In this document: one piece after another, positions 1-64,000 of the stretch
Layout: each line of letters begins with the position of its first letter
How positions within the stretch are numbered: the stretch's first letter is position 1
Source: an uncultured Bacteroidales bacterium
Lineage (GTDB): Bacteria > Bacteroidota > Bacteroidia > Bacteroidales > Muribaculaceae
Assembly (NCBI GenBank): GCA_902800715.1
Contig: CADCFN010000015.1
Span: 83,459 to 147,458, forward strand
Direction: 5' to 3'
Length of the DNA stretch: 64,000 nucleotides
Position numbers and translations under genes: made by a program
The notes under the pieces: model-generated
What the model saw: the letters and a program-made list of their open reading frames with translations, nothing else
Databases searched by the model: none
What the model was told of the DNA's origin: nothing

Positions 1-2
1 CA

Positions 3-758
3 ATGGCGCAGCAGATCAAAGAACTGAATTCTTTCCTCGAGGCCGACAAATTCAAGCAGATTCAGCAGCGCATGATGGACAGCGGTTTCCGCACGGGCTT
101 CGCCTGCTTGTTCTATGGCGCTCCAGGAACGGGAAAGACCGAGTCGGTTTATCAGCTGGCAAAAAAGACGGGCCGATGTGTCATGGCGGTGGACGTACCG
201 CAAATCAAGAGCAAATGGGTTGGTGACAGCGAGAAGAACATCAAAGCGCTCTTTGACAAGTACCGTGAAATGGTCAAGCGAAGCAATGTGGCACCTATCC
301 TGTTGTTCAACGAGGCCGATGCCATCTTCGGGGTGCGCAAGAACGGTGCCGAGAGTGCCGTGGACAAGATGGAGAATACCATCCAGAACATCATCCTGCA
401 GGAGATGGAAGACCTGAACGGTATCCTCATCGCAACGACCAATCTCGCCACTAATCTGGACAGCGCCTTCGAGCGTCGTTTCCTCTATAAAATCGAGTTT
501 GAAAAGCCGGACGCCAAGGTGCGCACTCGCATCTGGCAAAGTATGGTGTCTGGTCTGAGCGACAGTGATGCCAGTGTCTTGGCGCAAGCCTATGAGCTGA
601 GCGGAGGCCAAATCGAGAACATCGCCCGCAAAGACACCATCAACCGAGTCCTGTATGGCGAGGGAAATGCCACTGAACGCCTCTCCACTCTCATGGACTA
701 CTGCAAGGCCGAGACCATGCAATCCGCCGCTAAAGCCCAAAGAATAGGTTTTAATTAA
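3..758 (+). CDS. AAA+ ATPase, probably missing its N-terminus at the window edge
   Basis: The protein has a complete AAA+ core. The Walker A loop GAPGTGKTE is near residue 40, the Walker B LLFNEAD near residue 100, a sensor-1-like ATTN near residue 144, and an arginine-finger-like FERRF near 157. A small helical lid follows. This chemistry is ATP-driven remodelling of a protein or nucleic-acid partner; the partner is not visible here. The first ATG is only the third base of the window, and the reading frame is open up to the edge, so the true protein is probably longer, as is common for Bacteroidetes AAA proteins with an N-terminal substrate domain. The next gene starts 72 bases downstream on the same strand. 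Confidence 0.8.
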   Translation: MAQQIKELNSFLEADKFKQIQQRMMDSGFRTGFACLFYGAPGTGKTESVYQLAKKTGRCVMAVDVPQIKSKWVGDSEKNIKALFDKYREMVKRSNVAPILLFNEADAIFGVRKNGAESAVDKMENTIQNIILQEMEDLNGILIATTNLATNLDSAFERRFLYKIEFEKPDAKVRTRIWQSMVSGLSDSDASVLAQAYELSGGQIENIARKDTINRVLYGEGNATERLSTLMDYCKAETMQSAAKAQRIGFN

Positions 759-830
759 CTAGAATATGAGAGGCATCTGAAACGCTCACTTGAAGGGAGT
801 AGGAATCATCAATTAAAAAAAGTATAGATT

Positions 831-1358
831 ATGGGATTTAAAATTAGCAGAAACACAAGTTTGAAATGCGGAAAAATCGTGTATGTCGATATGGATAATG
901 TCCTGGTTGATTTCCAGAGCGGACTTGACCGTGTGCCTGAAGCGGTCAAAGCCGAATATGCCGATGACGGCACGGGTAAGCCACATTATGACGATATCCC
1001 CGGAATCTTCTCGTTGATGGACCCGATGCCTGGCGCTATCGAAGCCATGCAGGAACTGAACAAATTCTTCGACCTCTACATCCTCTCCACGGCCCCATGG
1101 CTCAACCCGTCTGCCTGGTGCGACAAACTGGAGTGGATACAGCGCTACTTCGGCAAGGGAAAAGACTCCATCTTCTACAAACGACTCATCATCTCTCACC
1201 ACAAAGACCTCAACCGCGGCGACTTCCTGATCGATGATCGCGAGAAGAGCGGCGCCAAGGAGTTCAAGGGCGAGTTAATCCAATTTGGCTCACCCAAGTT
1301 CCCCGACTGGTCCGCTGTAGTAAAATATCTGAATAACCATCAATACCTAAACAAATAA
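831..1358 (+). CDS. 5'(3')-deoxyribonucleotidase-like HAD phosphatase
   Basis: The 175-residue protein matches the NT5C (5' nucleotidase, deoxy) branch of the HAD superfamily. It has the nucleophile motif YVDMDNVLVDF near residue 20, motif II STAPW near residue 85, a lysine-containing cap-side segment, and the acidic motif LIDDRE near residue 136. These enzymes remove phosphate from nucleoside monophosphates in the cytoplasm. Length is normal for the family. It follows the AAA+ gene by 72 bases and could be co-transcribed. It is the last gene before a dispersed structured element and the IS1595-family transposon. Substrate preference cannot be read from sequence. Confidence 0.82.
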   Translation: MGFKISRNTSLKCGKIVYVDMDNVLVDFQSGLDRVPEAVKAEYADDGTGKPHYDDIPGIFSLMDPMPGAIEAMQELNKFFDLYILSTAPWLNPSAWCDKLEWIQRYFGKGKDSIFYKRLIISHHKDLNRGDFLIDDREKSGAKEFKGELIQFGSPKFPDWSAVVKYLNNHQYLNK

Positions 1359-1395
1359 AGCTTGAAATAATAGACCATAACAGACATAAGGTATT

Positions 1396-1530
1396 TAATC
1401 ATGTGATAACATAAACTAATGAAAACATTTGGTTATCAGTAGATTACAAATCAATGATTAATTTGTCGCATCACTTGATTTAGTATGTTATATCCCAAAA
1501 CAGGGGACTACAAATCGGTCCGAGTCCCCC
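1396..1530. repeat. Structured dispersed element, copy 1
   Basis: About 135 bases that recur at 11733-11869. The copy ends in a hairpin with arms GGGGACT (1503-1509) and AGTCCCC (1523-1529). The second copy has different but still pairing arms, so the stem, not the sequence, is conserved. Further pairing exists between the outer AATCATGTGATA and CATCACTTGATT. It is non-coding and could be a structured RNA, a recombination site or the end of a mobile element. Confidence 0.7.
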
Positions 1531-1539
1531 TCAGCGTAA

Positions 1540-1550
1540 GTGGGCTGGAG
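1540..1550. repeat. Possible remnant of a tmRNA 3'-end attachment core
   Basis: GTGGGCTGGAG resembles GTGGAGCTGGAGG at the tmRNA 3' end (16623-16635) and GTGGCGCTGGAGG at 11697-11709. Short and imperfect, so only a suggestion of an old integration junction. Confidence 0.3.
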
Positions 1551-1554
1551 TACA

Positions 1555-1562
1555 ATTATTTT
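1555..1562. repeat. Left target-site duplication of the IS1595-family transposon
   Basis: ATTATTTT lies immediately outside the left terminal repeat and is repeated exactly at 4136-4143 outside the right terminal repeat. Eight bases is the target duplication length known for the IS1595 family. Confidence 0.92.
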
Positions 1563-1586
1563 GGCAATGATATAGCTGTTGGCCCA
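1563..1586 (-). repeat. Left terminal inverted repeat of the transposon
   Basis: 24 bases, the exact reverse complement of 4112-4135. A third identical copy is at 34875-34898. Confidence 0.93.
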
Positions 1587-1588
1587 CT

Positions 1589-1622
1589 AAAACCCGCGAA
1601 TCTTTATCGGTTTGCGGGTTTT
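1589..1622. terminator. Hairpin just inside the left transposon end
   Basis: Arms AAAACCCGC and GCGGGTTTT (9 bp), followed by T-rich sequence on both strands. It probably stops transcription entering the element from the 5'-nucleotidase side. Confidence 0.75.
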
Positions 1623-1708
1623 CTAGCATTCTTTAGCTAAAAATATTCCGGATTTACTGGAAAAGTCGCGAACTTTGCATTACTTTAATACAAAAACGGT
1701 ATATTGGT

Positions 1709-2683
1709 ATGATTAACTTCGCAAAGTTCAATAACATTATCTCACTCACTTCTTACTTCAACACTAAGGAGAAGTGCCAACAGGCCATCATCGAGTCACG
1801 TTGGGATGACGGTGACGTGGTTTGTCCCTACTGTGGCGCACATCATTGCTCCAAGCGTGGTGACGGACGTTTCCGTTGCAACCACTGCCTCAAGAACTTC
1901 TCCTGTCTTGTGGGTACAATCTTCGAGAATACTAAGATGCCGCTTATCAAGTGGTTCGTGGCCATGTACCTTATCAGCAGCCATAAGAAAGGCATTTCCT
2001 CTCATCAGTTGAGCCGCGACCTTGATATCACCCAAGCAAGCGCATGGTATATGTTGCAGAAAATCCGCTTGCTTTATCCTCAGAGCGATGCAGAAGCCTT
2101 TGAGGGCACTGTGGAGTGCGATGAGGTGTACATCGGTGGCAAGGAGAAGTGGAAGCACAAATCCATGAGAACGCCCCATACCCAAGGCCGTTCAACCAAG
2201 ACCAAGACCCCCGTATTCGGTATGATGGAGCGAACCTACATCGAGGATGAAAAGGGTGACGTAATTCCCATGAGTTACGTTCACGCGTTCGTTGTTGAAA
2301 AGACCGACAAGGCCACATTGCAGCCCATTATCAAGCAGTTCGTTGCTGAGGGTTCAACAGTCATTACCGATGAGTTGAACGCCTACAATGGTCTGACCAA
2401 GTTGGGTTACGGTCACGCCATCGTTAATCACGGTGCTGAACAGTACGCGATTGGGGACATATTTACCAACACCATTGAGGGTTTTTGGAGTCATTTCCGT
2501 AGGATGATTACGGGTTGCTACCATGACGTTAGTGACGAGCACCTTCAGCAATACATTGACGAGGCCGTGTATCGTTGGAATACACGAAAAATGGACGAAT
2601 CAGAGAGATTCGCCCACATGTTCTCGATGTCAATCGGCATGATTGTCCGTTGGAGTGAGGTTAGGTTGTGCCAAGCGGCTTAA
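1709..2683 (+). CDS. IS1595-family transposase
   Basis: The 324-residue protein has an N-terminal zinc ribbon (CPYC then CNHC, about residues 40-60), a helix-turn-helix-like region (SSHQLSRDLDITQASAWYML), and an ISXO2-like DDE catalytic domain. Candidate catalytic residues are D138 (VECDEVYIGG), D221 (VITDELNAY) and E257 (NTIEGFWSHF). It catalyses cut-and-paste movement of the surrounding element, whose terminal repeats and 8-bp target duplication are both intact. Length is normal and no frameshift is seen, so it is likely active. Upstream lies a 120-base region with the left end and a terminator hairpin. Confidence 0.95.
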   Translation: MINFAKFNNIISLTSYFNTKEKCQQAIIESRWDDGDVVCPYCGAHHCSKRGDGRFRCNHCLKNFSCLVGTIFENTKMPLIKWFVAMYLISSHKKGISSHQLSRDLDITQASAWYMLQKIRLLYPQSDAEAFEGTVECDEVYIGGKEKWKHKSMRTPHTQGRSTKTKTPVFGMMERTYIEDEKGDVIPMSYVHAFVVEKTDKATLQPIIKQFVAEGSTVITDELNAYNGLTKLGYGHAIVNHGAEQYAIGDIFTNTIEGFWSHFRRMITGCYHDVSDEHLQQYIDEAVYRWNTRKMDESERFAHMFSMSIGMIVRWSEVRLCQAA

Positions 2684-2708
2684 TACTACTTGGTGATGGC
2701 AGTAATAG

Positions 2709-3476
2709 TTAATAATCATAACCTAAATATTGGTCAGTAGGTTCACGATGTGTGTCTAACGCCATATGGAGGCTTTCTAACGCATGTGCTGCCTGATAAA
2801 GATGTGTCGCACATTCTCCAAGCGCACCCATATTATCCCATTTTGTGTCACATGTCTGAAGATAATTCTTCAAACACAAGCTAGCGTCGTTAATCTTGTC
2901 AAATATTTCTTGTACTTTTTTTCGATGCCCATTCCACTCATCATTGCCTAAATCTTTTTGTGTTTCTTTAAGACATCGTTTTACGGATTCCTTAATCACT
3001 CTATGTAAATCCGATTCTGTAAGTCTAATTGTCTTCTTCATATTATATCTTGTTTTATGTTGTTTATTTTCGTTTGTTTCTGAGTTATGTAGTTTATAAT
3101 GTGCTGACACTACTCGTTCAATTGCGTTAAATACATCTTCATCCAACGATGTTTCGTATTCATTGGCATCAATCTGAATATCGTTGAAATCAAAGTATAT
3201 CGTCTGTCCGTCAGGATATACCAAAGCAATGACGAATTTCCGTGAATCTTGAATGCTTTTAGACCAATCGCATATAATCAACACCCTTACATTTAAAGCC
3301 ATGTACTTTTCGAACTTGTTATCACCAACTGTTCTATTAACACACCACACATCAGGTATAGGAAAAGCCATCGCATCATCTAAGGTCTTGAACTCTCCAA
3401 TGCTGACATTGCCCTTTTCAAAAATCACATTCGGACACCATTTATATTTATTGTTCTCGTTTTGGCTGTTATCCAT
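2709..3476 (-). CDS. Transposon passenger protein with a C-terminal helical module, function unknown
   Basis: The 255-residue protein was not recognised as a whole. Residues 1-140 are acidic and beta-rich, with no motif I know. From about residue 146 the sequence MKKTIRLTESDLHRVIKESV begins a lysine-rich helical module; similar starts are common on small phage-related proteins of Bacteroidales (from memory). An internal start at that methionine could give a separate ~110-residue protein. The gene is inside the transposon, divergent from the other passenger with a 47-base gap, and its stop is 25 bases from the transposase stop. It could be cargo for defence, addiction or phage interaction, but nothing in the sequence decides this. 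Confidence 0.7.
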   Translation of the reverse strand: MDNSQNENNKYKWCPNVIFEKGNVSIGEFKTLDDAMAFPIPDVWCVNRTVGDNKFEKYMALNVRVLIICDWSKSIQDSRKFVIALVYPDGQTIYFDFNDIQIDANEYETSLDEDVFNAIERVVSAHYKLHNSETNENKQHKTRYNMKKTIRLTESDLHRVIKESVKRCLKETQKDLGNDEWNGHRKKVQEIFDKINDASLCLKNYLQTCDTKWDNMGALGECATHLYQAAHALESLHMALDTHREPTDQYLGYDY

Positions 3477-3484
3477 TATTTGCT

Positions 3485-3492
3485 TACTTTTG
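3485..3492 (+). promoter_or_regulatory. Candidate promoter of the second passenger gene
   Basis: TACTTTTG matches the Bacteroidetes -7 box TAnnTTTG. A TTTG at 3461-3464 lies 20 bases upstream, as expected for the -33 box. The start codon at 3524 is 31 bases downstream. Confidence 0.7.
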
Positions 3493-3523
3493 CACTCTTA
3501 TCAATCATAAATATCGTCGAAAT

Positions 3524-4069
3524 ATGAAATTTTTAGAGTTTGTTTATGGTCAATTATTGGATTTGGCAGAAATATACTATTGTTTTGGAAATAATGATGC
3601 TTGCCTTATTATAGATAACGATGGGGTAAAGAAGTTGGCGATAAAGATGCCGTCACTGATTGGAGCATATGCATTATATCAATGGGATTGGAATAAGGTT
3701 GATAAAGGTGAAATCGGTCAAATCGTAACGGACAAGTCTAAAGAAGCGTGTGATTTTTTCCGAAGTGTGTTTGGCTTATTGCAAACGAACTCAGCGAACC
3801 CAATTTATACGGAAGCACAAAGCCTAATTAAAAAATCAGCATCAAAGGATGATTATCATAATGAACAATTCTTTGATACTATAGGTGATATAAGTCTCAT
3901 TCATTTGGAGAAGAATAAGAATATGAATATATGGAAGGTTATTGTTGATGACGTGTTATCCTTCACTCTTAAAAATGAAAACGCGGCAAAACGCTTATCT
4001 GCGCTAATTAAGCAAGATATGAAAAATTATGCTAAGGTAAGATGGGGTGGCTTGGCCCAATGGCTATAG
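3524..4069 (+). CDS. Transposon passenger protein of unknown function
   Basis: The 181-residue soluble protein has no signal peptide or membrane segment and was not recognised. It is rich in aromatic and acidic residues, with segments such as IYYCFGNNDACLIID and LIGAYALYQWDW. The gene is AT-rich compared with the core genes to the right, consistent with transfer. It diverges from the other passenger (gap 47 bases) and has its own promoter at 3485-3492. Its last codons (ending AQWL) run into 4052-4068, which resembles an internal copy of the transposon end, so the C-terminus may have been shaped by a past rearrangement. Confidence 0.7.
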   Translation: MKFLEFVYGQLLDLAEIYYCFGNNDACLIIDNDGVKKLAIKMPSLIGAYALYQWDWNKVDKGEIGQIVTDKSKEACDFFRSVFGLLQTNSANPIYTEAQSLIKKSASKDDYHNEQFFDTIGDISLIHLEKNKNMNIWKVIVDDVLSFTLKNENAAKRLSALIKQDMKNYAKVRWGGLAQWL

Positions 4070-4076
4070 AAAGTAA

Positions 4077-4100
4077 AATGCAGCCATATCTGACTGCATT
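4077..4100. terminator. Hairpin just inside the right transposon end
   Basis: Arms AATGCAG and CTGCATT (7 bp) lie after the stop of the second passenger gene. An outer pair TTGGCCCAA (4052-4060) and TTGGGCCAA (4111-4119) can enclose it. The U-tract is weak, so termination is plausible but not certain. Confidence 0.45.
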
Positions 4101-4111
4101 CATAAGATATT

Positions 4112-4135
4112 TGGGCCAACAGCTATATCATTGCC
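4112..4135 (+). repeat. Right terminal inverted repeat of the transposon
   Basis: 24 bases, exact reverse complement of 1563-1586, followed directly by the target duplication ATTATTTT at 4136-4143. Confidence 0.93.
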
Positions 4136-4197
4136 ATTATTTTTTTAGAGGAGATGAAAAAAGCAAACCTCGGTCATAAAATGGCAGAGGTTTGTTG

Positions 4198-4205
4198 TAT
4201 CTTTG
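4198..4205 (+). promoter_or_regulatory. Candidate promoter of the WYL regulator
   Basis: TATCTTTG matches TAnnTTTG and is 29 bases before the ATG at 4235. It lies outside the transposon, so the insertion left it intact. Confidence 0.65.
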
Positions 4206-4234
4206 CGTTGTGAAAATAAAAAAACGCGTGTATT

Positions 4235-5167
4235 ATGGCTAATAATGACAGAGGACCGAACTTGATGAGGAAGTACGTCTGGTTGATTGATACAATCTAC
4301 CGAGCAGGGAGGATTTCGTTTAAGGAGATTAATGAGCGCTGGCGCCGTGACGTTGACATCAGCAGAGGGGAGGATTTGTCCATCCGCACATTCAAGCGGT
4401 GGGTCAATAACATCGGGGACTTGTTCGGGGTGTTTATCGAGAACGAGCATTGTGCGGGATATTGCTACTACATTGAGAACATGGAGGACATCAACGAGAG
4501 CGGACTGCAGTCGTGGTTGTTCAACACATTCACGGTGAGTAACGCTCTGACGGGTTGCATGGGCATCAAGGACAGAATCCAGCTGGAGTATGTGCCCTCG
4601 GGAGAACTGTACTTGCAGCCCATCATCGATGCGATGAAGGAGAACCGGGTGCTCAACATCACCTACAAGAGTTATTGGGAAGACCACGAGAAAAACTATG
4701 ATGTACAGCCACTTTGCTTGAAACTGTTCCGCCAGCGATGGTACGTGATAGTTCGTAAAAATGTCGATGAAGAGGATGCCAAAATTTGGATTTGCGCCCT
4801 TGACCGCATTTTGTCACTGGAGAAAACTGAGGAGACCTTCACCATGCCTAAGGATTGGGACGTTCAGGCCTATTTCGATGGCTTTATCGGTGTGATTCGA
4901 AGCGAGGATTATGACAAGGAAATAGTGAAGTTTAAATTGGATGCTGATCAGGCCAACTACCTCCGCGACCTCAAAATCCATCGGTCGCAGAAGGAGGAGC
5001 GCAATGACGAGTACAGCATATTTGAATATTATCTGCGTCCTACTTTTGACTTCCAGCAGGAACTGCTCAAGTATGGTGAAGCATTGGAGGTACTTGAACC
5101 CAAGTGGCTCCGCGCCGAGATGGCTGAGAAGATCAATGAGATGTTGAACTTATACAGAAAAGATTAA
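4235..5167 (+). CDS. WYL-domain transcriptional regulator
   Basis: The 310-residue protein has an N-terminal winged-helix-like segment (residues ~10-75, with RKYVWLIDTIYRAGRISFKE and the recognition-like IRTFKRWVNNI). A WYL domain follows at about 130-215, containing NITYKSYWE, the L-RQRWYVIVR signature and a CALDRILSLE segment, and then a WCX-like C-terminal part. WYL proteins bind nucleic-acid or nucleotide ligands and often control defence operons. The exonuclease-like gene starts 3 bases after its stop, and McrBC follows, so it may regulate this defence block. Confident as a WYL protein; its target is inference. Confidence 0.88.
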   Translation: MANNDRGPNLMRKYVWLIDTIYRAGRISFKEINERWRRDVDISRGEDLSIRTFKRWVNNIGDLFGVFIENEHCAGYCYYIENMEDINESGLQSWLFNTFTVSNALTGCMGIKDRIQLEYVPSGELYLQPIIDAMKENRVLNITYKSYWEDHEKNYDVQPLCLKLFRQRWYVIVRKNVDEEDAKIWICALDRILSLEKTEETFTMPKDWDVQAYFDGFIGVIRSEDYDKEIVKFKLDADQANYLRDLKIHRSQKEERNDEYSIFEYYLRPTFDFQQELLKYGEALEVLEPKWLRAEMAEKINEMLNLYRKD

Positions 5168-5170
5168 TCC

Positions 5171-5669
5171 ATGAGAGATTTTGCAGCTATAGATTTTGAA
5201 ACCGCCAACTATGATCGTTCCTCGGTGTGTTCGGTTGGAGTGGTCATTGTCCGTGACGGGGAGATTGTGGACAAGTTCTACTCGCTCATCCAGCCCGAGC
5301 CTAACTATTATAACTACTGGTGTAGTCAGGTTCATGGCCTGTGCCGTGCTGACACCGACAATGCCCCGGTGTTCCCAGATGTGTGGGCACAAATTGAGCC
5401 TCTGATTGAAGGCCTGCCGTTGGTCGCCCACAACCGCCCCTTTGACGAAGGCTGCCTTCGCGCCGTCTTCCGCACCTATCAGATGGATTATCCCGAGTAT
5501 GAGTTCCTCGACACGCTTGCCGCAGAACCATCAACTCCAGACCGTAGCTGCCGTCTGCGGCTTCCAATTAGAGAATCACCACCACGCCCTCGCCGACGCC
5601 GAGGCCTGCGCCTGGATAGCCATTCGGCTATTCTCTGACAACAATGGCAATTTAGAGAACAAGAAATGA
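5171..5669 (+). pseudogene. DnaQ-like 3'-5' exonuclease, frameshifted
   Basis: Residues 1-115 follow the DEDD exonuclease fold: IDFETAN supplies the first acidic pair, and VAHNRPFDEGCL supplies ExoII. After LDTLAA (about 5526) the frame is lost and the direct reading ends at 5638. The adjacent frame continues the family correctly with NHQLQTVA and HHALADAEA, the latter carrying the catalytic His and Asp of ExoIII, and ends at 5669. Family members have roughly ten residues between these blocks, so a short out-of-frame deletion occurred near 5520-5530. The gene starts 3 bases after the WYL gene and is probably its operon partner. Either a real pseudogene or a sequence error. Confidence 0.75.
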
Positions 5670-5780
5670 CAGCAGAAAAGTCGGTTTTGAAACTCATTAA
5701 GAATTTACATCACTCAAAAACCGCTAATCGTTTATCTTGAATGACGGCAAATTTAATTTGGGGCTTTAGGGGATTTTAAC

Positions 5781-5788
5781 TACATTTG
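5781..5788 (+). promoter_or_regulatory. Candidate promoter of the McrBC operon
   Basis: TACATTTG matches TAnnTTTG, with TTTG at 5757-5760 exactly 20 bases upstream. It is about 150 bases before mcrB, which would leave a long AT-rich 5' leader in which I see no recognised structure. Confidence 0.55.
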
Positions 5789-5939
5789 CAACCAGAACAA
5801 TTTCTTACATTGTCAAAAAAGAGTTTTGACTTTGATAAGAATAATAACACCCAGAGCAGATAGTAATCCATTCTATTGAGACAATTTTGTCGTAATACGA
5901 TTATAACGATTTGTGATAATTATTTAAAGAAATCAAGCT

Positions 5940-7649
5940 ATGGCCAAATTCTATGTTATAAGTCCAAATGTGGAAAATGATAATAGTAAAACAGAAGATT
6001 ATCTGAAAGAAATGTTCAATAACCATTCAATTCTAATGGGTTATGACACAGATAGTCGCTGGGGGCAAATGTTTGCTGATATGCAATCAGGAGATTATGT
6101 TATATGTGCCCAAGGCGCAAATTGGCAAAAAAAATGTTTTTTTGCTGGAATGGTATGTGGTGAGAGACAAGGTGAATGGCCTTTTTCGCGAAACCTTAAA
6201 GGTTTTGTGGATCTTCGTAATGAAAAGGTCCCATTTTCAACAAGCAATACATATGGAGCTTCTAATCAAACTACTGCGATATATGAATTAAAAAAGGATA
6301 ATGAAGCTGATTTAGTTATTATTAGCCTTATAGAGAACAAAGTAAACAATACATTAAAGAAAGAAATGATTCTTAATTGCTCTAATTTATTGGTGGCAAA
6401 TAAAAATATGATTCTTACCGGTGCCCCTGGCACCGGTAAGACGTACTTAGCTAAGGAGATTGCAATGAATATGGGGTGTGACGAAGATTTTATAGGCTTT
6501 GTTCAATTTCACCCATCTTATGACTATACAGATTTTGTTGAGGGTTTGAGGCCGATAAAAAAGGGAAACACAGTAGGGTTTGAAAGAAAAGATGGTGTAT
6601 TTAAGGAATTTTGTAAGAAAGCTCTTACTCTTTCAGCGGGGTCATTATTTGATAAAGCTTACAATAATCTTATTCAATCTATTGAATCTGGTAAATTGAC
6701 AACCATTCAGCTAAAGACTAAGCCTTCTGCTAAATTGGATGTAAGGGGGACCGATAGTATAGGGTGGTATTCTGAAACAGAAAAGGGGAACAAGTCAAGT
6801 AATGTGGTATCAAGAGATCGCCTAAAAAATCTTTATGAAGTTTATAATACACTTGAAAAGTTAGATAATCTGACTAATATCAATGAAGGCATTCAATCTG
6901 TCATAGGTGGTTGTGATTCCACTTATTATTGGGGAGTACTTCATCATATACTAAAACAACCGTTTGTTTTCATTATAGATGAAATTAACCGTGGCGAAAT
7001 TTCAAAAATCTTTGGTGAGTTATTTTATTCGATAGACCCTGGATATCGAGGAGGTAAAGGTAAAGTTGATACTCAATATCAAAACTTGATTCCTAAAGAA
7101 GGAGATATTGATTTTGAAGCAAACAATGCAGATGCCTTTAGATACGGTTTTTACGTTCCTGAAAATGTCTATATCATAGGAACTATGAATGATATTGATA
7201 GAAGTGTAGAAAGTATGGATTTTGCTATGCGAAGAAGATTTGCTTGGAAGGAAATGTCTGCAAAATCTAGACAGTCTATGCTTGATGAAGAAGATGCTTG
7301 GGGTGAGAATGGCAAACCAGAGCAAGTGATTATTGATAAAATTAAGGTTAAAATGGATAACTTGAACGCTTGCATCATTGATGAGTATAAAAAAGAATTA
7401 TCTACCAAGGATGAGATTGGACTTACCAAGGCTTACCAAATAGGTGCAGCGTATTTTCTCAAATATGGTCTTTATGAAAGCAACCAATTTGAAAATTTAT
7501 GGAATAACCATCTTGAAGGGTTACTTCGTGAATACTTAAGAGGTACTACAGACATTGAAGATAAGATACAAAAGTTAAAAGCAGCCTATGATGATGAGAG
7601 TAAGAACCAAAACGAGAAACCAAGAAACCAAGAAATTGATAAAGACTGA
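5940..7649 (+). CDS. mcrB: McrB-type GTP-dependent restriction ATPase
   Basis: The 569-residue protein is the motor and DNA-recognition subunit of an McrBC-type modification-dependent restriction system. Residues 1-120 form a PUA/EVE-like recognition domain (DTDSRWGQMFADMQSGDYVICA). The AAA+ domain has Walker A GAPGTGKT at 161-168, FVQFHPSYDYTDFVEGLRP as in McrB proteins, FIIDEINRGEISKIFGEL as Walker B, and MNDIDRS at 416-422, a variant of the McrB GTPase signature MNTADRS. It overlaps mcrC. In the family, McrB-GTP hexamers translocate and activate the McrC nuclease on methylated invading DNA. The ligand of this N-terminal domain is unknown. Confidence 0.93.
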   Translation: MAKFYVISPNVENDNSKTEDYLKEMFNNHSILMGYDTDSRWGQMFADMQSGDYVICAQGANWQKKCFFAGMVCGERQGEWPFSRNLKGFVDLRNEKVPFSTSNTYGASNQTTAIYELKKDNEADLVIISLIENKVNNTLKKEMILNCSNLLVANKNMILTGAPGTGKTYLAKEIAMNMGCDEDFIGFVQFHPSYDYTDFVEGLRPIKKGNTVGFERKDGVFKEFCKKALTLSAGSLFDKAYNNLIQSIESGKLTTIQLKTKPSAKLDVRGTDSIGWYSETEKGNKSSNVVSRDRLKNLYEVYNTLEKLDNLTNINEGIQSVIGGCDSTYYWGVLHHILKQPFVFIIDEINRGEISKIFGELFYSIDPGYRGGKGKVDTQYQNLIPKEGDIDFEANNADAFRYGFYVPENVYIIGTMNDIDRSVESMDFAMRRRFAWKEMSAKSRQSMLDEEDAWGENGKPEQVIIDKIKVKMDNLNACIIDEYKKELSTKDEIGLTKAYQIGAAYFLKYGLYESNQFENLWNNHLEGLLREYLRGTTDIEDKIQKLKAAYDDESKNQNEKPRNQEIDKD

Positions 7650-8985
7650 AGACTATAATAAAGGAGAATCTGTCAACCCTGAAGATCTTCATGACCTAAA
7701 GGCCATTGCAGATGTGGGTATCTCTAATATTACATTAGAGGATTATCCCAATTTGCTTGTTTTCCCAGACTCCTTTGATAAGTATGATACGAATTTTGGG
7801 AAAAAGGTTATATGTAGCATTTCTGACGATGGTAAGATGCTATACACAAATAGCATTGTAGGCTTTGTTGGTAGGAATAATACCCACTTATCCATTCAAT
7901 CAAGGTTTGCCAATGATGATAAAGAAGACTTCTTTTTGCACTATATGCTCCAAAAGGTCGCAAAGATTAACTTATTTAGTCTTCAACATATGATGGATAA
8001 AGATAGTGTTTTTGATTTTCTTATATATCTCTTCCCTCTATATTTAAAGAAAGCGATCAACCAAGGTATATTTAAGAAATACGTTACCCATAAGTATAAC
8101 GATGCCAATGTTAGGGGTGTGATTGATGTCAACAGGCACATAAGGTATAATGAACCCTTCAATGGCAAAGTAGCTTATAACACCAGAGAATATGACTATG
8201 ATAATGAAGTCACACAGCTTATCAGACATACTATCGAATTCATCCGAAAGCACAAGCGAAGCGATATTCTTAAAATAGATACTGATACCAACCAAGCTGT
8301 AGCTCAAATCGTAAGTGCAACCCCATCATTTATGCCCAATCAAGTTCATCTGGTTATTAATAAGAATCTGCGACCAATAGCCCATCCTTATTATAGTGAG
8401 TATACACCACTTCAAAGACTGTGCTTGCAAATCCTTAGGCACGATGAAATAAAGTATGGCCAAAAGAAAGATGAAATATATGGTGTACTGATTGATGCTG
8501 CATGGTTATGGGAAGAATACTTAGCGATATTGTTGCACAGCCAATACATTCATTGTGTAAAGAACAAACGGCCAAAGTTTTTTCTTTTTAAACCCAAGAA
8601 TCAGCAGATAATACCGGACTTCCTTTCTTTGGATAAAAGAATTGTCGCAGATGCAAAGTACATACGATTGAATGAAAAACATTGGTTCGAGGAGGATAGT
8701 GCAAATGCTACTGCCATTTACTATAAGACCATCACTTATATGTATAGGTTTTGCTCAAAAAAAGGATATCTGTTATATCCACATCCTGAAGATAAGCCAA
8801 TGACGCCAACCACCACACTTGAAATCTTATCTGAGCAAGAAGGAATAAATGGCGGAACATTAATCAAGTTGGGATTGATAATACCTCAAGGTTGCACTGA
8901 CTTTCCACAATTTGTAGATTCAATTCGGAAAAATGAGGACAATTTTAAAATGAATCTATTTAATAATGCTACAGTTCATCTCTAA
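7588..8985 (+). CDS. mcrC: McrC-type restriction endonuclease subunit
   Basis: The 465-residue protein is the nuclease partner of McrB. The N-terminal finger-like part contacts McrB in the family. The C-terminal PD-(D/E)XK site is visible as IPDF (P343, D344), then D355 and K357 in VADAKY. The ATG at 7588 overlaps mcrB by 62 bases. No ATG lies in the next 80 codons, but a TTG at 7636 would give a 14-base overlap and may be the real start. The overlap implies translational coupling, which fits a fixed McrB:McrC ratio. The third gene overlaps its end by 20 bases. Confidence 0.92.
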   Translation: MMMRVRTKTRNQETKKLIKTEDYNKGESVNPEDLHDLKAIADVGISNITLEDYPNLLVFPDSFDKYDTNFGKKVICSISDDGKMLYTNSIVGFVGRNNTHLSIQSRFANDDKEDFFLHYMLQKVAKINLFSLQHMMDKDSVFDFLIYLFPLYLKKAINQGIFKKYVTHKYNDANVRGVIDVNRHIRYNEPFNGKVAYNTREYDYDNEVTQLIRHTIEFIRKHKRSDILKIDTDTNQAVAQIVSATPSFMPNQVHLVINKNLRPIAHPYYSEYTPLQRLCLQILRHDEIKYGQKKDEIYGVLIDAAWLWEEYLAILLHSQYIHCVKNKRPKFFLFKPKNQQIIPDFLSLDKRIVADAKYIRLNEKHWFEEDSANATAIYYKTITYMYRFCSKKGYLLYPHPEDKPMTPTTTLEILSEQEGINGGTLIKLGLIIPQGCTDFPQFVDSIRKNEDNFKMNLFNNATVHL

Positions 8986-9478
8986 TAGTGACCATTATGG
9001 GGAGGTGCTGGCGCGGGTAGCAAATGTAAAGCGCAGCCTGTGGATCGGTACGGCTGACATCAAAGACTTGCATGTCAAGGTGGGTGATACGACCAAGCCG
9101 TTTCTGGCGGTTATCGCTCTGCTGATTAGACGTGGTGTTGAGGTAAGGCTGATTCATGCTAAGGAGCCGGGGCCGAACTTCAGGGAGGACTTTGACAGGT
9201 ATCCCGTGCTGTATGACCGGTTGGAGCGGGTGCTGTGTCCCAGGGTGCATTTCAAGATGCTGGTGTTTGACTGTGAGGAGGTCTATATCGGTAGCGCCAA
9301 CCTCACGGGGGCAGGCATCGGCATGAAGAGTAGCGATAAGCGCAACTTCGAAGCCGGCATCCTTACCGATGATCCTCAAATCGTCGAGCAGGCCATGAAG
9401 CAGTTCGACAACGTCTGGATGGGCAAGCACTGCAAAACCTGCAAGCGCAAGGACTTCTGCCCAGATCCCATTGTATAA
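8966..9478 (+). CDS. Single-HKD phospholipase-D-family nuclease linked to McrBC
   Basis: The 170-residue protein has one complete HKD motif: H95, K97 and D102 in HFKMLVFD, followed by EVYIGSANLTGAG. Single-HKD members such as Nuc and BfiI dimerise to build one active site and usually cleave DNA. The C-terminus has CKTCKRKDFC, a small cysteine cluster that may bind zinc. It starts inside the last 20 bases of mcrC, so it belongs to the same operon. An extra nuclease gives the operon two different hydrolytic chemistries. Membership in a defence operon is seen; its exact role is inferred. Its GC content is higher than mcrBC, suggesting separate origin. Confidence 0.85.
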   Translation: MLQFISNSDHYGEVLARVANVKRSLWIGTADIKDLHVKVGDTTKPFLAVIALLIRRGVEVRLIHAKEPGPNFREDFDRYPVLYDRLERVLCPRVHFKMLVFDCEEVYIGSANLTGAGIGMKSSDKRNFEAGILTDDPQIVEQAMKQFDNVWMGKHCKTCKRKDFCPDPIV

Positions 9479-9512
9479 GTTTTTTCGAGAAAAATCCATC
9501 ATAAGGACGCGC

Positions 9513-9533
9513 CTCTGCCACGTTTTGGCAGAG
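9513..9533 (+). terminator. Terminator after the McrBC operon, fused to the next promoter
   Basis: Arms CTCTGCCA and TGGCAGAG, followed by GTGTGTCTTTTTC. The T-run merges with a promoter-like TTTTCTTTGCATCGTGATTA that precedes the next gene. A similar module is at 10484-10530. Confidence 0.7.
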
Positions 9534-9586
9534 TGTGTCTTTTTCTTTGCATCGTGATTATTATTAACTATTTAAAAAACAAGATT

Positions 9587-10123
9587 ATGGCAAAGACAAT
9601 TAATGATGAATTCATGCTGCAGGTAGCCACAGAGCAGGCTTGGCAAAAACTCGCCAAAGACTATGCATGGACCGAAGATCTTCTTGAGAAGTACGCAGAC
9701 AAGTTGGACTGGAAAAAGATTTCATCGAACGGGGCCATCCGTTGGACGGTGCCGATGCTCAGGAAGTTCTCCAGCAAACTTGACTGGAAAGAGTTATCGG
9801 AAAACATCAATGATGAATGGTTTACCGAGGCCCATCTAGAAGCCTTTAAGGACAAGTGGGACTGGTCGTACTTGATTTCACTGTACAAATTGTCAGATCG
9901 TTTGATCGATAAGTACACTGATTACATTGACTGGGCTGCTTTCATAGGAGCAGAAGGATCCTACCGCATCTGTGGCCTCCCCCGTGACGACAGTTTCGAC
10001 GCGATGTCATTCTATGAAAAGTACAAGGAACACATCACAATGTCGGCGTTGCATCAGTCGGACTTATGGGACAAAATCGTGGAACAACGCTGCAAGCAAC
10101 TTCTTGCCGAGATTTTATCTTAG
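9587..10123 (+). CDS. Helical repeat protein with DW-type repeats, function unknown
   Basis: The 178-residue protein (starting MAKTINDEF) is built from repeats of about 25 residues around a core like LLEKYADKLDWKKIS. Variants are LRKFSSKLDWKELS, LEAFKDKWDWSYLI and LIDKYTDYIDWAAF. Such tandem helical units usually form protein-binding solenoids. I chose the ATG at 9587 because an upstream ATG at 9533 would lie in the terminator-promoter region and encode a hydrophobic stretch unlike the rest. No enzyme motif is visible. It is the first of three genes preceded by similar promoter modules, ahead of a small protein and the FtsZ paralogue. Confidence 0.75.
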   Translation: MAKTINDEFMLQVATEQAWQKLAKDYAWTEDLLEKYADKLDWKKISSNGAIRWTVPMLRKFSSKLDWKELSENINDEWFTEAHLEAFKDKWDWSYLISLYKLSDRLIDKYTDYIDWAAFIGAEGSYRICGLPRDDSFDAMSFYEKYKEHITMSALHQSDLWDKIVEQRCKQLLAEILS

Positions 10124-10230
10124 CTCCATCAAGAAATGACTTTTCTGCGAGCATCTGCCGCAATATGACTTAGGTATGCCCTATATTTGACGCGATTATC
10201 AATTTTGTTTCACATTTAATCGCTAGCATT

Positions 10231-10452
10231 ATGAGCAAAGTTTTTAGAATTACGCCGAAGCGCACCAGGCGCGTCAATGGGCAAGTAATCACGCCCGAAA
10301 TGGTGATTACGGTAACAACCCGCCAGCACTGTCTCAATCCGTTCTACAACGGAGCTGTCGAGGTCCAGGAGCAGTACATGCGTATGTACCAGTTCGACTA
10401 CAAGAAGGCCTGCATGAGCGCCGCCGACTTCACCTACCAGGCACTCGACTAA
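10231..10452 (+). CDS. Small conserved-looking protein, function unknown
   Basis: A basic 73-residue protein beginning MSKVFRITPKRTRRVNGQVI, with a beta-rich first half (EMVITVTTR) and a helical second half ending in DFTYQALD. No signal peptide, membrane segment or known motif. It lies between the repeat protein and the FtsZ paralogue and is preceded by TATATTTGACGCGATTATC, a -7-like box at about 10182-10189. The dense spacing suggests a functional set, but no role can be assigned. Codon use resembles its neighbours, so it is probably real despite its size. Confidence 0.6.
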   Translation: MSKVFRITPKRTRRVNGQVITPEMVITVTTRQHCLNPFYNGAVEVQEQYMRMYQFDYKKACMSAADFTYQALD

Positions 10453-10483
10453 GCACTTTTTCTTCAAGAAAAACAACTTTTGA

Positions 10484-10516
10484 CTGCACCTCTGCCACGG
10501 TTTGGCAGGGGTGCAG
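10484..10516 (+). terminator. Terminator-promoter module before the FtsZ paralogue
   Basis: Arms CTGCACCTCTGCCA (10484-10497) and TGGCAGGGGTGCAG (10503-10516) pair with one G-T, followed by TTTTATTTTGCAGCGTGATT. The loop-side TCTGCCACG-TTTGGCAG matches the hairpin at 9513-9533. Confidence 0.65.
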
Positions 10517-10556
10517 TTTTATTTTGCAGCGTGATTAATAATTCTAAAGAACCATT

Positions 10557-11159
10557 ATGACAAAAATGAATTCAGATAGCCAAGAACAGGATAACTACCA
10601 GCGTAACATTATCAAGGCGATTGGCGTCGGCGGTGGTGGCATCAATGCTGTTAACCACATGTATTTACAAGGTATCGAGGGAGTAACCTTTGTTGTATTC
10701 GACACAAACAGTTATCTTCTCGACACATCACCAGTTCCCAACCGTTTTTTGCTAAGATCAGACATGACACATCGTAGTGCTGCTGAGGTGAGTGAATCCG
10801 AGATTGCTGCTCTATTTGACGATGATACCAAGATGGTCATCATTATTGTGGGCTTGGGTGGGGAGACTGGAACCGATGTGGCTCCTGTCGTGGCTCGTAT
10901 TGCTCGCGAGAAAGAGGTAACACTTACCGTTGGCGTCGTGACAATCCCCTTCCAGTTTGAGGGAACCGAAAAGATTCAAATGGCTCTTGCAGGGATCGAA
11001 GAGATGCGCAAGCATGTCGATGCTTTGTTTGTCATCAACAATGAGCACTTAACTGAAATAAACAACGACCTAGACCAAAGCAATGCATTTGCAAAATCCG
11101 ATGAAACGCTGACTACAGCTGTTCGCTCTCTCTACGAGATTATTGCAGTCAAGAATTAA
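10557..11159 (+). CDS. FtsZ/tubulin-family paralogue, GTPase half, ending at an in-frame TAA
   Basis: The 200-residue reading covers the GTPase domain of FtsZ. It has IKAIGVGGGGINAVNHM (T1 loop) near residues 20-36, VVFDTNSYLL, and the tubulin signature GLGGETGTD (usually GGGTGTG) near 99-107. LTVGVVTIPFQFEG and ALFVINNEHLTEINND follow as in FtsZ. It stops at TAA 11157-11159, exactly where FtsZ enters the T7 loop. The same frame resumes at once with LCIDFNDLRYTL, which aligns to the T7 region. So one codon appears to have become a stop. It is not the cell-division locus, as no dcw genes are near. Either a pseudogene, a real two-part protein, or a read-through product. Confidence 0.8.
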   Translation: MTKMNSDSQEQDNYQRNIIKAIGVGGGGINAVNHMYLQGIEGVTFVVFDTNSYLLDTSPVPNRFLLRSDMTHRSAAEVSESEIAALFDDDTKMVIIIVGLGGETGTDVAPVVARIAREKEVTLTVGVVTIPFQFEGTEKIQMALAGIEEMRKHVDALFVINNEHLTEINNDLDQSNAFAKSDETLTTAVRSLYEIIAVKN

Positions 11160-11558
11160 CTCTGCATAGACTTTAACGATTTGAGATATACCCTGCACAA
11201 AGGCGGTCAAGCTATGGTCTTTTCGGGCTATGCCGTGGGTGAGTGCCGCGTGACCAAGGCTCTTGAAGACGCCTTTGAATCGCCCTTGCTCAAGGACTGC
11301 GATATTTATAGTTCTAGAAAGATGATGATGAATTTCTATTACAATCCCGACAGCGAGTCTCCGCTCCTAATGGAGGAGATGAATGATGTCCAGGCATTCA
11401 TGTCCAACTTCAACCAAGACACGGATGTGATATGGGGTATGGCATACGACAACACCCTTGAGGATCAACTCAAAGTGACTGTGTTGGCTTCAGGATTCAA
11501 CGTGTCATACAAGAGCGATATAAAGCCACTAAAGAATATGCTATCACAGAATGGCTAG
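11160..11558 (+). CDS. C-terminal half of the FtsZ paralogue
   Basis: Directly after the TAA, in the same frame, the sequence reads LCIDFNDLRYTLHKGGQAM. This retains both T7-loop aspartates used for GTP hydrolysis by FtsZ but has Cys where Asn is usual. Then come YAVGECRVTKALEDAFESPLL, DTDVIWGMAYDN and LKVTVLASGF, all aligning to the FtsZ C-terminal domain. A TTG at 11181 could start an independent product of 125 residues. No C-terminal FtsA/ZipA-binding tail is visible. If translated separately, the two halves would have to re-associate, because the T7 loop completes the active site of the neighbouring subunit. Confidence 0.7.
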   Translation, partial: LCIDFNDLRYTLHKGGQAMVFSGYAVGECRVTKALEDAFESPLLKDCDIYSSRKMMMNFYYNPDSESPLLMEEMNDVQAFMSNFNQDTDVIWGMAYDNTLEDQLKVTVLASGFNVSYKSDIKPLKNMLSQNG

Positions 11559-11649
11559 ATTTTTCAGAGTACTTCCGTTATCTTTGAGGCTGAAGACAGC
11601 AGGCAACAAGTGGATCTATATGAATGATTTATTCGAGTTTTGAAGTAAA

Positions 11650-11709
11650 TAGCTCCATTAAAAAACAGCAAGTAGCTGAATGTTAGCTGCTTGCTTGTGG
11701 CGCTGGAGG
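11650..11709. repeat. Degenerate copy of the tmRNA 3' end and its terminator
   Basis: Shares TAGCTCCA-TAAAAA and TTGTGG-GCTGGAGG with 16569-16635, with a different stem between them. It may be an attachment-site remnant left by an element that inserted at tmRNA. Confidence 0.4.
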
Positions 11710-11732
11710 TTTTATCGAATGATAATACTTAC

Positions 11733-11869
11733 TAATCATGTGATAGCATAAACTAATGAAAATATTTGGTTATCAATCAGTTGCAGACTGATGATTAATT
11801 TGTCGTATCACACGATTAGTATGTTTTATCCCAAAAGGGGGGAATACAAAACGGCCCCGATTCCCCCCT
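11733..11869. repeat. Structured dispersed element, copy 2
   Basis: Closely related to 1396-1530. Terminal hairpin arms are GGGGGGAAT (11837-11845) and ATTCCCCCC (11860-11868). An inner stem ATCAGT/ACTGAT replaces GATT/AATC of copy 1. A fragment with GGGGGGAATACAA is also at 16480-16492. Confidence 0.7.
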
Positions 11870-11905
11870 CTGATATCTATCGTAATGCAATAGAAATAGG
11901 CCAAT

Positions 11906-14770
11906 TTATATGCTACTTAACGAGTCAATAAGAGTAGTAGCAACCTCAGGATGGCGGAAAGTGATGATATTGTCATCTTGCTTGTAGAAGCCAAGGGGGT
12001 TAACGTTGCCGTACCATAGACGGGAGCGGTCGATGATGGTGGCTGAAAATGATAGGCTCACTTTAATGATGATTCTTATTCCGTACTTTTCCAAGTGTTC
12101 GGTATACTCGTTCTTCTCTCTGGTCGCTACTGCAATCTTGATGCCTTTGGGAATGAGGTCAGCAAGTCGTGTGGCGACTAATGAGCGGTGGCTAAACTTT
12201 ACTTTGGGACAAATGATTATGATGGATCTTTTGGCAGAACCAAGAGATGAAATGTAACGAGTTATGAAGTTGGAGCCATTGAAAATCTGGTTTTCTGGTT
12301 CTTGAATGTCGGCGAATAGGCCATCTGGCATGAGCGAGTATCCGATGGATGCATAGCCTTTAAGTCTGCGTCGATACATAGCTTCACATACAGGAATATT
12401 AAAGTCGATATAGTCATAAATGCGCACCTCTTGTTTCCCGACGTGATCGCGATGCAGGCGACCTGCATATTGCGCGATGATACCTTTCCATGAAACTGGC
12501 AGAGCGAGAAACAATGTGTCAAGCCTGGGACGGTCAAATCCCTCGCCGATGTACTTTCCTGTGGCTATGATGACGAGAGGGTCATTGTCTGAGAGTTGAT
12601 TTAATCGTTCCATTTTCAACCTCTTCTCTTTGGTGCTCTCTGAACCTATCAGTACGATGACATTTGCGCAATGATGTTTCAGGAGATTAGCAAGTGAATC
12701 AACATGTGTTGTTAGGCTAGAAAGTACTAATGGAGTTCGCCCTTCTTTCAATGCTGTGCAAACGTCATCAACAATGAGGCGGTTACGGTATTCATCCTCT
12801 GCGAGTTGGTGAATGATTTGCATGTAGGGCAAATTCTTGTCAATAACATCGTGGTAATGTGTGAAACGGGGTACAAGCAATCTGCTAAAAGACTGCATTT
12901 GCATTTGATGCTTGGCGTCAGCTGTGTATCTAATCGGGCCGCATTGCATGAATATGATGGGCTGATGTCCATCTTTCCTTATGGGAGTCGCGGTCAGGCC
13001 ATAGACCCGATGTGCATTTGTTTCTTTCAGAACGTGCTCAAAGTTTACCGCAGACACATGATGACACTCATCGACAATCACCAAGCCGTATTCCTTGACA
13101 AACGGTTTTACCTCTCCATTGGTAATGCAAGACTGGATGAGGGCGATATCAATGAAGCCATGCAATGAGTTGCCAGCAGAACTGAGTGTGCCAATAGGGG
13201 AAGATTTCTTTGGTCTGCCTCGTTTGGGTTTGGTTTCTTTAGGTATGTATTTGATTGACAGAAACTTGCCTAATTCCTTTTTCCATTGTTCAAGGAGCGC
13301 TTTAGTATGCGTTAGAATTAGCGTATTAACTCCGTGTCTTGCAATCAGTCCTATTGCGGCAACAGTCTTACCAAAAGCCGTTGTAGCCGACATCACGCCA
13401 TTTGTATTCTCGCTTAATAGTGAAACTGCTTTTGCTTGGTCGCTGCGCAACTCTTCAGTGAAAGTGACATGAATGGGTTTCCCATGATTGGTTTTGTCGA
13501 TGATTTCATAGTTCACCTCATTGTCTTCTAGGAATTGGATGACAGCATCTTCACAACCACGAGGTAATGCCAGGTAGTCATCAATGATTTCAGCGCAAGA
13601 GATGATGCGAGGAATGTTATAGGTGGTTAGACGCATAGCCTGTCGGCTATAAAATTCTGGATTCCTGAATGAGGCGATACGCTTGAAGTGATTGATAATC
13701 TTTGCCGATAATGCCCCAATAGGAAAGTATAGCATGTTCGCTTTTACGATGGTCAGTTTGGCTGCAAAATCTCTTTTATCAATCGTTGGTGCCACAGGAG
13801 TTTCCCAAGGCTTGTTCTCGCTAGTTGTGGCAAGTGCACCAAGGGGCTGGGCACCAGCTTTTGACTGAAGCAAGATGTCAACATCTGCCTTAGCCAGTTT
13901 CTTTATTTTGAGCAAGTATTCCCATTGGTCGGGATAGGGCTCAAAATGCTCGTTCACAAATACGCTGTTTCCTTGTTTTCTTGCCTGGCCTTGTAACGGC
14001 AGTGCCACGAGGTTACCTAAGCCACCTTGTGGCAGGTAATCCTGATTTGGAAAGAAACGGTCATATGATTTGAACGAAATACAACCGTCACGATTTGTGG
14101 CTTCAGTTAGAATAGCATACCCTAACCGTCGTGCTTTGGCAGCCGAAATCGGAGCATCAAAAAATATCCAGACATGTGCCCCATTTCCTGAACGAGAACG
14201 TTCAATAGAGTAGGGGATGTTCCAACTTTTGCAGACGTTGACAAATGTCAATACATCACCTTTATAGCCATGCTCGCAGTTCTTGTCATCAAAATCGGCG
14301 CAAAGCAGATGGCAGGTATTGTCATCCTTGATGACATACAACCCCATCACATCGCGGCAATTGGGCGCTTTCCCTTCAAGATGACGATAGATGTCATTGT
14401 CAGTGAGCTTGGAGAATTGCCGGTTAGGGCATTCACTGCATTTGTATAGTCGCTTGTTGCACAGTTGCGGATTCCATTCGTTTTCACAGGCTGGTTGATA
14501 TCCACTTTTGCCATTTGAACAGTTCTGCCATCGCCGGGCAAATACATCTTCCCGTCCACGGAACAAACTACGAAACAAGGCAACCTTTTCATCCAACGAC
14601 AATCGGGTCATTGCTGGAGGAGGCAGGGACTTTTCGTGGCCTGACCTTTGTGGCTCATACTGTATCAGTCGCTGACGAAGTACCGAAATCACATCCTCAA
14701 GTTGCTTTATTCGCACTAGAAGAGCATCCCGTTCGCGCTTGAGTTCCTGATATGATATCGAATCGTTCAT
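11906..14770 (-). CDS. TOTE-type primase-SF2 helicase with a C-terminal PLD-like domain
   Basis: The 954-residue protein has four parts. A coiled coil occupies residues ~8-45. An archaeo-eukaryotic-primase domain of the TOTE conflict-system type carries acidic residues D159 and D161 (ADFDD) and H199 in SGNGAHVW. An SF2 helicase core has K468 in AFGKT, DECH at 567-570 and LTATP, and a RAD3/UvsW-like second lobe has GEGFDRP and QYAGRLHR. A C-terminal PLD-like domain ends in RLWYGNVNPLGF, but where an HxK is expected it reads FSA, so the nuclease site looks dead. TOTE systems are proposed conflict or defence systems. The next gene is 23 bases upstream on the same strand, so the two are probably co-transcribed. 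Confidence 0.88.
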   Translation of the reverse strand: MNDSISYQELKRERDALLVRIKQLEDVISVLRQRLIQYEPQRSGHEKSLPPPAMTRLSLDEKVALFRSLFRGREDVFARRWQNCSNGKSGYQPACENEWNPQLCNKRLYKCSECPNRQFSKLTDNDIYRHLEGKAPNCRDVMGLYVIKDDNTCHLLCADFDDKNCEHGYKGDVLTFVNVCKSWNIPYSIERSRSGNGAHVWIFFDAPISAAKARRLGYAILTEATNRDGCISFKSYDRFFPNQDYLPQGGLGNLVALPLQGQARKQGNSVFVNEHFEPYPDQWEYLLKIKKLAKADVDILLQSKAGAQPLGALATTSENKPWETPVAPTIDKRDFAAKLTIVKANMLYFPIGALSAKIINHFKRIASFRNPEFYSRQAMRLTTYNIPRIISCAEIIDDYLALPRGCEDAVIQFLEDNEVNYEIIDKTNHGKPIHVTFTEELRSDQAKAVSLLSENTNGVMSATTAFGKTVAAIGLIARHGVNTLILTHTKALLEQWKKELGKFLSIKYIPKETKPKRGRPKKSSPIGTLSSAGNSLHGFIDIALIQSCITNGEVKPFVKEYGLVIVDECHHVSAVNFEHVLKETNAHRVYGLTATPIRKDGHQPIIFMQCGPIRYTADAKHQMQMQSFSRLLVPRFTHYHDVIDKNLPYMQIIHQLAEDEYRNRLIVDDVCTALKEGRTPLVLSSLTTHVDSLANLLKHHCANVIVLIGSESTKEKRLKMERLNQLSDNDPLVIIATGKYIGEGFDRPRLDTLFLALPVSWKGIIAQYAGRLHRDHVGKQEVRIYDYIDFNIPVCEAMYRRRLKGYASIGYSLMPDGLFADIQEPENQIFNGSNFITRYISSLGSAKRSIIIICPKVKFSHRSLVATRLADLIPKGIKIAVATREKNEYTEHLEKYGIRIIIKVSLSFSATIIDRSRLWYGNVNPLGFYKQDDNIITFRHPEVATTLIDSLSSI

Positions 14771-14793
14771 GAAAAGCTTTCCATTGGAGACAA

Positions 14794-16218
14794 CTACTTG
14801 AACAAATCATCCATGGTCAGCGTTTCAACAAATGTGGATGAATGCATTCCGTCCTTCAAACCATAGGTTGTTATCAACGTGGGCCATAATGCTCCTTTTG
14901 CACCTGTGTCCTGTTTAAAGGCTGCGGCTCGATTGCGTAATTTAATCGTTTCGGTGTTGTTCATGGAAAACTCAGCTTCGCTGTATTTCATTTCGCAAAG
15001 GTTGATGATTCCGTCTGCGCGATCAAGAATCATGTCTATTTGAGCTTTCGGTTGCGATTGCTTACTTTGCCACGAATAGAATTTTGTCGAAATCCGATCG
15101 ATGCCCAGGGCTTTCTTGATTTGAGTTACATGGGTCATGCAGACCCTCTCAAAGCACAGCCCCAACCATGTGTTGATTTCAGGTGTACCGATATGATTCG
15201 TCCAATAGTTGGTTTCGGCCTCTGCACGCGGAACGAATGTCAGATAAAACTGCGAATAGAAATCTGTTAGCTGATAAATAGCGGAACGATTGCTGATGCG
15301 TTTCTCTCTCACCACGTACTTTCGGATGATATCACAATTAACTAAGTCCTCCAACTTCTGGCTGAGCGTACCGTTTGGGGCAGTTCCAAGAGCAGAGCTT
15401 AACTCTTTGCGGGTCATACCATGTTTTACTTTTGATAATGTATTGACGATAGACATATAAGACTCAGGCGATTGAAACAATGTTGAATACAATCGTTTGT
15501 ATTCCCTGCGTAACTCCTCCTCTTCTCCAAAGAAAAGCCGGTCAATGTTTGTTGCAAAGCTCTCATTATGATGCAAAAGGCTCAAATAATAGGGCACTCC
15601 GCCAAGAGCCATGTATGCCTGTAAAACAGAAAGACGCTCCCACTTGAAATTGCGACTTTTTAGATATGTTTCGGTTTCATGAAGTGTGAATGGATGCAGA
15701 TGTATTTCGTGAGTAATGCGGTCATGGAGTCCGCCCTTATCATTAACAACATTTTTGATCATCCAAGATGTGGCACTGCCGCAAACAATTAATGTGAGAT
15801 TGTCTTGCATCGATGCCCATGAGTTCCAAAAGTATCCCAAGGCCCGCACAAAACCTGAGCGTTGTGTGTCCATGGATGGAAGTTCATCCAGGAATACGAT
15901 GCAACGTCGTTTCAATGTGACCTTTCGTTTTAGGTGCTCCTTCAATAACCTAAATGCTTCCATCCAGTTTTCAGGACGTTTGACGGTTTTCTTGCTATAT
16001 TCTTGGAGTGCATCTATAAACGCCTCCATTTGTTCCTCTGAAGTACCGTCAAGTACCCCAGTCATGGCAAAAGCCATTTTGCCATGAAACAAATGATTGA
16101 CCAAGAATGTTTTTCCCACACGTCTGCGACCATAAATGGCAACAAATTCAGGACGGTCTGAAGATGTGTATTCTGTCAACAGTTGTATCTCTTTTTCTCT
16201 GCCAATAAGCTTATCCAT
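14794..16218 (-). CDS. Archaeal-type STAND-like ATPase with DUF234 nuclease-like domain
   Basis: The 474-residue protein starts MDKLIGREKEIQLL, typical of the ATPase_2/DUF234 family. Walker A is AIYGRRRVGKT near residue 28-38 and Walker B is CIVFLDELPS near 115. A winged-helix segment (MTRKELSSALG) follows around residue 272. The C-terminal DUF234 part has a PD-(D/E)XK-like pattern, AQIDMILDRADGIINLCEMK. Such genes are abundant in Bacteroidales and linked with mobile regions; function is not settled. Its stop is 23 bases before the TOTE start. A -7 box TACCTTTG is at 16243-16250 on the minus strand, 25 bases before the ATG, and would drive both genes. Confidence 0.87.
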   Translation of the reverse strand: MDKLIGREKEIQLLTEYTSSDRPEFVAIYGRRRVGKTFLVNHLFHGKMAFAMTGVLDGTSEEQMEAFIDALQEYSKKTVKRPENWMEAFRLLKEHLKRKVTLKRRCIVFLDELPSMDTQRSGFVRALGYFWNSWASMQDNLTLIVCGSATSWMIKNVVNDKGGLHDRITHEIHLHPFTLHETETYLKSRNFKWERLSVLQAYMALGGVPYYLSLLHHNESFATNIDRLFFGEEEELRREYKRLYSTLFQSPESYMSIVNTLSKVKHGMTRKELSSALGTAPNGTLSQKLEDLVNCDIIRKYVVREKRISNRSAIYQLTDFYSQFYLTFVPRAEAETNYWTNHIGTPEINTWLGLCFERVCMTHVTQIKKALGIDRISTKFYSWQSKQSQPKAQIDMILDRADGIINLCEMKYSEAEFSMNNTETIKLRNRAAAFKQDTGAKGALWPTLITTYGLKDGMHSSTFVETLTMDDLFK

Positions 16219-16623
16219 AATGAAAGGTTAATTTGGTTGATGCAAAGGTATGATTATTATTTAAATCGACAATGAGTTTTGGCTAAAACTCGCAAAAAAT
16301 CTTTGTTTTAGCTGAAACTCATTTGTGATTTATGTCATTTGTGCTTCCCAAACTTCGTCATTTCAGATTTTGACTTCTTGATGTTAGCAATAGCTTTTGG
16401 AGCAAAGAACTCCAAAACAAAACGAGATATGGTGAGTTGAGCACAGATGCTTCAAGCCATCATTCAATGTCAGGAAAAAGGGGGGAATACAACGGGGGAA
16501 TAAAGTGGTAATAAGAAATCATAAATCGCTGAAAATCATTTACTTGAAAGCAATCTATTGGAGCCATCTAGCTCCAATAAAAACAAACGAGTAACCATCT
16601 GACAGATGGTTGCTCGTTGTTTG
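16219..16623. other. Intergenic region between the ATPase and tmRNA
   Basis: Contains the minus-strand promoter box TACCTTTG (16243-16250), a 17-base imperfect inverted repeat (16273-16289 and 16305-16321), a fragment of the structured element (GGGGGGAATACAA at 16480-16492), and the tmRNA terminator hairpin. No gene is supported. Confidence 0.7.
16589..16621 (-). terminator. tmRNA terminator
   Basis: Arms ACGAGTAACCATCTG and CAGATGGTTGCTCGT form a long stem directly after the tmRNA 3' end; on the minus strand it is followed by TTTGTTTTTATT. Confidence 0.8.
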
Positions 16624-17020
16624 TGGAGCTGGAGGGGTTTGAACCCTCGTCCAAACGTGGAACTAATAAGGTTTCTACATGCTTAGTCTTGGCTTGGTTT
16701 TCGACCGCTGGCAGGCCCGAGACAACCAACCGGCGGCTTATCCTCTAAATTTCGGACTCGGCCCGAGGCTTACCTTGTCCTATCGCCGATATTCCTGCAC
16801 CACCGTTTCAACCCGCCTCGGCGCGAGGGCAGTTGGGTGATGTCTCGTCACTGCCCCTTGGGCAGCGATAAAGCCGAACTTACTGTGCTTCGGTTAGGCA
16901 GCGAGAGCGTAGTTGTTTTCGCCATTTAATTGAGTCAATGACTGAGATTTAAGAGCATTGCCATTATCGCTCTGCATGCTTGCTTACCACCTCTACACGC
17001 TGTCAAAGCCAGTCAGCCCC
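16624..17020 (-). ncRNA. ssrA: Transfer-messenger RNA (tmRNA)
   Basis: On the minus strand the RNA begins GGGGCUGACUGGCUUUGACAG and ends GGUUCAAACCCCUCCAGCUCCA, whose T-arm and acceptor stem (GGGGCUG with CAGCUCC) are clear. The tag reading frame AATGGCGAAAACAACTACGC continues to TAA and encodes NGENNYALAA, like other Bacteroidetes tags. Several pseudoknot stems are present. CCA is not encoded exactly (ACAA follows). tmRNA rescues stalled ribosomes and tags the nascent chain for proteolysis. A -7 box TACTTTTG lies at 17050-17057. Its 3' end is a known integration site for mobile elements, matching the island that ends here. Confidence 0.97.
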
Positions 17021-17049
17021 AATAGTATGTGTCCGCAGTAAACGGGCTG

Positions 17050-17057
17050 CAAAAGTA
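17050..17057 (-). promoter_or_regulatory. Candidate tmRNA promoter
   Basis: TACTTTTG on the minus strand, about 30 bases before the mature 5' end, consistent with a short processed leader. Confidence 0.65.
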
Positions 17058-17127
17058 CTACAATTTCTGTGCCAAACAAGCGATTTGGCGCATTTTTTTT
17101 GAAAAAAAACTTGAAAAAGTGTGATGA

Positions 17128-17754
17128 CTATGTGGTTTCCTCGGTCAATTCGTGGTAAAAAGGAGACTCTTCAGGAATAAATGAGCCCGACTGCAGGTAG
17201 CGGTAGATGTGCAGGCATGCCCAGGCGTCAATGGCTGCGTAACGCTGCTGGGCGTCGGTGAGTTGGGGGGCTTCCCAGTTGGAGAGCTGCTGGCCTTTGC
17301 TGATTTTTTGCTGGAAAAGGATGGCAAAGATCTTCTGCAGGCTCATGTCCGTAATTTGATACTTTGTGACCAACTGTTGCAGCTCGATGAATCCTGCGGG
17401 ATGGATGTCGCAGACGCGGGTGAGCTGGTGGAAGTCGTCGGGAGTCGACAGACCGACCTTGGTGTGACTGTTGTCTTCGAGGAATTGCTTGAGTGGGGCG
17501 GGGATGCCGGTCTTGTTCAGGCGGAACAGGAAGGCATGGTCGTCGGTAGCCAGTTGCAGCAGGGCGACGTTGTGGCGCTCGCCGCGGCGGAAGCAGGGTC
17601 GCGTCTCGGTGTCAAAGCCGACGATGCTTGCCGTGCACAGTGCAGTGACGGCGCTTTTTACCTGAGAGATGGCGTCGATGATATGGATTTGCCCCTCGAA
17701 GGTGACAAGGGGCATCTGGTTTATTGTCTGTTTTTCTATCGAGACGATGTGCAT
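17128..17754 (-). CDS. 3'-5' exonuclease of the DEDDy/RNase D type
   Basis: The protein starts MHIVSIEKQ and is about 208 residues. Motif I is VGFDTETRP, a central segment includes HTKVGLSTPDDFHQL, and motif III is QRYAAIDAWACLHIYR (the YxxxD form). These are the metal-binding acids of the RNase D-like DEDDy family; it probably trims RNA or DNA 3' ends in the cytoplasm. The ATG at 17754 was chosen because a -7 box TACCTTTG sits at 17763-17770; the longer reading from 17850 would start upstream of the promoter. No HRDC domain, so shorter than classic RNase D. Confidence 0.85.
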   Translation of the reverse strand: MHIVSIEKQTINQMPLVTFEGQIHIIDAISQVKSAVTALCTASIVGFDTETRPCFRRGERHNVALLQLATDDHAFLFRLNKTGIPAPLKQFLEDNSHTKVGLSTPDDFHQLTRVCDIHPAGFIELQQLVTKYQITDMSLQKIFAILFQQKISKGQQLSNWEAPQLTDAQQRYAAIDAWACLHIYRYLQSGSFIPEESPFYHELTEETT

Positions 17755-17762
17755 ATCGCCTG

Positions 17763-17770
17763 CAAAGGTA
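17763..17770 (-). promoter_or_regulatory. Promoter that sets the exonuclease start
   Basis: TACCTTTG on the minus strand, only 8 bases before the ATG at 17754; it rules out the ATG at 17850. Confidence 0.65.
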
Positions 17771-17836
17771 CAATTTTTTGCTGAATAGTTGATAGAGAAT
17801 AGTGAATATTGAATGGTAATTGTTGTTGCTTGATGT

Positions 17837-20053
17837 TTATAGGCGGTCAACTTGCTTGACTCCCTTGACGTTAAGGATTTTCTTGGTCAGCTCGTCGAGC
17901 AGGGTGATGTCGCTGACGTTGACGGTGAGCACGCCCTCGAACAGGCCGCCTTGGGACTGGATGCTGATGCTGCGCAGCAGGCAGTTGTCGGTCTTGTTGA
18001 TGACCGAGGTGATGGATGCCACGATGCCGATGTCGTCACGACCCAGCACCTTGAGCGAGGCGACGAACTGGCTGCCGGCCTTTCCGGTCCAGCGTGTGCG
18101 GATGATACGGTACGGGTAGCGTCCCTTGAGGTGCTTGAGGTTCTTGCAGTCAACGCGGTGAATCTTGATGGCGCCGTCGCTGGCGATAAAGCCCTCGATG
18201 CGATCGCCGTAGATGGGGTTGCAGCAGTGGGCCAGCTTGTAGTTCACGCCTTTCACATCGTCGCCGATGGTGAGGATGTCGTCGCTGGCGCGTGCCACAT
18301 TAGCGGTCGGTTGCTGCAGGACGAATTCGTCGGCGGTGCCGCGGCTGGTGGCCTCGTTCTGCTTGGTGGTGAGCGCCTCATATTGCTCCACGACGTCGTT
18401 CACGTCGATGACGTCTTCCTGGATGGCAGCATAGAACTCAATGGTCGTCTTGTAGCCCATCTTCTTGATGACACGTGCCAGTGTGGCGTCGTCAGGCTCT
18501 ATCTTGCGGTTCTTGAAGCGCCGTTGCAGGGTTTCCCTCGCCAGTTGCGCCTGATGGGCACGCCGCTCGTTGATGGCGTTCTTGATTTTGTTGCGTGCTT
18601 TGCTGGTGACGGCGATTTTGAGCCAGTCGAGACGCGGCGACTGCGTTGCCGATGTGATTACCTCGACTGTGTCACCGCTCTTAAGGCGGTAGTTGATTTT
18701 CTGGTTCTTCCCGTCCACTTTGCCGCCCATGCAGGTGCTGCCCACGCGCGTGTGGATGTGGAAGGCAAAGTCGAGTAGGGTAGCGCCCTGCGGCAGGCGG
18801 ATGAGGTCACCCTTAGGCGTGAAGACGAACACCTCGTCGTTATACAGGTTGGTGTCCATGTTGCGCATGAGGCTCATCTGTCCTTCCTGTCCGCTCGCCT
18901 CAAGCATCTCGCGCACCTCGTTCATCCACTTGTCGGCGTCACCATCACTCTTGATGCCCTTGTAGCGCCAGTGTGCGGCGACACCGCGCTCGGCGGTCTC
19001 GTCCATGCGCTTGGTGCGTATCTGCACCTCCACCCACTTGTCGCCGGGACCGTACACGGTGATGTGCAGAGACTCATAGCCGTTGCTCTTGGGGATGGTA
19101 ATCCAGTCCTTGAAGCGTGACGTGTTGGCGCGGTAGATGTCGGTGACGATGCTGTATGCAAGCCAGCAGGCACGCTTCTCGTCCTTGGACGAGGTGTCCA
19201 GGATGATGCGTATGGCAAACAGGTCATAGATGCCGTTCAGGTCCACATCCTGTTTCTGCATCTTCTGCCAGATGCTGTTGATGGACTTGGTGCGTCCCTT
19301 GAGCTCATATTTCAACCCTTCGGCATCCAGCCGTTCTTGAATCGGTTTGATGAAGTCCTCGACATATTTGTCGCGTTCTTCTTTGGTCGCACGCAGGCGT
19401 TCTGCGATTTGTGAGAACACCTTGCGGTTCAAGTACTTGAGTGAGATGTCCTCTAGCTCGTTCTTGATGGCATACAGACCCAGCTTGTGTGCCAGCGGAG
19501 CATACAGGTAGCGCGACTCACTGGCTATCTCGTGGACAAATTTCTCGTTGGGATGATGGTTGATGGCGCGCATGAGGGCGAGACGGTCCACCGTCATGAT
19601 AAGGATGACGCGCACGTCCTCGGCAAAGGTGAGCAGCAGCTTGTGGAAATTCTCGTTCTCGACAGCAGCCTGCTTTTTATAAAGCGGTGCCACATGTAGC
19701 AGACCGTGTACCACGCGGGCGATGTCGTCGTCAAACAATGACCTGATGCGCTCAACGTCAAGGTAGTCACCGCGGCACAGGTTGTAGATGATTGTGGCGA
19801 TGACCATCGTGCGGTCGGGCGCGATGCTTTCACACAGGGCCAGCGCAGTGCGCAGGTGGCGCACTACGGGATTCAGCCCGTACTGGTCACGCTTGAATAC
19901 CTTGCCCGTAGCGATGCCCTGTTCGACCAGTCGATGGACGGTATTGATGTCACTGACCGACAGTTGGCTGCCGAGCTTGGTGTTCAAGTCCTTAACCATC
20001 TGCAGCACTTCTTGCCGCTCCTCTTGTGTGAAGTATTCCTGTATCGTTGTCAT
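17837..20053 (-). CDS. relA: RelA/SpoT-family (p)ppGpp synthetase with a degenerate HD domain
   Basis: The 738-residue protein has the full long-Rsh layout: HD-like region (~40-190), synthetase (~230-350, with KGRTKSINSIWQKM, YDLFAIRIIL, NGYESLHITVYGP and VEVQIRTKRMDETAE), TGS (~390-450, VFTPKGDLIRLP), helical region and C-terminal ACT (~660-738). Synthetase residues look intact. The HD domain is not: where bifunctional enzymes read LLHDVVEDT this reads IIYNLCRGD, and DRLHNMRT reads DRLALMRA. So hydrolysis of ppGpp is unlikely, making this a RelA-like alarmone producer; a separate SpoT is expected elsewhere. A perfect palindrome lies in its leader (20056-20075). Confidence 0.93.
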   Translation of the reverse strand: MTTIQEYFTQEERQEVLQMVKDLNTKLGSQLSVSDINTVHRLVEQGIATGKVFKRDQYGLNPVVRHLRTALALCESIAPDRTMVIATIIYNLCRGDYLDVERIRSLFDDDIARVVHGLLHVAPLYKKQAAVENENFHKLLLTFAEDVRVILIMTVDRLALMRAINHHPNEKFVHEIASESRYLYAPLAHKLGLYAIKNELEDISLKYLNRKVFSQIAERLRATKEERDKYVEDFIKPIQERLDAEGLKYELKGRTKSINSIWQKMQKQDVDLNGIYDLFAIRIILDTSSKDEKRACWLAYSIVTDIYRANTSRFKDWITIPKSNGYESLHITVYGPGDKWVEVQIRTKRMDETAERGVAAHWRYKGIKSDGDADKWMNEVREMLEASGQEGQMSLMRNMDTNLYNDEVFVFTPKGDLIRLPQGATLLDFAFHIHTRVGSTCMGGKVDGKNQKINYRLKSGDTVEVITSATQSPRLDWLKIAVTSKARNKIKNAINERRAHQAQLARETLQRRFKNRKIEPDDATLARVIKKMGYKTTIEFYAAIQEDVIDVNDVVEQYEALTTKQNEATSRGTADEFVLQQPTANVARASDDILTIGDDVKGVNYKLAHCCNPIYGDRIEGFIASDGAIKIHRVDCKNLKHLKGRYPYRIIRTRWTGKAGSQFVASLKVLGRDDIGIVASITSVINKTDNCLLRSISIQSQGGLFEGVLTVNVSDITLLDELTKKILNVKGVKQVDRL

Positions 20054-20055
20054 TG

Positions 20056-20075
20056 GTGATTTTTGTAAAAATCAC
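20056..20075. promoter_or_regulatory. Perfect palindrome in the relA leader
   Basis: GTGATTTTT-GT-AAAAATCAC (9-bp arms) sits between the minus-strand -7 box TAAATTTG (20077-20084) and the ATG at 20053, at the predicted transcription start. It could be an operator or a 5' hairpin. Confidence 0.55.
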
Positions 20076-20127
20076 GCAAATTTAATGATTTTGTCTCGAT
20101 TTGCTTGCATGAACGTGAATAAAAAAC

Positions 20128-20135
20128 TAATTTTG
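20128..20135 (+). promoter_or_regulatory. Candidate promoter of the DUF4301 gene
   Basis: TAATTTTG on the plus strand, 24 bases before the ATG at 20160. Confidence 0.55.
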
Positions 20136-20159
20136 GGACAAAATTAATTATCTAGTAAT

Positions 20160-21683
20160 ATGTGGAACGAGAATGATAAAAAATTGATGGCAGCCAAGGG
20201 CATCACCGAGTCTGTGATTGAGGCTCAACTCAAGCGTTTCGAGACTGGATTCCCATGGCTCAAGTTAGAGGCAGCGGCAACAGTTGGCAAGGGCATTATG
20301 CGCCTCGATGCCAAGCAGCAGGCCCAGTGTATCAAGTTGTGGAAGGAATTTCAGGGTGGGGGAGCCTCGATTGAGAAGTTCCAGCCCGCCTCGGGTGCGG
20401 CAAGCCGCATGTTCAAGAACCTGTTCGCCTTCATCAACGAGGGCAAGTCTGCACCCCAGACCGATTTCGAGCGCGAGTTTTTTGACGGCATTACCCAATT
20501 TGCATTCTATCCTCTGCTAAACAAGACCTGTGTCACGCTTTACAAGAGCAACGTCAGCGAGCTCATTGAGGCTGGACGTTATGCCGACGTGTTGCGCGCC
20601 TTGCTTTTGCCCGAGGGCATGAATTATGGCTCGCTGCCCAAGGGATTGCTGCGTTTCCACCGTGCAGCGGCAGGTTCGGTTCACACGCCGCTCGAGGAAC
20701 ACCTCGAGGAAGGCGCCCAGTATGCCGCCGACAGCGACCGTTGCGTGCGCATCCATTTCACCGTGTCGCCCGAGCATCGCAGCGGCTTCGAGAAACTCAT
20801 CAAGGCCAAGGTGCCCCTCATGGAGAAGGTGTGGGGCGTGAAATACGATATCACGCTTAGCGAGCAGAAGGCTTCGACCGACACCATCGCCGTGAACATG
20901 GACAATACCCCTTACCGTGACGCCAACGGCAACCTGCTGTTCCGTCCTGCCGGACATGGCGCTCTGCTCGAGAACCTCAACGAGCGTGATGCCGACGTCG
21001 TGTTCATCAAGAATGTGGATAACGTGGTGCCCCTGCGTCTGCGCAGCGTGAGCACACGCTTCAAGAAAATCATTGGCGGATACCTCGTTCAGGTGCAGCG
21101 CCAATTGAAGAAATATCTCGAGATGCTTGACAAGGAGAATGTCAAGGCCAGTGACCTCAAGGCGATGTTGCGCTATGCCAAGCAGACCCTGTGTATCATC
21201 GACACGGCTACCGACTCGATGGATGATGCAGCGCTTGCAGCATGGTTGCGTGACAAGTTCAACAGGCCTATCCGCGTGTGTGGCGTTGTGCCCAACGAGG
21301 GCGAGCCTGGTGGCGGTCCCTATCTGGCTTATAACGCCGACGGCTCGGCTTCTCCCCAAATCCTTGAGTCAGCACAGATTAACCCCGACGACCCTGCTGC
21401 TGTCGAGATGATGAAGGGTGGCACCCACTTCAACCCGGTGGACCTCGTGTGCTACATCAAGGACTACAAGGGCATCAAGTTTGACCTGCGCAAGTTTGTC
21501 GATGCCGAGACGGGTTTCATCAGTGTCAAGAGCAAGGACGGCGTCGATATCAAGGCACTGGAGCTGCCCGGCTTGTGGAACGGCTCAATGAGCAACTGGA
21601 ACACCATCTTCGTTGAGGTGCCCATCGACACCTTCAACCCGGTCAAGACTGTCAACGACCTGTTGCGCCGCACTCACCAGTAA
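20160..21683 (+). CDS. DUF4301 family protein
   Basis: The 507-residue cytoplasmic protein matches the Bacteroidetes-specific DUF4301 family in length and in blocks such as KFQPASGAASRMFKNLFAF near residue 75, YGSLPKGLLRFH, and the C-terminal GGGPYLAYNADGS and GGTHFNPVDLVCYIKDY. The SGAASRMFK segment resembles the phosphate-binding start of nucleotidyltransferases, so a sugar-nucleotide activity is possible but unproven. It is divergent from relA, with a 106-base shared intergenic region, and is followed by a periplasmic thioredoxin 37 bases downstream, probably co-transcribed. Confidence 0.85.
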   Translation: MWNENDKKLMAAKGITESVIEAQLKRFETGFPWLKLEAAATVGKGIMRLDAKQQAQCIKLWKEFQGGGASIEKFQPASGAASRMFKNLFAFINEGKSAPQTDFEREFFDGITQFAFYPLLNKTCVTLYKSNVSELIEAGRYADVLRALLLPEGMNYGSLPKGLLRFHRAAAGSVHTPLEEHLEEGAQYAADSDRCVRIHFTVSPEHRSGFEKLIKAKVPLMEKVWGVKYDITLSEQKASTDTIAVNMDNTPYRDANGNLLFRPAGHGALLENLNERDADVVFIKNVDNVVPLRLRSVSTRFKKIIGGYLVQVQRQLKKYLEMLDKENVKASDLKAMLRYAKQTLCIIDTATDSMDDAALAAWLRDKFNRPIRVCGVVPNEGEPGGGPYLAYNADGSASPQILESAQINPDDPAAVEMMKGGTHFNPVDLVCYIKDYKGIKFDLRKFVDAETGFISVKSKDGVDIKALELPGLWNGSMSNWNTIFVEVPIDTFNPVKTVNDLLRRTHQ

Positions 21684-21697
21684 CTTGAGGATTCCAT

Positions 21698-21720
21698 CAA
21701 AAACTAGAAACTAGAAACTA
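21698..21720 (+). repeat. AACTAGA heptad repeat before the thioredoxin gene
   Basis: AACTAGA is repeated 2-3 times and ends exactly at the ATG at 21721. Similar heptads precede 23931 and 56330. Confidence 0.6.
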
Positions 21721-22173
21721 ATGAAAAAAATACTGTTTTTCTTGCTGGTGGCGCTGTCACTGGCCTTTGGAGCCAACGCGCAACGGTATCATGTTGATGA
21801 GGATGGGGACACCACCTATGTGGTTCAGACCATCAATCAGGACCAGTTCAAGGACGTGATTGCCGACTGGGAAGCAAGAGACTGGAATGTGGTCAGCCCA
21901 CGTCCCGTCGTGGTGGATTTCTATGCCGACTGGTGCCGGCCCTGCAAGCGCTTGGCGCCCATCCTGGACGACGTTGTCCAGCACTACCAGGGCGAGGTGG
22001 ACTTCTACCGCATCAACGTGGATGATAACCCCGACATCGCCGCCGCATTTGAGGTTCGCAGCATCCCCATGCTGCTCATCTGCCCGCTGGAGGGTGACCC
22101 CAAGACCGTCACAGGCCTCTATCCCATGCAGGAATACATCCGTGTCATCAACCTGGCTTTGGGCAGGCATTGA
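21721..22173 (+). CDS. Periplasmic thioredoxin-fold protein
   Basis: The 150-residue protein has a signal peptide (MKKILFFLLVALSLAFGANA, cleavage near residue 20) and a thioredoxin domain. The redox site is WCRPC in VVVDFYADWCRPCKRLAP (about residues 70-74), and the cis-proline segment is EVRSIPMLLI. It is therefore a secreted disulfide reductase or oxidase in the periplasm. The site CRPC differs from the CGPC of cytoplasmic thioredoxin. A ~40-residue linker before the domain contains no lipobox. Likely co-transcribed with the DUF4301 gene. A strong terminator follows. Confidence 0.87.
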   Translation: MKKILFFLLVALSLAFGANAQRYHVDEDGDTTYVVQTINQDQFKDVIADWEARDWNVVSPRPVVVDFYADWCRPCKRLAPILDDVVQHYQGEVDFYRINVDDNPDIAAAFEVRSIPMLLICPLEGDPKTVTGLYPMQEYIRVINLALGRH

Positions 22174-22205
22174 CACAACCCTTTCTGCTAAGCGATTTAC
22201 TCAAC

Positions 22206-22264
22206 ACTGAGGACAACTGCAGACAACCACATGAAAGTGTTGTCGACAGTTGTCCTCAGTTTGT
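22206..22264 (+). terminator. Terminator after the thioredoxin gene
   Basis: Arms ACTGAGGACAACTG (22206-22219) and CAGTTGTCCTCAGT (22247-22260) are perfect, with inner pairing GACAAC/GTTGTC, then TTTGTTTGTG. Confidence 0.8.
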
Positions 22265-22387
22265 TTGTGCAGTTTGGTCATGTTTTGGGGGCTTTGCATC
22301 TTGGTGGCGTGCCTTGATGGACTGGGTATTCCTTGCGTGAAATCTCAAAAAAACTTCAAAGGGTATTGTCATTTCAGAAAATTGTTG

Positions 22388-22395
22388 TAACTTTG
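22388..22395 (+). promoter_or_regulatory. Promoter of the S6-S18-L9 operon
   Basis: TAACTTTG matches TAnnTTTG, 51 bases before rpsF. The leader may include an S6/S18 autoregulatory structure, which I could not confirm. Confidence 0.6.
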
Positions 22396-22445
22396 CCCCG
22401 CTTTTTTGGCACAACAATTATTAATTAACTTATTTTTAACGATTT

Positions 22446-22871
22446 ATGAACAAATACGAAACCGTTTTCATTTTAACTCCCGTTTTGTCTGATGATCAGA
22501 TGAAGGAAACGGTAGAAAAGTTCAAGAAGGTGCTCACCGACAACGGCTGCACTATCGAGAACGAAGAGAACTGGGGACTGCGCAAGCTCGCATATCCCAT
22601 CGAGAACAAGAACACTGGTTTTTACAACCTGATTGAGTTTGAGGGTGAAGCCACCATCGTCGACAAGCTGGAAACTGCTTATCGCCGTGATGAGAAGGTC
22701 ATTCGTTTCCTCACTTTCCGCCTGGACAAGTACGCTGCTGAGTACGCTGTTAAGCGTCGCGCCGTGCGCAAGGCCAAGCAGGAAGAGCGCGCTGCCGCCG
22801 AGGCCGCCGAGAAAGAGGCTCCCGTAGTTGCTGAGGCTCCCGCCGAGGCTCCTGAGAATGAGGAGGCTTAA
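22446..22871 (+). CDS. rpsF: 30S ribosomal protein S6
   Basis: The 141-residue protein begins [21 protein letters not shown] and contains [20 protein letters not shown] and [18 protein letters not shown], the standard S6 fold that binds S18 on the platform of the small subunit. After residue ~100 there is a ~40-residue tail rich in Ala, Glu and Pro ([16 protein letters not shown]), longer than in Escherichia coli. First gene of the usual rpsF-rpsR-rplI operon, with rpsR 40 bases downstream. Confidence 0.97.
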
Positions 22872-22911
22872 GTGAATTTCAACGTGTAAAACTTAATTTA
22901 GGAAGTAAAAA

Positions 22912-23199
22912 ATGGCACAAGAACAAATGAGGCCCAACAATCAGGGCGAAATCCGTTATCTGACTCCGCTGTCAGTTGACACCCGCAAGAAGAAATACTG
23001 CCGCTTCAAACGCAGTGGTATCAAGTACATCGACTACAAGGATCCCGAATTCTTGAAGAAGTTCCTCAACGAGCAAGGCAAAATCCTGCCCCGTCGCATC
23101 ACCGGTACTTCGCTGAAGTTCCAGCGCCGCGTGGCTAAGGCTGTGAAGCGTGCCCGTCATCTGGCATTGCTGCCCTATGTGACCGACTTGATGAAATAA
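22912..23199 (+). CDS. rpsR: 30S ribosomal protein S18
   Basis: The 95-residue protein shows [19 protein letters not shown], the C-terminal [20 protein letters not shown] block and [12 protein letters not shown], which are S18 hallmarks. It pairs with S6 on the 30S platform. Length is normal for Bacteroidetes. The start is the ATG at 22912; rplI follows 31 bases after the stop. Confidence 0.97.
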
Positions 23200-23230
23200 A
23201 CAACACGATTACACAAAGGAGGAAACAATT

Positions 23231-23799
23231 ATGAAGATTATTTTGAAAGAAGATATCGTCAATCTTGGTTTCAAGAACGACGTTGTGGAAGTGAAGAACG
23301 GCTACGGCCGCAACTATCTCATTCCTCAGTTCATGCCGAGAATCTGCGTCAGCAGGCTCACAAGATCGCTAAGGTGAAGGCTGATGCCGAAGAGGCTGCT
23401 AAGGCTTTTGATGGCGTATCCCTGACCATCCCCGTTAAGGTTAGCCCTACGGGAACCATCTACGGTTCGGTTGGTGCAAACCAGATCCACGAGGCTCTGC
23501 TCGCTGCTGGTCACAATGTTGACCGCAAGATCGTCAGCGTGCACGAGAGCGTGAAGACCCCTGGCAAGTACACTGCTATCGTGCGCCTGCACAAGGAGGT
23601 TGCTGTCGAGATTCCCTTCGAGGTGATTGCCGAGAACGCTGAGGAGCTCGCCGCTGAGCGCGCTGCTCGCAAGGCCGAGGAGGCTGCTCACCAGGCTGCT
23701 CTCGCTGCCGCTAAGGCTGCCGAGGAAGGCGCTGAGGATGAGGCCGAGGCTCCCGTTGAGGGTGAGGCTGATGCCGAAGAGGCTCCCGCTGCTGAATAA
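23231..23799 (+). CDS. rplI: 50S ribosomal protein L9, frameshifted by an internal deletion in this sequence
   Basis: The gene starts ATGAAGATTATTTTGAAAG and reads [19 protein letters not shown] and [11 protein letters not shown], the L9 N-domain. At about 23330 the frame shifts: the direct frame soon stops (~23376), while the next frame continues [19 protein letters not shown] and the L9 C-domain to 23799. Compared with family members, the ~14-residue GKAVIAS-type block between these parts is missing, with about 37 bases deleted. L9 stabilises the L1 stalk region and is not always essential, so a real lesion is possible, but similar deletions elsewhere in this window suggest a sequence error. 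The tail is rich in Ala and Glu. Confidence 0.85.
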
Positions 23800-23820
23800 T
23801 AAAACAACATGATAATGACG

Positions 23821-23858
23821 AAGACACCGGTCCTCTCCACAAGACCGGTGTCTTTTTT
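23821..23858 (+). terminator. Terminator of the ribosomal protein operon
   Basis: AAGACACCGGTC and GACCGGTGTCTT flank a short loop and are followed by TTTTTTATT. Confidence 0.85.
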
Positions 23859-23892
23859 ATTAGTATTTTTCAAAAAAGCGGCATTTGCCGTA

Positions 23893-23930
23893 CCTCAACT
23901 ATTAACTATTAACTATTAACTATAACTGTC
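23893..23930 (+). repeat. AACTATT heptad repeat before the Dabb gene
   Basis: AACTATT repeats three to four times and ends with AACTATAACTGTC directly before the ATG at 23931. Confidence 0.6.
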
Positions 23931-24224
23931 ATGACCAAGCACATTGTAATGTTTAAGCTGCAAGGCACCGATGAGATTCGTCGCCAGACCGCATTGCGGT
24001 TCAAGGAGGCGCTCGATGCACTGCCCGACCAGATTGATGTACTCCAGAGCATTGAGGTGGCCATCAACGAGAATCCCGCTGAGGACTGGGACGTTGTCCT
24101 CACTGCCATTGTGCCCACGATGGACGACGTGGCTGTCTATGCCAAGCATCCGGCTCATGTGGCTGCAGCATCCATCATCAAGGATGTGAAGCAGCTGCGT
24201 GCCTGTGTGGACTACAATTGCTGA
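23931..24224 (+). CDS. Dabb (stress-responsive alpha/beta barrel) family protein
   Basis: The 97-residue protein starts MTKHIVMFKLQG and has the dimeric ferredoxin-like pattern of the Dabb family: an HIVMFKL first strand, a helix with KEALDALPDQI, a VAINENPAEDWDVVLTAIV central part, and KHPAHVAAASIIKDV near the C-terminus. These small cytoplasmic proteins form dimeric barrels; some act on polyketide-like substrates, most are uncharacterised. Transcribed alone, between two strong terminators. Confidence 0.87.
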   Translation: MTKHIVMFKLQGTDEIRRQTALRFKEALDALPDQIDVLQSIEVAINENPAEDWDVVLTAIVPTMDDVAVYAKHPAHVAAASIIKDVKQLRACVDYNC

Positions 24225-24280
24225 CCAGTCGCACGGCATCACACAGTTGTGATGCACACCAGTGCTCATTGCGCAAAATA

Positions 24281-24314
24281 AAAGCAGGGCTCCCAAGCGG
24301 GAACCCTGCTTTTT
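24281..24314. terminator. Bidirectional terminator
   Basis: AAAGCAGGGCTCCC and GGGAACCCTGCTTT pair with a 6-base loop region, T-rich on both sides. It separates the Dabb gene from the convergent secreted-protein gene. Confidence 0.85.
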
Positions 24315-24363
24315 TACAGTTCAGTGAATTCTCACAGTTGAGAATCACTTGGCGTCATGCCAA

Positions 24364-26441
24364 TTACCACTGGCCATTCAGCAGGTAGTCAATCAGAGCG
24401 GTTACGTCACCGATTGAAGCACCCTCCTGACCATCGCAGTTGGCCTCGGCAGGAACTTCGCCACCAGTCAGCAGCATGTCGATAAGAGCAGTTACGTCAC
24501 CGATTGAAATGTCACCACTGTGGTCAACATCACCCATCTCATAAGCCGAAGCGGGAGTTGCATTGAAGGTGATCTTGTTCATGTCGTCAGCAGCGGGATC
24601 GAAGGTGATCACTACATTGTAGGTGCCAGCCTCAGTTGCCTGATACCACCAGTTGTTTGAGGGCCATGCATAGGTCCAAGCGTGGTCTTGAACAACCTTG
24701 AACTCAACTACTTCCTCAGCAGCAAACTCAACACCGTTCTTGGTCCAGGTGTAGATGCCGTCCTCGCCCTTAACCATGTTGTTGGCCTCGTCGGTGGCAT
24801 CCCAATAGCTGCCGAACAGATTCTCGGTACCAGCTACGGTGTAAACGTGCTCAACGGGAGTAACATCACCGGTCTTGGTCAGTGTGCAGGTGATGCGGTC
24901 CTCGTCGTTAGCCTCGGGATCGAAGGTGATCTCGATGGTGTAGATGCCTTCCTCAGCAACATTAGCAACCCAGTTGTTCATGCCGATGGGCCACTCATAG
25001 ACTTCGTAATCGTGGTTGCCGACAACCTTGAACTCGAAGTTGCCGTACAGGGCTACATTCTCCTTGCTCCAGGTGTAAACGCCGTCTCAGGCTGGGGCTC
25101 TACACCCTCAGCTACGCAAGCGAAGGTAACTTCCTCGGTCTCGGGATTGAAGGTAATGGTAAGGTCATAGGTGCCATCCTCGGCAACGGTGTACTCATAG
25201 TTGTTAGCGGGCCAGCAGGTTGTCCAGTTGGCATTCTTCACAACCTTGAACTCGATAAAGGTCTCAGCAGCGAGCTCAGCCTTCTTGGTCCAGGTGTAGA
25301 TACCGTCAGCGAGAGTCATGTTGTTAGCTGCAAAAGCGGGATTCCACTCAGCACCAAACAGTGACTCGGGGGCACCGGCAACGGTGTAGAAGTCTTCAAC
25401 CTCCTCAACGATGGTAGCCTCGAAGGTGATGTCCTTGGTCTCCTCGTTGAAGGTGATCTTCACGTTGTAGTTGCCGTTCTCCTCAATGTTAGCAATCCAG
25501 TTCTGGCTGGGATAAGCGGTAGACCAGTTGTGGTCCTGAACCACCTTGAATTCGATGGTGCCAGCGGTGAGTTCTACATTCTCCTTGGTGAAGGTGTACA
25601 GGCCCTGAGTCAGGGTCATGTCATTGTCAGCGTTAGCTGCATCCCACTCGGTACCAAACAGGGTAATGTTGTTACCAGCAACGGTGTAGGTGTGAACATC
25701 GGTGTCGGGAATTTCCTCAACGAGGGTCAGCTCACAAGCCACGTCCTTGGTCTCGGCGTTGAAGGTGATCTTCACGTTGTAGATACCCTTAACAGCAACA
25801 GCCTGAACGTAGTTGCTTGAAGGATAAGCCTCAGCCCAATCGTGATTAACAGTTACCTTGAATTCGAATGCACCAGAGGGAAGCTCGACATTCTCCTTGC
25901 TCCAAGTGTACAGACCGTTAACCAGGGTCATGTCATTGTCGGCATTGCCGGGAGCCCAGGTGGTGCCGAAGAGGGCAGCGCTGCTACCGGCAACGGTGTA
26001 AACCTCACCAGCCACGGGCTGCTCAAAAGTACCGTCCACTTTGAATTTGCTGTTGGCAGCATCATAGCTCACGGTGTAAGCCTCGCCTTTAACACCCTTA
26101 AAGAAGTAAGCGCCATTGTCGCCGCCAGCCTTCTGAGTATCGACCCAATTGTTATCTTCGATTTTCACGTCGCCAGAGGTAGGACCAATACGGTAGTTGC
26201 CGTTGAAGTCATCCCAGCTGGTGCCGCGGCCATCGGCAAACGCGAAGTAAACAGTTGCTGATTCAGCGTCCTCGGCAATAGTGAAGTTGTAGGAGTAGAT
26301 GTCGCCATTAGCGGTCATCTCGTTACCGCCATTGAAAGCCCAGCCACCCAGGGGACCGTCGCCCACAATGTAAATTGCAGCATTGGCGTTCAGGCCAACG
26401 AGCGCAATCATCATAGAAAGAACTAAAGATAATTTTTTCAT
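24364..26441 (-). CDS. Modular secreted protein with carbohydrate-binding-like repeats and dockerin-like tail, frameshifted
   Basis: The protein starts with a signal peptide (MKKLSLVLSMMIALVGLNANA). After a SusE/SusF-like first domain it has at least five ~95-residue repeats of the form YTVAG, LFG--W, MTL--G-YTW-KENVEL, FKVV--H-W, YPS-NW, then KITF-ETK. These resemble starch-binding beta-sandwich modules (inference). The end has two dockerin-like repeats, DVDHSGDISIGDVTALIDML and GASIGDVTALIDYL. Near 25085, after EPQPET, the frame shifts: the first frame ends at 25053, and the rest continues in another frame (GVYTWSKENVALYG) to 24364. About 30 residues of one repeat are missing there. Probably displayed at the cell surface. 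Confidence 0.75.
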
Positions 26442-26524
26442 TCTTGTGAAAATTGGTTATTAAGTTAAACAATATGAATTGAAATTGGTTTGTCTTGTAA
26501 TTGAAGTCAACTTGTTTAGTGGCT

Positions 26525-26532
26525 CAAAATTA
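26525..26532 (-). promoter_or_regulatory. Candidate promoter of the modular secreted protein
   Basis: TAATTTTG on the minus strand, 84 bases before the ATG at 26441. Confidence 0.5.
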
Positions 26533-26662
26533 CAAACAAAATTCAATAATACATAATATATAATGACTTTTCCTTTAATTAATTACGCAAACGATTGCAC
26601 GGTGGCAATGGTATGCCATCGTGGCTGATTGTCAGTTGACTATGGTTTTAGGTTGTCTTCAG

Positions 26663-27958
26663 TTAATCGGCTGTGCCCAGCAACTCAAACGGCAGCGCTT
26701 GGGTGATTTTCACTTGGGCAAATTCGCCGATGGCAAGCGGTTTCTCTTTGCTGATAAGGACTTCGGGGTCCACTTCGGGACTGTCCCACTGGGTGCGCCC
26801 GATGTAATAGTCGTCCTCCTCGCGGTCGATGATGACTCGGAGCGTCTGGCCCACTTTCTGCTCTTGGATGTCCAGCGAGATATCCTCTTGCAGTGCCATG
26901 AGGCGGTGCAGGCGGTCCTGCTTGACCTCGTCGGGGATATCGTCGGTCAGATTCTGGGCTGCCCACGTGCCGTTCTCCTCGCTGTAGGCAAAGGCGCCCA
27001 TGCGCTCAAACCGAGCATCTTTCACAAAGTCCAGCAGCTCCTCGTATTCCTGCTCGCCCTCGCCGGGGAAACCCACCATGAGCGTGGTGCGGATGTGGAT
27101 GCCGGGCACCTCGTTGCGTAGCCGTTCCAGCAGGTCGAGCGTCTCCTGGCGGCTAATGTGGCGACGCATGTTGGTCAGCACCTTGTCGCTGATGTGCTGC
27201 AGGGCGATATCCAGGTAGCTGCACACGTTGTCACGGCTCGCCATCACGGGCAGGATATCGTAGGGGAATTGGGTCGGGTAGGCATAGTGCAGCCTGATCC
27301 ACTCCACGCCCTCGATGTTGGCCATGCGGTCAATCAGTTCGGGCAGCATCATGCGGTTCTCCAGGTCGAGGCCGTAGGATGACAGGTCCTGGGCAATGAC
27401 GTTGAACTCCTTCACGCCTTTGTCCACCAGTTGGCGCACCTCGTCGAGCAAGTCGGGCATGGGAATCGATGTGTGGCGACCGGTAATCAGTGGAATGGCG
27501 CAGAAGGCGCAGAAGCGGTTGCAGCCCTCCGAGATTTTGAGGTAGCAATAGTGGTTGGGAGTCGTGAGGTGGCGTTCGCGGTCGATATCGTAGCGGTAGG
27601 CGTGCCCCAGGTCGGCAAGCATCCCCTTCCAGTCAAATTTGCCGTAGAAACGGTCCACTTCGGGCAGGGCGTCAATGAGGTCAGCACGGAAGCGTTCCGA
27701 CAGGCATCCCATCACCAGCAGGTTGCGGATTTTGCCTTGCCGTTTCGCTTCGCCCAGCGACAGGATGGTGTCGATAGACTCTTGCTGGGCGTCGGCGATA
27801 AAGCCGCAGGTGTTCACCACCACCGTCTCGCCATCGACGCGGTCCGGATTGTGCGCCACGCGATAGCCTGCCGCCTCAAATTGCCGCATCAGTCGCTCAC
27901 TGTCCACAAGATTCTTGGAACAGCCCAGCGAGATAATGTCTATCTTGTTCTTCCTCAT
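26663..27958 (-). CDS. rimO: Ribosomal protein S12 methylthiotransferase RimO
   Basis: The 431-residue radical-SAM enzyme attaches a methylthio group to Asp89 of ribosomal protein S12. It has the N-terminal UPF0004 domain with the cysteines in SLGCSKNLVDSE, NTCGF and VMGCLSERF. The radical-SAM motif is CNRFCAFCAIP, and a C-terminal TRAM domain (VIIDREEDDYYIGRT) is present. The sequence SLGCSKN and length favour RimO over MiaB. It lies 51 bases downstream of ftsY on the same strand. Confidence 0.96.
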   Translation of the reverse strand: MRKNKIDIISLGCSKNLVDSERLMRQFEAAGYRVAHNPDRVDGETVVVNTCGFIADAQQESIDTILSLGEAKRQGKIRNLLVMGCLSERFRADLIDALPEVDRFYGKFDWKGMLADLGHAYRYDIDRERHLTTPNHYCYLKISEGCNRFCAFCAIPLITGRHTSIPMPDLLDEVRQLVDKGVKEFNVIAQDLSSYGLDLENRMMLPELIDRMANIEGVEWIRLHYAYPTQFPYDILPVMASRDNVCSYLDIALQHISDKVLTNMRRHISRQETLDLLERLRNEVPGIHIRTTLMVGFPGEGEQEYEELLDFVKDARFERMGAFAYSEENGTWAAQNLTDDIPDEVKQDRLHRLMALQEDISLDIQEQKVGQTLRVIIDREEDDYYIGRTQWDSPEVDPEVLISKEKPLAIGEFAQVKITQALPFELLGTAD

Positions 27959-28009
27959 GAGCCCCGTTTCCCGTTCTCTTCGTATTATCCGTTATATCCG
28001 TTCTCTCCG

Positions 28010-28975
28010 TCACTCTTTCGTCACCCCGAACAGCGACTTGACAAACTCCTGCTTGTTGAAAATCTGCAGGTCGGTCATCTGCTCGCCCAGGCCGATGTAC
28101 TTCACGGGAATCTGGAACTGGTCACTCACACCGATGACAACGCCACCCTTGGCGGTGCCGTCGAGCTTGGTGATTGCCAGCGCATTGACCTCGGTAGCGG
28201 CCGAGAACTGTTTGGCCTGCTCAAAGGCGTTCTGGCCCGTCGAGCCGTCAAGCACGAGCAGCACTTCCTGCGGTGCGTCGGGCAGCACCTTGCGCATGGT
28301 GTTCTTGATTTTGGTCAGCTGGTTCATCAAGCTTACGTTGTTGTGCAGGCGGCCTGCAGTGTCGATGATGACGACATCGGCATTCTGTGCCACAGCACTC
28401 TGCACGGCGTCAAACGCCACAGCAGCGGGGTCGGTGCCCATCTTGTGCTTGATGACGGGAACGCCCACGCGGTTGCCCCAGATTTCCAGCTGCTCATCGG
28501 CAGCGGCACGGTAGGTATCGGCGGCACCCAGCACCACCTTGTTGCCTGCCTGCTTGAACTGATAGGCCAGCTTGCCGATGGTAGTGGTCTTGCCCACACC
28601 GTTCACGCCCACGACCATGATGACGTAGGGCTTGCTGTCCTCGGGCACGGTGAAGTCCTCGAGTTCGGCATTATTGTTGTCGGCAAGCATCTGTGAGATT
28701 TCGTCACACAGCAGCTCGTTCAGCTCTTCGGTGCCTACATATTTATCGCGCGCCACGCGTGCCTGCAGGCGGTCAATAATCTTAACGGTAGTATCGACGC
28801 CCACGTCGCTGGTGACAAACACTTCCTCCAGATTGTCGAGAACGTCATCATCAACAGTCGATTTGCCGGCAACGGCATGCTTGATTTTCTCAAAAACGCC
28901 CTGTTTGGTCTTCTCCAAGCCCTTATCGAGCGTCTCTTTCTTCTCACGAGAGAATAATTTCTTGAATAGTCCCAT
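28010..28975 (-). CDS. ftsY: Signal recognition particle receptor FtsY
   Basis: About 321 residues, beginning MGLFKKLFSREKKETLDKGL. The NG domain has VVGVNGVGKTTTIGKLA (G1), the DTYRAAADEQLEIW insertion-box segment, DTAGRLHNNVSLMNQL (G3), ITKLDGTAKGG (G4) and IGLGEQMTDLQIF at the end. FtsY docks SRP-ribosome complexes at the inner membrane. The acidic A domain of Escherichia coli is absent, as usual in this phylum. The ATG at 28975 was chosen because a minus-strand -7 box TACCTTTG lies at 29003-29010, overlapping the alternative ATG at 29005. Confidence 0.96.
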   Translation of the reverse strand: MGLFKKLFSREKKETLDKGLEKTKQGVFEKIKHAVAGKSTVDDDVLDNLEEVFVTSDVGVDTTVKIIDRLQARVARDKYVGTEELNELLCDEISQMLADNNNAELEDFTVPEDSKPYVIMVVGVNGVGKTTTIGKLAYQFKQAGNKVVLGAADTYRAAADEQLEIWGNRVGVPVIKHKMGTDPAAVAFDAVQSAVAQNADVVIIDTAGRLHNNVSLMNQLTKIKNTMRKVLPDAPQEVLLVLDGSTGQNAFEQAKQFSAATEVNALAITKLDGTAKGGVVIGVSDQFQIPVKYIGLGEQMTDLQIFNKQEFVKSLFGVTKE

Positions 28976-29002
28976 ATTAGTTCCTATATTTATATTTGGG
29001 TA

Positions 29003-29010
29003 CAAAGGTA
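29003..29010 (-). promoter_or_regulatory. Promoter that sets the ftsY start
   Basis: TACCTTTG on the minus strand, 28 bases before the ATG at 28975. Confidence 0.6.
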
Positions 29011-29073
29011 CACATTTTCCTGTGGTTAGATGGTGTGGGATGCGATTTTTTTGTTTTTGTGCAAGGGTTTGAT

Positions 29074-29081
29074 TAACTTTG
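29074..29081 (+). promoter_or_regulatory. Candidate promoter of the carboxylesterase gene
   Basis: TAACTTTG on the plus strand, 26 bases before the ATG at 29107. Confidence 0.55.
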
Positions 29082-29106
29082 CGCTCATTAATGATTTAAG
29101 AATCTT

Positions 29107-30858
29107 ATGAAACGGATTGCTATATGGACGATGCTCGCGCTCTTGCTGGCGGGTTGTGCCTCCAAAACGGAGCAGATAGAGGAGCCTTCGGAGTTGGAGT
29201 TGGAAATGAAGGCGCTCTATGGCGAGAACAAGGTCATCGAGGGTGATTATCCCGATTCGCTGGCGGTAGAGACCGCTAACGGCATCTTTGTGGGACAGCG
29301 TGACAGCATTTTGCTGGAATTTAAGGGTATTCCTTACGCCGTTCAGCCCACGGGAGAACGCCGATGGCAGGTCGCCCAGCCCGAGCATGACAGCCGCTTG
29401 GTGCGTGAGGCGCGGTATTTCGGCCACAGTGCTATCCAGTGGCGTTCACAGGGCAATGCGGCATCGCTATACCCCCAGGGCGAGGATTGCCTGACGCTTA
29501 ACATATGGACCGCTGCCGACGGCATGCGGTCGGCACGGCGCCCCGTGATGGTGTGGATTCACGGCGGTTCCTATGTGAGCAACGGGACGGTGAATCCCCG
29601 CGATTGGGGAGACGCGTTTGTCAAGGCGCACCCCGAGGTCGTCTTGGTTTCAATCAATTATCGCCTGGGCTTGCTGGGCTTTCTCGACCTTTCCTCGCTG
29701 CCCGACGGCAAGGCGTTTGCCCGCAGCGGCAATTTGGGCATCCTGGACCAGGTCGAAGCGTTGCGATGGGTTAAACGCAACATCGCTGCCTTTGGCGGTG
29801 ACCCCGGGAACGTGACCATCTTTGGACACTCGGCGGGTGCGGGAAGCATCTCGATACTTGCCAGCATCGACGAGGCACAGGGCTTGTTCCACCGTGCCAT
29901 CATGCAGAGCGGCAGTGTGGCGCTCACCAGCAGCCGTGAGGACTGCGAGAGCTTGACCAAACGCGTGCTCGATGCAACGGGAGCCAAAACTGTAGCCGAC
30001 CTGCAGGCACTTTCCGAGGACGAAATCATCGCCCTCAACGACGAGGTGGGCGGGTTCTATCGATTTCCCGAGCGTGACGGGGCGCTCCTGCCCGAAGAGC
30101 CGTACACGCGTTTTGACGGTTTCAACGCCGGCATCGACATGCTCATCGGCACGACAGCCGACGAGTCGCGTTACTGGATTGACGCCATGGGCGGTGAGGA
30201 AGACTTCGGCATGGCGGTGCAACTGTGGTACCGCTACATTGCCATGTCGATGGACAGCCTCCAGCGCGAGAATGCCAGCCGTTTCCTCGACATCGTCCCC
30301 AAGGACAACCCTTGGCCCGTTGCCGAGTTGCTCAACGACCTGATGTTCCGTGGACCCGCCATCGAGATGGCGCAGCGCCACGCGGCATCGGGCGGCAGGA
30401 CCTATATGTACTATTGGAACAAGCCGTTGAGCGAACCGATTTATGGCGCTTGCCATGGGGTAGAGGTGTCCTACGTCCTGAACACGGGACGCCAAATCAA
30501 GATGGGCGACCATCACAATCCCGCCCTGGCTGCCGAGGTGCAGCAGATGTGGGTGAACTTTGCCACAACGGGCAATCCCAGCACTCCAGGACATTACTGG
30601 CCTGCCTATGAGCCCAACCAGCGCGCGACAATGGTGCTGGGCGACACCATCAGGCTGGTCAATGACCCGCTCAAGGAGCAGCGACTCCTTGTCGCACCCT
30701 TGATGAGCGAGTATATCTCCCCGATTTTCAGCGATCTGCTCGATAAGGCACCATGGTATGCCGGCATCGCCATCGGCGCATTGGTTGCGGTTCTGTTGCT
30801 GATTGTGTGGCTCATCATTCGCATTCGTCGCCGTTTCAAAAAAAAGTCTTCCCGATAA
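29107..30858 (+). CDS. Type B carboxylesterase, lipoprotein with a C-terminal membrane segment
   Basis: The 583-residue alpha/beta hydrolase has a lipobox (LLLAGC, Cys near 17), PQGEDCLTLNIWTA and VMVWIHGGSYVSNG (oxyanion hole), and the nucleophile S242 in GHSAGAGS. A later acidic segment (GTTADES) and GACHGVEVSYVL (probable catalytic His) complete the triad. It would hydrolyse ester bonds in the periplasm or at the surface; the natural substrate is unknown. Unusually for a lipoprotein it ends in a hydrophobic helix (IAIGALVAVLLLIVWLI) followed by a basic RIRRRFKKKSS tail, like a membrane anchor. The GH29 gene follows closely, so acetylated glycans are a plausible shared substrate. Confidence 0.9.
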   Translation: MKRIAIWTMLALLLAGCASKTEQIEEPSELELEMKALYGENKVIEGDYPDSLAVETANGIFVGQRDSILLEFKGIPYAVQPTGERRWQVAQPEHDSRLVREARYFGHSAIQWRSQGNAASLYPQGEDCLTLNIWTAADGMRSARRPVMVWIHGGSYVSNGTVNPRDWGDAFVKAHPEVVLVSINYRLGLLGFLDLSSLPDGKAFARSGNLGILDQVEALRWVKRNIAAFGGDPGNVTIFGHSAGAGSISILASIDEAQGLFHRAIMQSGSVALTSSREDCESLTKRVLDATGAKTVADLQALSEDEIIALNDEVGGFYRFPERDGALLPEEPYTRFDGFNAGIDMLIGTTADESRYWIDAMGGEEDFGMAVQLWYRYIAMSMDSLQRENASRFLDIVPKDNPWPVAELLNDLMFRGPAIEMAQRHAASGGRTYMYYWNKPLSEPIYGACHGVEVSYVLNTGRQIKMGDHHNPALAAEVQQMWVNFATTGNPSTPGHYWPAYEPNQRATMVLGDTIRLVNDPLKEQRLLVAPLMSEYISPIFSDLLDKAPWYAGIAIGALVAVLLLIVWLIIRIRRRFKKKSSR

Positions 30859-30889
30859 CTTCCGTTTTTTCATTATTTATATTATTCCC

Positions 30890-32212
30890 ATGATTCCCAG
30901 TTCCCTTAAAACGATTGCCATCGCATTGGCTTTTACCGCTTGTCTCGGCATCAACGCCCAGCAAGCCGATTACATTCCCACTGACGAGAACCTGCGTGCC
31001 CGTCAGGAGTTCCAGGACAATAAACTTGGTGTCTTCATCCATTGGGGCGTCTATTCGATGCTCGCCGACGGTGAGTGGGTCATGCTAAACAAGCACATCG
31101 ACCGTGACGAGTATGCCCAGTTGCCTGCAGGCTTCTATCCCTCGCGTTTCAATGCCGACGAGTGGGTGCGCACCATCAAGGATGCCGGTGCCCGTTATAT
31201 CACCATCACCTCGCGCCATCACGACGGTTTCTCGATGTTCAAGAGTGCCGTCAGCGACTATAATATCGTCGATGCCACCCCCTTCAAGCGCGACGTTCTC
31301 AAGGAACTTGCCGACGCCTGCCAGCGCCATGGCATCAAGCTGCATTTCTACTATTCCCACTTGGACTGGCATCGGTTGGACTATCCGCTGGGACGCCACC
31401 AGAATGAATTGCCCCACGACCCCGCTACCACCAACTGGCCGCAGTATTACAAATTCATGAACGACCAGCTGACCGAACTGCTCACCAACTATGGTCCAAT
31501 CGGCGCCATCTGGTTTGACGGTAAGTGGGAGCACGATACCGATCCGACGCCCTTCGACTGGCAGCTCGACGAGCAGTATGCCCTCATCCACCGTCTGCAG
31601 CCCTCCTGCCTTGTCGGCAACAACCACCATGAGGTGCCCTTCCCTGGCGAGGACATCCAGATTTTTGAGCAGGATGTGCCGGGCGAGAACACGGCAGGTT
31701 ATTCGGGCGAGAACGGCATCAGCCAGCTGCCGCTCGAGACCTGTATGACGATGAACCGCGCCTGGGGATACCGCATCACCGACAAGAACTACAAGAGCGG
31801 TGACGACATCATCCGCACCCTCGTCCGCGCTGCTGGGCGCAATGGCAATCTGCTCATCAACGTGGGACCACGCCCTGACGGATGTCTGCCTATCGAGGCG
31901 GTCGAACGCCTGCATCAGTTGGGAGAATGGATGCGCGTCAACGGCGAGAGCATCTACGGCACCCGTGGCGGTATCATCCCGCCGCATGACTGGGGCGTGA
32001 CCACACAGCGCGGCAACACTCTCTATGTGCACATCCTGAACCTGAAGGACAACGCTATCTATCTGCCCTTGAGCGGTAAGCGCGTTAAGTCGGTGCAGCT
32101 GTTCAGCGACAAGACCAAGTTGCGCTACACCGCTGCCGGCGACGGTGTAACCGTCGTGTTGCCGATGGTCCCCTCAGGCGTGGATACCATTCTGGAAATC
32201 CAGCTGCGGTAA
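30890..32212 (+). CDS. Alpha-L-fucosidase, glycoside hydrolase family 29
   Basis: The 440-residue enzyme has a signal peptide (IAIALAFTACLGINA) and a GH29 barrel: KLGVFIHWGVYSML, YITITSRHHDGFSMF, LHFYYSHLDWH, and the nucleophile D210 in GAIWFDGKWEHD. It removes terminal fucose from glycans, retaining configuration. NHHEVPFPGEDIQIFEQDVPG and the PIEAVERLHQLGEWM block are typical. A short C-terminal beta domain follows. The ATG at 30890 was chosen because it begins the signal peptide; the upstream reading from 30803 overlaps the esterase. The gene starts 31 bases after the esterase stop, so the two are probably one operon for host or plant glycans. Confidence 0.93.
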   Translation: MIPSSLKTIAIALAFTACLGINAQQADYIPTDENLRARQEFQDNKLGVFIHWGVYSMLADGEWVMLNKHIDRDEYAQLPAGFYPSRFNADEWVRTIKDAGARYITITSRHHDGFSMFKSAVSDYNIVDATPFKRDVLKELADACQRHGIKLHFYYSHLDWHRLDYPLGRHQNELPHDPATTNWPQYYKFMNDQLTELLTNYGPIGAIWFDGKWEHDTDPTPFDWQLDEQYALIHRLQPSCLVGNNHHEVPFPGEDIQIFEQDVPGENTAGYSGENGISQLPLETCMTMNRAWGYRITDKNYKSGDDIIRTLVRAAGRNGNLLINVGPRPDGCLPIEAVERLHQLGEWMRVNGESIYGTRGGIIPPHDWGVTTQRGNTLYVHILNLKDNAIYLPLSGKRVKSVQLFSDKTKLRYTAAGDGVTVVLPMVPSGVDTILEIQLR

Positions 32213-32494
32213 CGGTCCCTGGTCGGTCGGCGCAGATGATTATACAAAAACCTGAAAATTAATGCAGAAAAACTTATAAAATATTATTAGTTTCGGTATA
32301 AGATGACCGAAATAGGGCATATATTTTAGCTTTATATTTTATTAACAATATTAATACCATTTAATTAATAATTAAATGCTAAATTTGTCACGGTTTCCAG
32401 TAATGCCTTGCTGAAACTTGTGGCGGAAACCTCTTTGTGTTCTGTAGATAATTTTTATTTATTAACTTTTAATAATTCTTTAAATCATTATCAA

Positions 32495-34771
32495 ATGAAA
32501 AGATTAACATCTCTTTTGATTGCGATGATTGCTGTTGCTTTTGCAATGGAAATCAATGCGGGTCCTGATTCATATAAGGTCCGCACCAGGGCTGCAAACC
32601 CCCAAATTTATCAAACGAAGCCTGATCCTTTTAAGCAGGTAGGTGATTCCAAGATGTACTATAGCATCGCTATGCGTTACTTCTGGAATAGTGAAGATGA
32701 ATATACTGCAAACCCGGGCGACCAGTATGGTGTCAGTCTCCTGGGTGAGATTGATGGTGTGTATTATGGTTGCACCTTCGGTGATACCCGTCGTTACAAT
32801 GGCATCGGCGCAGGTTTCCTTGCTGCCTTGAAGGTGGATGAAAATGATGCTCAATTCATGAACGTCGAGTCAGGCATGGTGAACAACGGGGGTAATTCGT
32901 CCAACCATGGTGTGACGATGACCGCCCGCTTGGAACCCCACGGTGAAGTAGCTGCCAAGATTATTTACACCTTGACCAACACCAACGATAAGGCTGTGAC
33001 TGTTAGCGCTGGTGTGTATGGTGATATCATGATTGGCAACAATGACTACGCTCCACTGGAGCGCCTCGTCCATGAGGGCGATACCTATGGATTGAAAATG
33101 AAGCAGAGCCTGGAAGATGGTGCGCCTCTGTTCTGTGCACTCTTCGGTGAAGGCGTTACTGGTGTGACTCCTGTCGATGAGTACTGGTTTGGTTTCTTCG
33201 ACCACAACTGGAGTCCCGAACAGGTCGTGGGTAACGTGTATTCTAACATTAGAGGCACTGAAACTCATTGGGTATGGGACGGGCCTATAAGTGGTCACAA
33301 CGAAGAAACCCCAATTTACGACGAACACTACTTGGTGGAAGATGGCGGCTATGATAGTGGCGCTGGTTTCTGCTGGAAGAATAAACGCATCGAGGCTTTC
33401 GAGAGCATCGAGCTGTCTTACATCATCAGCGTGGGTGAAATCGAGTACGAGGAGCCCTTCGTGCCTGGTGACGACCGCTTCGAGTACACTGTTGAGGCTT
33501 ATGACTTCGAGGGTTGGAATGACCTGAGCGTTGCACATCCCGCACATGTGTTCGGCTATTATGAGCATCCCTATGGCCAGAATGGTTTCATCGAGTATCA
33601 GGTGGACGGCATGAGGTCATGGACGCGCATTCCCACCGAGCTGGTTTCTGGTCAGGAATTCGACCTGCCCTTCGACATGTTCTTCAATGCTGACGTTACC
33701 ACGACCCACACCCTTGAACTCCGCTTCAACGACGGTCTGGATAACATTACACCCATGGACGGCCTGAGCTGGACTGATGTTCGCTCATTCAACATCGAGG
33801 GCATTGAGGACCGTGTTTACACTGGCGAGCCTCAGACCTTTGAGGTGACCGTAGGCGAAGAGACCTTCACCATTGGTCAGAATGGCGAATATGTTGAGCC
33901 GGGTACCTACGACTACAGCATTGAAGGTGACTTTGACCAGAATACCATCGGCATGAACACCGTTGAGTTCAAGATTGACAAGGCTCAGAGCGAGATTGAA
34001 TATACCATTCCCGAGGATTGCGTATATGACGGCGAGGCTCATGCTGCTACCGTTGAACTCGTTAAGGGTGATGGCGAACTCACTGTAACCTATGTGGACA
34101 CCAAGACGGGTGAATCTTCTACCGAGGCTCCCATTGAACCGGGCACCTACAGCGTTGTTGTTACCGTTACCGAGACCAACCGCTACTATGGTCTGGAAGA
34201 GACTATCGGCACCTTCACCATCGGCAAGGCTCAGAGCGAGATTACCTATACCGTTCCCGAGGACTGCGTATATGACGGCGAGGCTCATGCCGCTACCGCT
34301 GAACTCGTTAAGGGTGATGGCGAACTCACTATAACCTATGTGAACACCGAGACTGGTGAAACTTCAACCGAGGCTCCCGTTGTTCCCGGCACCTATGACG
34401 TGGTTGTTACCGTGACCGAGACCGACCACTACTATGGCTTGGAGCAGACCGTCGGCACCTTCACCATCAAGAAGGCTCCGTGTGTATTTGACGTTATCGT
34501 TCCCGAGGACGTAGAGCATGACGGTGAGGGTCATCCCGCAACCGTTATCGTAACCCAAGGTGGTGAGCCTATCGTGACCTATCTGAACACCAAGACTGAC
34601 GTTATCTCGGCAGATGATCCCGTTGATATCGGCGAAGCTACCGGCCTGCAGGAGATGGGCGCTGCTAAGGAAAGCAACAACGCTTGGTACACCATCCAGG
34701 GTATCCGCGTTCCCGCTCCCACTGCTCCCGGTATCTACATCCACAATGGCAAGAAGTACATCCTGAAGTAA
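32495..34771 (+). CDS. Secreted MBG-repeat protein with a sorting-type C-terminus, copy 1
   Basis: About 758 residues: signal peptide (MKRLTSLLIAMIAVAFAMEINA), a ~300-residue beta-rich N-domain (YSIAMRYFWNSEDEY, VYGDIMIGNNDYAP, GAGFCWKNKRIEAFESIEL), a spacer domain, then repeated ~78-residue MBG-like Ig modules. Their core is AQSEI-YT-PEDCVYDGEAH, then AATVELVKGDGEL and PGTYSVVVTVTET. The C-terminus reads AWYTIQGIRVP, PGIYIHNGKKYILK, the short sorting-like tail common in Bacteroidales. Probably a surface or secreted adhesin or structural protein. Nearly the same protein follows at 35115. The start was placed at the signal peptide, after a leader with GGTTTCC/GGAAACC pairing. Confidence 0.8.
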   Translation: MKRLTSLLIAMIAVAFAMEINAGPDSYKVRTRAANPQIYQTKPDPFKQVGDSKMYYSIAMRYFWNSEDEYTANPGDQYGVSLLGEIDGVYYGCTFGDTRRYNGIGAGFLAALKVDENDAQFMNVESGMVNNGGNSSNHGVTMTARLEPHGEVAAKIIYTLTNTNDKAVTVSAGVYGDIMIGNNDYAPLERLVHEGDTYGLKMKQSLEDGAPLFCALFGEGVTGVTPVDEYWFGFFDHNWSPEQVVGNVYSNIRGTETHWVWDGPISGHNEETPIYDEHYLVEDGGYDSGAGFCWKNKRIEAFESIELSYIISVGEIEYEEPFVPGDDRFEYTVEAYDFEGWNDLSVAHPAHVFGYYEHPYGQNGFIEYQVDGMRSWTRIPTELVSGQEFDLPFDMFFNADVTTTHTLELRFNDGLDNITPMDGLSWTDVRSFNIEGIEDRVYTGEPQTFEVTVGEETFTIGQNGEYVEPGTYDYSIEGDFDQNTIGMNTVEFKIDKAQSEIEYTIPEDCVYDGEAHAATVELVKGDGELTVTYVDTKTGESSTEAPIEPGTYSVVVTVTETNRYYGLEETIGTFTIGKAQSEITYTVPEDCVYDGEAHAATAELVKGDGELTITYVNTETGETSTEAPVVPGTYDVVVTVTETDHYYGLEQTVGTFTIKKAPCVFDVIVPEDVEHDGEGHPATVIVTQGGEPIVTYLNTKTDVISADDPVDIGEATGLQEMGAAKESNNAWYTIQGIRVPAPTAPGIYIHNGKKYILK

Positions 34772-34797
34772 TCTCAGATTGCTTTTGCTGGAAATTT

Positions 34798-34831
34798 TGG
34801 CAGTCCCGCTCTAAGCGGGGCTGCTTTTTTG
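34798..34831 (+). terminator. Terminator after MBG-repeat copy 1
   Basis: CAGTCCCGCT and AGCGGGGCTG pair, followed by CTTTTTT. The 60 bases here are nearly identical to those at 37682-37740. Confidence 0.85.
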
Positions 34832-34841
34832 TTTGCTGAAA

Positions 34842-34898
34842 ATATAGCAGTTGACTTAAAACCCTGCGGGGTTTTGGGCCAACAGCTATATCATTGCC
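34842..34898. mobile_element. Miniature element or remnant with one intact IS1595-type end
   Basis: 34875-34898 is identical to the 24-base right end of the transposon at 4112-4135. About 10 bases to its left is a hairpin AAAACCC-TGC-GGGGTTTT, and before it ATATAGCAGTTGAC resembles a degenerate left end. No target duplication is visible. Confidence 0.6.
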
Positions 34899-35114
34899 TA
34901 ATCATAAGATGGTGCATCATATTTTTTGCATCATTTTTTGCGAATTCCTGCAAAAAAATGAAGAATCTAATTATTTTTAGATTTTATTAACGAAATAGAA
35001 AGGCATTTTGTTTGGTTTAATACGTAATTTTGTAAAATTAAAAGTTTCTGAAGTAAAAACTGATAGTATTATTAACCAAATCAAGTTTAATAATTTATTA
35101 ATTTTCAACTTATT

Positions 35115-37681
35115 ATGAAAAGAATTACGTTTTATTTATTTGTGATGGCTGCATGTCTGTGTGGCCTGCAAGTGAGCGCCCAGATAGCTAAGGCTCCGTC
35201 GCGCTCTGCTGTTTATTCTTATCTGCCCAGTGGATATATCTCATTGGGGTCGTATGATAATCCTAACCACATCTATTACAGTACCCAACGGCAAACCGCT
35301 GTTCCCATGGGCAACGTTCACGGCATCAGCATTATTGGCGAAGTTGACGGTAAATACTACTCGACAACCTATGCCAAGGCGTCTAGTGATAATGCATCTA
35401 ATGCCGGTGCTGGCTTTATCGCTGCAATGAAGGTCGACGGCCCTATCTTGGACCATGACGCTGTTCTCTGTGATTGCCAGAGTGGAACTACTAGTCATGA
35501 TGTGAGATTCACGGCGCGCGTGGAACCTGCGGGCGAATTCGGTGCCAATGTTATCTATACGCTGACCAACAACGCTTGGCTCACATCAAGGACCGTATCG
35601 CTGGGTGTATGGGCCGACATCATGATTGGTGATAATGACAATGCACCCATCTATCGTCTGGTCAATAATCAGGGCAAGGTCTACGGTTTGGACATGAAGT
35701 ACAAAAATGAAGAAGATGCCGAACCTGGTGAAAAAATTCCCGTGTTCACCGCCATTTTCGGTGGAATTTCAGGTATTACTCCTGTCGATGATTATTGGTT
35801 TGGTCAGTTCAGGAACAACTACGAGAATAATGAGATCGTTGGTAATTATGACAACCTCTGCGATATCCAGACTGGAACAGGTGACGATGCTACGTTCCAA
35901 TACGACGTGGTCGATGAGTTTTTCATGACTGAAGGCGGCTCATACGACAGTGGTATGGGCTTCTGCTGGAAGGATATTACGCTTGAAGCTGGTGAGACCG
36001 TCGAGTTGTCTTTCTTGGTTAGCGCAAGTGAGATTGATATTGACGAGCCTGAACCCGACCCCGATGAGGAATATAATGTTGAGGTGTATAACACCGAGGC
36101 TTGGAATGACTATGCTGCCGACCATCCCGCTCGTGTTTGGGGTTACTATAAGCACCCGTTTGACTGGACCAGCCACATTGAGTATTTGGTAGATGGCGAC
36201 CGTGGTACCGGTGAGTGGACCGCCATCCCTGGCGAGCTGACTCCGAATTCTGCATTCGACCTGTCGTTCAACTTGAACTTCAATCCCGACGTTGCCGACA
36301 TCCACACCTTGAAGCTTCGCATCACCGATATTGAGGGTAACTCCACATATTTGACCGACTTGTACAAGGAGTGGGAGGATGTTCGCAACATCGACTTGAC
36401 TGTCAATCCGCAGACTCAGTATTACGATGGCACACCCAAGACCTTCGTGGTAACCGTTGGTGGTGTTTTAGACTACACTCTTGGCGAGGATGGCGGGTAT
36501 GTTGAGCCCGGTACTTATGATTTCAGCATCTATGGTGATTACGATATGGAAACCATCGGTATCAATACCGTTGAATTCTCAATCGTAAGGCGCCAGGCTG
36601 GACTTGATGTACAGGTTCCCGAGGATTGTGTATATGACGGTGAGGAGCATCCTGCAACCGCAACCTGTGACGGCGACGGTAATGTGATTATCACTTACAA
36701 GGACGATGAGGGTAATATTTCAACCGAGGCTCCCGTTGAGCCCGGCACCTATGAAGTATTCGTTGAGGTAACCGATGGTCAAATCTACGATGGTATTGAG
36801 AACACCAGTTACGGCACCTTCACCATCGACAAGGCTCAGAGCGAGATCACCTTTACCGTTCCCGAGGATTGCGTATATGACGGCGAGGCTCATGCCGCTA
36901 CCGCTGAGCTCGTTAAGGGTGACGGCGAACTCACTATAACCTATGTGAGTGCGAACGGTGAGACTAGCGAAACTTCTACCGAGGCTCCTGTTGAACCGGG
37001 CACCTACAGCGTAGTTGTTACCGTTACCGAGACCGACCGCTACTATGGTCTGGAAGAGACTATCGGCACCTTCACCATCGACAAGGCTCAGAGCGAGATT
37101 GAATATACCATCCCCGAGGATTGCGTATATGACGGCGAGGCTCATGCCGCTATCGTTGAACTCGTTAAGGGCGACGGCGTGCTCACTGTAACTTATGTAA
37201 AGGATGCAAGAGACGCTGAAGCTTCTACCGAGGCTCCCGTTGTTCCCGGCACCTACAGCGTAGTTGTTACCGTTACCGAGACCGACCACTACTATGGTCT
37301 GGAAGCAACCATCGGTTCCTTCACAATCTCCAAGGCTCCGTGTGTATTTGACGTTATCGTTCCCGAGGACGTAGAGCATGACGGTGAGGGTCATCCTGCA
37401 ACCGTTATCGTAACCCAAGGTGGTGAGCCTATCGTGACCTATCTGAACACCAAGACTGACGTTATCTCGGCAGATGATCCCGTTGATATCGGCGAAACGA
37501 GGGCCTGCCTTCTACCATGTTTGGTCCGTTCGAGATTTACTCCGGAACTACCGGCCTGCAGGAAATCGGTGCTGCAAGGGAAAGCGACAACGCTTGGTAC
37601 ACTATCCAGGGTATCCGCGTTCCCGCTCCCACTGCTCCCGGTATCTACATCCACAATGGCAAGAAGTACATCCTGAAGTAA
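35115..37681 (+). CDS. Secreted MBG-repeat protein, copy 2, frameshifted near the C-terminus
   Basis: About 850 residues. Signal peptide MKRITFYLFVMAACLCGLQV, an N-domain homologous to copy 1 (VWADIMIGDNDNAPIYRL, GFCWKDITLEAGETVELSF), and four or five MBG-like modules, one more than copy 1. Near 37490, after VDIGE, the direct frame leaves the family (ending at 37676). The next frame reads GLPSTMFGPFEIYSGTTGLQ and then the sorting-like tail PGIYIHNGKKYILK, stopping at 37679-37681. So the reading is broken by a small deletion before this block. The long near-identical stretches shared with copy 1, including the terminator, show recent duplication or gene conversion. Confidence 0.78.
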
Positions 37682-37710
37682 TCTCAGGTCACTTTTGCTG
37701 GAAATTTTGG

Positions 37711-37739
37711 CAGTCCCGCTCTAAGCGGGGCTGCTTTTT
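37711..37739 (+). terminator. Terminator after MBG-repeat copy 2
   Basis: CAGTCCCGCT and AGCGGGGCTG with CTTTTTG, the same as after copy 1. Confidence 0.85.
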
Positions 37740-37803
37740 GTTTGCGTGACGGTCTGTGGCAAATTTATCTGTCGCTGATGCTTGGGGGGTGAGGAAAAAG
37801 TGC

Positions 37804-37811
37804 TACCTTTG
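37804..37811 (+). promoter_or_regulatory. Promoter that sets the C69 dipeptidase start
   Basis: TACCTTTG, 22 bases before the ATG at 37833; an upstream ATG at 37782 precedes the box and is excluded. Confidence 0.65.
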
Positions 37812-37832
37812 TCAGTGAACAATATTGACATT

Positions 37833-39449
37833 ATGAATAGACTGACATTGATTCTTGCCGTCATCGTGGCGGCATTTACCGTGAACATCAGCGCCCAGGA
37901 GGCCGAGCGCATGACCGAGTCCTGCACCAGCATCATGGTGGGCAAGTTGGCGAGCACCGACGGCTCGGTAATCACCTCACACACCTGCGACGCCCGTTAC
38001 CGCACCTGGATGGCTGTCGTGCCAGCACACGACTATGAGCGCGACACGGTTACCGCCGTGTACAAGAACCGCTTCCACACCCGTTCGGCTGCCGACAGCA
38101 CCAATATGCCCCGTCTGGGCGTCATCCCGCAAGTGCGGCACACCTACCGCTTCCTCGACACCGCCTATCCCTGCCTCAACGAGAAGCAGCTGGCGATGGG
38201 CGAGACGACCATCTCGGGACGTGACACGCTGCGCAATACCAAGGGCATCTTCATGATCGAGGAACTCTCACGCATCGCCCTGGAGCGTTGCACCACCGCC
38301 CGTGATGCCATCCGCCTGATGGGACAGTTGGTCAAGAAATACGGCTACGGTGACAGTGGCGAGTGCCTCACCATCGCCGACAAGGACGAGGTGTGGCTGT
38401 TCGAAATCTTTGGTGAGGGACCCAAGACGGTGGGCGGCGTTTGGGCTGCCGTGCGCATCCCTGACGACGAAATCGCCGTGTCGGCCAACATCTCCCGCAT
38501 CGGCTACCTCGACCTCAGCGACCCCGACCGTTATATGGCGTCGGACAACGTGTTTGATGTGGCTAAGAAGTTGAAACTGTGGGACGGCAAGGAGCCTTTC
38601 TGCTTCTGGAAGGTCTATAGCGGCACCAACTACCAGAAGGAGGCGAAAAACTACAGCATACGCGAACTCTACATCATGCAGCAGCTCGCACCCTCGCTGG
38701 GACTTGACAACAGCATCGAGAACCTGCCAGTCAGCGTCAAGCCCGACAAGAAAGTCAGCGTCGAGGACGTTTCGCGTCTGCTGGGCAGTTACTACGAGGG
38801 CACGCCGCTCGACCTGAGCGCCCGCCACAAGATTCCCAACCCCAAGCGCAAGGACAAACAGGGCAACATCGTCGAGAACGAGCCCGACAGCATCGTATCG
38901 CCCGTCGCAAATCCCTGGATTACCAATGAGCAACTCGCGATGTTCTATGCCATGGGCGACTCGGCGATGAAGTGGACACGCACCGTCAGCGTCCCCTGGT
39001 GCTCCTACAGCACCGTCATCCAGCTGCGCTCTTGGCTCCCCGATGAAATCGGTGGCGTGGCTTGGATAGCGTTCGACAACCCCGGTCAGAGCCCCAGGTT
39101 CCCCGTCTTCTGCGGCAACACCAAGCTGCCCGCCTCGATGTCGGTGTGCGGACACGCCAGCGAGGACGACAACACCCCCTTGTGGCAGTTCCGCAAGGCA
39201 AACCGACTGGCGTCGCTGCGATGGGGCGTCTTCCGCAAGACGCTTGAGCCCGCCCGCGACCACTTCCTCAGCAAAGGCATCCGCGAACTCCCCATGATAG
39301 AAAAAACATGGCTGGAGCTCAACGCCGAGGACAGCAAGAAGGCCGCCCAACTGCTCAACGACTATACAGCCGACATGCTCGGTGCCGCCGCCTACCGCTG
39401 GCAGCAGATGGCTCACGAATTCTGGCTCCAAACCTGGAAAGGCTTCTAA
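37833..39449 (+). CDS. Secreted C69-family dipeptidase
   Basis: The 538-residue Ntn hydrolase has a signal peptide (LTLILAVIVAAFTVNISA) and the expected nucleophile C31 in ESCTSIMVGKLAS. SHTCDARYRTWMAVVPAHD and GESGECLT-like DSGECLTIADKDEVWLFE follow, as in peptidase family C69 (PepD-like). VSANISRIGYLDLSDPDRYM and SYYEGTPLDLS are also typical. It releases dipeptides or small amino-acid fragments in the periplasm. Length is normal. It ends at a bidirectional terminator. Confidence 0.9.
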   Translation: MNRLTLILAVIVAAFTVNISAQEAERMTESCTSIMVGKLASTDGSVITSHTCDARYRTWMAVVPAHDYERDTVTAVYKNRFHTRSAADSTNMPRLGVIPQVRHTYRFLDTAYPCLNEKQLAMGETTISGRDTLRNTKGIFMIEELSRIALERCTTARDAIRLMGQLVKKYGYGDSGECLTIADKDEVWLFEIFGEGPKTVGGVWAAVRIPDDEIAVSANISRIGYLDLSDPDRYMASDNVFDVAKKLKLWDGKEPFCFWKVYSGTNYQKEAKNYSIRELYIMQQLAPSLGLDNSIENLPVSVKPDKKVSVEDVSRLLGSYYEGTPLDLSARHKIPNPKRKDKQGNIVENEPDSIVSPVANPWITNEQLAMFYAMGDSAMKWTRTVSVPWCSYSTVIQLRSWLPDEIGGVAWIAFDNPGQSPRFPVFCGNTKLPASMSVCGHASEDDNTPLWQFRKANRLASLRWGVFRKTLEPARDHFLSKGIRELPMIEKTWLELNAEDSKKAAQLLNDYTADMLGAAAYRWQQMAHEFWLQTWKGF

Positions 39450-39529
39450 CCCCCCACGCGCTTGCCCAGATAACGGTGTGAAGGACAGCCACCCTCCGTT
39501 GCCTCCATCATTTCCGTTCTATCCGTTAA

Positions 39530-39573
39530 AACCAACAATAGCCACCCGAATCTTCAGGTGGCTATTGTTGGTT
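39530..39573. terminator. Bidirectional terminator between the dipeptidase and GlmU-like genes
   Basis: AACCAACAATAGCCACC and GGTGGCTATTGTTGGTT are perfect 17-bp arms around a 10-base loop. Confidence 0.9.
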
Positions 39574-39602
39574 TGTGTGAAATCCGCGAGAAACGATGTG
39601 AT

Positions 39603-40799
39603 TTACTTGTAGCGGTCGCGGATGTTGTAGATGGCGCGGTAGATGTCGCGGTCTACATCGGTCAGGGGGATGTTGCGGCGTGCCATGACGCGCTCAGCAA
39701 TCGTGAAAAAGGTCTCGAGGGGCACGTCCTTGAAGCCTGCCGCTGCGCTGCCCTCCTGGAACGAGGCAACAAAGTTGCGGGGGAATCCGGCACCGTGGAT
39801 GTTGACGCCGACGCCCAGCACCGTGGCGGTGTTAATCATGCCGTTGACGCCAATCTTGCTGTGGTCGCCCATGAACAGGCCGCAGAACTGCAAGCCCGTA
39901 CGCTCAAAGCGTTTGCTGGCGTAGTTCCACAGCTTGATTTCGCCGTAGTCGTTCTTGAGGTTGCTCGCCGTGGTGCCGCCGCCGATGTTGCACCACTCAC
40001 CGATGACGGCGTCGCCCAGGAAACCCTCGTGGGCCTTGTTGCTGTAACCGATGAAGACGGTGTTCTCGACTTCGCCGCCAATCTTGACGTGGGGTCCCAG
40101 CGTGGTAGCACCATAGACCTTGGCGCCGATGCGCACCTTGGCATCGTGGCACGCAGCAAAACCGCCGCGGATGCAAGCGCCCTCCATCACCTCGACGTTG
40201 CGGCCGATGTAGATGGGACCCTCGTTGGTATTGAGCGTGGCGCCCTCGACGTAGGCTCCTGGCTCGACAAAGATGAGACCGGGGTCACCGATGATGGTGT
40301 TGGTCGAAGACAGCGACTGGGACTCACGCCCGGCGGTGAGGCGTTCAAAATCCTGTGACAGCACGACGCCGTTAAACTCAAAGATGTCATATAGGTGCTT
40401 GATGACGAGGGGCAGATTCTTGGGATAGACCACGTTGGCGTAATGACGTGCATCATAGTCGTGTGCCGTGCCGTTGAAGGCGATGAGTTCCTCGCCCACC
40501 ATCAGAGCCTCGCCCACACCCAGCGAGAGCACCTGCTGGGCAAGTTCGGGCGTCGGAATCACGTTGCCGGCGACCATGAGGTTGGTGGTGCGGCGCACAT
40601 GCAGCGGGAATTTCTTTTTGAGGTAGGGGACGGTGAGGTAGCTGTAGGTCGCCTCGCCGAGCAGTGCCTGCCACTTCTCGCTGATGGTGGTGATGCCCAG
40701 GCGCAGCATGGCGGTGGGACGGGTATAGGTGAACGGCATGAGATGCTTGCGAATCTCGTTGTCGTCAAACAGGATGATATTGCGGGCTGTCTTCTTCAT
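39603..40799 (-). CDS. GlmU-family sugar nucleotidyltransferase/left-handed beta-helix protein
   Basis: The ~398-residue protein starts MKKTARNIILFDDNEIR. The first half resembles a degenerate nucleotidyltransferase (PFTYTRPTAMLRLGITTISEKW). The second half is a hexapeptide-repeat beta-helix (GPIYIGRNVEVMEGACIRGG, ATTLGPHVKIGGEVEN, GNIGGGTTASNLKNDYG-like), where GlmU places its acetyltransferase. The family in Bacteroidetes is usually annotated as GlmU-like or putative sugar nucleotidyltransferase. True substrate is uncertain, but a role in cell-envelope sugar activation is likely. The start is fixed by a minus-strand -7 box TAATTTTG at 40824-40831. It is divergent from rfbC. Confidence 0.82.
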   Translation of the reverse strand: MKKTARNIILFDDNEIRKHLMPFTYTRPTAMLRLGITTISEKWQALLGEATYSYLTVPYLKKKFPLHVRRTTNLMVAGNVIPTPELAQQVLSLGVGEALMVGEELIAFNGTAHDYDARHYANVVYPKNLPLVIKHLYDIFEFNGVVLSQDFERLTAGRESQSLSSTNTIIGDPGLIFVEPGAYVEGATLNTNEGPIYIGRNVEVMEGACIRGGFAACHDAKVRIGAKVYGATTLGPHVKIGGEVENTVFIGYSNKAHEGFLGDAVIGEWCNIGGGTTASNLKNDYGEIKLWNYASKRFERTGLQFCGLFMGDHSKIGVNGMINTATVLGVGVNIHGAGFPRNFVASFQEGSAAAGFKDVPLETFFTIAERVMARRNIPLTDVDRDIYRAIYNIRDRYK

Positions 40800-40874
40800 T
40801 GTGTCGTGTTTAAAAATGCGCGGCAAAATTAATTGTTTTTATTGAATTATCTTGTCACTGTTCTTAAAAATGGT

Positions 40875-40882
40875 TAACTTTG
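40875..40882 (+). promoter_or_regulatory. Candidate rfbC promoter
   Basis: TAACTTTG, 29 bases before the ATG at 40911. Confidence 0.6.
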
Positions 40883-40910
40883 CCCATTGTTTCATCAGAT
40901 AAAATAGGTC

Positions 40911-41468
40911 ATGAATTTCATCGAGCAGAATATCAAAGGCGTCTGGGTTGTAGAGCCCAAGAGGTTTGGGGATAGCCGTGGCTATTTCAGCGAGGTCTTT
41001 AAGCAGGCTGATTTTGATGCCCATATTGGACATGTCGACTTTGTGCAGGACAACGAGTCGTTCTCGACCCAAGGCGTGCTGCGAGGACTGCATTTCCAAC
41101 GCGGCGAGTGGAGCCAGGCAAAGCTGGTGCGCGTCTCGCGGGGCACGGTGCTCGATGTGGTGGTGGACTTGAGGAACGGCAGCCCCACTTGGGGACAGCA
41201 CGTTGCCGTCGAGTTGAGTGCCGAAACGGGCCGCCAGCTGTTCATCCCACGCGGTTTCGCGCATGGCTTTGTGGTGCTCAGCGACGTGGCACAGTTCCAG
41301 TACAAGGTGGACAACCTCTATGCGCCGCAGAGCGAGGCAACGCTTCGCTTTGACGATCCCGCTCTGGGCATCGACTGGCGCATCAACCCAGCCAACATGC
41401 TGCTGAGTGAGAAAGACCTGAAAGGCCTCACCCTGGACCAGATGACTCCCGATTTCCTCGGCTTCTAG
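40911..41468 (+). CDS. rfbC: dTDP-4-dehydrorhamnose 3,5-epimerase
   Basis: The 185-residue cupin enzyme catalyses the third step of dTDP-L-rhamnose synthesis. Signature parts are KGVWVVEPKRFGDSRGYFSE, FVQDNESFSTQGVLRGLHFQ with the catalytic His in GLHFQ, SRGTVLDVVVDLRNGSPT, IPRGFAHGFVVLSD, and the tyrosine-bearing YKVDNLYAP. Length is normal. The other rml genes are not in the window. It may supply rhamnose for surface polysaccharide, matching the nearby export lipoprotein. Confidence 0.96.
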   Translation: MNFIEQNIKGVWVVEPKRFGDSRGYFSEVFKQADFDAHIGHVDFVQDNESFSTQGVLRGLHFQRGEWSQAKLVRVSRGTVLDVVVDLRNGSPTWGQHVAVELSAETGRQLFIPRGFAHGFVVLSDVAQFQYKVDNLYAPQSEATLRFDDPALGIDWRINPANMLLSEKDLKGLTLDQMTPDFLGF

Positions 41469-41493
41469 GAAAAATCAAGGATAACAGAATAAA

Positions 41494-41534
41494 AAAACGT
41501 GGGCGACAGTTTCAACGCTGTCGCCCACGTTTTT
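41494..41534. terminator. Bidirectional terminator between rfbC and clpB
   Basis: AAAACGTGGGCGACAG and CTGTCGCCCACGTTTT are perfect 16-bp arms. Confidence 0.9.
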
Positions 41535-41554
41535 AAAATGTGGTGGCTTGTCGT

Positions 41555-44143
41555 TTAGTTCTTGAAGACAAGCTCATTGCCTTCGGCATCGATGATGATG
41601 GGATGGTTGCGGTCAACCTTCGAGGCAATGATGTCCTTGCTGAGCTGGTTGAGCACCATGTTCTGGATAGCTCGCTTGACGGGACGTGCGCCAAACTCGG
41701 GGTCATAGCCTGCCTTGCCCAACAGGGCTACGGCGGCTTCGGTCACTTCGAGGGTAATACCGTTCTTGGCGAGCATCTTCTTGACGCCCTTGAGCTGCAT
41801 GGCGACAATCTGACGAATCTGCTCTTCGTCGAGCGGCGTAAACATGATAATCTCGTCGATTCGGTTCAAGAACTCGGGACGGATGGTCTTTTTCAGCATG
41901 TCCATCACATCGTTGCGGGTGCTGTCAATGACTTGATTCCTGTTCTCGGAAGTCATGTGCTCAAACCGCTCTCGGATGAGGCTGGAACCCAGATTGCTGG
42001 TCATGATGATGATGGTGTTCTTGAAATTGACCGTGCGGCCCTTGTTATCGGTCAGACGGCCGTCGTCAAGTACTTGCAACAGCACGTTGAACACATCGGG
42101 GTTGGCCTTCTCAATCTCATCGAACAGCACTACTGAGTAAGGCTTGCGCCTGACGGCTTCGGTCAGCTGTCCGCCCTCATCGTAGCCCACATAGCCGGGA
42201 GGCGAACCGATGAGCCTGGTGACCGAGAATTTCTCCTGATACTCGCTCATGTCGATGCGCGTCATCATGTTCTCGTCGTTGAACATATAGTCGGCAAGCG
42301 CCTTGGCGAGCTCGGTCTTACCCACACCAGTGGTACCCAGGAAAATGAACGAACCGATGGGACGGCGCGGGTCATTCAACCCGGCACGGCTGCGGCGCAC
42401 GGCGTCGCTGATGGCCTTGATGGCGTCATCCTGGCCCACGACACGCTTGTGCAATTCCTCTTCGAGGTGGAGCAGCTTGTCCTTCTCGCTCTGCAGCATC
42501 TTGGTCACGGGGATACCGGTCCAGCGCGAAACGATTTCGGCAATGTCATCGCTGTCGACCTCTTCCTTGATGAGGGCCTTGTCGCCCTGCATATCGCGCA
42601 GGCGCTCCTGGATGCTGCGGTTCTCGTCCTCCTTCTGCTTGATGAGGGAGTAGCGTATTTCAGCCACGCGGCCATAGTCGCCGTTGCGTTCGGCACGCTC
42701 AGCTTCGAAGTTGAGCTGCTCGATGTCGATTTTGTTCTGCTGGATTTTGTTGATAAGCTCTTTCTCGCTCTTCCACTTGGCGTTATAGTCGCTCTCGCGG
42801 TCTTTCATCTCGGCAATCTGCTTGTCCAGGTCGGCAATGCGGGCTTCATCACCATCTCGCTTGATGGCGGCACGCTCGATTTCGAGTTGGGCAATCTTGC
42901 GCGAAATCTCATCCAGTCCCTGGGGCACGCTGTCCATCTCGATGCGCAGCTTGGCGGCAGCCTCATCAATCAGGTCAATGGCCTTGTCGGGCAGGAAACG
43001 GTCGCTGATGTAGCGTTGGCTCAGCTGCACGGCGGCAATGATGGCATCGTCCTTGATGCGCACCTTGTGATGGTTCTCGTACTTCTCTTTCAAGCCTCTC
43101 AGGATGGAAATGCTGCTTTCCTCGTCAGGCTCATCGACCATGACAATCTGGAAACGGCGTTCCAGCGCCTTGTCTTTCTCGAAGTACTTCTGATACTCGT
43201 CAAGCGTCGTGGCACCGATGCTGCGCAGGTCGCCACGGGCCAAAGCCGGCTTCAGGATGTTGGCGGCATCCATCGCACCGCTGCTCTTACCGGCACCCAC
43301 CAGCGTGTGAATCTCATCGATGAACAGGATGATTTCGCCATTGGCCTGGGTAATCTCGTTGATGACCGATTTGAGTCGCTCCTCAAATTCGCCCTGATAT
43401 TTGGCGCCTGCAATCAGTGCGCCCATATCCAGGGAATAGACTTGCTTCATCTTCAGGTTCTCGGGCACGTCGCCGCGCACAATGCGTTGTGCAAGCCCCT
43501 CGACAATAGCGGTCTTACCCGTACCGGGCTCACCGATAAGGATGGGGTTGTTCTTGGTGCGGCGGCTCAGAATCTGCAGCACTCGGCGAATTTCGTCATC
43601 ACGGCCGATGACAGGGTCCAACTTGCCCTGACGGGCACGCTCGTTGAGGTTCACGGCATACTTGCTCAGGGCGTTGTACTGTTCCTCAGCACTCTGCGAG
43701 GTCGCATTCTTGCCCTTGCGCAACTCGTCGATGGCTGCCTTGAGTTCGTTGCCTGTTACGCCTGCATCCTTCAGGATGGTCGAGGCGGCAGACTTGACCT
43801 CAAACAGCGCCATGAGCAAGGCTTCGACGGTCACATACTGGTCACCGTTCTTGCTGGCAATATCATTGGCCTTTTCCAGTACCTTACTGCCATTATTGCT
43901 CAAGTAGGGCTCTCCGCCACTCACGTGTGGCAGTCTCTGCAGTGCGGCTTCAAGAGGTCGCTCTACATTCTGCGGATTGATGTCCAGTTTCTGGAAAATG
44001 AAGCGTACGACAGCCTCACCCTCGCTGATGACAGCCTTGAGCAGGTGTTCGGGCTCTACAGCCTGATTGCCACTGCTGCGAGTCAGCTGAACAGCTTTCT
44101 GGACGACTTCTTGTGCTTTGATTGTGAAATTGTTAAAGTTCAT
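41555..44143 (-). CDS. clpB: ClpB disaggregase
   Basis: The 862-residue HSP100 chaperone resolves protein aggregates with DnaK. It has the N-domain ([20 protein letters not shown]), the first AAA domain with [15 protein letters not shown] and [20 protein letters not shown], a long coiled-coil middle domain (about 400-520), and the second AAA domain with [32 protein letters not shown] and the arginine-rich sensor 2 ([11 protein letters not shown]). Length is typical. No ClpP-binding loop is seen, as expected for ClpB. The upstream region has an inverted repeat and a possible sigma-54-like element. Confidence 0.98.
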
Positions 44144-44198
44144 ATATTGTTTCTCCTTTCATTATCTTTAGTGTGCTTGTTGATTACATTGATTCATG

Positions 44199-44239
44199 TT
44201 CAACACTTGTGCCAAAATCCGTAAACTGACATTTTGTCA
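44199..44239 (-). promoter_or_regulatory. Candidate regulatory region of clpB
   Basis: On the minus strand, CTGACAAAATGTCAG (44225-44239) is an inverted repeat. It is followed by TTGGCAC-AAGTG-TTGAA (44215-44199), which resembles a -24/-12 promoter but has an imperfect -12. It lies about 55 bases before the ATG and is probably the heat-shock control region. Confidence 0.4.
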
Positions 44240-44250
44240 GTTTGTCATGT

Positions 44251-44285
44251 AACAAAAAAACGACCTTCCCGATGACGGGAAAGTC
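44251..44285 (-). terminator. Terminator of the polysaccharide export gene
   Basis: On the minus strand CGACTTTCCCG and CGGGAAGGTCG pair (one wobble), then TTTTTTTGTT. Confidence 0.8.
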
Positions 44286-44312
44286 GCTTATATGATAAAG
44301 ATGAAATGAGGC

Positions 44313-45113
44313 TTATTTTGCGCGGACAGCAATGAAGGTGAAGATTGACATGGCTGTACCGAGGACACCCACAGCAAACGAATACATGGGAGGAACGCTC
44401 CACACGCTGCGAGCCTTGTACTTGTTGGGCTCCACATAGAGGATGTCGTTCTGCTGGAGGTTGAATTCCGGTGAGGAAATGAAGTTTGCGTCATTGATGT
44501 TGATGCGCTTCACGGTGCGTTGTCCATGGGCGTCGGTACGAATCAAAAGGATGTTGTCACGTCTTCCCTGCAGGGTTAAGTCGCCAGCCATGGCAATCGC
44601 CTCAATCAGATTCAATCGGCCGTTGTTGGCTGTGATGATTCCTCTGTGGTTGAACTCGCCCAGACAGAAGATGCGGAAGTTCTCGATGCGGCATTCGACA
44701 TCAGGCATCTCGGTGACATATTTGGGGTAAATCAGATTTGCGATGTATTTCTCAAGGGACGCTTTGGTCATGCCTGAGATATGCAGTCTGCCAAGGACGG
44801 GGAAATCGATATTGCCGCTGTCGTCAACAAGATAGAATACAACAGAACGGTCACCTGTGGTATTGCTGATGCCTGCCGATACATACTGAATCTTGTTAAA
44901 GGGTGCGACCACGTCCTCGTTGAGGCCCGATACGGTAATCTGAAGCAGGTCACCCGGCTTGATGTCAAAGTCACCGGCTTGGGCTACGGCCTCGGATAAG
45001 GCGGCAACCGGAATCTCATCAATGTTTTTCATATAAGGCACATCCTTGGATGCGTTACATGCTACAAGCAGCCATGAGGCGGCCAATACAAGTAATAGGT
45101 TACGGATTTTCAT
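44313..45113 (-). CDS. Polysaccharide export lipoprotein, Wza/BexD type
   Basis: The 266-residue protein has a lipoprotein signal (LVLAASWLLVAC, Cys at about 19) and a Poly_export domain (FDIKPGDLLQITVSGLNEDVV). One SLBB-like part follows (RIFCLGEFNHRGIITANNGRLNLIEAIAMAGDL). A C-terminal hydrophobic helix (YSFAVGVLGTAMSIFTFIAV) probably spans the outer membrane. This family forms the outer-membrane exit of capsule or exopolysaccharide. A tyrosine-kinase Wzc partner is not adjacent. A minus-strand -7 box TACCTTTG is at 45151-45158. Confidence 0.93.
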   Translation of the reverse strand: MKIRNLLLVLAASWLLVACNASKDVPYMKNIDEIPVAALSEAVAQAGDFDIKPGDLLQITVSGLNEDVVAPFNKIQYVSAGISNTTGDRSVVFYLVDDSGNIDFPVLGRLHISGMTKASLEKYIANLIYPKYVTEMPDVECRIENFRIFCLGEFNHRGIITANNGRLNLIEAIAMAGDLTLQGRRDNILLIRTDAHGQRTVKRININDANFISSPEFNLQQNDILYVEPNKYKARSVWSVPPMYSFAVGVLGTAMSIFTFIAVRAK

Positions 45114-45233
45114 ATCTTCGTTATTTATTGATTGTTATTTTTCTAAACTGCAAAGGTAGTAAAAAATGTGATATAGTTACATTTTTTCGTGAAAAACATG
45201 GGTTGTGCGCGTTTTTTTCTTTTCTTTGCAGCT

Positions 45234-45812
45234 ATGAATAAGAATCAACCGCCAATCGAGCGACATCCGTGGTCGCCGTTTATCCCGCCCGAGCCCCGCT
45301 ACCTGTTTCTCGGCACTTTTCCGCCCAAGCCCGAGCGGTGGTCCATGCCGTTTTATTACCCGAACAAAATCAACGATTTCTGGCGCGTGATGGGCATCAT
45401 CTTCTGCGGGGACCGCGATGCCTTGTGGTGTCATGAGGCCAAGCGGTTTGACCTGGATGCCATCAAGGCGTTGCTCAATCGCGAGGGCATCGCCTTGTGG
45501 GACACGGGAATGGCTGTGCGTCGCCTGAAGGATAATGCGAGCGATAAGTTTCTGGAGATTGTCGAGCCGATTGACCTAGCCCGGCTGCTTGATGAGCATC
45601 CCATGATTACCCAGGTCATCACCACGGGCGAGAAAGCCACGGGCGTGATAGCCGAGCAGGCGCATGTCCCCGTGCCCGCCGTCGGCATGCCAGTCGATTG
45701 TCGGGTGGGGGAGCATGGCATCAGGTTGTGGCGCATGCCCTCGACGTCGCGTGCCTATCCGTTGGCGCTCGAGAAAAAAGCCGATGCCTATCGGCTGGTG
45801 TTCGGACGCTAG
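45234..45812 (+). CDS. Uracil-DNA glycosylase superfamily protein
   Basis: About 192 residues, starting MNKNQPPIERHPW. It has YLFLGTFPPKPERWSMPFYY, resembling the first catalytic region of Mug/family-4 glycosylases (GTxPP), then NDFWRVMGIIF, and a C-terminal segment with RMPSTSRAYPLALEKKADAY like the second motif (PSPS). These proteins excise uracil or mismatched bases, but many members in this clade are untested. The ATG at 45234 was chosen over one at 45189, which lies in a T-rich promoter-like tract. Confidence 0.75.
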   Translation: MNKNQPPIERHPWSPFIPPEPRYLFLGTFPPKPERWSMPFYYPNKINDFWRVMGIIFCGDRDALWCHEAKRFDLDAIKALLNREGIALWDTGMAVRRLKDNASDKFLEIVEPIDLARLLDEHPMITQVITTGEKATGVIAEQAHVPVPAVGMPVDCRVGEHGIRLWRMPSTSRAYPLALEKKADAYRLVFGR

Positions 45813-45884
45813 GCGAGGTGGACTGTTGAAAACTTTTTTGACGGTTTTTGGCAAAATATTTTGCCGCAGTTGCTAAAAAATGTC

Positions 45885-45892
45885 TACCTTTG
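45885..45892 (+). promoter_or_regulatory. Promoter directly at the HU-SPOR start
   Basis: TACCTTTG, followed after one base by ATGATG. Transcription would begin at or within the first codons, implying a leaderless message. Confidence 0.55.
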
Positions 45893-45896
45893 TATG

Positions 45897-46841
45897 ATGT
45901 TTTCGATTATTGAACATATAGAATATCTGATGACGTGCCACGACTGCGTGGTCATTCCCGGTTGGGGCGCGTTTATCGCCAATTATGATAAAGCCGGTTT
46001 TGACGAGGAGCGTTCGGTGCTGGAGCGTCCTCAGCGCACGATAGGCTTCAATGCCAGCGTGAACCACAACGATGGGCTTCTCGCCCAGTCGCTTGTGCGC
46101 TGTGAAGGCGTGAGCTATGACGAGGCAATGCGTTTCATTGCCGATAGCGTGACCTCGTTCAGGCAGCAGTTGGCGATGAGAAGTGAGGTGTCGATGGGAC
46201 GCCTGGGTTATTTCCGCAGCAATGACGGGAATCTCATCGAGTTTGTGCCGTTCTTCAGGGACAATGCCACCGACCAGTATTATGGCTTGGCTGACTTTGG
46301 TATCCACACGGTCGAGTCGCTTGAACTGGCTGCCCGCGAGGCCGACGCTCAGGAAGAAACGCCTGCTGCTGTCGTTCCTCAGGAGCGCAACCTGTTCTCG
46401 CGCCGGGCGACGAGGATTGCCGCTTCGGCCGCTGCGCTGATTGGCTTGGGCATTTTGCTCTCAACGCCGATTATCGTCGACCGCAACCATGATCAGGCAG
46501 GCATGACGCTCGAGGTCACCGCACCGCAATCACAGCAGCTGGGCATGACCGTGCAGCAGGGCGTTGTTCCCCAGGAGATTGCTGTGGTCGATGCCCACCA
46601 GGGCATTGCTGCCACCGGCAACACTACTGGCAAATATTATATGGTGATTGCCACCCTGCGCAATCAGCAGGAATTGGACGCCTTCAAGACGGCTAACGCC
46701 GCTCTGGTGCCTTACATGAAGATTCTGGACTACAAGGGAATGATGTGTGTCTATGTCGCCCGCAGCGACGACTACAGCCATTTAATGGGTCTGCGCAGTG
46801 AATTGCCTGAGCGCCTGCGCGACGTCTGGATTTATAACTGA
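45897..46841 (+). CDS. HU-CCDC81/SPOR-type membrane protein
   Basis: About 315 residues. The N-terminal HU-like CCDC81-type domain includes CHDCVVIPGWGAFIANYDKAG, HNDGLLAQSL and GRLGYFRSNDGNLIEFVPF. A single membrane helix (AASAAALIGLGILLSTPII) is near 185-205. The C-terminal SPOR-like domain is YYMVIATLRNQQELDAFK to CVYVARSDDYSHL. In Bacteroidetes such proteins combine a cytoplasmic DNA-binding-like part with a periplasmic peptidoglycan-binding part and are thought to act at the septum. The 3' end overlaps the convergent YcxB-like gene by 60 bases. The second ATG of an ATGATG pair is preferred. Confidence 0.88.
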   Translation: MFSIIEHIEYLMTCHDCVVIPGWGAFIANYDKAGFDEERSVLERPQRTIGFNASVNHNDGLLAQSLVRCEGVSYDEAMRFIADSVTSFRQQLAMRSEVSMGRLGYFRSNDGNLIEFVPFFRDNATDQYYGLADFGIHTVESLELAAREADAQEETPAAVVPQERNLFSRRATRIAASAAALIGLGILLSTPIIVDRNHDQAGMTLEVTAPQSQQLGMTVQQGVVPQEIAVVDAHQGIAATGNTTGKYYMVIATLRNQQELDAFKTANAALVPYMKILDYKGMMCVYVARSDDYSHLMGLRSELPERLRDVWIYN

Positions 46842-47252
46842 TGCAGGAAACATCAGGCAGGTGTATCGCTTGCCCTTGAGCATCAGCAACAGCACATTGT
46901 CCTTTTCAATGATATAACGCATGTCATCCCAACGGATGGCGTGTTTTTTCATGCGTTCGTCGGTAAAGGTCAGCGTCATGCCCTCCTTGTCGACGATGGC
47001 GCTCTTCTCCATGATGGACCAGCGCGCCTCGGGCGAGAAGCCGTAATAGAAATAGAGCAAAGCCAGAATCATGGGCATGACGATGAACAGCACCATCATC
47101 GCCACGATGATGAAGCGCACGTCAATCCAGACGGCGAACACGGCACACAACGCCAGCGGTGCCACCATCCACAGCCAGTTGTCGGCGAGGAACAAGGCGC
47201 ACAAGTGGCGCATGTAGGTGCCGGATGAGACGCTGCAAGGCTCGATTGTCAT
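46782..47252 (-). CDS. YcxB-like membrane protein
   Basis: The 156-residue protein has two membrane segments (LWMVAPLALCAVFAVWI and IIVAMMVLFIVMPMILALLYF). A soluble C-terminal domain resembles the YcxB family (KSAIVDKEGMTLTFTDERMKKHAIRWDDMRYIIEKDNVLLLML). Function unknown. Its last ~20 codons overlap antisense with the SPOR domain of the preceding gene. It is followed by the C45-type hydrolase on the same strand, 39 bases away from its start side. Confidence 0.75.
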   Translation of the reverse strand: MTIEPCSVSSGTYMRHLCALFLADNWLWMVAPLALCAVFAVWIDVRFIIVAMMVLFIVMPMILALLYFYYGFSPEARWSIMEKSAIVDKEGMTLTFTDERMKKHAIRWDDMRYIIEKDNVLLLMLKGKRYTCLMFPASVINPDVAQALRQFTAQTH

Positions 47253-47290
47253 CGTTTGGCTCTGGTCGCTAACCGTGAAAAAACGGGTGA

Positions 47291-48433
47291 TTATTTCTTT
47301 TTCCCCTTCTTGGTCTTGTTGTACAGGGCGCGGCGGCGGGCGATTTCCTCATAGCCGCGCTTGTAGGCCTGGCGGTTCTTCAGCGCGAGCGTCTGGCAAT
47401 AGCCCGTGCCCTCGTTGTTGTAGAGTTTGGACAGGTTCAGGTACTGCTTGCCGTTGCCGCGCACCACGGGGAACACCTCTTCTTTGCGCTTGTTCACCTT
47501 GTCGCACTGTACCGAGTGGTTGTCGGCTGTCGTGCCGGTCAGCTCGGGTGCCACGCCGTCTTCACCCACCCACACGGGGAACACCTCGGCACAGGGGGGA
47601 TAGCCCAAGGCAATCCACATGGTCGTCAGGCGCGGATTCTCGCCCGGCACGATGCCCTCGATGACCACGCTGGCGCTCGAGATGCGGCGCGGGATGAAGT
47701 CCTGGTCCACAATCCAGGTGTCGCCGCTGCGGGTGTAATCCCTGCCAATCAGGGAGTTGTAGAAGGTGCGCGACAGCTCCTCGGTGAACGTGGCTGGTGT
47801 GATGTCCTGGGCTGCGACATGGGGCGCCAGCAGTGTCTTTTCGTTTTCCTCGCGCACATAGCCCATGCCCTTGTCCTTGGTGCCGCTGTAGGAGTAGTTG
47901 GTGCGCACGAGGATGCCGTCGGGGGCGTCGGCAAGGTCATATTTCACATATTTGAAGTTGCCGGTCTCGAAGTAGGCGCCGTTGCCCTGCGCATCGATGA
48001 CGCCGAAGTTGGCTTCCACGCCCAGGGGCTTGGGCAGCGTCTGGAGCACGCCCTCAAAGTCATCGACCGTCTTGCAGCGCTCCAGCGCGTAGCGCATCAG
48101 TTCGCCCTCGCGGTCCATGTTCTTCACGCCGTCGTTGCCGTTCAGATTGTAGGATGCCGTGTTCATGATGGCAAAGCCCGCCTCGTTGAAGCCCATCCAG
48201 GCAGCCGTGTCCTGCAGGTCGCGAGAGTCAAACAGGGCGACAAACTCCATCAGCCCGTCGTGTGCCACGATGCGTTCCACGCGGTTATTCAGGTCGTTGG
48301 TGTCGCGGTTCTTCCATATCATCGGACGTCCGTTCGCCGTCAGTTTCCCGCTCACAATCGCCGACGTACATGCGTCAGCCGCCACAATCACGCCCATCAT
48401 CGCCACCAGGGCTATCAACAATCTCCTTTTCAT
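47291..48433 (-). CDS. Secreted C45-type Ntn hydrolase (acyltransferase/amidase-like)
   Basis: The 380-residue protein has a signal peptide (LLIALVAMMGVIVAADA), and cleavage would expose C22 (DACTSAIVSGK), the N-terminal nucleophile of the AAT/C45 group. WKNRDTNDLNNRVE, MGFNEAGFAIMNTASYNL, GVIDAQGNGAYFETGN and VRTNYSYSG follow, as in bile-salt-hydrolase-like and acyl-CoA:6-APA acyltransferase-like enzymes. It cleaves or transfers non-peptide amide bonds; the substrate is unknown. The C-terminus is very basic (NKTKKGKKK). A minus-strand -7-like box TATCTTTG is at 48483-48490. Confidence 0.83.
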   Translation of the reverse strand: MKRRLLIALVAMMGVIVAADACTSAIVSGKLTANGRPMIWKNRDTNDLNNRVERIVAHDGLMEFVALFDSRDLQDTAAWMGFNEAGFAIMNTASYNLNGNDGVKNMDREGELMRYALERCKTVDDFEGVLQTLPKPLGVEANFGVIDAQGNGAYFETGNFKYVKYDLADAPDGILVRTNYSYSGTKDKGMGYVREENEKTLLAPHVAAQDITPATFTEELSRTFYNSLIGRDYTRSGDTWIVDQDFIPRRISSASVVIEGIVPGENPRLTTMWIALGYPPCAEVFPVWVGEDGVAPELTGTTADNHSVQCDKVNKRKEEVFPVVRGNGKQYLNLSKLYNNEGTGYCQTLALKNRQAYKRGYEEIARRRALYNKTKKGKKK

Positions 48434-48700
48434 ATCCTTCGAATTTTTGGTGATGAAATTTCTACCACATTGATATTATCTGCAAAGATAATGCAAATCT
48501 TTATAAACTGGCATCCGCTCCCCGCTTTTTTGTCCGCCAACGAAACGAATTCATCACTTTTCAGAAATCCCACCCGCGCCCAACCAAAACCACCCAAAAA
48601 CAATCAAAAAACAACAGATTAATCTGATTCTCCCGTGACAGCATCCGCCCCCCTTTAATAAAAGGAAAAAACAAGAAATACAAGAAGTACTATTGCATCC

Positions 48701-49450
48701 GCACTCTCTTCCCTCAATTAATTGAGTCAATTAGACATTCTAATATACTGACTTTCAGTCACCTGATCTACAATAGTAGAAATTAATTGAGTCAATTAGA
48801 CGCAAGTGATGGAAGCAGGGAAACTCACCATCTACAATAGTAGAAATTAATTGAGTCAATTAGACCTGGATGCCGTTGCCCACACCACCACAAAATCTAC
48901 AATAGTAGAAATTAATTGAGTCAATTAGACCCTATGCTGCCAACAATGGATACTATGAATCTACAATAGTAGAAATTAATTGAGTCAATTAGACTACACC
49001 TACGGCTTGATTAAGGCTGGCGATCTACAATAGTAGAAATTAATTGAGTCAATTAGACGAAACCGACAACTGGCTGCCTATCGTAATATCTACAATAGTA
49101 GAAATTAATTGAGTCAATTAGACCCCAATTCTCCCGAGGGTATCATCCTATTGTTTATCTACAATAGTAGAAATTAATTGAGTCAATTAGACTCGTAGAT
49201 GCCGCAGCCGATTGCTGCTAATCTACAATAGTAGAAATTAATTGAGTCAATTAGACTGACTTTTTTGCGACAATAATTCGGTAAATCTACAATAGTAGAA
49301 ATTAATTGAGTCAATTAGACGATTCCAGATACCAGTAAGGGTTATCTTTATCTACAATAGTAGAAATTAATTGAGTCAATTAGACGAAAACGAATGAAGA
49401 AAAATGGCACAAAAATCTACAATAGTAGAAATTAATTGAGTCAATTAGAC
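48701..49450 (-). CRISPR. Type V-A CRISPR array, 11 perfect repeats plus one degenerate
   Basis: The 36-bp repeat, read on the transcribed minus strand, begins GTCTAATTGACTCAATTA and ends AATTTCTACTATTGTAGAT, the Cas12a handle. Perfect repeats start at 48766, 48830, 48895, 48959, 49023, 49088, 49157, 49221, 49285, 49350 and 49415. The repeat at 48701-48736 has lost the handle half and marks the leader-distal end. The eleven spacers, from 48737 upward, are 29, 28, 29, 28, 28, 29, 33, 28, 28, 29 and 29 bases. All spacers differ from each other. I recognised no spacer target in the window. Confidence 0.99.
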
Positions 49451-49462
49451 CCCTTATGGGCG

Positions 49463-49470
49463 CAAAAATA
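49463..49470 (-). promoter_or_regulatory. Candidate CRISPR leader promoter
   Basis: TATTTTTG on the minus strand matches TAnnTTTG and ends 13 bases before the first repeat, so the transcript would start roughly 5-8 bases before it. The AT-rich leader between here and the cas12a stop is about 125 bases. Confidence 0.55.
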
Positions 49471-49574
49471 CAAAATAAATTCTGTTTATCAATTATTTAT
49501 CAATAATCGTCTTTGCATAAAAACACCCCCCTTATAACATTAGGATTCATAAGAATGTTGTTTTCTAAGAATTT

Positions 49575-52500
49575 TCAATCGTTAAGATAAGGCTTGGACT
49601 GAGCAAAACTGAGCCACTCTTTATTTGAAATTGCCATATTGACCTTTTCATCGACGTGCGCTGCTTGAATCTGTCGAGCGACCCACAGGCCTTTTCGAGC
49701 GATGTTGTAAGCGCCATTGGCATCGGCATTCTCGGGCAATTCTTTGCCGCAGGTGCGGCTGTCAAAGAATTTGCCGTTCTCGTCGGCGACGGGCGAAATC
49801 ATATAATCCACCTCGGTTCCCGTGATGTTGTTGCGCATCTGCAGGGTTAATGCCAGCAAGTGGGTAAGTTTGTCAAAGAACTCTTTTTGGCTTCGTTCGG
49901 CTATCGCTTGCTTCAGGTTCCCTTGTGGCTCGACGCCATAGGTCGCAAACAGTGCATTGAACTCGTCAGTCAGGTTGACCTCGCGACTGTCCCAAGATGA
50001 ATTTTTCTCAGCATTGCGGAAGGTCTCGACCCTCGTGCCATGGGTACAAAGCGTCCACTCTGTTCGTGTGCCTTCGGCCTTGGTGGTAAAGTCGTTGTAG
50101 TCCATCGTGAACTCATACCATCCTTTATCTTGATTGTAACGGATAGACTTGAATTTGCAGAAGAAACTCCTTGACTTATCCACGCTCTCATAACGCGGAT
50201 GCAGCAGGTCGACAAATCCGGTGACAGGGTCAATCTTGCTCGTGTTCCAGGCGGGGATGTAGAACAGGAAACCGTTTTGCCGTCCCATGTCACGGAAACT
50301 GGTGAACTTGTTGGTCAACTGGTAGGCATGCAGCAGGCCGCCCGGTTGGTCAGCATCAATTTTCTTGTCGATGAGCAGATTGAGTTTGTCAATCAACGCC
50401 TTTTCAAACTGTTGATAGACGGAACTCTCCACCTTTTGACGTCCGCGCTTGAATCCCATGTTCAAGTCCTCAAGCACGACAACAGCATGGTATTTGACCA
50501 TGAGCGAGACAATCTTGTGGATGACCTGTGACAGGTAGCCCTGCTTTAACTCCTTGATGCCCTCGATGGTGTTCCAACTCTGGCGCTCACGCTGTCGCTC
50601 GTCGTCGCGCTTGTCAAGAAGGCTGCGATAATTGGTCTTGTAAGTATTGCCTTGATACTCGTTCACAATCTCGTTGAGCGAGAACTGCTCCTTGATGCAC
50701 CCCTTGGAGTCGATGACAGTGACATAAAGCAGGTGGCGCTCACCGCGGTCAATGCCGATAAAGTGCAGGTCATCATGGTCATGGATGTATTGGTTGACCA
50801 ATGGATTAATGCTACCGCTCCCAGTTGCTTTAAAGTTGATGGTGATAGGCACATGGAACTGGAACTTATCCATTGTGAATCGCTTGTCCTTGATGATATC
50901 GTAATCAAATGTGCTTTCTTTCTTTGTGGTCTCAGGATTTTTGTTCTTGATAGCCTGATTGGCAGGATGGGTGGGTCTGTCGTAATCAAGGCTCTTTTTG
51001 CGATAGAACACTTCGGCCTGGCCATTAAGTTTATATACCACATTGGCAAGATTGCGCTCGTCGAATACCATCTTCCAGTAAAGCGTGTGCAGGTTGGGGG
51101 TGCCTTTGCTGTAAGGCGAGAAATCCTTATTGTAGATTTGGAACAGGAACAGTTTTCCCTCTTCTACCATTTTGTCAATGTAACTGACAGGGATTTGCTT
51201 GTAGGAAATCTTGTAACCCATCTGCTCCACCTCGCGGTAGAATCCACTCAAGTCCTCGTAGGTGTCGGTGGGGGAGAAATGGAAGTCAAATTTGCTCCAA
51301 TCCTCATGCTTCGCTATGGATGCCTTGAAGAAGTCAATCAACTCATGGCAGTCCTTAAGGCTGAAGTTGTCACCTTTCTTGTGGGTCCCTTTCTCGTAGT
51401 GCTCAAGCAGTTCGGGAGAAGGCTTGAATTCCTCGATGCGTGATTTGGAAAAGAACACCTTGGGCAACATTTTGTTGGCACCAGGTAATAGTTTGTATTC
51501 CATTTTTTCGAATGTGTCCTCGTCATGACCTGCTTGAGGTGCATCAACAAAAATTCTGTTGAATTGCTTGTTCATGATAGCCAGGAAGTATTTCCCGTCC
51601 TTGCGCATGATGACGCCTGTGTTGTCCCGCTCTTTGTTCAAGTCCCAACCATCAAGCAGGGTCGAATTCTGGAAATTCAGTTTAAATTTCTCGATAGAGT
51701 AGGGCTTGCGTGTCATGCGGTTGCGCACCTTGTTGTAGAGTGGAGTGATGTGGTCAAGTTCTTCCCACAGCACTGCCAGTTCTCCGTAGAAGCGCTCGTC
51801 CTTGTCGGGCTCGTCACCATTGCCCCGCAAGGGCTTGACAAAGCGCTGCAAGGCCTTGACGGCATCGAGCAATGCTTTTAAACGGGCAACATTCTCTTTG
51901 TCCTGAGCGAGATTGCGGTCCTCAGGATAGTCATTCTCGATGAGTGATTGGGCATCGGTGTAGGCGTTCTGGATTTGCAGGAACAGGTTTACGGTTTGCT
52001 CCTCGCCGTTGTCCGAAGCGCCCAGTGTGGCAAAATGGTCACAGATGTCCTTTTCCTGGATGCAGTGATTCATGTAGCCGATACTGAAACTGTTTTCTCG
52101 CTTGATGAGTTTGCTGATGCGTTCCTCGTAGTTGTCGGCCTTCTCATTTCGCTTGAGCGGACAATTGCGCTTGACATCCTCGGCAATGGCTTTCTTGATA
52201 ACCGACCAATCCTTAAACATCGCTTGGGAGATATCGGTTAGCGACAGGTCATTGGGAATGTAGATGCCATCCAGGTTGTAACTTGACAAGTTCGTCAACA
52301 GTTCTCTCAGTGGGTCAAACACGTGGTCATTGAGGGAATGGTAACATTCCTTCACCGCTGTAAGCATGTCCTTGTCGCTCTCGAACTCTTCGGGAAGCCA
52401 GGACACCGCCTCGCGGTCACTCAATATCTGCTTGAACAGTGGTTTGAGTTTGGGCAGACGTGTGTCGCGCGATGGCTGCTGCTGGTTGTACAGATTGACA

Positions 52501-53276
52501 TATTCGTTGATGCCCTGTATCTTCTTGCCAGACTCTTCAACCGTTCTACCGCCAATCACAGCGTTATAGGCCTCGATTTGCGACTGGGTGAGCAATTCGG
52601 TGTAATAGTCCAGTTTGAACAAGTCACCGATTTCCCTCACGTTGAGATACTCTGCCATCTCTTGATAAAGTTGAGGGAAATGCTCGGCAACAGGCGATGC
52701 TGCAATTTTCTCAAACGTCGCCATGTTGTCGATGAACTTAGGCAGGTTTTCGTGAATCAACCGATAGGCAATTGCTGTCGATTGAGCCTCGGCAGAATAC
52801 ATATTCCTGCGATTCTCGTGAAATCCTGTGAAATAGGTCGTGAAATCACGGAATTCATCTATCAGTGCCTGCTCTTCGGGCTCGATAACGCTCAAGATGT
52901 CTTCACGGATAAGTTCTTTCTTGTCGATGCGCTTGTAACGGCTGTCCTTAGTAAGAGCGTCGGCAATCAACTTGCGCAGTTTGTCCTGAATCTTTTCTAA
53001 GGCTTTCTTGTCGGCATCGCTTTTTTGCGATTTGGAATAAAGTTCATGTAGCGAGTCCAGTTCATCAAGTGGCAATTTCAGGGTGCCCAGCACGCTATCA
53101 ATAAACTTCTTATGGTATCGGTCAATGATTTTCTTGACCAGTTTGTAACTTTCGGCACGGTGCTCGTCTTGAGCAATAAGGTCTGTTCTCTCAAGTATCG
53201 CTTTAGTGCGCTTATCGGGAATCAGTTCAAAACGCAACGTCTTTGAAACAGGATATAAATTAGTGAAATGGTCCAT
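49575..53276 (-). CDS. cas12a: CRISPR-associated endonuclease Cas12a (Cpf1)
   Basis: The 1233-residue effector starts FTNLYPVSKTLRFELIP. RuvC acids are D843 (GIDRGER), E936 (VVLEDLNMGF) and D1185 (NADANGAYN). The Nuc-domain arginine is R1148 (LQMRNN). The bridge-helix region and WED domain are recognisable. The crRNA-processing segment includes FYRKKSLD, THPANQAI, KKESTFDYDIIKDKRFT and HVPITINF, so it should mature its own crRNAs. Length is typical. It makes staggered cuts next to a T-rich PAM in known relatives. The array lies 125 bases downstream in the same orientation. No cas1, cas2 or cas4 flank it. Neighbours are ordinary core genes. Confidence 0.99.
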   Translation of the reverse strand: MDHFTNLYPVSKTLRFELIPDKRTKAILERTDLIAQDEHRAESYKLVKKIIDRYHKKFIDSVLGTLKLPLDELDSLHELYSKSQKSDADKKALEKIQDKLRKLIADALTKDSRYKRIDKKELIREDILSVIEPEEQALIDEFRDFTTYFTGFHENRRNMYSAEAQSTAIAYRLIHENLPKFIDNMATFEKIAASPVAEHFPQLYQEMAEYLNVREIGDLFKLDYYTELLTQSQIEAYNAVIGGRTVEESGKKIQGINEYVNLYNQQQPSRDTRLPKLKPLFKQILSDREAVSWLPEEFESDKDMLTAVKECYHSLNDHVFDPLRELLTNLSSYNLDGIYIPNDLSLTDISQAMFKDWSVIKKAIAEDVKRNCPLKRNEKADNYEERISKLIKRENSFSIGYMNHCIQEKDICDHFATLGASDNGEEQTVNLFLQIQNAYTDAQSLIENDYPEDRNLAQDKENVARLKALLDAVKALQRFVKPLRGNGDEPDKDERFYGELAVLWEELDHITPLYNKVRNRMTRKPYSIEKFKLNFQNSTLLDGWDLNKERDNTGVIMRKDGKYFLAIMNKQFNRIFVDAPQAGHDEDTFEKMEYKLLPGANKMLPKVFFSKSRIEEFKPSPELLEHYEKGTHKKGDNFSLKDCHELIDFFKASIAKHEDWSKFDFHFSPTDTYEDLSGFYREVEQMGYKISYKQIPVSYIDKMVEEGKLFLFQIYNKDFSPYSKGTPNLHTLYWKMVFDERNLANVVYKLNGQAEVFYRKKSLDYDRPTHPANQAIKNKNPETTKKESTFDYDIIKDKRFTMDKFQFHVPITINFKATGSGSINPLVNQYIHDHDDLHFIGIDRGERHLLYVTVIDSKGCIKEQFSLNEIVNEYQGNTYKTNYRSLLDKRDDERQRERQSWNTIEGIKELKQGYLSQVIHKIVSLMVKYHAVVVLEDLNMGFKRGRQKVESSVYQQFEKALIDKLNLLIDKKIDADQPGGLLHAYQLTNKFTSFRDMGRQNGFLFYIPAWNTSKIDPVTGFVDLLHPRYESVDKSRSFFCKFKSIRYNQDKGWYEFTMDYNDFTTKAEGTRTEWTLCTHGTRVETFRNAEKNSSWDSREVNLTDEFNALFATYGVEPQGNLKQAIAERSQKEFFDKLTHLLALTLQMRNNITGTEVDYMISPVADENGKFFDSRTCGKELPENADANGAYNIARKGLWVARQIQAAHVDEKVNMAISNKEWLSFAQSKPYLND

Positions 53277-53307
53277 ATTAATTAAGTATTAAGTGTTTTT
53301 ACAATGA

Positions 53308-53315
53308 CAAAAGTA
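53308..53315 (-). promoter_or_regulatory. Candidate cas12a promoter
   Basis: TACTTTTG on the minus strand, with TTTG about 19 bases further upstream (near 53335-53338), 32 bases before the ATG. Confidence 0.65.
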
Positions 53316-53442
53316 GTCATTTTATTCTTTCTTTGCAAAATAACGTATACCAGGTGTCATATTTAGGCACCTTAATGTTAAAAGATGTTGTTGTCTACTG
53401 TGATAGTTGAACGATTGAAGGCATCCAAATAAATCTTTTATG

Positions 53443-53450
53443 TATCTTTG
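53443..53450 (+). promoter_or_regulatory. Promoter of the thiamine riboswitch transcript
   Basis: TATCTTTG matches TAnnTTTG, about 17 bases before the first conserved riboswitch bases. Confidence 0.7.
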
Positions 53451-53466
53451 CAGCGTGATTCAATGA

Positions 53467-53612
53467 GTTTGGGGTGCTTCCTGTTGTTTGGAGGCTGAGA
53501 ACATACCCATTGAAAACTTGTGCAAACCGAATGCCATGAGGCTTGCTTCAAATGGCTGAGGTGCTGCCAAGTTTATTTATCTGATCCGGATAATGCCGGC
53601 GTAGAGAACATT
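53467..53612 (+). promoter_or_regulatory. TPP riboswitch (THI element)
   Basis: The conserved parts are in order: GGGGTGC (53471-53477), GGCTGAGAACATACCC, a long variable P3 arm, then CTGATCCGGATAATGCCGGC and GTAGAGAA. CTGAGA binds the pyrimidine and the later segment the pyrophosphate in known TPP aptamers. It lies ~145 bases before the TonB receptor start and should lower expression of the two downstream genes when thiamine pyrophosphate is plentiful. No strong terminator was seen between it and the gene, so translational control is likely. Confidence 0.95.
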
Positions 53613-53758
53613 TATTGATTCAAGTTTCCCAACACCTTGCGAATCTTGAAGTTTAGGGTTTAGCGTTTAGCGGGCGGTGAAATGCCTCTAGACCTTAACC
53701 TTTGACCCGTGAACTTGAAGCGGAACGGGGGCGGAACTTGAGAAAACTTTTTTATTGC

Positions 53759-56014
53759 ATGAAGAAGACCTTATTGGCGGTTGCCACGATGATGGCGACC
53801 CTGGGTGCGGCGGCACAGCCTGCTGCAACCGACACGGTACCCTCTGTCGCGCTGAGCGAGGTGGAGGTGCTGGGCACGCGTGCTAGCGCGAGCACACCTG
53901 TAGCGTTTACTAATGTTTCGGGCAAGCAGCTGGCTGCTGCGAACCATGGCTTGGACATCCCGTTCCTGCTGACGATGACGCCGAGTGTCATCACCACGAG
54001 CGATGCGGGCGCCGGCGTGGGTTACACGTCGATGCGCGTGCGCGGCACCGATGCCACCCGCATCAACATCACGGTTAACGACATCCCGATGAACGATGCC
54101 GAGAGCCACAGCATCTACTGGGTGAACACGCCCGACTTTGCGTCGTCGGTGCGCGACATCCAGGTGCAGCGCGGTGCGGGCACTTCGACCAACGGCTCGG
54201 GCGCCTTCGGTGCCAGCGTGAACATGAGGACACAGAGTTTCTCGAGCGACCCCTACGGCGAGGTGTCGGGCAGCTACGGCTCGTTCAACACCAACAGGGA
54301 GACCCTGCGCGTGGGCAGTGGCCTGCTGGGTGACCACTGGGCCGTCGAGGCCCGCTTGTCGCACATCGGCAGCGACGGCTACCGCGACCGAGCCACCAGC
54401 GAGCTGGTGAGCTACTTTGGCCAGGTGGGTTACTTTGGCGGCGGGACCTCGCTGCGCTTTGTCACCTTTGGCGGTAAGGAAGACACCTACCACGCCTGGG
54501 ACGGCATCAGCCGCGACGAACTGAATGAAACCCGCACCTACAACCCCAACGGCGAAATCAAGCACGACGGCAAGGTGACGGGCTTCTACAAGGACCAGAA
54601 GGACATCTACCGCCAGACGCACTACCAGCTTATCTGGAACCAGACTTTCAACCCGCTGTGGAAACTCAACGTGGCGCTGCACTACACCGACGGCTACGGC
54701 TACTACCAGGAGTACAAGAACGCCCGCACCTTGAAGGAGTATGGCCTGCAGCCCGTGGTGACTGCCGAGGGTACCAGCAAGAAGGCCAGCCTGGTGCGCA
54801 AGAAATGCGTGAAGAGCGGCTTTGGCGGCGGCGTGTTCTCGCTGCAGTACACCGGTGAGAGGCTGAACGCCACCCTGGGCGGCGGCATCAACCGTTACAG
54901 CAACGACCACTACGGACAGGTCATCTGGGTCGAGAACTACACCAGCGTGCTGGCTCCCGACCACGAGTACTACCGCAACAACGGCCGCAAGACCGACCTC
55001 AACGTCTATGCCAAGGGCAACTACGTGATTACGGGCGGCCTGAGCGCCTATGCCGACCTGCAGTACCGCCACATCGGCTACCGCATCACGGGCAACAACG
55101 ACAAGTGGGACTGGACCGCCGACCCCGAACACCTGCAGGTGCTCGACATCGACGAGCCGTTCAACTTCTTCAACCCCAAGGCCGGTCTGAACTGGCAGAT
55201 TAACGCCAAGCACCGCGTCTATGCCTCGTTTGCCGTAGCCCAGAAGGAGCCCACGCGCAACAACTACACCGACGGCCTGTTCCTGAAGCATCCCACGAGC
55301 GAGAAGCTCTACGACTGGGAGGCTGGCTATGAGTTCCGCTGCGGCAACTTTGCTGCCGGCGCCAACTTCTACTACATGGACTACAAGGACCAGCTCGTGC
55401 TCAACGGCAAAATCAACGAAATCGGCGAGCTGATGGCCGAAAACGTCCCCAAGAGCTACCGCATGGGTGTCGAGCTGACGGCGGGATACCGCTTCACCGA
55501 CTGGCTGCGCTGGGACGTGAACACCACGCTGAGCCGCAACCGCATCAAGGACTATGTGGGCTATGTGAGCGACTATGACGCCGACTCGTGGGACGACATG
55601 TGGACCCAGACCGAAATCCATGCCGGCAACACCACCATCGCCTTCTCGCCCAGCGTGACCGTGGGCAGCCTGATTGCCGTGGACTACAAGGGCTTCGCCG
55701 CCTCGTTCCAGTCCCAGTATGTGTCGCGCCAGTACCTTGACAACTTCGAGCGCAAGGAAGACTCGCTGGACCCCTACTTCGTCAACAACCTGGACCTGGC
55801 TTACACCTTCAAGCTGCCGCACATCCGCAGCATCACCGTGGGCGCCACCATCTACAACCTGTTCAACGCGAAGTATGAGACCAACGGCTACTCGCAGACC
55901 TGCGCCCTGTATCCCGGCGGCAGCAAGGACAACGCCTACAGCCTGTACAGCGACCCCCGCTTCTATCCCATGGCAGGCATCAACGCCCTGGGTAACGTCA
56001 CGTTCCGTTTCTAA
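53759..56014 (+). CDS. TonB-dependent outer-membrane receptor under TPP control, probable thiamine transporter
   Basis: The ~751-residue receptor starts with a signal peptide (MKKTLLAVATMMATLGAAAQ). Its plug domain contains VALSEVEVLGTRASAST, YTSMRVRGTDATRINITVNDIPMND, VRDIQVQRGAGTSTNGSGAFGASVNM, and a 22-strand barrel follows. The C-terminus ends in ALGNVTFRF with a terminal aromatic residue. The riboswitch and the downstream PnuT-like gene point to uptake of thiamine or its phosphates across the outer membrane, as known for the Bacteroides OMP-thi group. The start at 53759 begins the signal peptide; an ATG-like start at 53702 is upstream of it. Confidence 0.92.
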   Translation: MKKTLLAVATMMATLGAAAQPAATDTVPSVALSEVEVLGTRASASTPVAFTNVSGKQLAAANHGLDIPFLLTMTPSVITTSDAGAGVGYTSMRVRGTDATRINITVNDIPMNDAESHSIYWVNTPDFASSVRDIQVQRGAGTSTNGSGAFGASVNMRTQSFSSDPYGEVSGSYGSFNTNRETLRVGSGLLGDHWAVEARLSHIGSDGYRDRATSELVSYFGQVGYFGGGTSLRFVTFGGKEDTYHAWDGISRDELNETRTYNPNGEIKHDGKVTGFYKDQKDIYRQTHYQLIWNQTFNPLWKLNVALHYTDGYGYYQEYKNARTLKEYGLQPVVTAEGTSKKASLVRKKCVKSGFGGGVFSLQYTGERLNATLGGGINRYSNDHYGQVIWVENYTSVLAPDHEYYRNNGRKTDLNVYAKGNYVITGGLSAYADLQYRHIGYRITGNNDKWDWTADPEHLQVLDIDEPFNFFNPKAGLNWQINAKHRVYASFAVAQKEPTRNNYTDGLFLKHPTSEKLYDWEAGYEFRCGNFAAGANFYYMDYKDQLVLNGKINEIGELMAENVPKSYRMGVELTAGYRFTDWLRWDVNTTLSRNRIKDYVGYVSDYDADSWDDMWTQTEIHAGNTTIAFSPSVTVGSLIAVDYKGFAASFQSQYVSRQYLDNFERKEDSLDPYFVNNLDLAYTFKLPHIRSITVGATIYNLFNAKYETNGYSQTCALYPGGSKDNAYSLYSDPRFYPMAGINALGNVTFRF

Positions 56015-56015
56015 T

Positions 56016-56142
56016 GAGTTAGGAGTTAGGAATTAGGAGTTAGGAATTAGGAGTTAGGAGTTAGGCATTAGGCATTAGGAATTAGGAGTTAGGAATTAGG
56101 AGTTAGGAGTTAGGAATTAGGAATTAGGAATTAGGAATTAGA
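56016..56142. repeat. Heptamer array, AGTTAGG/AATTAGG
   Basis: About 18 tandem 7-base units alternating AGTTAGG and AATTAGG with a few GCATTAG variants, starting at the receptor stop codon. On the opposite strand the units read AACTCCT/AATTCCT. Confidence 0.9.
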
Positions 56143-56181
56143 AGTGGGCTTATGCCAACTAGGGACTAAGGACTAGAAACT

Positions 56182-56329
56182 AACTGAAAACTGAAAACTG
56201 AAAACTGAAAACTGACAACTGAAAACTGACAACTGGCAACTGGCAACTGAAAACTGTCAACTGAAAACTGACAACTGACAACTGACAACTGACAACTGAG
56301 AACTGACAACTGAAAACTGACAACTGAAA
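56182..56329 (+). repeat. Heptamer array, AACTGAA/AACTGAC
   Basis: About 21 tandem 7-base units, mostly AACTGAA, AACTGAC and AACTGGC, ending directly at the PnuT ATG at 56330. Confidence 0.9.
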
Positions 56330-56941
56330 ATGGACTATTTCAGCAATTTCGGCTGGGTCGAGGCCATCGACGCGGCGGGCCTGGTGCTCGGGCTCATCTA
56401 CCTGTGGCTCGAGTTCAAGGCCAGCATCTGGCTGTGGCTGGTGAGCGTCATCATGCCCATCGTGCACGGTTACCTCTATTGGGAGCGTGGCTTGTATGCC
56501 GACTTCGGCATGGAGGTCTATTATGTGCTGGCAGCCGTCTATGGCTACGCCATGTGGCGCTGGGCTAAGGCGCGTGAGACGCAAAATCCTGCGTCTCCCA
56601 CCGAGGGCGAACGGCCCATCACCCGTTTCCCGCTGCGCCGCGTGTTGCCCGTGGCTGTCGTGGGCTTGGCGCTGTGGGGCGTCATCTATTGGATTCTGAT
56701 TACCTGGACCGACAGCAGCGTGCCCCTGTGCGACAGTTTCACTACCGCCTTGAGCATGATTGCCCTATGGGCGCTGGCACAGAAGTATGCCGAGCAGTGG
56801 CTGCTGTGGCTCGTCGTCGATGCCGTCTGCACCGTCCTCTACATCTACAAGGAGATTCCCTTCACCGCCTGCCTGTACGCCTTCTACACCGTGATGGCCA
56901 TCCTCGGCTACCGTCAGTGGCTCAAGAAAATCCCTGCATAG
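56330..56941 (+). CDS. pnuT: PnuC-family transporter, probable thiamine transporter PnuT
   Basis: The 203-residue inner-membrane protein has about seven hydrophobic segments (AIDAAGLVLGLIYLWLEF, IWLWLVSVIMPIVHGYLYW, VYYVLAAVYGYAMWRW, VLPVAVVGLALWGVIYWI, ALSMIALWALAQ, WLLWLVVDAVCTVLYI, ACLYAFYTVMAILGY). The conserved WL--K-S--W and final YRQW segments fit the PnuC/PnuT family. PnuC members carry nicotinamide riboside; those in TPP-riboswitch operons carry thiamine. It follows the receptor by 315 bases of heptamer repeats and should lie in the same operon. The thiamine pyrophosphokinase that often follows is absent here. Confidence 0.9.
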   Translation: MDYFSNFGWVEAIDAAGLVLGLIYLWLEFKASIWLWLVSVIMPIVHGYLYWERGLYADFGMEVYYVLAAVYGYAMWRWAKARETQNPASPTEGERPITRFPLRRVLPVAVVGLALWGVIYWILITWTDSSVPLCDSFTTALSMIALWALAQKYAEQWLLWLVVDAVCTVLYIYKEIPFTACLYAFYTVMAILGYRQWLKKIPA

Positions 56942-57048
56942 TCAAACAACTGTTTTTTTTCAAACAACTCAGAACAACTGTAAACAACCTGAACAACTTT
57001 TTATATTGTTGTTCCTGTTGTTTATTGTTGTTCCTGTTGTCTGATGGG

Positions 57049-58968
<1,920 letters not shown>

Positions 58969-59350
58969 CCGTTGGTCTGTTGAGTGATTAAATTACCTGT
59001 TTTTTTTGACTGTTGCAAAGGTACTACAATTTAAGTGTAGTTTCATCTATTTCTGCACCAAATGGGTGCCCACTGCCCATTTTGTCACGATGCCTCTCGA
59101 TGATAAAGTGCAGCCACCTGCGCTCAGTTTGCTTGAGAATCAAAAAAAGTCACCCGTGAAGGTTGATAATGTCAGGTGATTGTTGTACATTTGCCATATC
59201 GTGAGAGAGGTTTTTGCCCGGTTTCTGTTTGCAGCACTGGATGAGGCGAAATCCCTGTCGCAGTAGCATCGTTAATCAACTTGTTGTTGGCCAGGATGTT
59301 ATAAGGTTTAATCAAAAGTGCTGTGGAATTAAAGCATAAATACTGTCATT
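58969..59350. other. Intergenic region with divergent promoters
   Basis: Contains the helicase promoter box (59016-59023, -) and a plus-strand TACATTTG box (59186-59193) about 158 bases before the next ATG. No gene, riboswitch or repeat was recognised in the long leader. Confidence 0.55.
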
Positions 59351-59908
59351 ATGAAAAAAGTTATATTTACGATGTTCGCCATTTGCGCTCTCTTGGCAGT
59401 GCCGTGTGGTGGTCATGCTAAAGCCAGTGATGAAATGAGAGCGGCCGATGCCTCTGTCGGCAACCAGCCAAGTGTGGCACCTGCCGCCCAGACGGGTGGC
59501 AACACATTCGTCAGTGACAAGTTTACCATGACTTATCCTGATATTGTGCAGGAATCGTACGCCGATACCGAGATGGGTATGCTCACCGCAACCAATGACG
59601 ATATCGGTATCACTCTGAATGTCACATTCAGCGAAATGCCATGGGATCCAGCTGATTACCAGGAATACTATCAGGGCCTGACCGGAATGGAGTCGTCGAG
59701 CCTCTATCAGTTTGAGCCGCCCAGGATTGATGGCAAAATCATGACCTTTAAAGGTGTGGATGAAGATGGCGGACAAGTATGCACCTTCTTCATTGTCTTC
59801 ATGGCATCTGATGCCGGCGTGACGGGCGATTTCAGTTATCCCGTTGAAAGTGCCGCTGAGATTGAGCCTCAGATTATGCCTATGCTCAAGAGCATCACGA
59901 AAAATTAG
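59351..59908 (+). CDS. Small secreted protein of unknown function
   Basis: The 185-residue protein has a signal peptide (MKKVIFTMFAICALLAVPCGGHA). After a low-complexity linker (ASVGNQPSVAPAAQTGG) it has a ~130-residue alpha/beta domain: FVSDKFTMTYPDIVQESYADTEMG, ITLNVTFSEMPWDPADYQEYYQ, GKIMTFKGVDEDGGQVCTFFIVFM, and a C-terminal MLKSITKN helix. The pattern of a short sandwich with a final helix resembles the PsbP/DUF1795-like fold, but this is a guess. It is transcribed alone. Periplasmic or secreted location is supported. Confidence 0.75.
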   Translation: MKKVIFTMFAICALLAVPCGGHAKASDEMRAADASVGNQPSVAPAAQTGGNTFVSDKFTMTYPDIVQESYADTEMGMLTATNDDIGITLNVTFSEMPWDPADYQEYYQGLTGMESSSLYQFEPPRIDGKIMTFKGVDEDGGQVCTFFIVFMASDAGVTGDFSYPVESAAEIEPQIMPMLKSITKN

Positions 59909-60220
59909 GATAGCTAAAAAAACGCTCATATTACAAGCCTCGGCAGCAGTCTGCAGCAGGTAGTCGAGCGCGCTGCGCTCCCACGGCACCTTCAGCTGCA
60001 CTATGCCCGAGCCATTACTCATCTATTCGTGACATTTCACCCATAAAGGTAATCATTTTTCGCACCCCGCCATACCGTGTCCTAAGCCTGTTACGACAGG
60101 TTCGGGTGTTGTGTCGCCCCTAACGGGGCTAATTAAATTATTATCTCGATTTATACAGGGGTTCCGCTACGCTCCACCCCTGCCTATGCCCTGGTCGTCC
60201 CTACGGGACTTCGGTCGTGC
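59909..60220. other. Intergenic region with a gene remnant and a GC-rich repeat-like segment
   Basis: On the minus strand 60022-59935 encodes a short open stretch (SGIVQLKVPWERSALDYLL) that then runs out, looking like the start of a lost gene. From ~60085 to 60215 there are short stems such as GCCCCTAACGGGGC and GGGGTTCCGC/GCTCCACCCC, similar in style to intergenic repeats of Bacteroidales. Confidence 0.4.
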
Positions 60221-61363
60221 TCATTGGCGGTTGTCGAGGAACCAGCGCATGAGGTCGAGGCTCATGGCGACATCGCCCTGATGGATGTATTTGTCGCGCT
60301 CGAACTCAAGCTTGTAGAGCAGTTGTTCGGCGCGAGGGCGGTCGCCGTCCAGGGCGAGGGCTACCGCCATGGCCGTCATCTGCTTGTCGCTCTGCGTCGG
60401 GGCGTGATGGGCGACATACTTGGCAACTTTATCGGTGTAGTGCCGTCGCGCTTCCTCGTCGCGACCTGTAGCGATGCATGCCAGCGTCATCATGTTTTCC
60501 AGTTCCAGCTGGTACAGGGGCATGATATCGCTCATGTGACTGCATGCCTCGGTGAGCTGCTGGTAGGACTCTTCCCACTGGTGCAGGCTCTGCTTGCGCG
60601 TTGCCGAGGCCAGCACGGTGGCAGCGTGCATGGGGTTCTTCCAATCGATGGACTCGGGTATGTTGAACAAGCGCTCAGGCATTTCGCCGTAGGTCTCGCC
60701 GCCCTGGTTGCGGGCATTGAGTTCGAGCACGTTGCAGAAGGACTGCTTCGCAGCCGGGTCCTTCTCCAACTTCAACAGGTTGTAGCCATCGTTGGCGACG
60801 CCGCCAATCTTCATGGGAATGCCATTGGTCAAGACTCCCCAAATGCCGAACAAGGCCATCATCGCAAGCAGTATATCCAACCATTGGGGCAGGTCCAGCG
60901 CCCATATCAGCACGATGGAAAGCAGGGTGATGATGACTTGGACAAGCACACCACCGGCATTGTACAAGCGCGTGTCAATCTCCTCGAGCGGTTTGTCGGG
61001 CGGGGACATCAGGCACTGTCCGCCCGTTCCCGCCAATTCAAAGTTGCGCCACCTCAGGCGCCCGTCCTTGCGGATAAGCGTCCAGTTAAAGAAACGATAC
61101 GACACGAACTTGTAGCCCGTCAGCAGTCCCGCCACCAGGTGACCGCCCTCGTGGAGGATGATGTTCAGTATGGCTGCAATCAGGGCAGCAACCAGCATCC
61201 AGGCGAAGGCAACAACCTTGCTCAGGGTAAACTTGTCGCACACGTTTCTCGCCACGGTCATGACCGACTCGCCTTCAATCAGCGCAATGATGGGGATGGC
61301 AATAATCAAGCCGATGGCCGCCCCCAAGAGAAGTCCTCCAATGAGTTTGAATAGTCCTTTCAT
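60221..61363 (-). CDS. M50-type site-2 protease-like membrane protein
   Basis: The 380-residue protein has an N-terminal membrane helix (IGGLLLGAAIGLIIAIPIIAL). The zinc motif HEGGH sits within a second membrane helix (AALIAAILNIILHEGGHLVAGLL), as in M50 intramembrane proteases. Further helices follow (VLVQVIITLLSIVLIWAL and LLAMMALFGIWGVLTNG), and then a soluble TPR-like helical domain from about 240 to the end. A second metal ligand (usually Asp in a later helix) may be GGVANDGYNLL. It could cut membrane-bound regulators. A minus-strand -7 box TACCTTTG is at 61394-61401. Confidence 0.83.
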   Translation of the reverse strand: MKGLFKLIGGLLLGAAIGLIIAIPIIALIEGESVMTVARNVCDKFTLSKVVAFAWMLVAALIAAILNIILHEGGHLVAGLLTGYKFVSYRFFNWTLIRKDGRLRWRNFELAGTGGQCLMSPPDKPLEEIDTRLYNAGGVLVQVIITLLSIVLIWALDLPQWLDILLAMMALFGIWGVLTNGIPMKIGGVANDGYNLLKLEKDPAAKQSFCNVLELNARNQGGETYGEMPERLFNIPESIDWKNPMHAATVLASATRKQSLHQWEESYQQLTEACSHMSDIMPLYQLELENMMTLACIATGRDEEARRHYTDKVAKYVAHHAPTQSDKQMTAMAVALALDGDRPRAEQLLYKLEFERDKYIHQGDVAMSLDLMRWFLDNRQ

Positions 61364-61736
61364 TTTTTAAACAGTTTTGTTGTTACTGACCACAAAGGTA
61401 ATCATTTTTTCGAATCCTTTATCATGGCGCGGGGAAACGCAGCGACGGAGCCACTGCGCACGGGGAGCCTGGCGGTTCTTTACTTTGCTGCTGGGGCCGC
61501 CACGGGAGTGGCGGCATAGAGGGACCCTGTCGCGGGAGGGAGACGCAAAATTTGGCATTTCGCTCGACTTGCACTACCGTTGGCTGGCGCTGAAGTTAGG
61601 CTGCGTCGAGACATAAAAAATGAAAAAATCGTTTTTTTCATTTTGTTCTGTCCTCGACTTGCACTACCTTTGCAAGTTAAAATATGTTGTGCTGTTGTAG
61701 GGCACAACGCAAACATCTAATTATCAAATACTTATT
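61364..61736. other. Intergenic region with divergent promoters and a duplicated motif
   Basis: Holds the protease promoter (61394-61401, -), a CTCGACTTGCACTACC motif at 61563-61578 repeated at 61653-61668, a strong hairpin AAAATGAAAAAA-TCG-TTTTTTTCATTTT (about 61616-61644), and the thrS promoter. No gene is supported. Confidence 0.65.
61665..61672 (+). promoter_or_regulatory. Promoter of thrS-infC
   Basis: TACCTTTG with TTTG at 61642-61645, a spacing of 19 bases, matching the full Bacteroidetes consensus. The ATG is 65 bases downstream. Confidence 0.75.
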
Positions 61737-63610
61737 ATGATTAACATTAAGTTTCCTGACGGCAATGTACGTCAATATGAGGATGGAGTAACCCCTCTGG
61801 ACATTGCCAAGAGCATTAGCGAAGGCTTTGCACGCAACGTGCTGGCCGCATCATTAAACGACGAGGAATGGGATATCTCACGCCCCATTTGTACACATCG
61901 GCACACCTGCTCGCCGAGGCCCTGCAAGAGCTGTACCCTGGTGTGCAGTTCGGCATTGGCCCGGCTGTTGAGACAGGTTTCTACTATGATATCGACACCG
62001 GTGGCAACCCCTTGACCGACGCAGACTTCGCCAAGATTGAGAAGAAGATGACAGAACTCGCCCAGAAGAACGAGGCCGTTGTCCGCGCTGACATCAGCAA
62101 GGCCGACGCATTGAAGTTCTTCGGCGACAAGGGTCAGACCTTGAAGTGCGAGCTCATCAATGACCTGGAAGACGGTCACATCACTACTTATACCCAGGGC
62201 AACTTCACCGACCTGTGCCGTGGCCCGCACATCCCCTCGACAGGTGCTATCAAGGCCATCAAGGTGATGTCGCTCGCCGGCGCCTACTGGCGCGGTGACG
62301 AGACCCGCCCGCAATTGACCCGCGTTTATGGCATCACCTTCCCCAAGAAGAAGATGCTCGAGGAGTACCTGGTGCTGCTCGAGGAAGCCAAGAAGCGCGA
62401 CCACCGCAAGATTGGCAAGGAGATGGAGCTGTTTGCCTTCTCGCCCAACGTGGGCCAGGGTCTGCCTCTGTGGCTGCCCAAGGGTGCCGCCCTGCGCAAC
62501 CGTCTGCAGGAGATGCTCGCCAAGATTCAGAAGCGCTATGGCTACCAGCAGGTCATCACGCCGCACATCGGCAACAAGCTGCTGTATGTGACCAGTGGCC
62601 ACTATGCTAAATACGGCAAGGACTCGTTCCGTCCCATCACCACCCCCGAGGAGGGCGAGGAGTACATGCTCAAACCCATGAACTGCCCTCACCACTGCGA
62701 GATTTACAAGACTTCGCCCCGCAGCTACCGTGACCTGCCCATCCGCTATGCCGAGTTCGGTACCGTTTACCGCTACGAGCAGAGTGGTGAGCTCCACGGC
62801 CTGACGCGCGTGCGCAGCTTCACCCAGGACGATGCTCACCTATTCTGCACGCCTGACCAGTTGAAACAGGAGTTCCTCGGCGTGATGGACATCATCTCGT
62901 TTATCTTCCGCGTGTTCGGCTTCCAGTATGAGGCTCAGATTTCGTTGCGCGACCCCAACAACAAGGACAAGTATGTGGGAACCGACGAGAATTGGGAGAA
63001 GGCTGAACGTGCTATCGTCGAGGCCTGTGAGGAGAAGGGCCTGGTTGCCAAGCAGGTGACCGGCGAGGCCGCATTCTACGGTCCCAAGCTCGACTTCATG
63101 GTTAAGGACGCCCTGGGCCGCCGCTGGCAGTTGGGTACCATCCAGGTGGACTACAACCTGCCCGAGCGCTTCCAGCTCGAATACACCGGCGCCGACAACC
63201 AGAAGCACCGTCCCGTGATGATTCACCGCGCCCCCTTCGGCTCGCTGGAGCGCTTCGTGGCTGTGCTGCTCGAACACACCGCCGGCAAGCTGCCGCTGTG
63301 GCTGGTTCCCGACCAGTGCGTCGTGCTGCCCATCAGCGAGAAGTTCAACGACTATGCCCACCATGTGGCAGACGAGCTGAACAAACTCGACGTGCGTGCC
63401 ATCGTCGATGACCGCAACGAGAAAATCGGTCGCAAAATCCGTGATAACGAGCTCAAACGCATCCCCTATCTGCTCATCGTCGGTGAAAAAGAAGCAGGTA
63501 ATGAAGAAATTTCTGTAAGAAAACAGGGCGAAGGTGACCAGGGTTCGAAAAAAATTACTACCTTTGCAGCCGATATTAATCGCGAAGTGGCAGAAATGAC
63601 CAACTTTTAA
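61737..63610 (+). CDS. thrS: Threonyl-tRNA synthetase, frameshifted by an internal deletion in this sequence
   Basis: The gene starts [17 protein letters not shown] (TGS domain) and reads to SRPI at about 61888. There the frame shifts; the next frame continues [20 protein letters not shown] and runs unbroken to 63610. Missing is the ~20-residue linker ending in the conserved W-H before TSAH. Downstream parts are normal: editing-domain residues, [16 protein letters not shown] (zinc and motif region), [52 protein letters not shown] and the anticodon-binding domain. The enzyme charges tRNA-Thr and is essential, so this lesion is probably a sequence error. infC follows 75 bases downstream. Confidence 0.9.
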
Positions 63611-63685
63611 GCCGCTTCCGTGCGACGTGTGCCGTATGGAAGTGCTTGATTGTCACGATAATACTAACAATTGTAAAACTGCTGA

Positions 63686-64000
63686 ATGAACAAAAAACCG
63701 TATCGCCCAGGGCCTAAGCGCCCGAGCAATGCCACCAGGCCACGAGGCCGCAACCGCCAAATGGGCGGCAAAAAAGAAGACACCAACCTGATTAACGATG
63801 AAATTCGTGACAGTGAGGTGCGCCTGGTGGGTGACAACGTGGAGCAGGGCATTTATCCCATCGAGGAAGCCCTGAAAATCGCCGAGGGGCAAGGTCTGGA
63901 CCTCATCCTGATCGCTCCTCAAGCCGAGCCCCCCGTGTGCCGCGTGATGGACTACCAGAAGTTCAAGTTCCAACAGCGCAAACACGCCAAGGAACAGAAG
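63686..64000 (+). CDS. infC: Translation initiation factor IF-3, truncated by the window end
   Basis: The visible 105 residues start MNKKPYRPGPKRP, a basic N-terminal extension, then NLINDEIRDSEVRLVGDNVEQGIYPIEEAL, and VCRVMDYQKFKFQQRKHAKEQK at the edge, the IF-3 N-domain and linker. IF-3 checks start-codon pairing on the 30S subunit. Position after thrS is the usual thrS-infC-rpmI-rplT order. In many bacteria infC starts with a non-ATG codon; here an ATG at 63686 is available. Confidence 0.95.
   Translation, partial: MNKKPYRPGPKRPSNATRPRGRNRQMGGKKEDTNLINDEIRDSEVRLVGDNVEQGIYPIEEALKIAEGQGLDLILIAPQAEPPVCRVMDYQKFKFQQRKHAKEQK

Follow-up and report, generated by a model that had tools for sequence, protein, structure and literature searches.

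The window, i.e., the whole stretch of 64,000 nucleotides that was analyzed from an uncultured Bacteroidales bacterium, appears chromosomal and carries, at 1555–4143, a cargo transposon that is intact and holds two passenger genes not described before. Its left 24-bp terminal inverted repeat GGCAATGATATAGCTGTTGGCCCA (1563–1586, plus strand) has an exact reverse complement at 4112–4135 (minus strand), as found by direct reading and by a repeat search, and exact copies of the 8-bp target-site duplication ATTATTTT border both ends (1555–1562 and 4136–4143). Between them lie three open reading frames, all as described in an earlier note on this DNA: a transposase gene (1709–2683, plus strand, 324 aa), passenger 1 (protein P2; 2709–3476, minus strand, 255 aa) and, divergent from it, passenger 2 (protein P3; 3524–4069, plus strand, 181 aa).

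The assignment of the transposase to the IS1595 family, already made in that note, was confirmed by matches of this zinc ribbon-containing DDE transposase to PF12762 (E = 1e−45), PF12760 (9e−8), and NF033547 (196.4 bits against a cut-off of 75; E = 5e−58). The DDE domain, zinc ribbon, inverted ends, and 8-bp duplication are shared with IS1595-family insertion sequences and transposons, a family in which passenger genes do occur; unlike these, one group has here a common phage-type module in changing passengers, across large viral contigs as well as bacterial genomes.

In the whole genome, the 24-mer was found with ≤ 3 mismatches at seven places (both ends of the window element included), vs. 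none for the same 24-mer read backwards. The searches gathered 158 loci, 67 of which entered the element search, and 90 loci with related transposases (the window's included) yielded 51 distinct delimited elements, the window element among them, where a delimited element had ends matching at ≥ 16 of 24 positions and an exact 8-bp duplication. Since 51 elements have such ends and duplications and the 24-mer count was seven vs. none, chance can be ruled out for both features. As to active transposition, the observations are exact duplications and closely related copies in other genomes.

Of the promoter that had been ascribed to the passenger pair, support was obtained for the plus-strand gene: a promoter-like TTTG-N20-TACTTTTG site (3461–3492, plus strand), of the Bacteroidota consensus type, precedes passenger 2, and six sites of this type were counted in the window vs. 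0.74 expected. The spacers of a CRISPR array in the window had no match at ≤ 6 mismatches among the loci examined.

The passenger proteins and their relatives

Neither P2 nor P3 had a significant match in Pfam, NCBIfam, PHROGs, or PADLOC, so the statement that neither belongs to a recognized family holds for these collections. No toxin, antitoxin, or defence family model (PADLOC, Pfam, NCBIfam) was matched, and the best weak hit, of PADLOC Csx28 to the 181-aa P3 (E = 0.0047), was not taken as significant. P2 consists of an N-terminal domain (aa 1–143; 3048–3476), a linker, a tag module MKKTIRLTESDLHRVIKESVKRCLKE (aa 146–171; 2964–3041; tag match G000:C15:86422-86499, E = 3e−16) that ends in L-K-E and is proposed to be a capsid-targeting sequence, and, beyond the proposed cleavage site, a C-terminal part (aa 172–255; 2712–2963), all on the minus strand. 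The AlphaFold model of the N-domain had means of 76–91 for blocks of 10 residues over aa 11–130, with one block at 52, and a Foldseek search returned six uncharacterized or unnamed phage-library proteins (probability 1.00, E 0.002–0.04), while searches of the PDB and of the viral library with the P2 fold gave no matches at E ≤ 0.001. The tag module was modelled mostly as helix (aa 154–176) and the C-terminal part as helical, both with low confidence, and the P3 model (pLDDT 55) was too poor for a fold search.

Homologs of both passengers were found inside a transposon (L155) of the viral contig IMGVR_UViG_3300028886_001624, which has ends identical at 24 of 24 positions and the duplication TTTCCTTA; its N-domain is 48% and its plus-strand gene 34% identical to those of the window, thus the pair does travel together. 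Kindred pairs lie behind transposases in the viral contigs L154, L155, L158, and L166, with no ends found for the L154 and L158 copies, which carry cognate pairs. The element L069 has an N-domain of the same family as P2, and its plus-strand gene is 26% identical to P3 by alignment, a relation that phmmer did not detect. P3 homologs were met in the searches made only beside a P2 homolog (in L155, doubtfully in L069); two further P3 matches, L012 in the same genome (with the look of a phosphatase-type signalling protein) and L020 in G171 (with that of a TPR protein), were judged spurious by eye. Scans of viral contigs with single proteins gave nothing for P2 or P3, and alignment-based scans gave three loci for P2 and one for P3. 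N-domain and partner families co-occur in 9 of 13 cases, without a relation among the partner families detectable by hhalign, and we propose P3, which itself bears no tag, as the partner of the P2-type N-domain.

The earlier note regarded the pair as cargo of the transposon, and no such pair devoid of transposase and ends turned up, as searches of 198 genomes of the family with either passenger gave no other one. A lone passenger 1 homolog was met in the viral contig L314, where it lies among tagged phage genes, in a head-gene region about 1.9 kb from a head maturation/prohead protease gene (phrog_207, 1e−43), with no transposase in the 6.4 kb covered and no P3 homolog seen beside it. Another P2 homolog is located in the viral contig L315. 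The C-terminal part of P2 does not resemble its counterparts in L155 and L314.

Changing cargo and a shared tag module

The passengers had been described as fixed in the element, which did not hold: the nearest relatives have the same left end and different passengers, and four elements whose transposases are 95–97% identical and whose left 24-bp end is the same (L069 among them) carry other genes. What many of them share is a tag module of 26 residues (xKxxIRLTESDLxxxxKESVxxVLxE), present in 16 of 19 delimited elements with a transposase identity of ≥ 64%, in 8 of 18 at 50–64%, and in 1 of 13 below 50%. A model built from the elements' own tags gave 114 matches at E ≤ 0.1 in the 11 viral records (2.1 Mb) holding such transposons, those inside elements included, with 92 at E ≤ 0.001 by our own row count and up to 33 matches per record. 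In five bacterial genomes (~16.6 Mb), picked because they hold such elements, there were eight matches, seven of them beside an IS1595 transposase. The 198 family genomes had five tag places, four beside an IS1595 transposase, and one of the five (L261) had no transposase in the 2.5 kb covered. Seven of nine named phages, including T4, phiKZ, and Lak-A1, had no tag match; immuto had one weak match and LR756508 seven, and a tblastn search of the named phages with the typed tag peptide found none. The result listings of open-licence PubMed Central literature contained no publication that deals with the tag module or with IS1595 elements carrying cargo of this kind.

In addition, 68 query parts from 25 tagged elements were searched against 463 kb of phage and 310 kb of bacterial flank sequence. 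Initially, 15 queries matched ORFs of phage and 4 matched ORFs of bacterial flanks. Their coordinates place L266_16/17 and L269_14/15 directly behind the L158 and L154 transposases, and put the four bacterial-flank matches, without exception, inside the L072 element, which had been left unmasked. Outside elements, 7 of the 68 queries match phage (L314_4, L315_5, L288_10, L278_24) vs. none for the bacterial flanks. The module of passenger 1 is common in T4-like viral records but scarce in bacteria, which speaks for genes of phage type. Host defence or addiction, the kind of role favored in the earlier note, thereby becomes less likely and keeps a small probability.

Tag end, prohead protease, and capsid proteins

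The tag end was tested with a 20-position model that is blind to the last six residues. A hydrophobic-x-E motif was located exactly at positions 24–26 in 39 of 42 phage tags, which are paralogs and thus not independent, against a background of 100 in 5611 other positions and 13 in 507 untagged ORFs; among the element tags, 24 of 28 have this end and 4 do not. T4 gp21 has its cleavage site behind L/I-X-E, and a capsid-targeting sequence is a short propeptide at the N-terminus (PMC9026906). A gp21-type prohead protease (PF03420) was found above the cut-off in 6 of the 11 viral records vs. 0 of 14 control genomes; the five records without a match (G283–G286 and G292) may be incomplete, and one of them (G284) has the same passenger pair. 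A gp23-type capsid protein, tested in the record G288 and recognizable by alignment in five more, has [LIM]-x-E-A near residue 60 in all six (strictly L/I in five); LTE-A stands there in T4 gp23.

We infer that the tag module is a capsid-targeting sequence, and that tagged proteins would be packaged, because its hydrophobic-x-E end resembles the gp21 cleavage motif and 6 of 11 records encode the protease. Like the T4 capsid-targeting sequence of the internal proteins IPI–III and Alt (PMC9026906), it is a short, mostly N-terminal module with an L/I-X-E-like end on otherwise unrelated proteins; unlike it, the tag has a different sequence (no T4 match), is longer (26 residues), sometimes internal, and transposon-borne. 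PHROG and Pfam searches gave no significant match of P2 or P3 to these internal proteins. In phages, 38 of 47 tags are N-terminal, while the tag is internal in many relatives of P2 and in P2 itself, unless translation begins at Met 146, the Met of the tag module, which could double as an internal start; the internal tag indicates either two products or an incomplete analogy with T4. In SPN3US and phiKZ, too, many head proteins are processed behind a short motif whose last residue is Glu (in phiKZ, S/A-X-E), most SPN3US propeptides being much longer than the tag (PMC5694885, PMC9026906); phiKZ has no tag match. Phage polyvalent proteins are also multi-domain proteins thought to be injected with the DNA (PMC7824862), but no common domain was detected here.

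Occurrence in phages and bacteria and possible roles

Members of this transposase group, and the passenger families too, are shared by large viral contigs and bacterial genomes. This suggests an exchange of such elements between phages and bacteria, in which transfer from host to phage would be equally possible. In a tree of the 90 transposases less seven broken or short ones and nine duplicates, viral and bacterial labels need at least 14 changes, slightly more clustered than by chance (shuffled mean 17; a value this low in 14 to 23 of 500 shuffles). Many of the contigs labelled as bacterial come from MAGs and may be phage, while that of Prevotella sp. tf2-5 (L092) looks chromosomal by eye.

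The element is an IS1595-family cargo transposon that probably shuttles cassettes addressed to virions between T4-like phages and Bacteroidota. The group to which it belongs would pick up, swap, and carry phage-type gene cassettes. The tag would work like that of the T4 internal proteins: while the phage grows, its tagged protein would be taken up into the prohead core and trimmed behind L-x-E by the gp21-type protease, and it would then travel with the packaged DNA and reach the next cell by injection. Passenger 1 would be, or contain, an internal virion protein, with passenger 2 as a cognate inhibitor, chaperone, or immunity protein for it. The window copy may descend from phage DNA that entered an ancestral cell of the bacterium by injection and from which the element transposed. 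The broader proposal of a transposon class in T4-like giant phages and Bacteroidota chromosomes, in which a standard capsid-targeting module precedes or is embedded in effector domains that can be exchanged and have cognate partner genes, and cargo proteins are delivered together with DNA that may transpose, is put forward tentatively, as somewhat less than an even chance.

Three other explanations were weighed. The tag could be some other short shared helix common in these phages (for dimerization, binding to another phage structure, localization, or turnover) and no capsid address, as its internal position in many passengers and the low-confidence helix over most of it would allow; the fixed hydrophobic-x-E end, the mainly N-terminal position in phages, the protease in 6 of 11 records, and the matching motif in the capsid proteins make this unlikely. 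A benefit to the host is conceivable if, upon infection by a T4-like phage, a chromosomally encoded tagged protein entered the phage's proheads and spoiled head assembly or the next infection, with passenger 2 protecting the producer. Such a capsid-directed anti-phage cassette would agree with the intact chromosomal element and its promoter-like signal, the frequent pairing of N-domain and partner families, and the defence-like cargo of more distant IS1595 elements (L066, L111), but self-sabotage would be costly in the four viral contigs with kindred pairs, no PADLOC match is significant, and related transposases (E ≤ 1e−90) are present in just 9 of 101 genomes of the genus, hence we consider it quite improbable. 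Two small divergent genes from families paired in most cases also recall an ordinary toxin–antitoxin pair that stabilizes the transposon, the tag being incidental; given that no toxin or antitoxin family was matched, that the part after the tag differs between P2 homologs, and that the L314 homolog sits among tagged phage genes without a P3 homolog seen beside it, such an addiction module is very doubtful.

If the virion-addressed reading is true, the tag is a sequence label with which the head protein contents of uncultured giant phages can be listed from DNA alone, many candidate injected proteins are pointed to, and what these phages inject at infection becomes testable. It would also reveal a path along which transposons and cargo genes of phages cross between gut bacteria and giant phages, the former being hosts of the latter as judged from the elements in common.

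Some minor observations concern other passengers. Genes at L109 and L111 were considered as tape-measure and baseplate genes and dropped, as Pfam gave just a sub-threshold ABC-3C CTD1 match for L111, a more distant IS1595 element. The passenger of L162 has by eye the look of an ADP-ribosyltransferase (no Pfam match), and L066, another more distant IS1595 element, carries genes that by eye are methylase- and specificity-like.

The transposon and its relatives

By gene content the window belongs to a bacterial chromosome, with an SRP54-type GTPase, a radical SAM/TRAM protein, Cas12a and McrBC among the six scanned. The Cas12a (Cpf1) gene (49575–53276, minus strand) was recognised from five Pfam domains and lies beside a CRISPR array of 12 repeats (48716–49464), whose spacers matched none of the loci collected in this analysis at ≤ 6 mismatches. 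An AAA_5 protein and a McrBC-domain protein (5940–8985, plus strand), encoded about 2 kb away from the transposon, resemble a type IV restriction pair, and a 954-aa protein (11906–14770, minus strand) that combines AEP-TOTE primase and helicase domains is of the TOTE conflict-system type.

The earlier note's claim of an IS1595-family transposon carrying two passenger genes was borne out. The element (1563–4135) has inverted ends identical at 24/24 positions, the 8-bp duplication ATTATTTT on each side, a transposase (1709–2683) assigned to the family by domain and family models, a 255-aa ORF on the minus strand (P2, 2709–3476) and a divergent 181-aa ORF on the plus strand (P3, 3524–4069). Neither P2 nor P3 had a significant match in Pfam, NCBIfam, PHROGs or PADLOC. 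The genome holds a single copy of this transposase, and also a second IS1595 element (L018, 3303–4991; 64% identity) that has ends, a duplication and a 168-aa passenger of its own. This passenger begins with MKDIRTFITES, as does that of locus L056, a start that we take to resemble the T4 targeting sequence. An end-like sequence also occurs at 34875–34898 of the window, and at two further loci (L014, 5325–5793, 469 bp; L015, 4938–5094, 157 bp) ends like those of the transposon face a degenerate counterpart, a transposase is missing and the elements are probably MITE-like.

Related transposases were found in 21 of the 198 family genomes (E ≤ 1e−40) and in 9 of the 101 genus genomes (E ≤ 1e−90), own genome counted in both, with one or two copies per genome. 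An alignment of 11 transposases, used to scan GTDB genomes and IMG/VR, gave at least 79 loci in each; 90 loci were examined (23 whole-genome, 45 of the at least 79 GTDB and 22 of the at least 79 viral loci), among which 51 distinct elements were delimited by ends matching at ≥ 16/24 positions and an exact 8-bp duplication. Close elements frequently consist of the transposase, one or more convergent minus-strand genes and a divergent plus-strand gene. The passengers are not a fixed pair, as the nearest elements (L068–L071, transposases 95–97% identical to the window's) share an identical 24-bp left end and bring different passengers. Among other elements, a distant IS1595 element (L066, G112:C31) has two genes inside perfect ends, by eye one methylase-like (538 aa) and one specificity-like (344 aa), while L109 and L111 are IS1595 elements of 8.4 and 6.3 kb with proteins of about 1000 aa, the latter with a sub-threshold ABC-3C CTD1 match.

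A 26-residue module of phages

The minus-strand passenger, and at times the plus-strand one, carries a 26-residue module or tag (consensus xKxxIRLTESDLxxxxKESVxxVLxE), present in 16/19 delimited elements at ≥ 64% transposase identity, 8/18 at 50–64% and 1/13 below 50%. In P2 it spans aa 146–171 (window 2964–3041). The P2 ORF could encode one protein, or a separate tagged 110-aa protein from Met 146: the fused copies of L163 and L093 have a tag without Met, so real fusions exist, and in other elements the tag opens a separate gene, with free-standing tagged proteins like the putative 110-aa product in L069, L074, L077 and L156.

The module is a phage feature. A profile search (E ≤ 0.1) returned 114 matches in 11 whole viral records (2.1 Mb, copies inside transposons counted), including 33 in the 335-kb G287 and 20 in the 355-kb G291, whereas five bacterial genomes picked for holding such elements gave eight, seven of them adjoining a transposase; E-values were computed per genome, so that the bar was somewhat higher for bacteria. 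The 198 evenly drawn family genomes contained five tag places at E ≤ 0.001, four adjoined by an IS1595 transposase (the window's own genome G000, G141 and, on the evidence of reading frames, G169 and G017:C1). At the fifth (G017:C29) no transposase was found in the 2.5 kb examined; two tandem genes lie there (L261, 705–2286), one tagged and the other with a tag-like start. In Prevotella sp. tf2-5, whose record carries no MAG label, the tagged element L092 sits amid genes that look chromosome-like by eye. Among nine named phages, LR756508 had seven weak matches and immuto one, and the profile matched nothing in the other seven, T4, phiKZ and Lak-A1 included.

The 11 viral records are T4-like. 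A gp21-type prohead protease scored above cut-off in 6/11, and a gp23-type capsid protein was tested in G288 and is recognisable by alignment in five further records. G283 and G284 gave no protease match; their phage-type genes include a tail sheath, a DnaB-like helicase and an SbcC-like gene in the former, and an SbcC-like gene and a helicase in the latter.

Passenger pairs in viral and bacterial elements

These transposons and their passenger families are very probably common to T4-like phages and Bacteroidota. Comparing passenger parts by phmmer (E < 0.01) yielded four N-domain families with 13 members (in P2 the domain is aa 1–143); in nine cases the plus-strand partner is of the matching family: the window with L155, L070 with L097, L071 with L083 and L107, and L092 with L166. 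The part downstream of the tag differs. The exceptions are L088 (plus-strand gene absent), L090 and L106 (partners matching no family) and L069 (window-type N-domain, partner of another family and a doubtful P3-like gene); in L093 and L163 the partner belongs to the L092 family, and the N-domains were unlinked in the comparison. That the window's pair travels together, as the note had proposed, is upheld by L155, an element with delimited ends in viral contig IMGVR_UViG_3300028886_001624 that has both P2- and P3-family genes. For all four pair types there is also a viral contig in which the pair follows a transposase, with ends delimited for L155 and L166 and none found for L154 and L158. On a tree built from 74 transposases, 19 of them viral and 55 bacterial, the label changes at least 14 times, against a shuffled mean of 17, a value as low being reached in 14 to 23 of 500 shuffles; the labels are therefore mixed but slightly clustered.

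Homologs of the P2 N-domain away from transposons occur at L314 and L315. The former lies amid other tagged genes, and a head maturation protease (phrog_207, 1e−43) is encoded about 1.9 kb away (6.4 kb of the 10.6-kb contig covered); in the latter, a viral contig, the domain is fused behind a DUF723-like domain (2614–3744). A tagged passenger at L162 (9357–10277) looks ADP-ribosyltransferase-like by eye, with no match in the Pfam search; a homolog lacking the tag is encoded at another place of that viral record (L278, 16079–16957).

Probable capsid targeting and a possible role of the passengers

The 554 ORFs of the viral stretches examined contained 47 tags, and 38 of these are N-terminal. 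With the search model limited to the first 20 positions to avoid circularity, 42 tags remained, of which 39 (paralogs, hence not independent) have hydrophobic-x-E exactly at positions 24–26, against 1.8% of other positions and 13/507 untagged ORFs; 24/28 passenger tags end likewise. All six capsid proteins have [LIM]-x-E-A near residue 60, where T4 gp23 has LTE-A. According to PMC9026906, T4 gp21 cleaves after L/I-X-E, and propeptides of 10–19 residues direct the T4 internal proteins into the head. Because it resembles the T4 capsid-targeting sequence in its motif and usual position, in the protease that goes with it and in the range of proteins that bear it, the module is, by analogy, likely to be such a sequence.

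For P2 and P3 themselves we tentatively infer an injected effector and its partner, a reading that may well be wrong, and a role in host defence is also possible. The AlphaFold model of P2 (mean pLDDT 67.9) is good over most of aa 11–130 and low in the tag and beyond, while that of P3 is poor (55). A PDB fold search with P2 returned nothing at E ≤ 0.001, and the six best matches of a Foldseek viral search, all of them uncharacterised or unnamed proteins, had a probability of 1.00 but E-values of 0.002–0.04.
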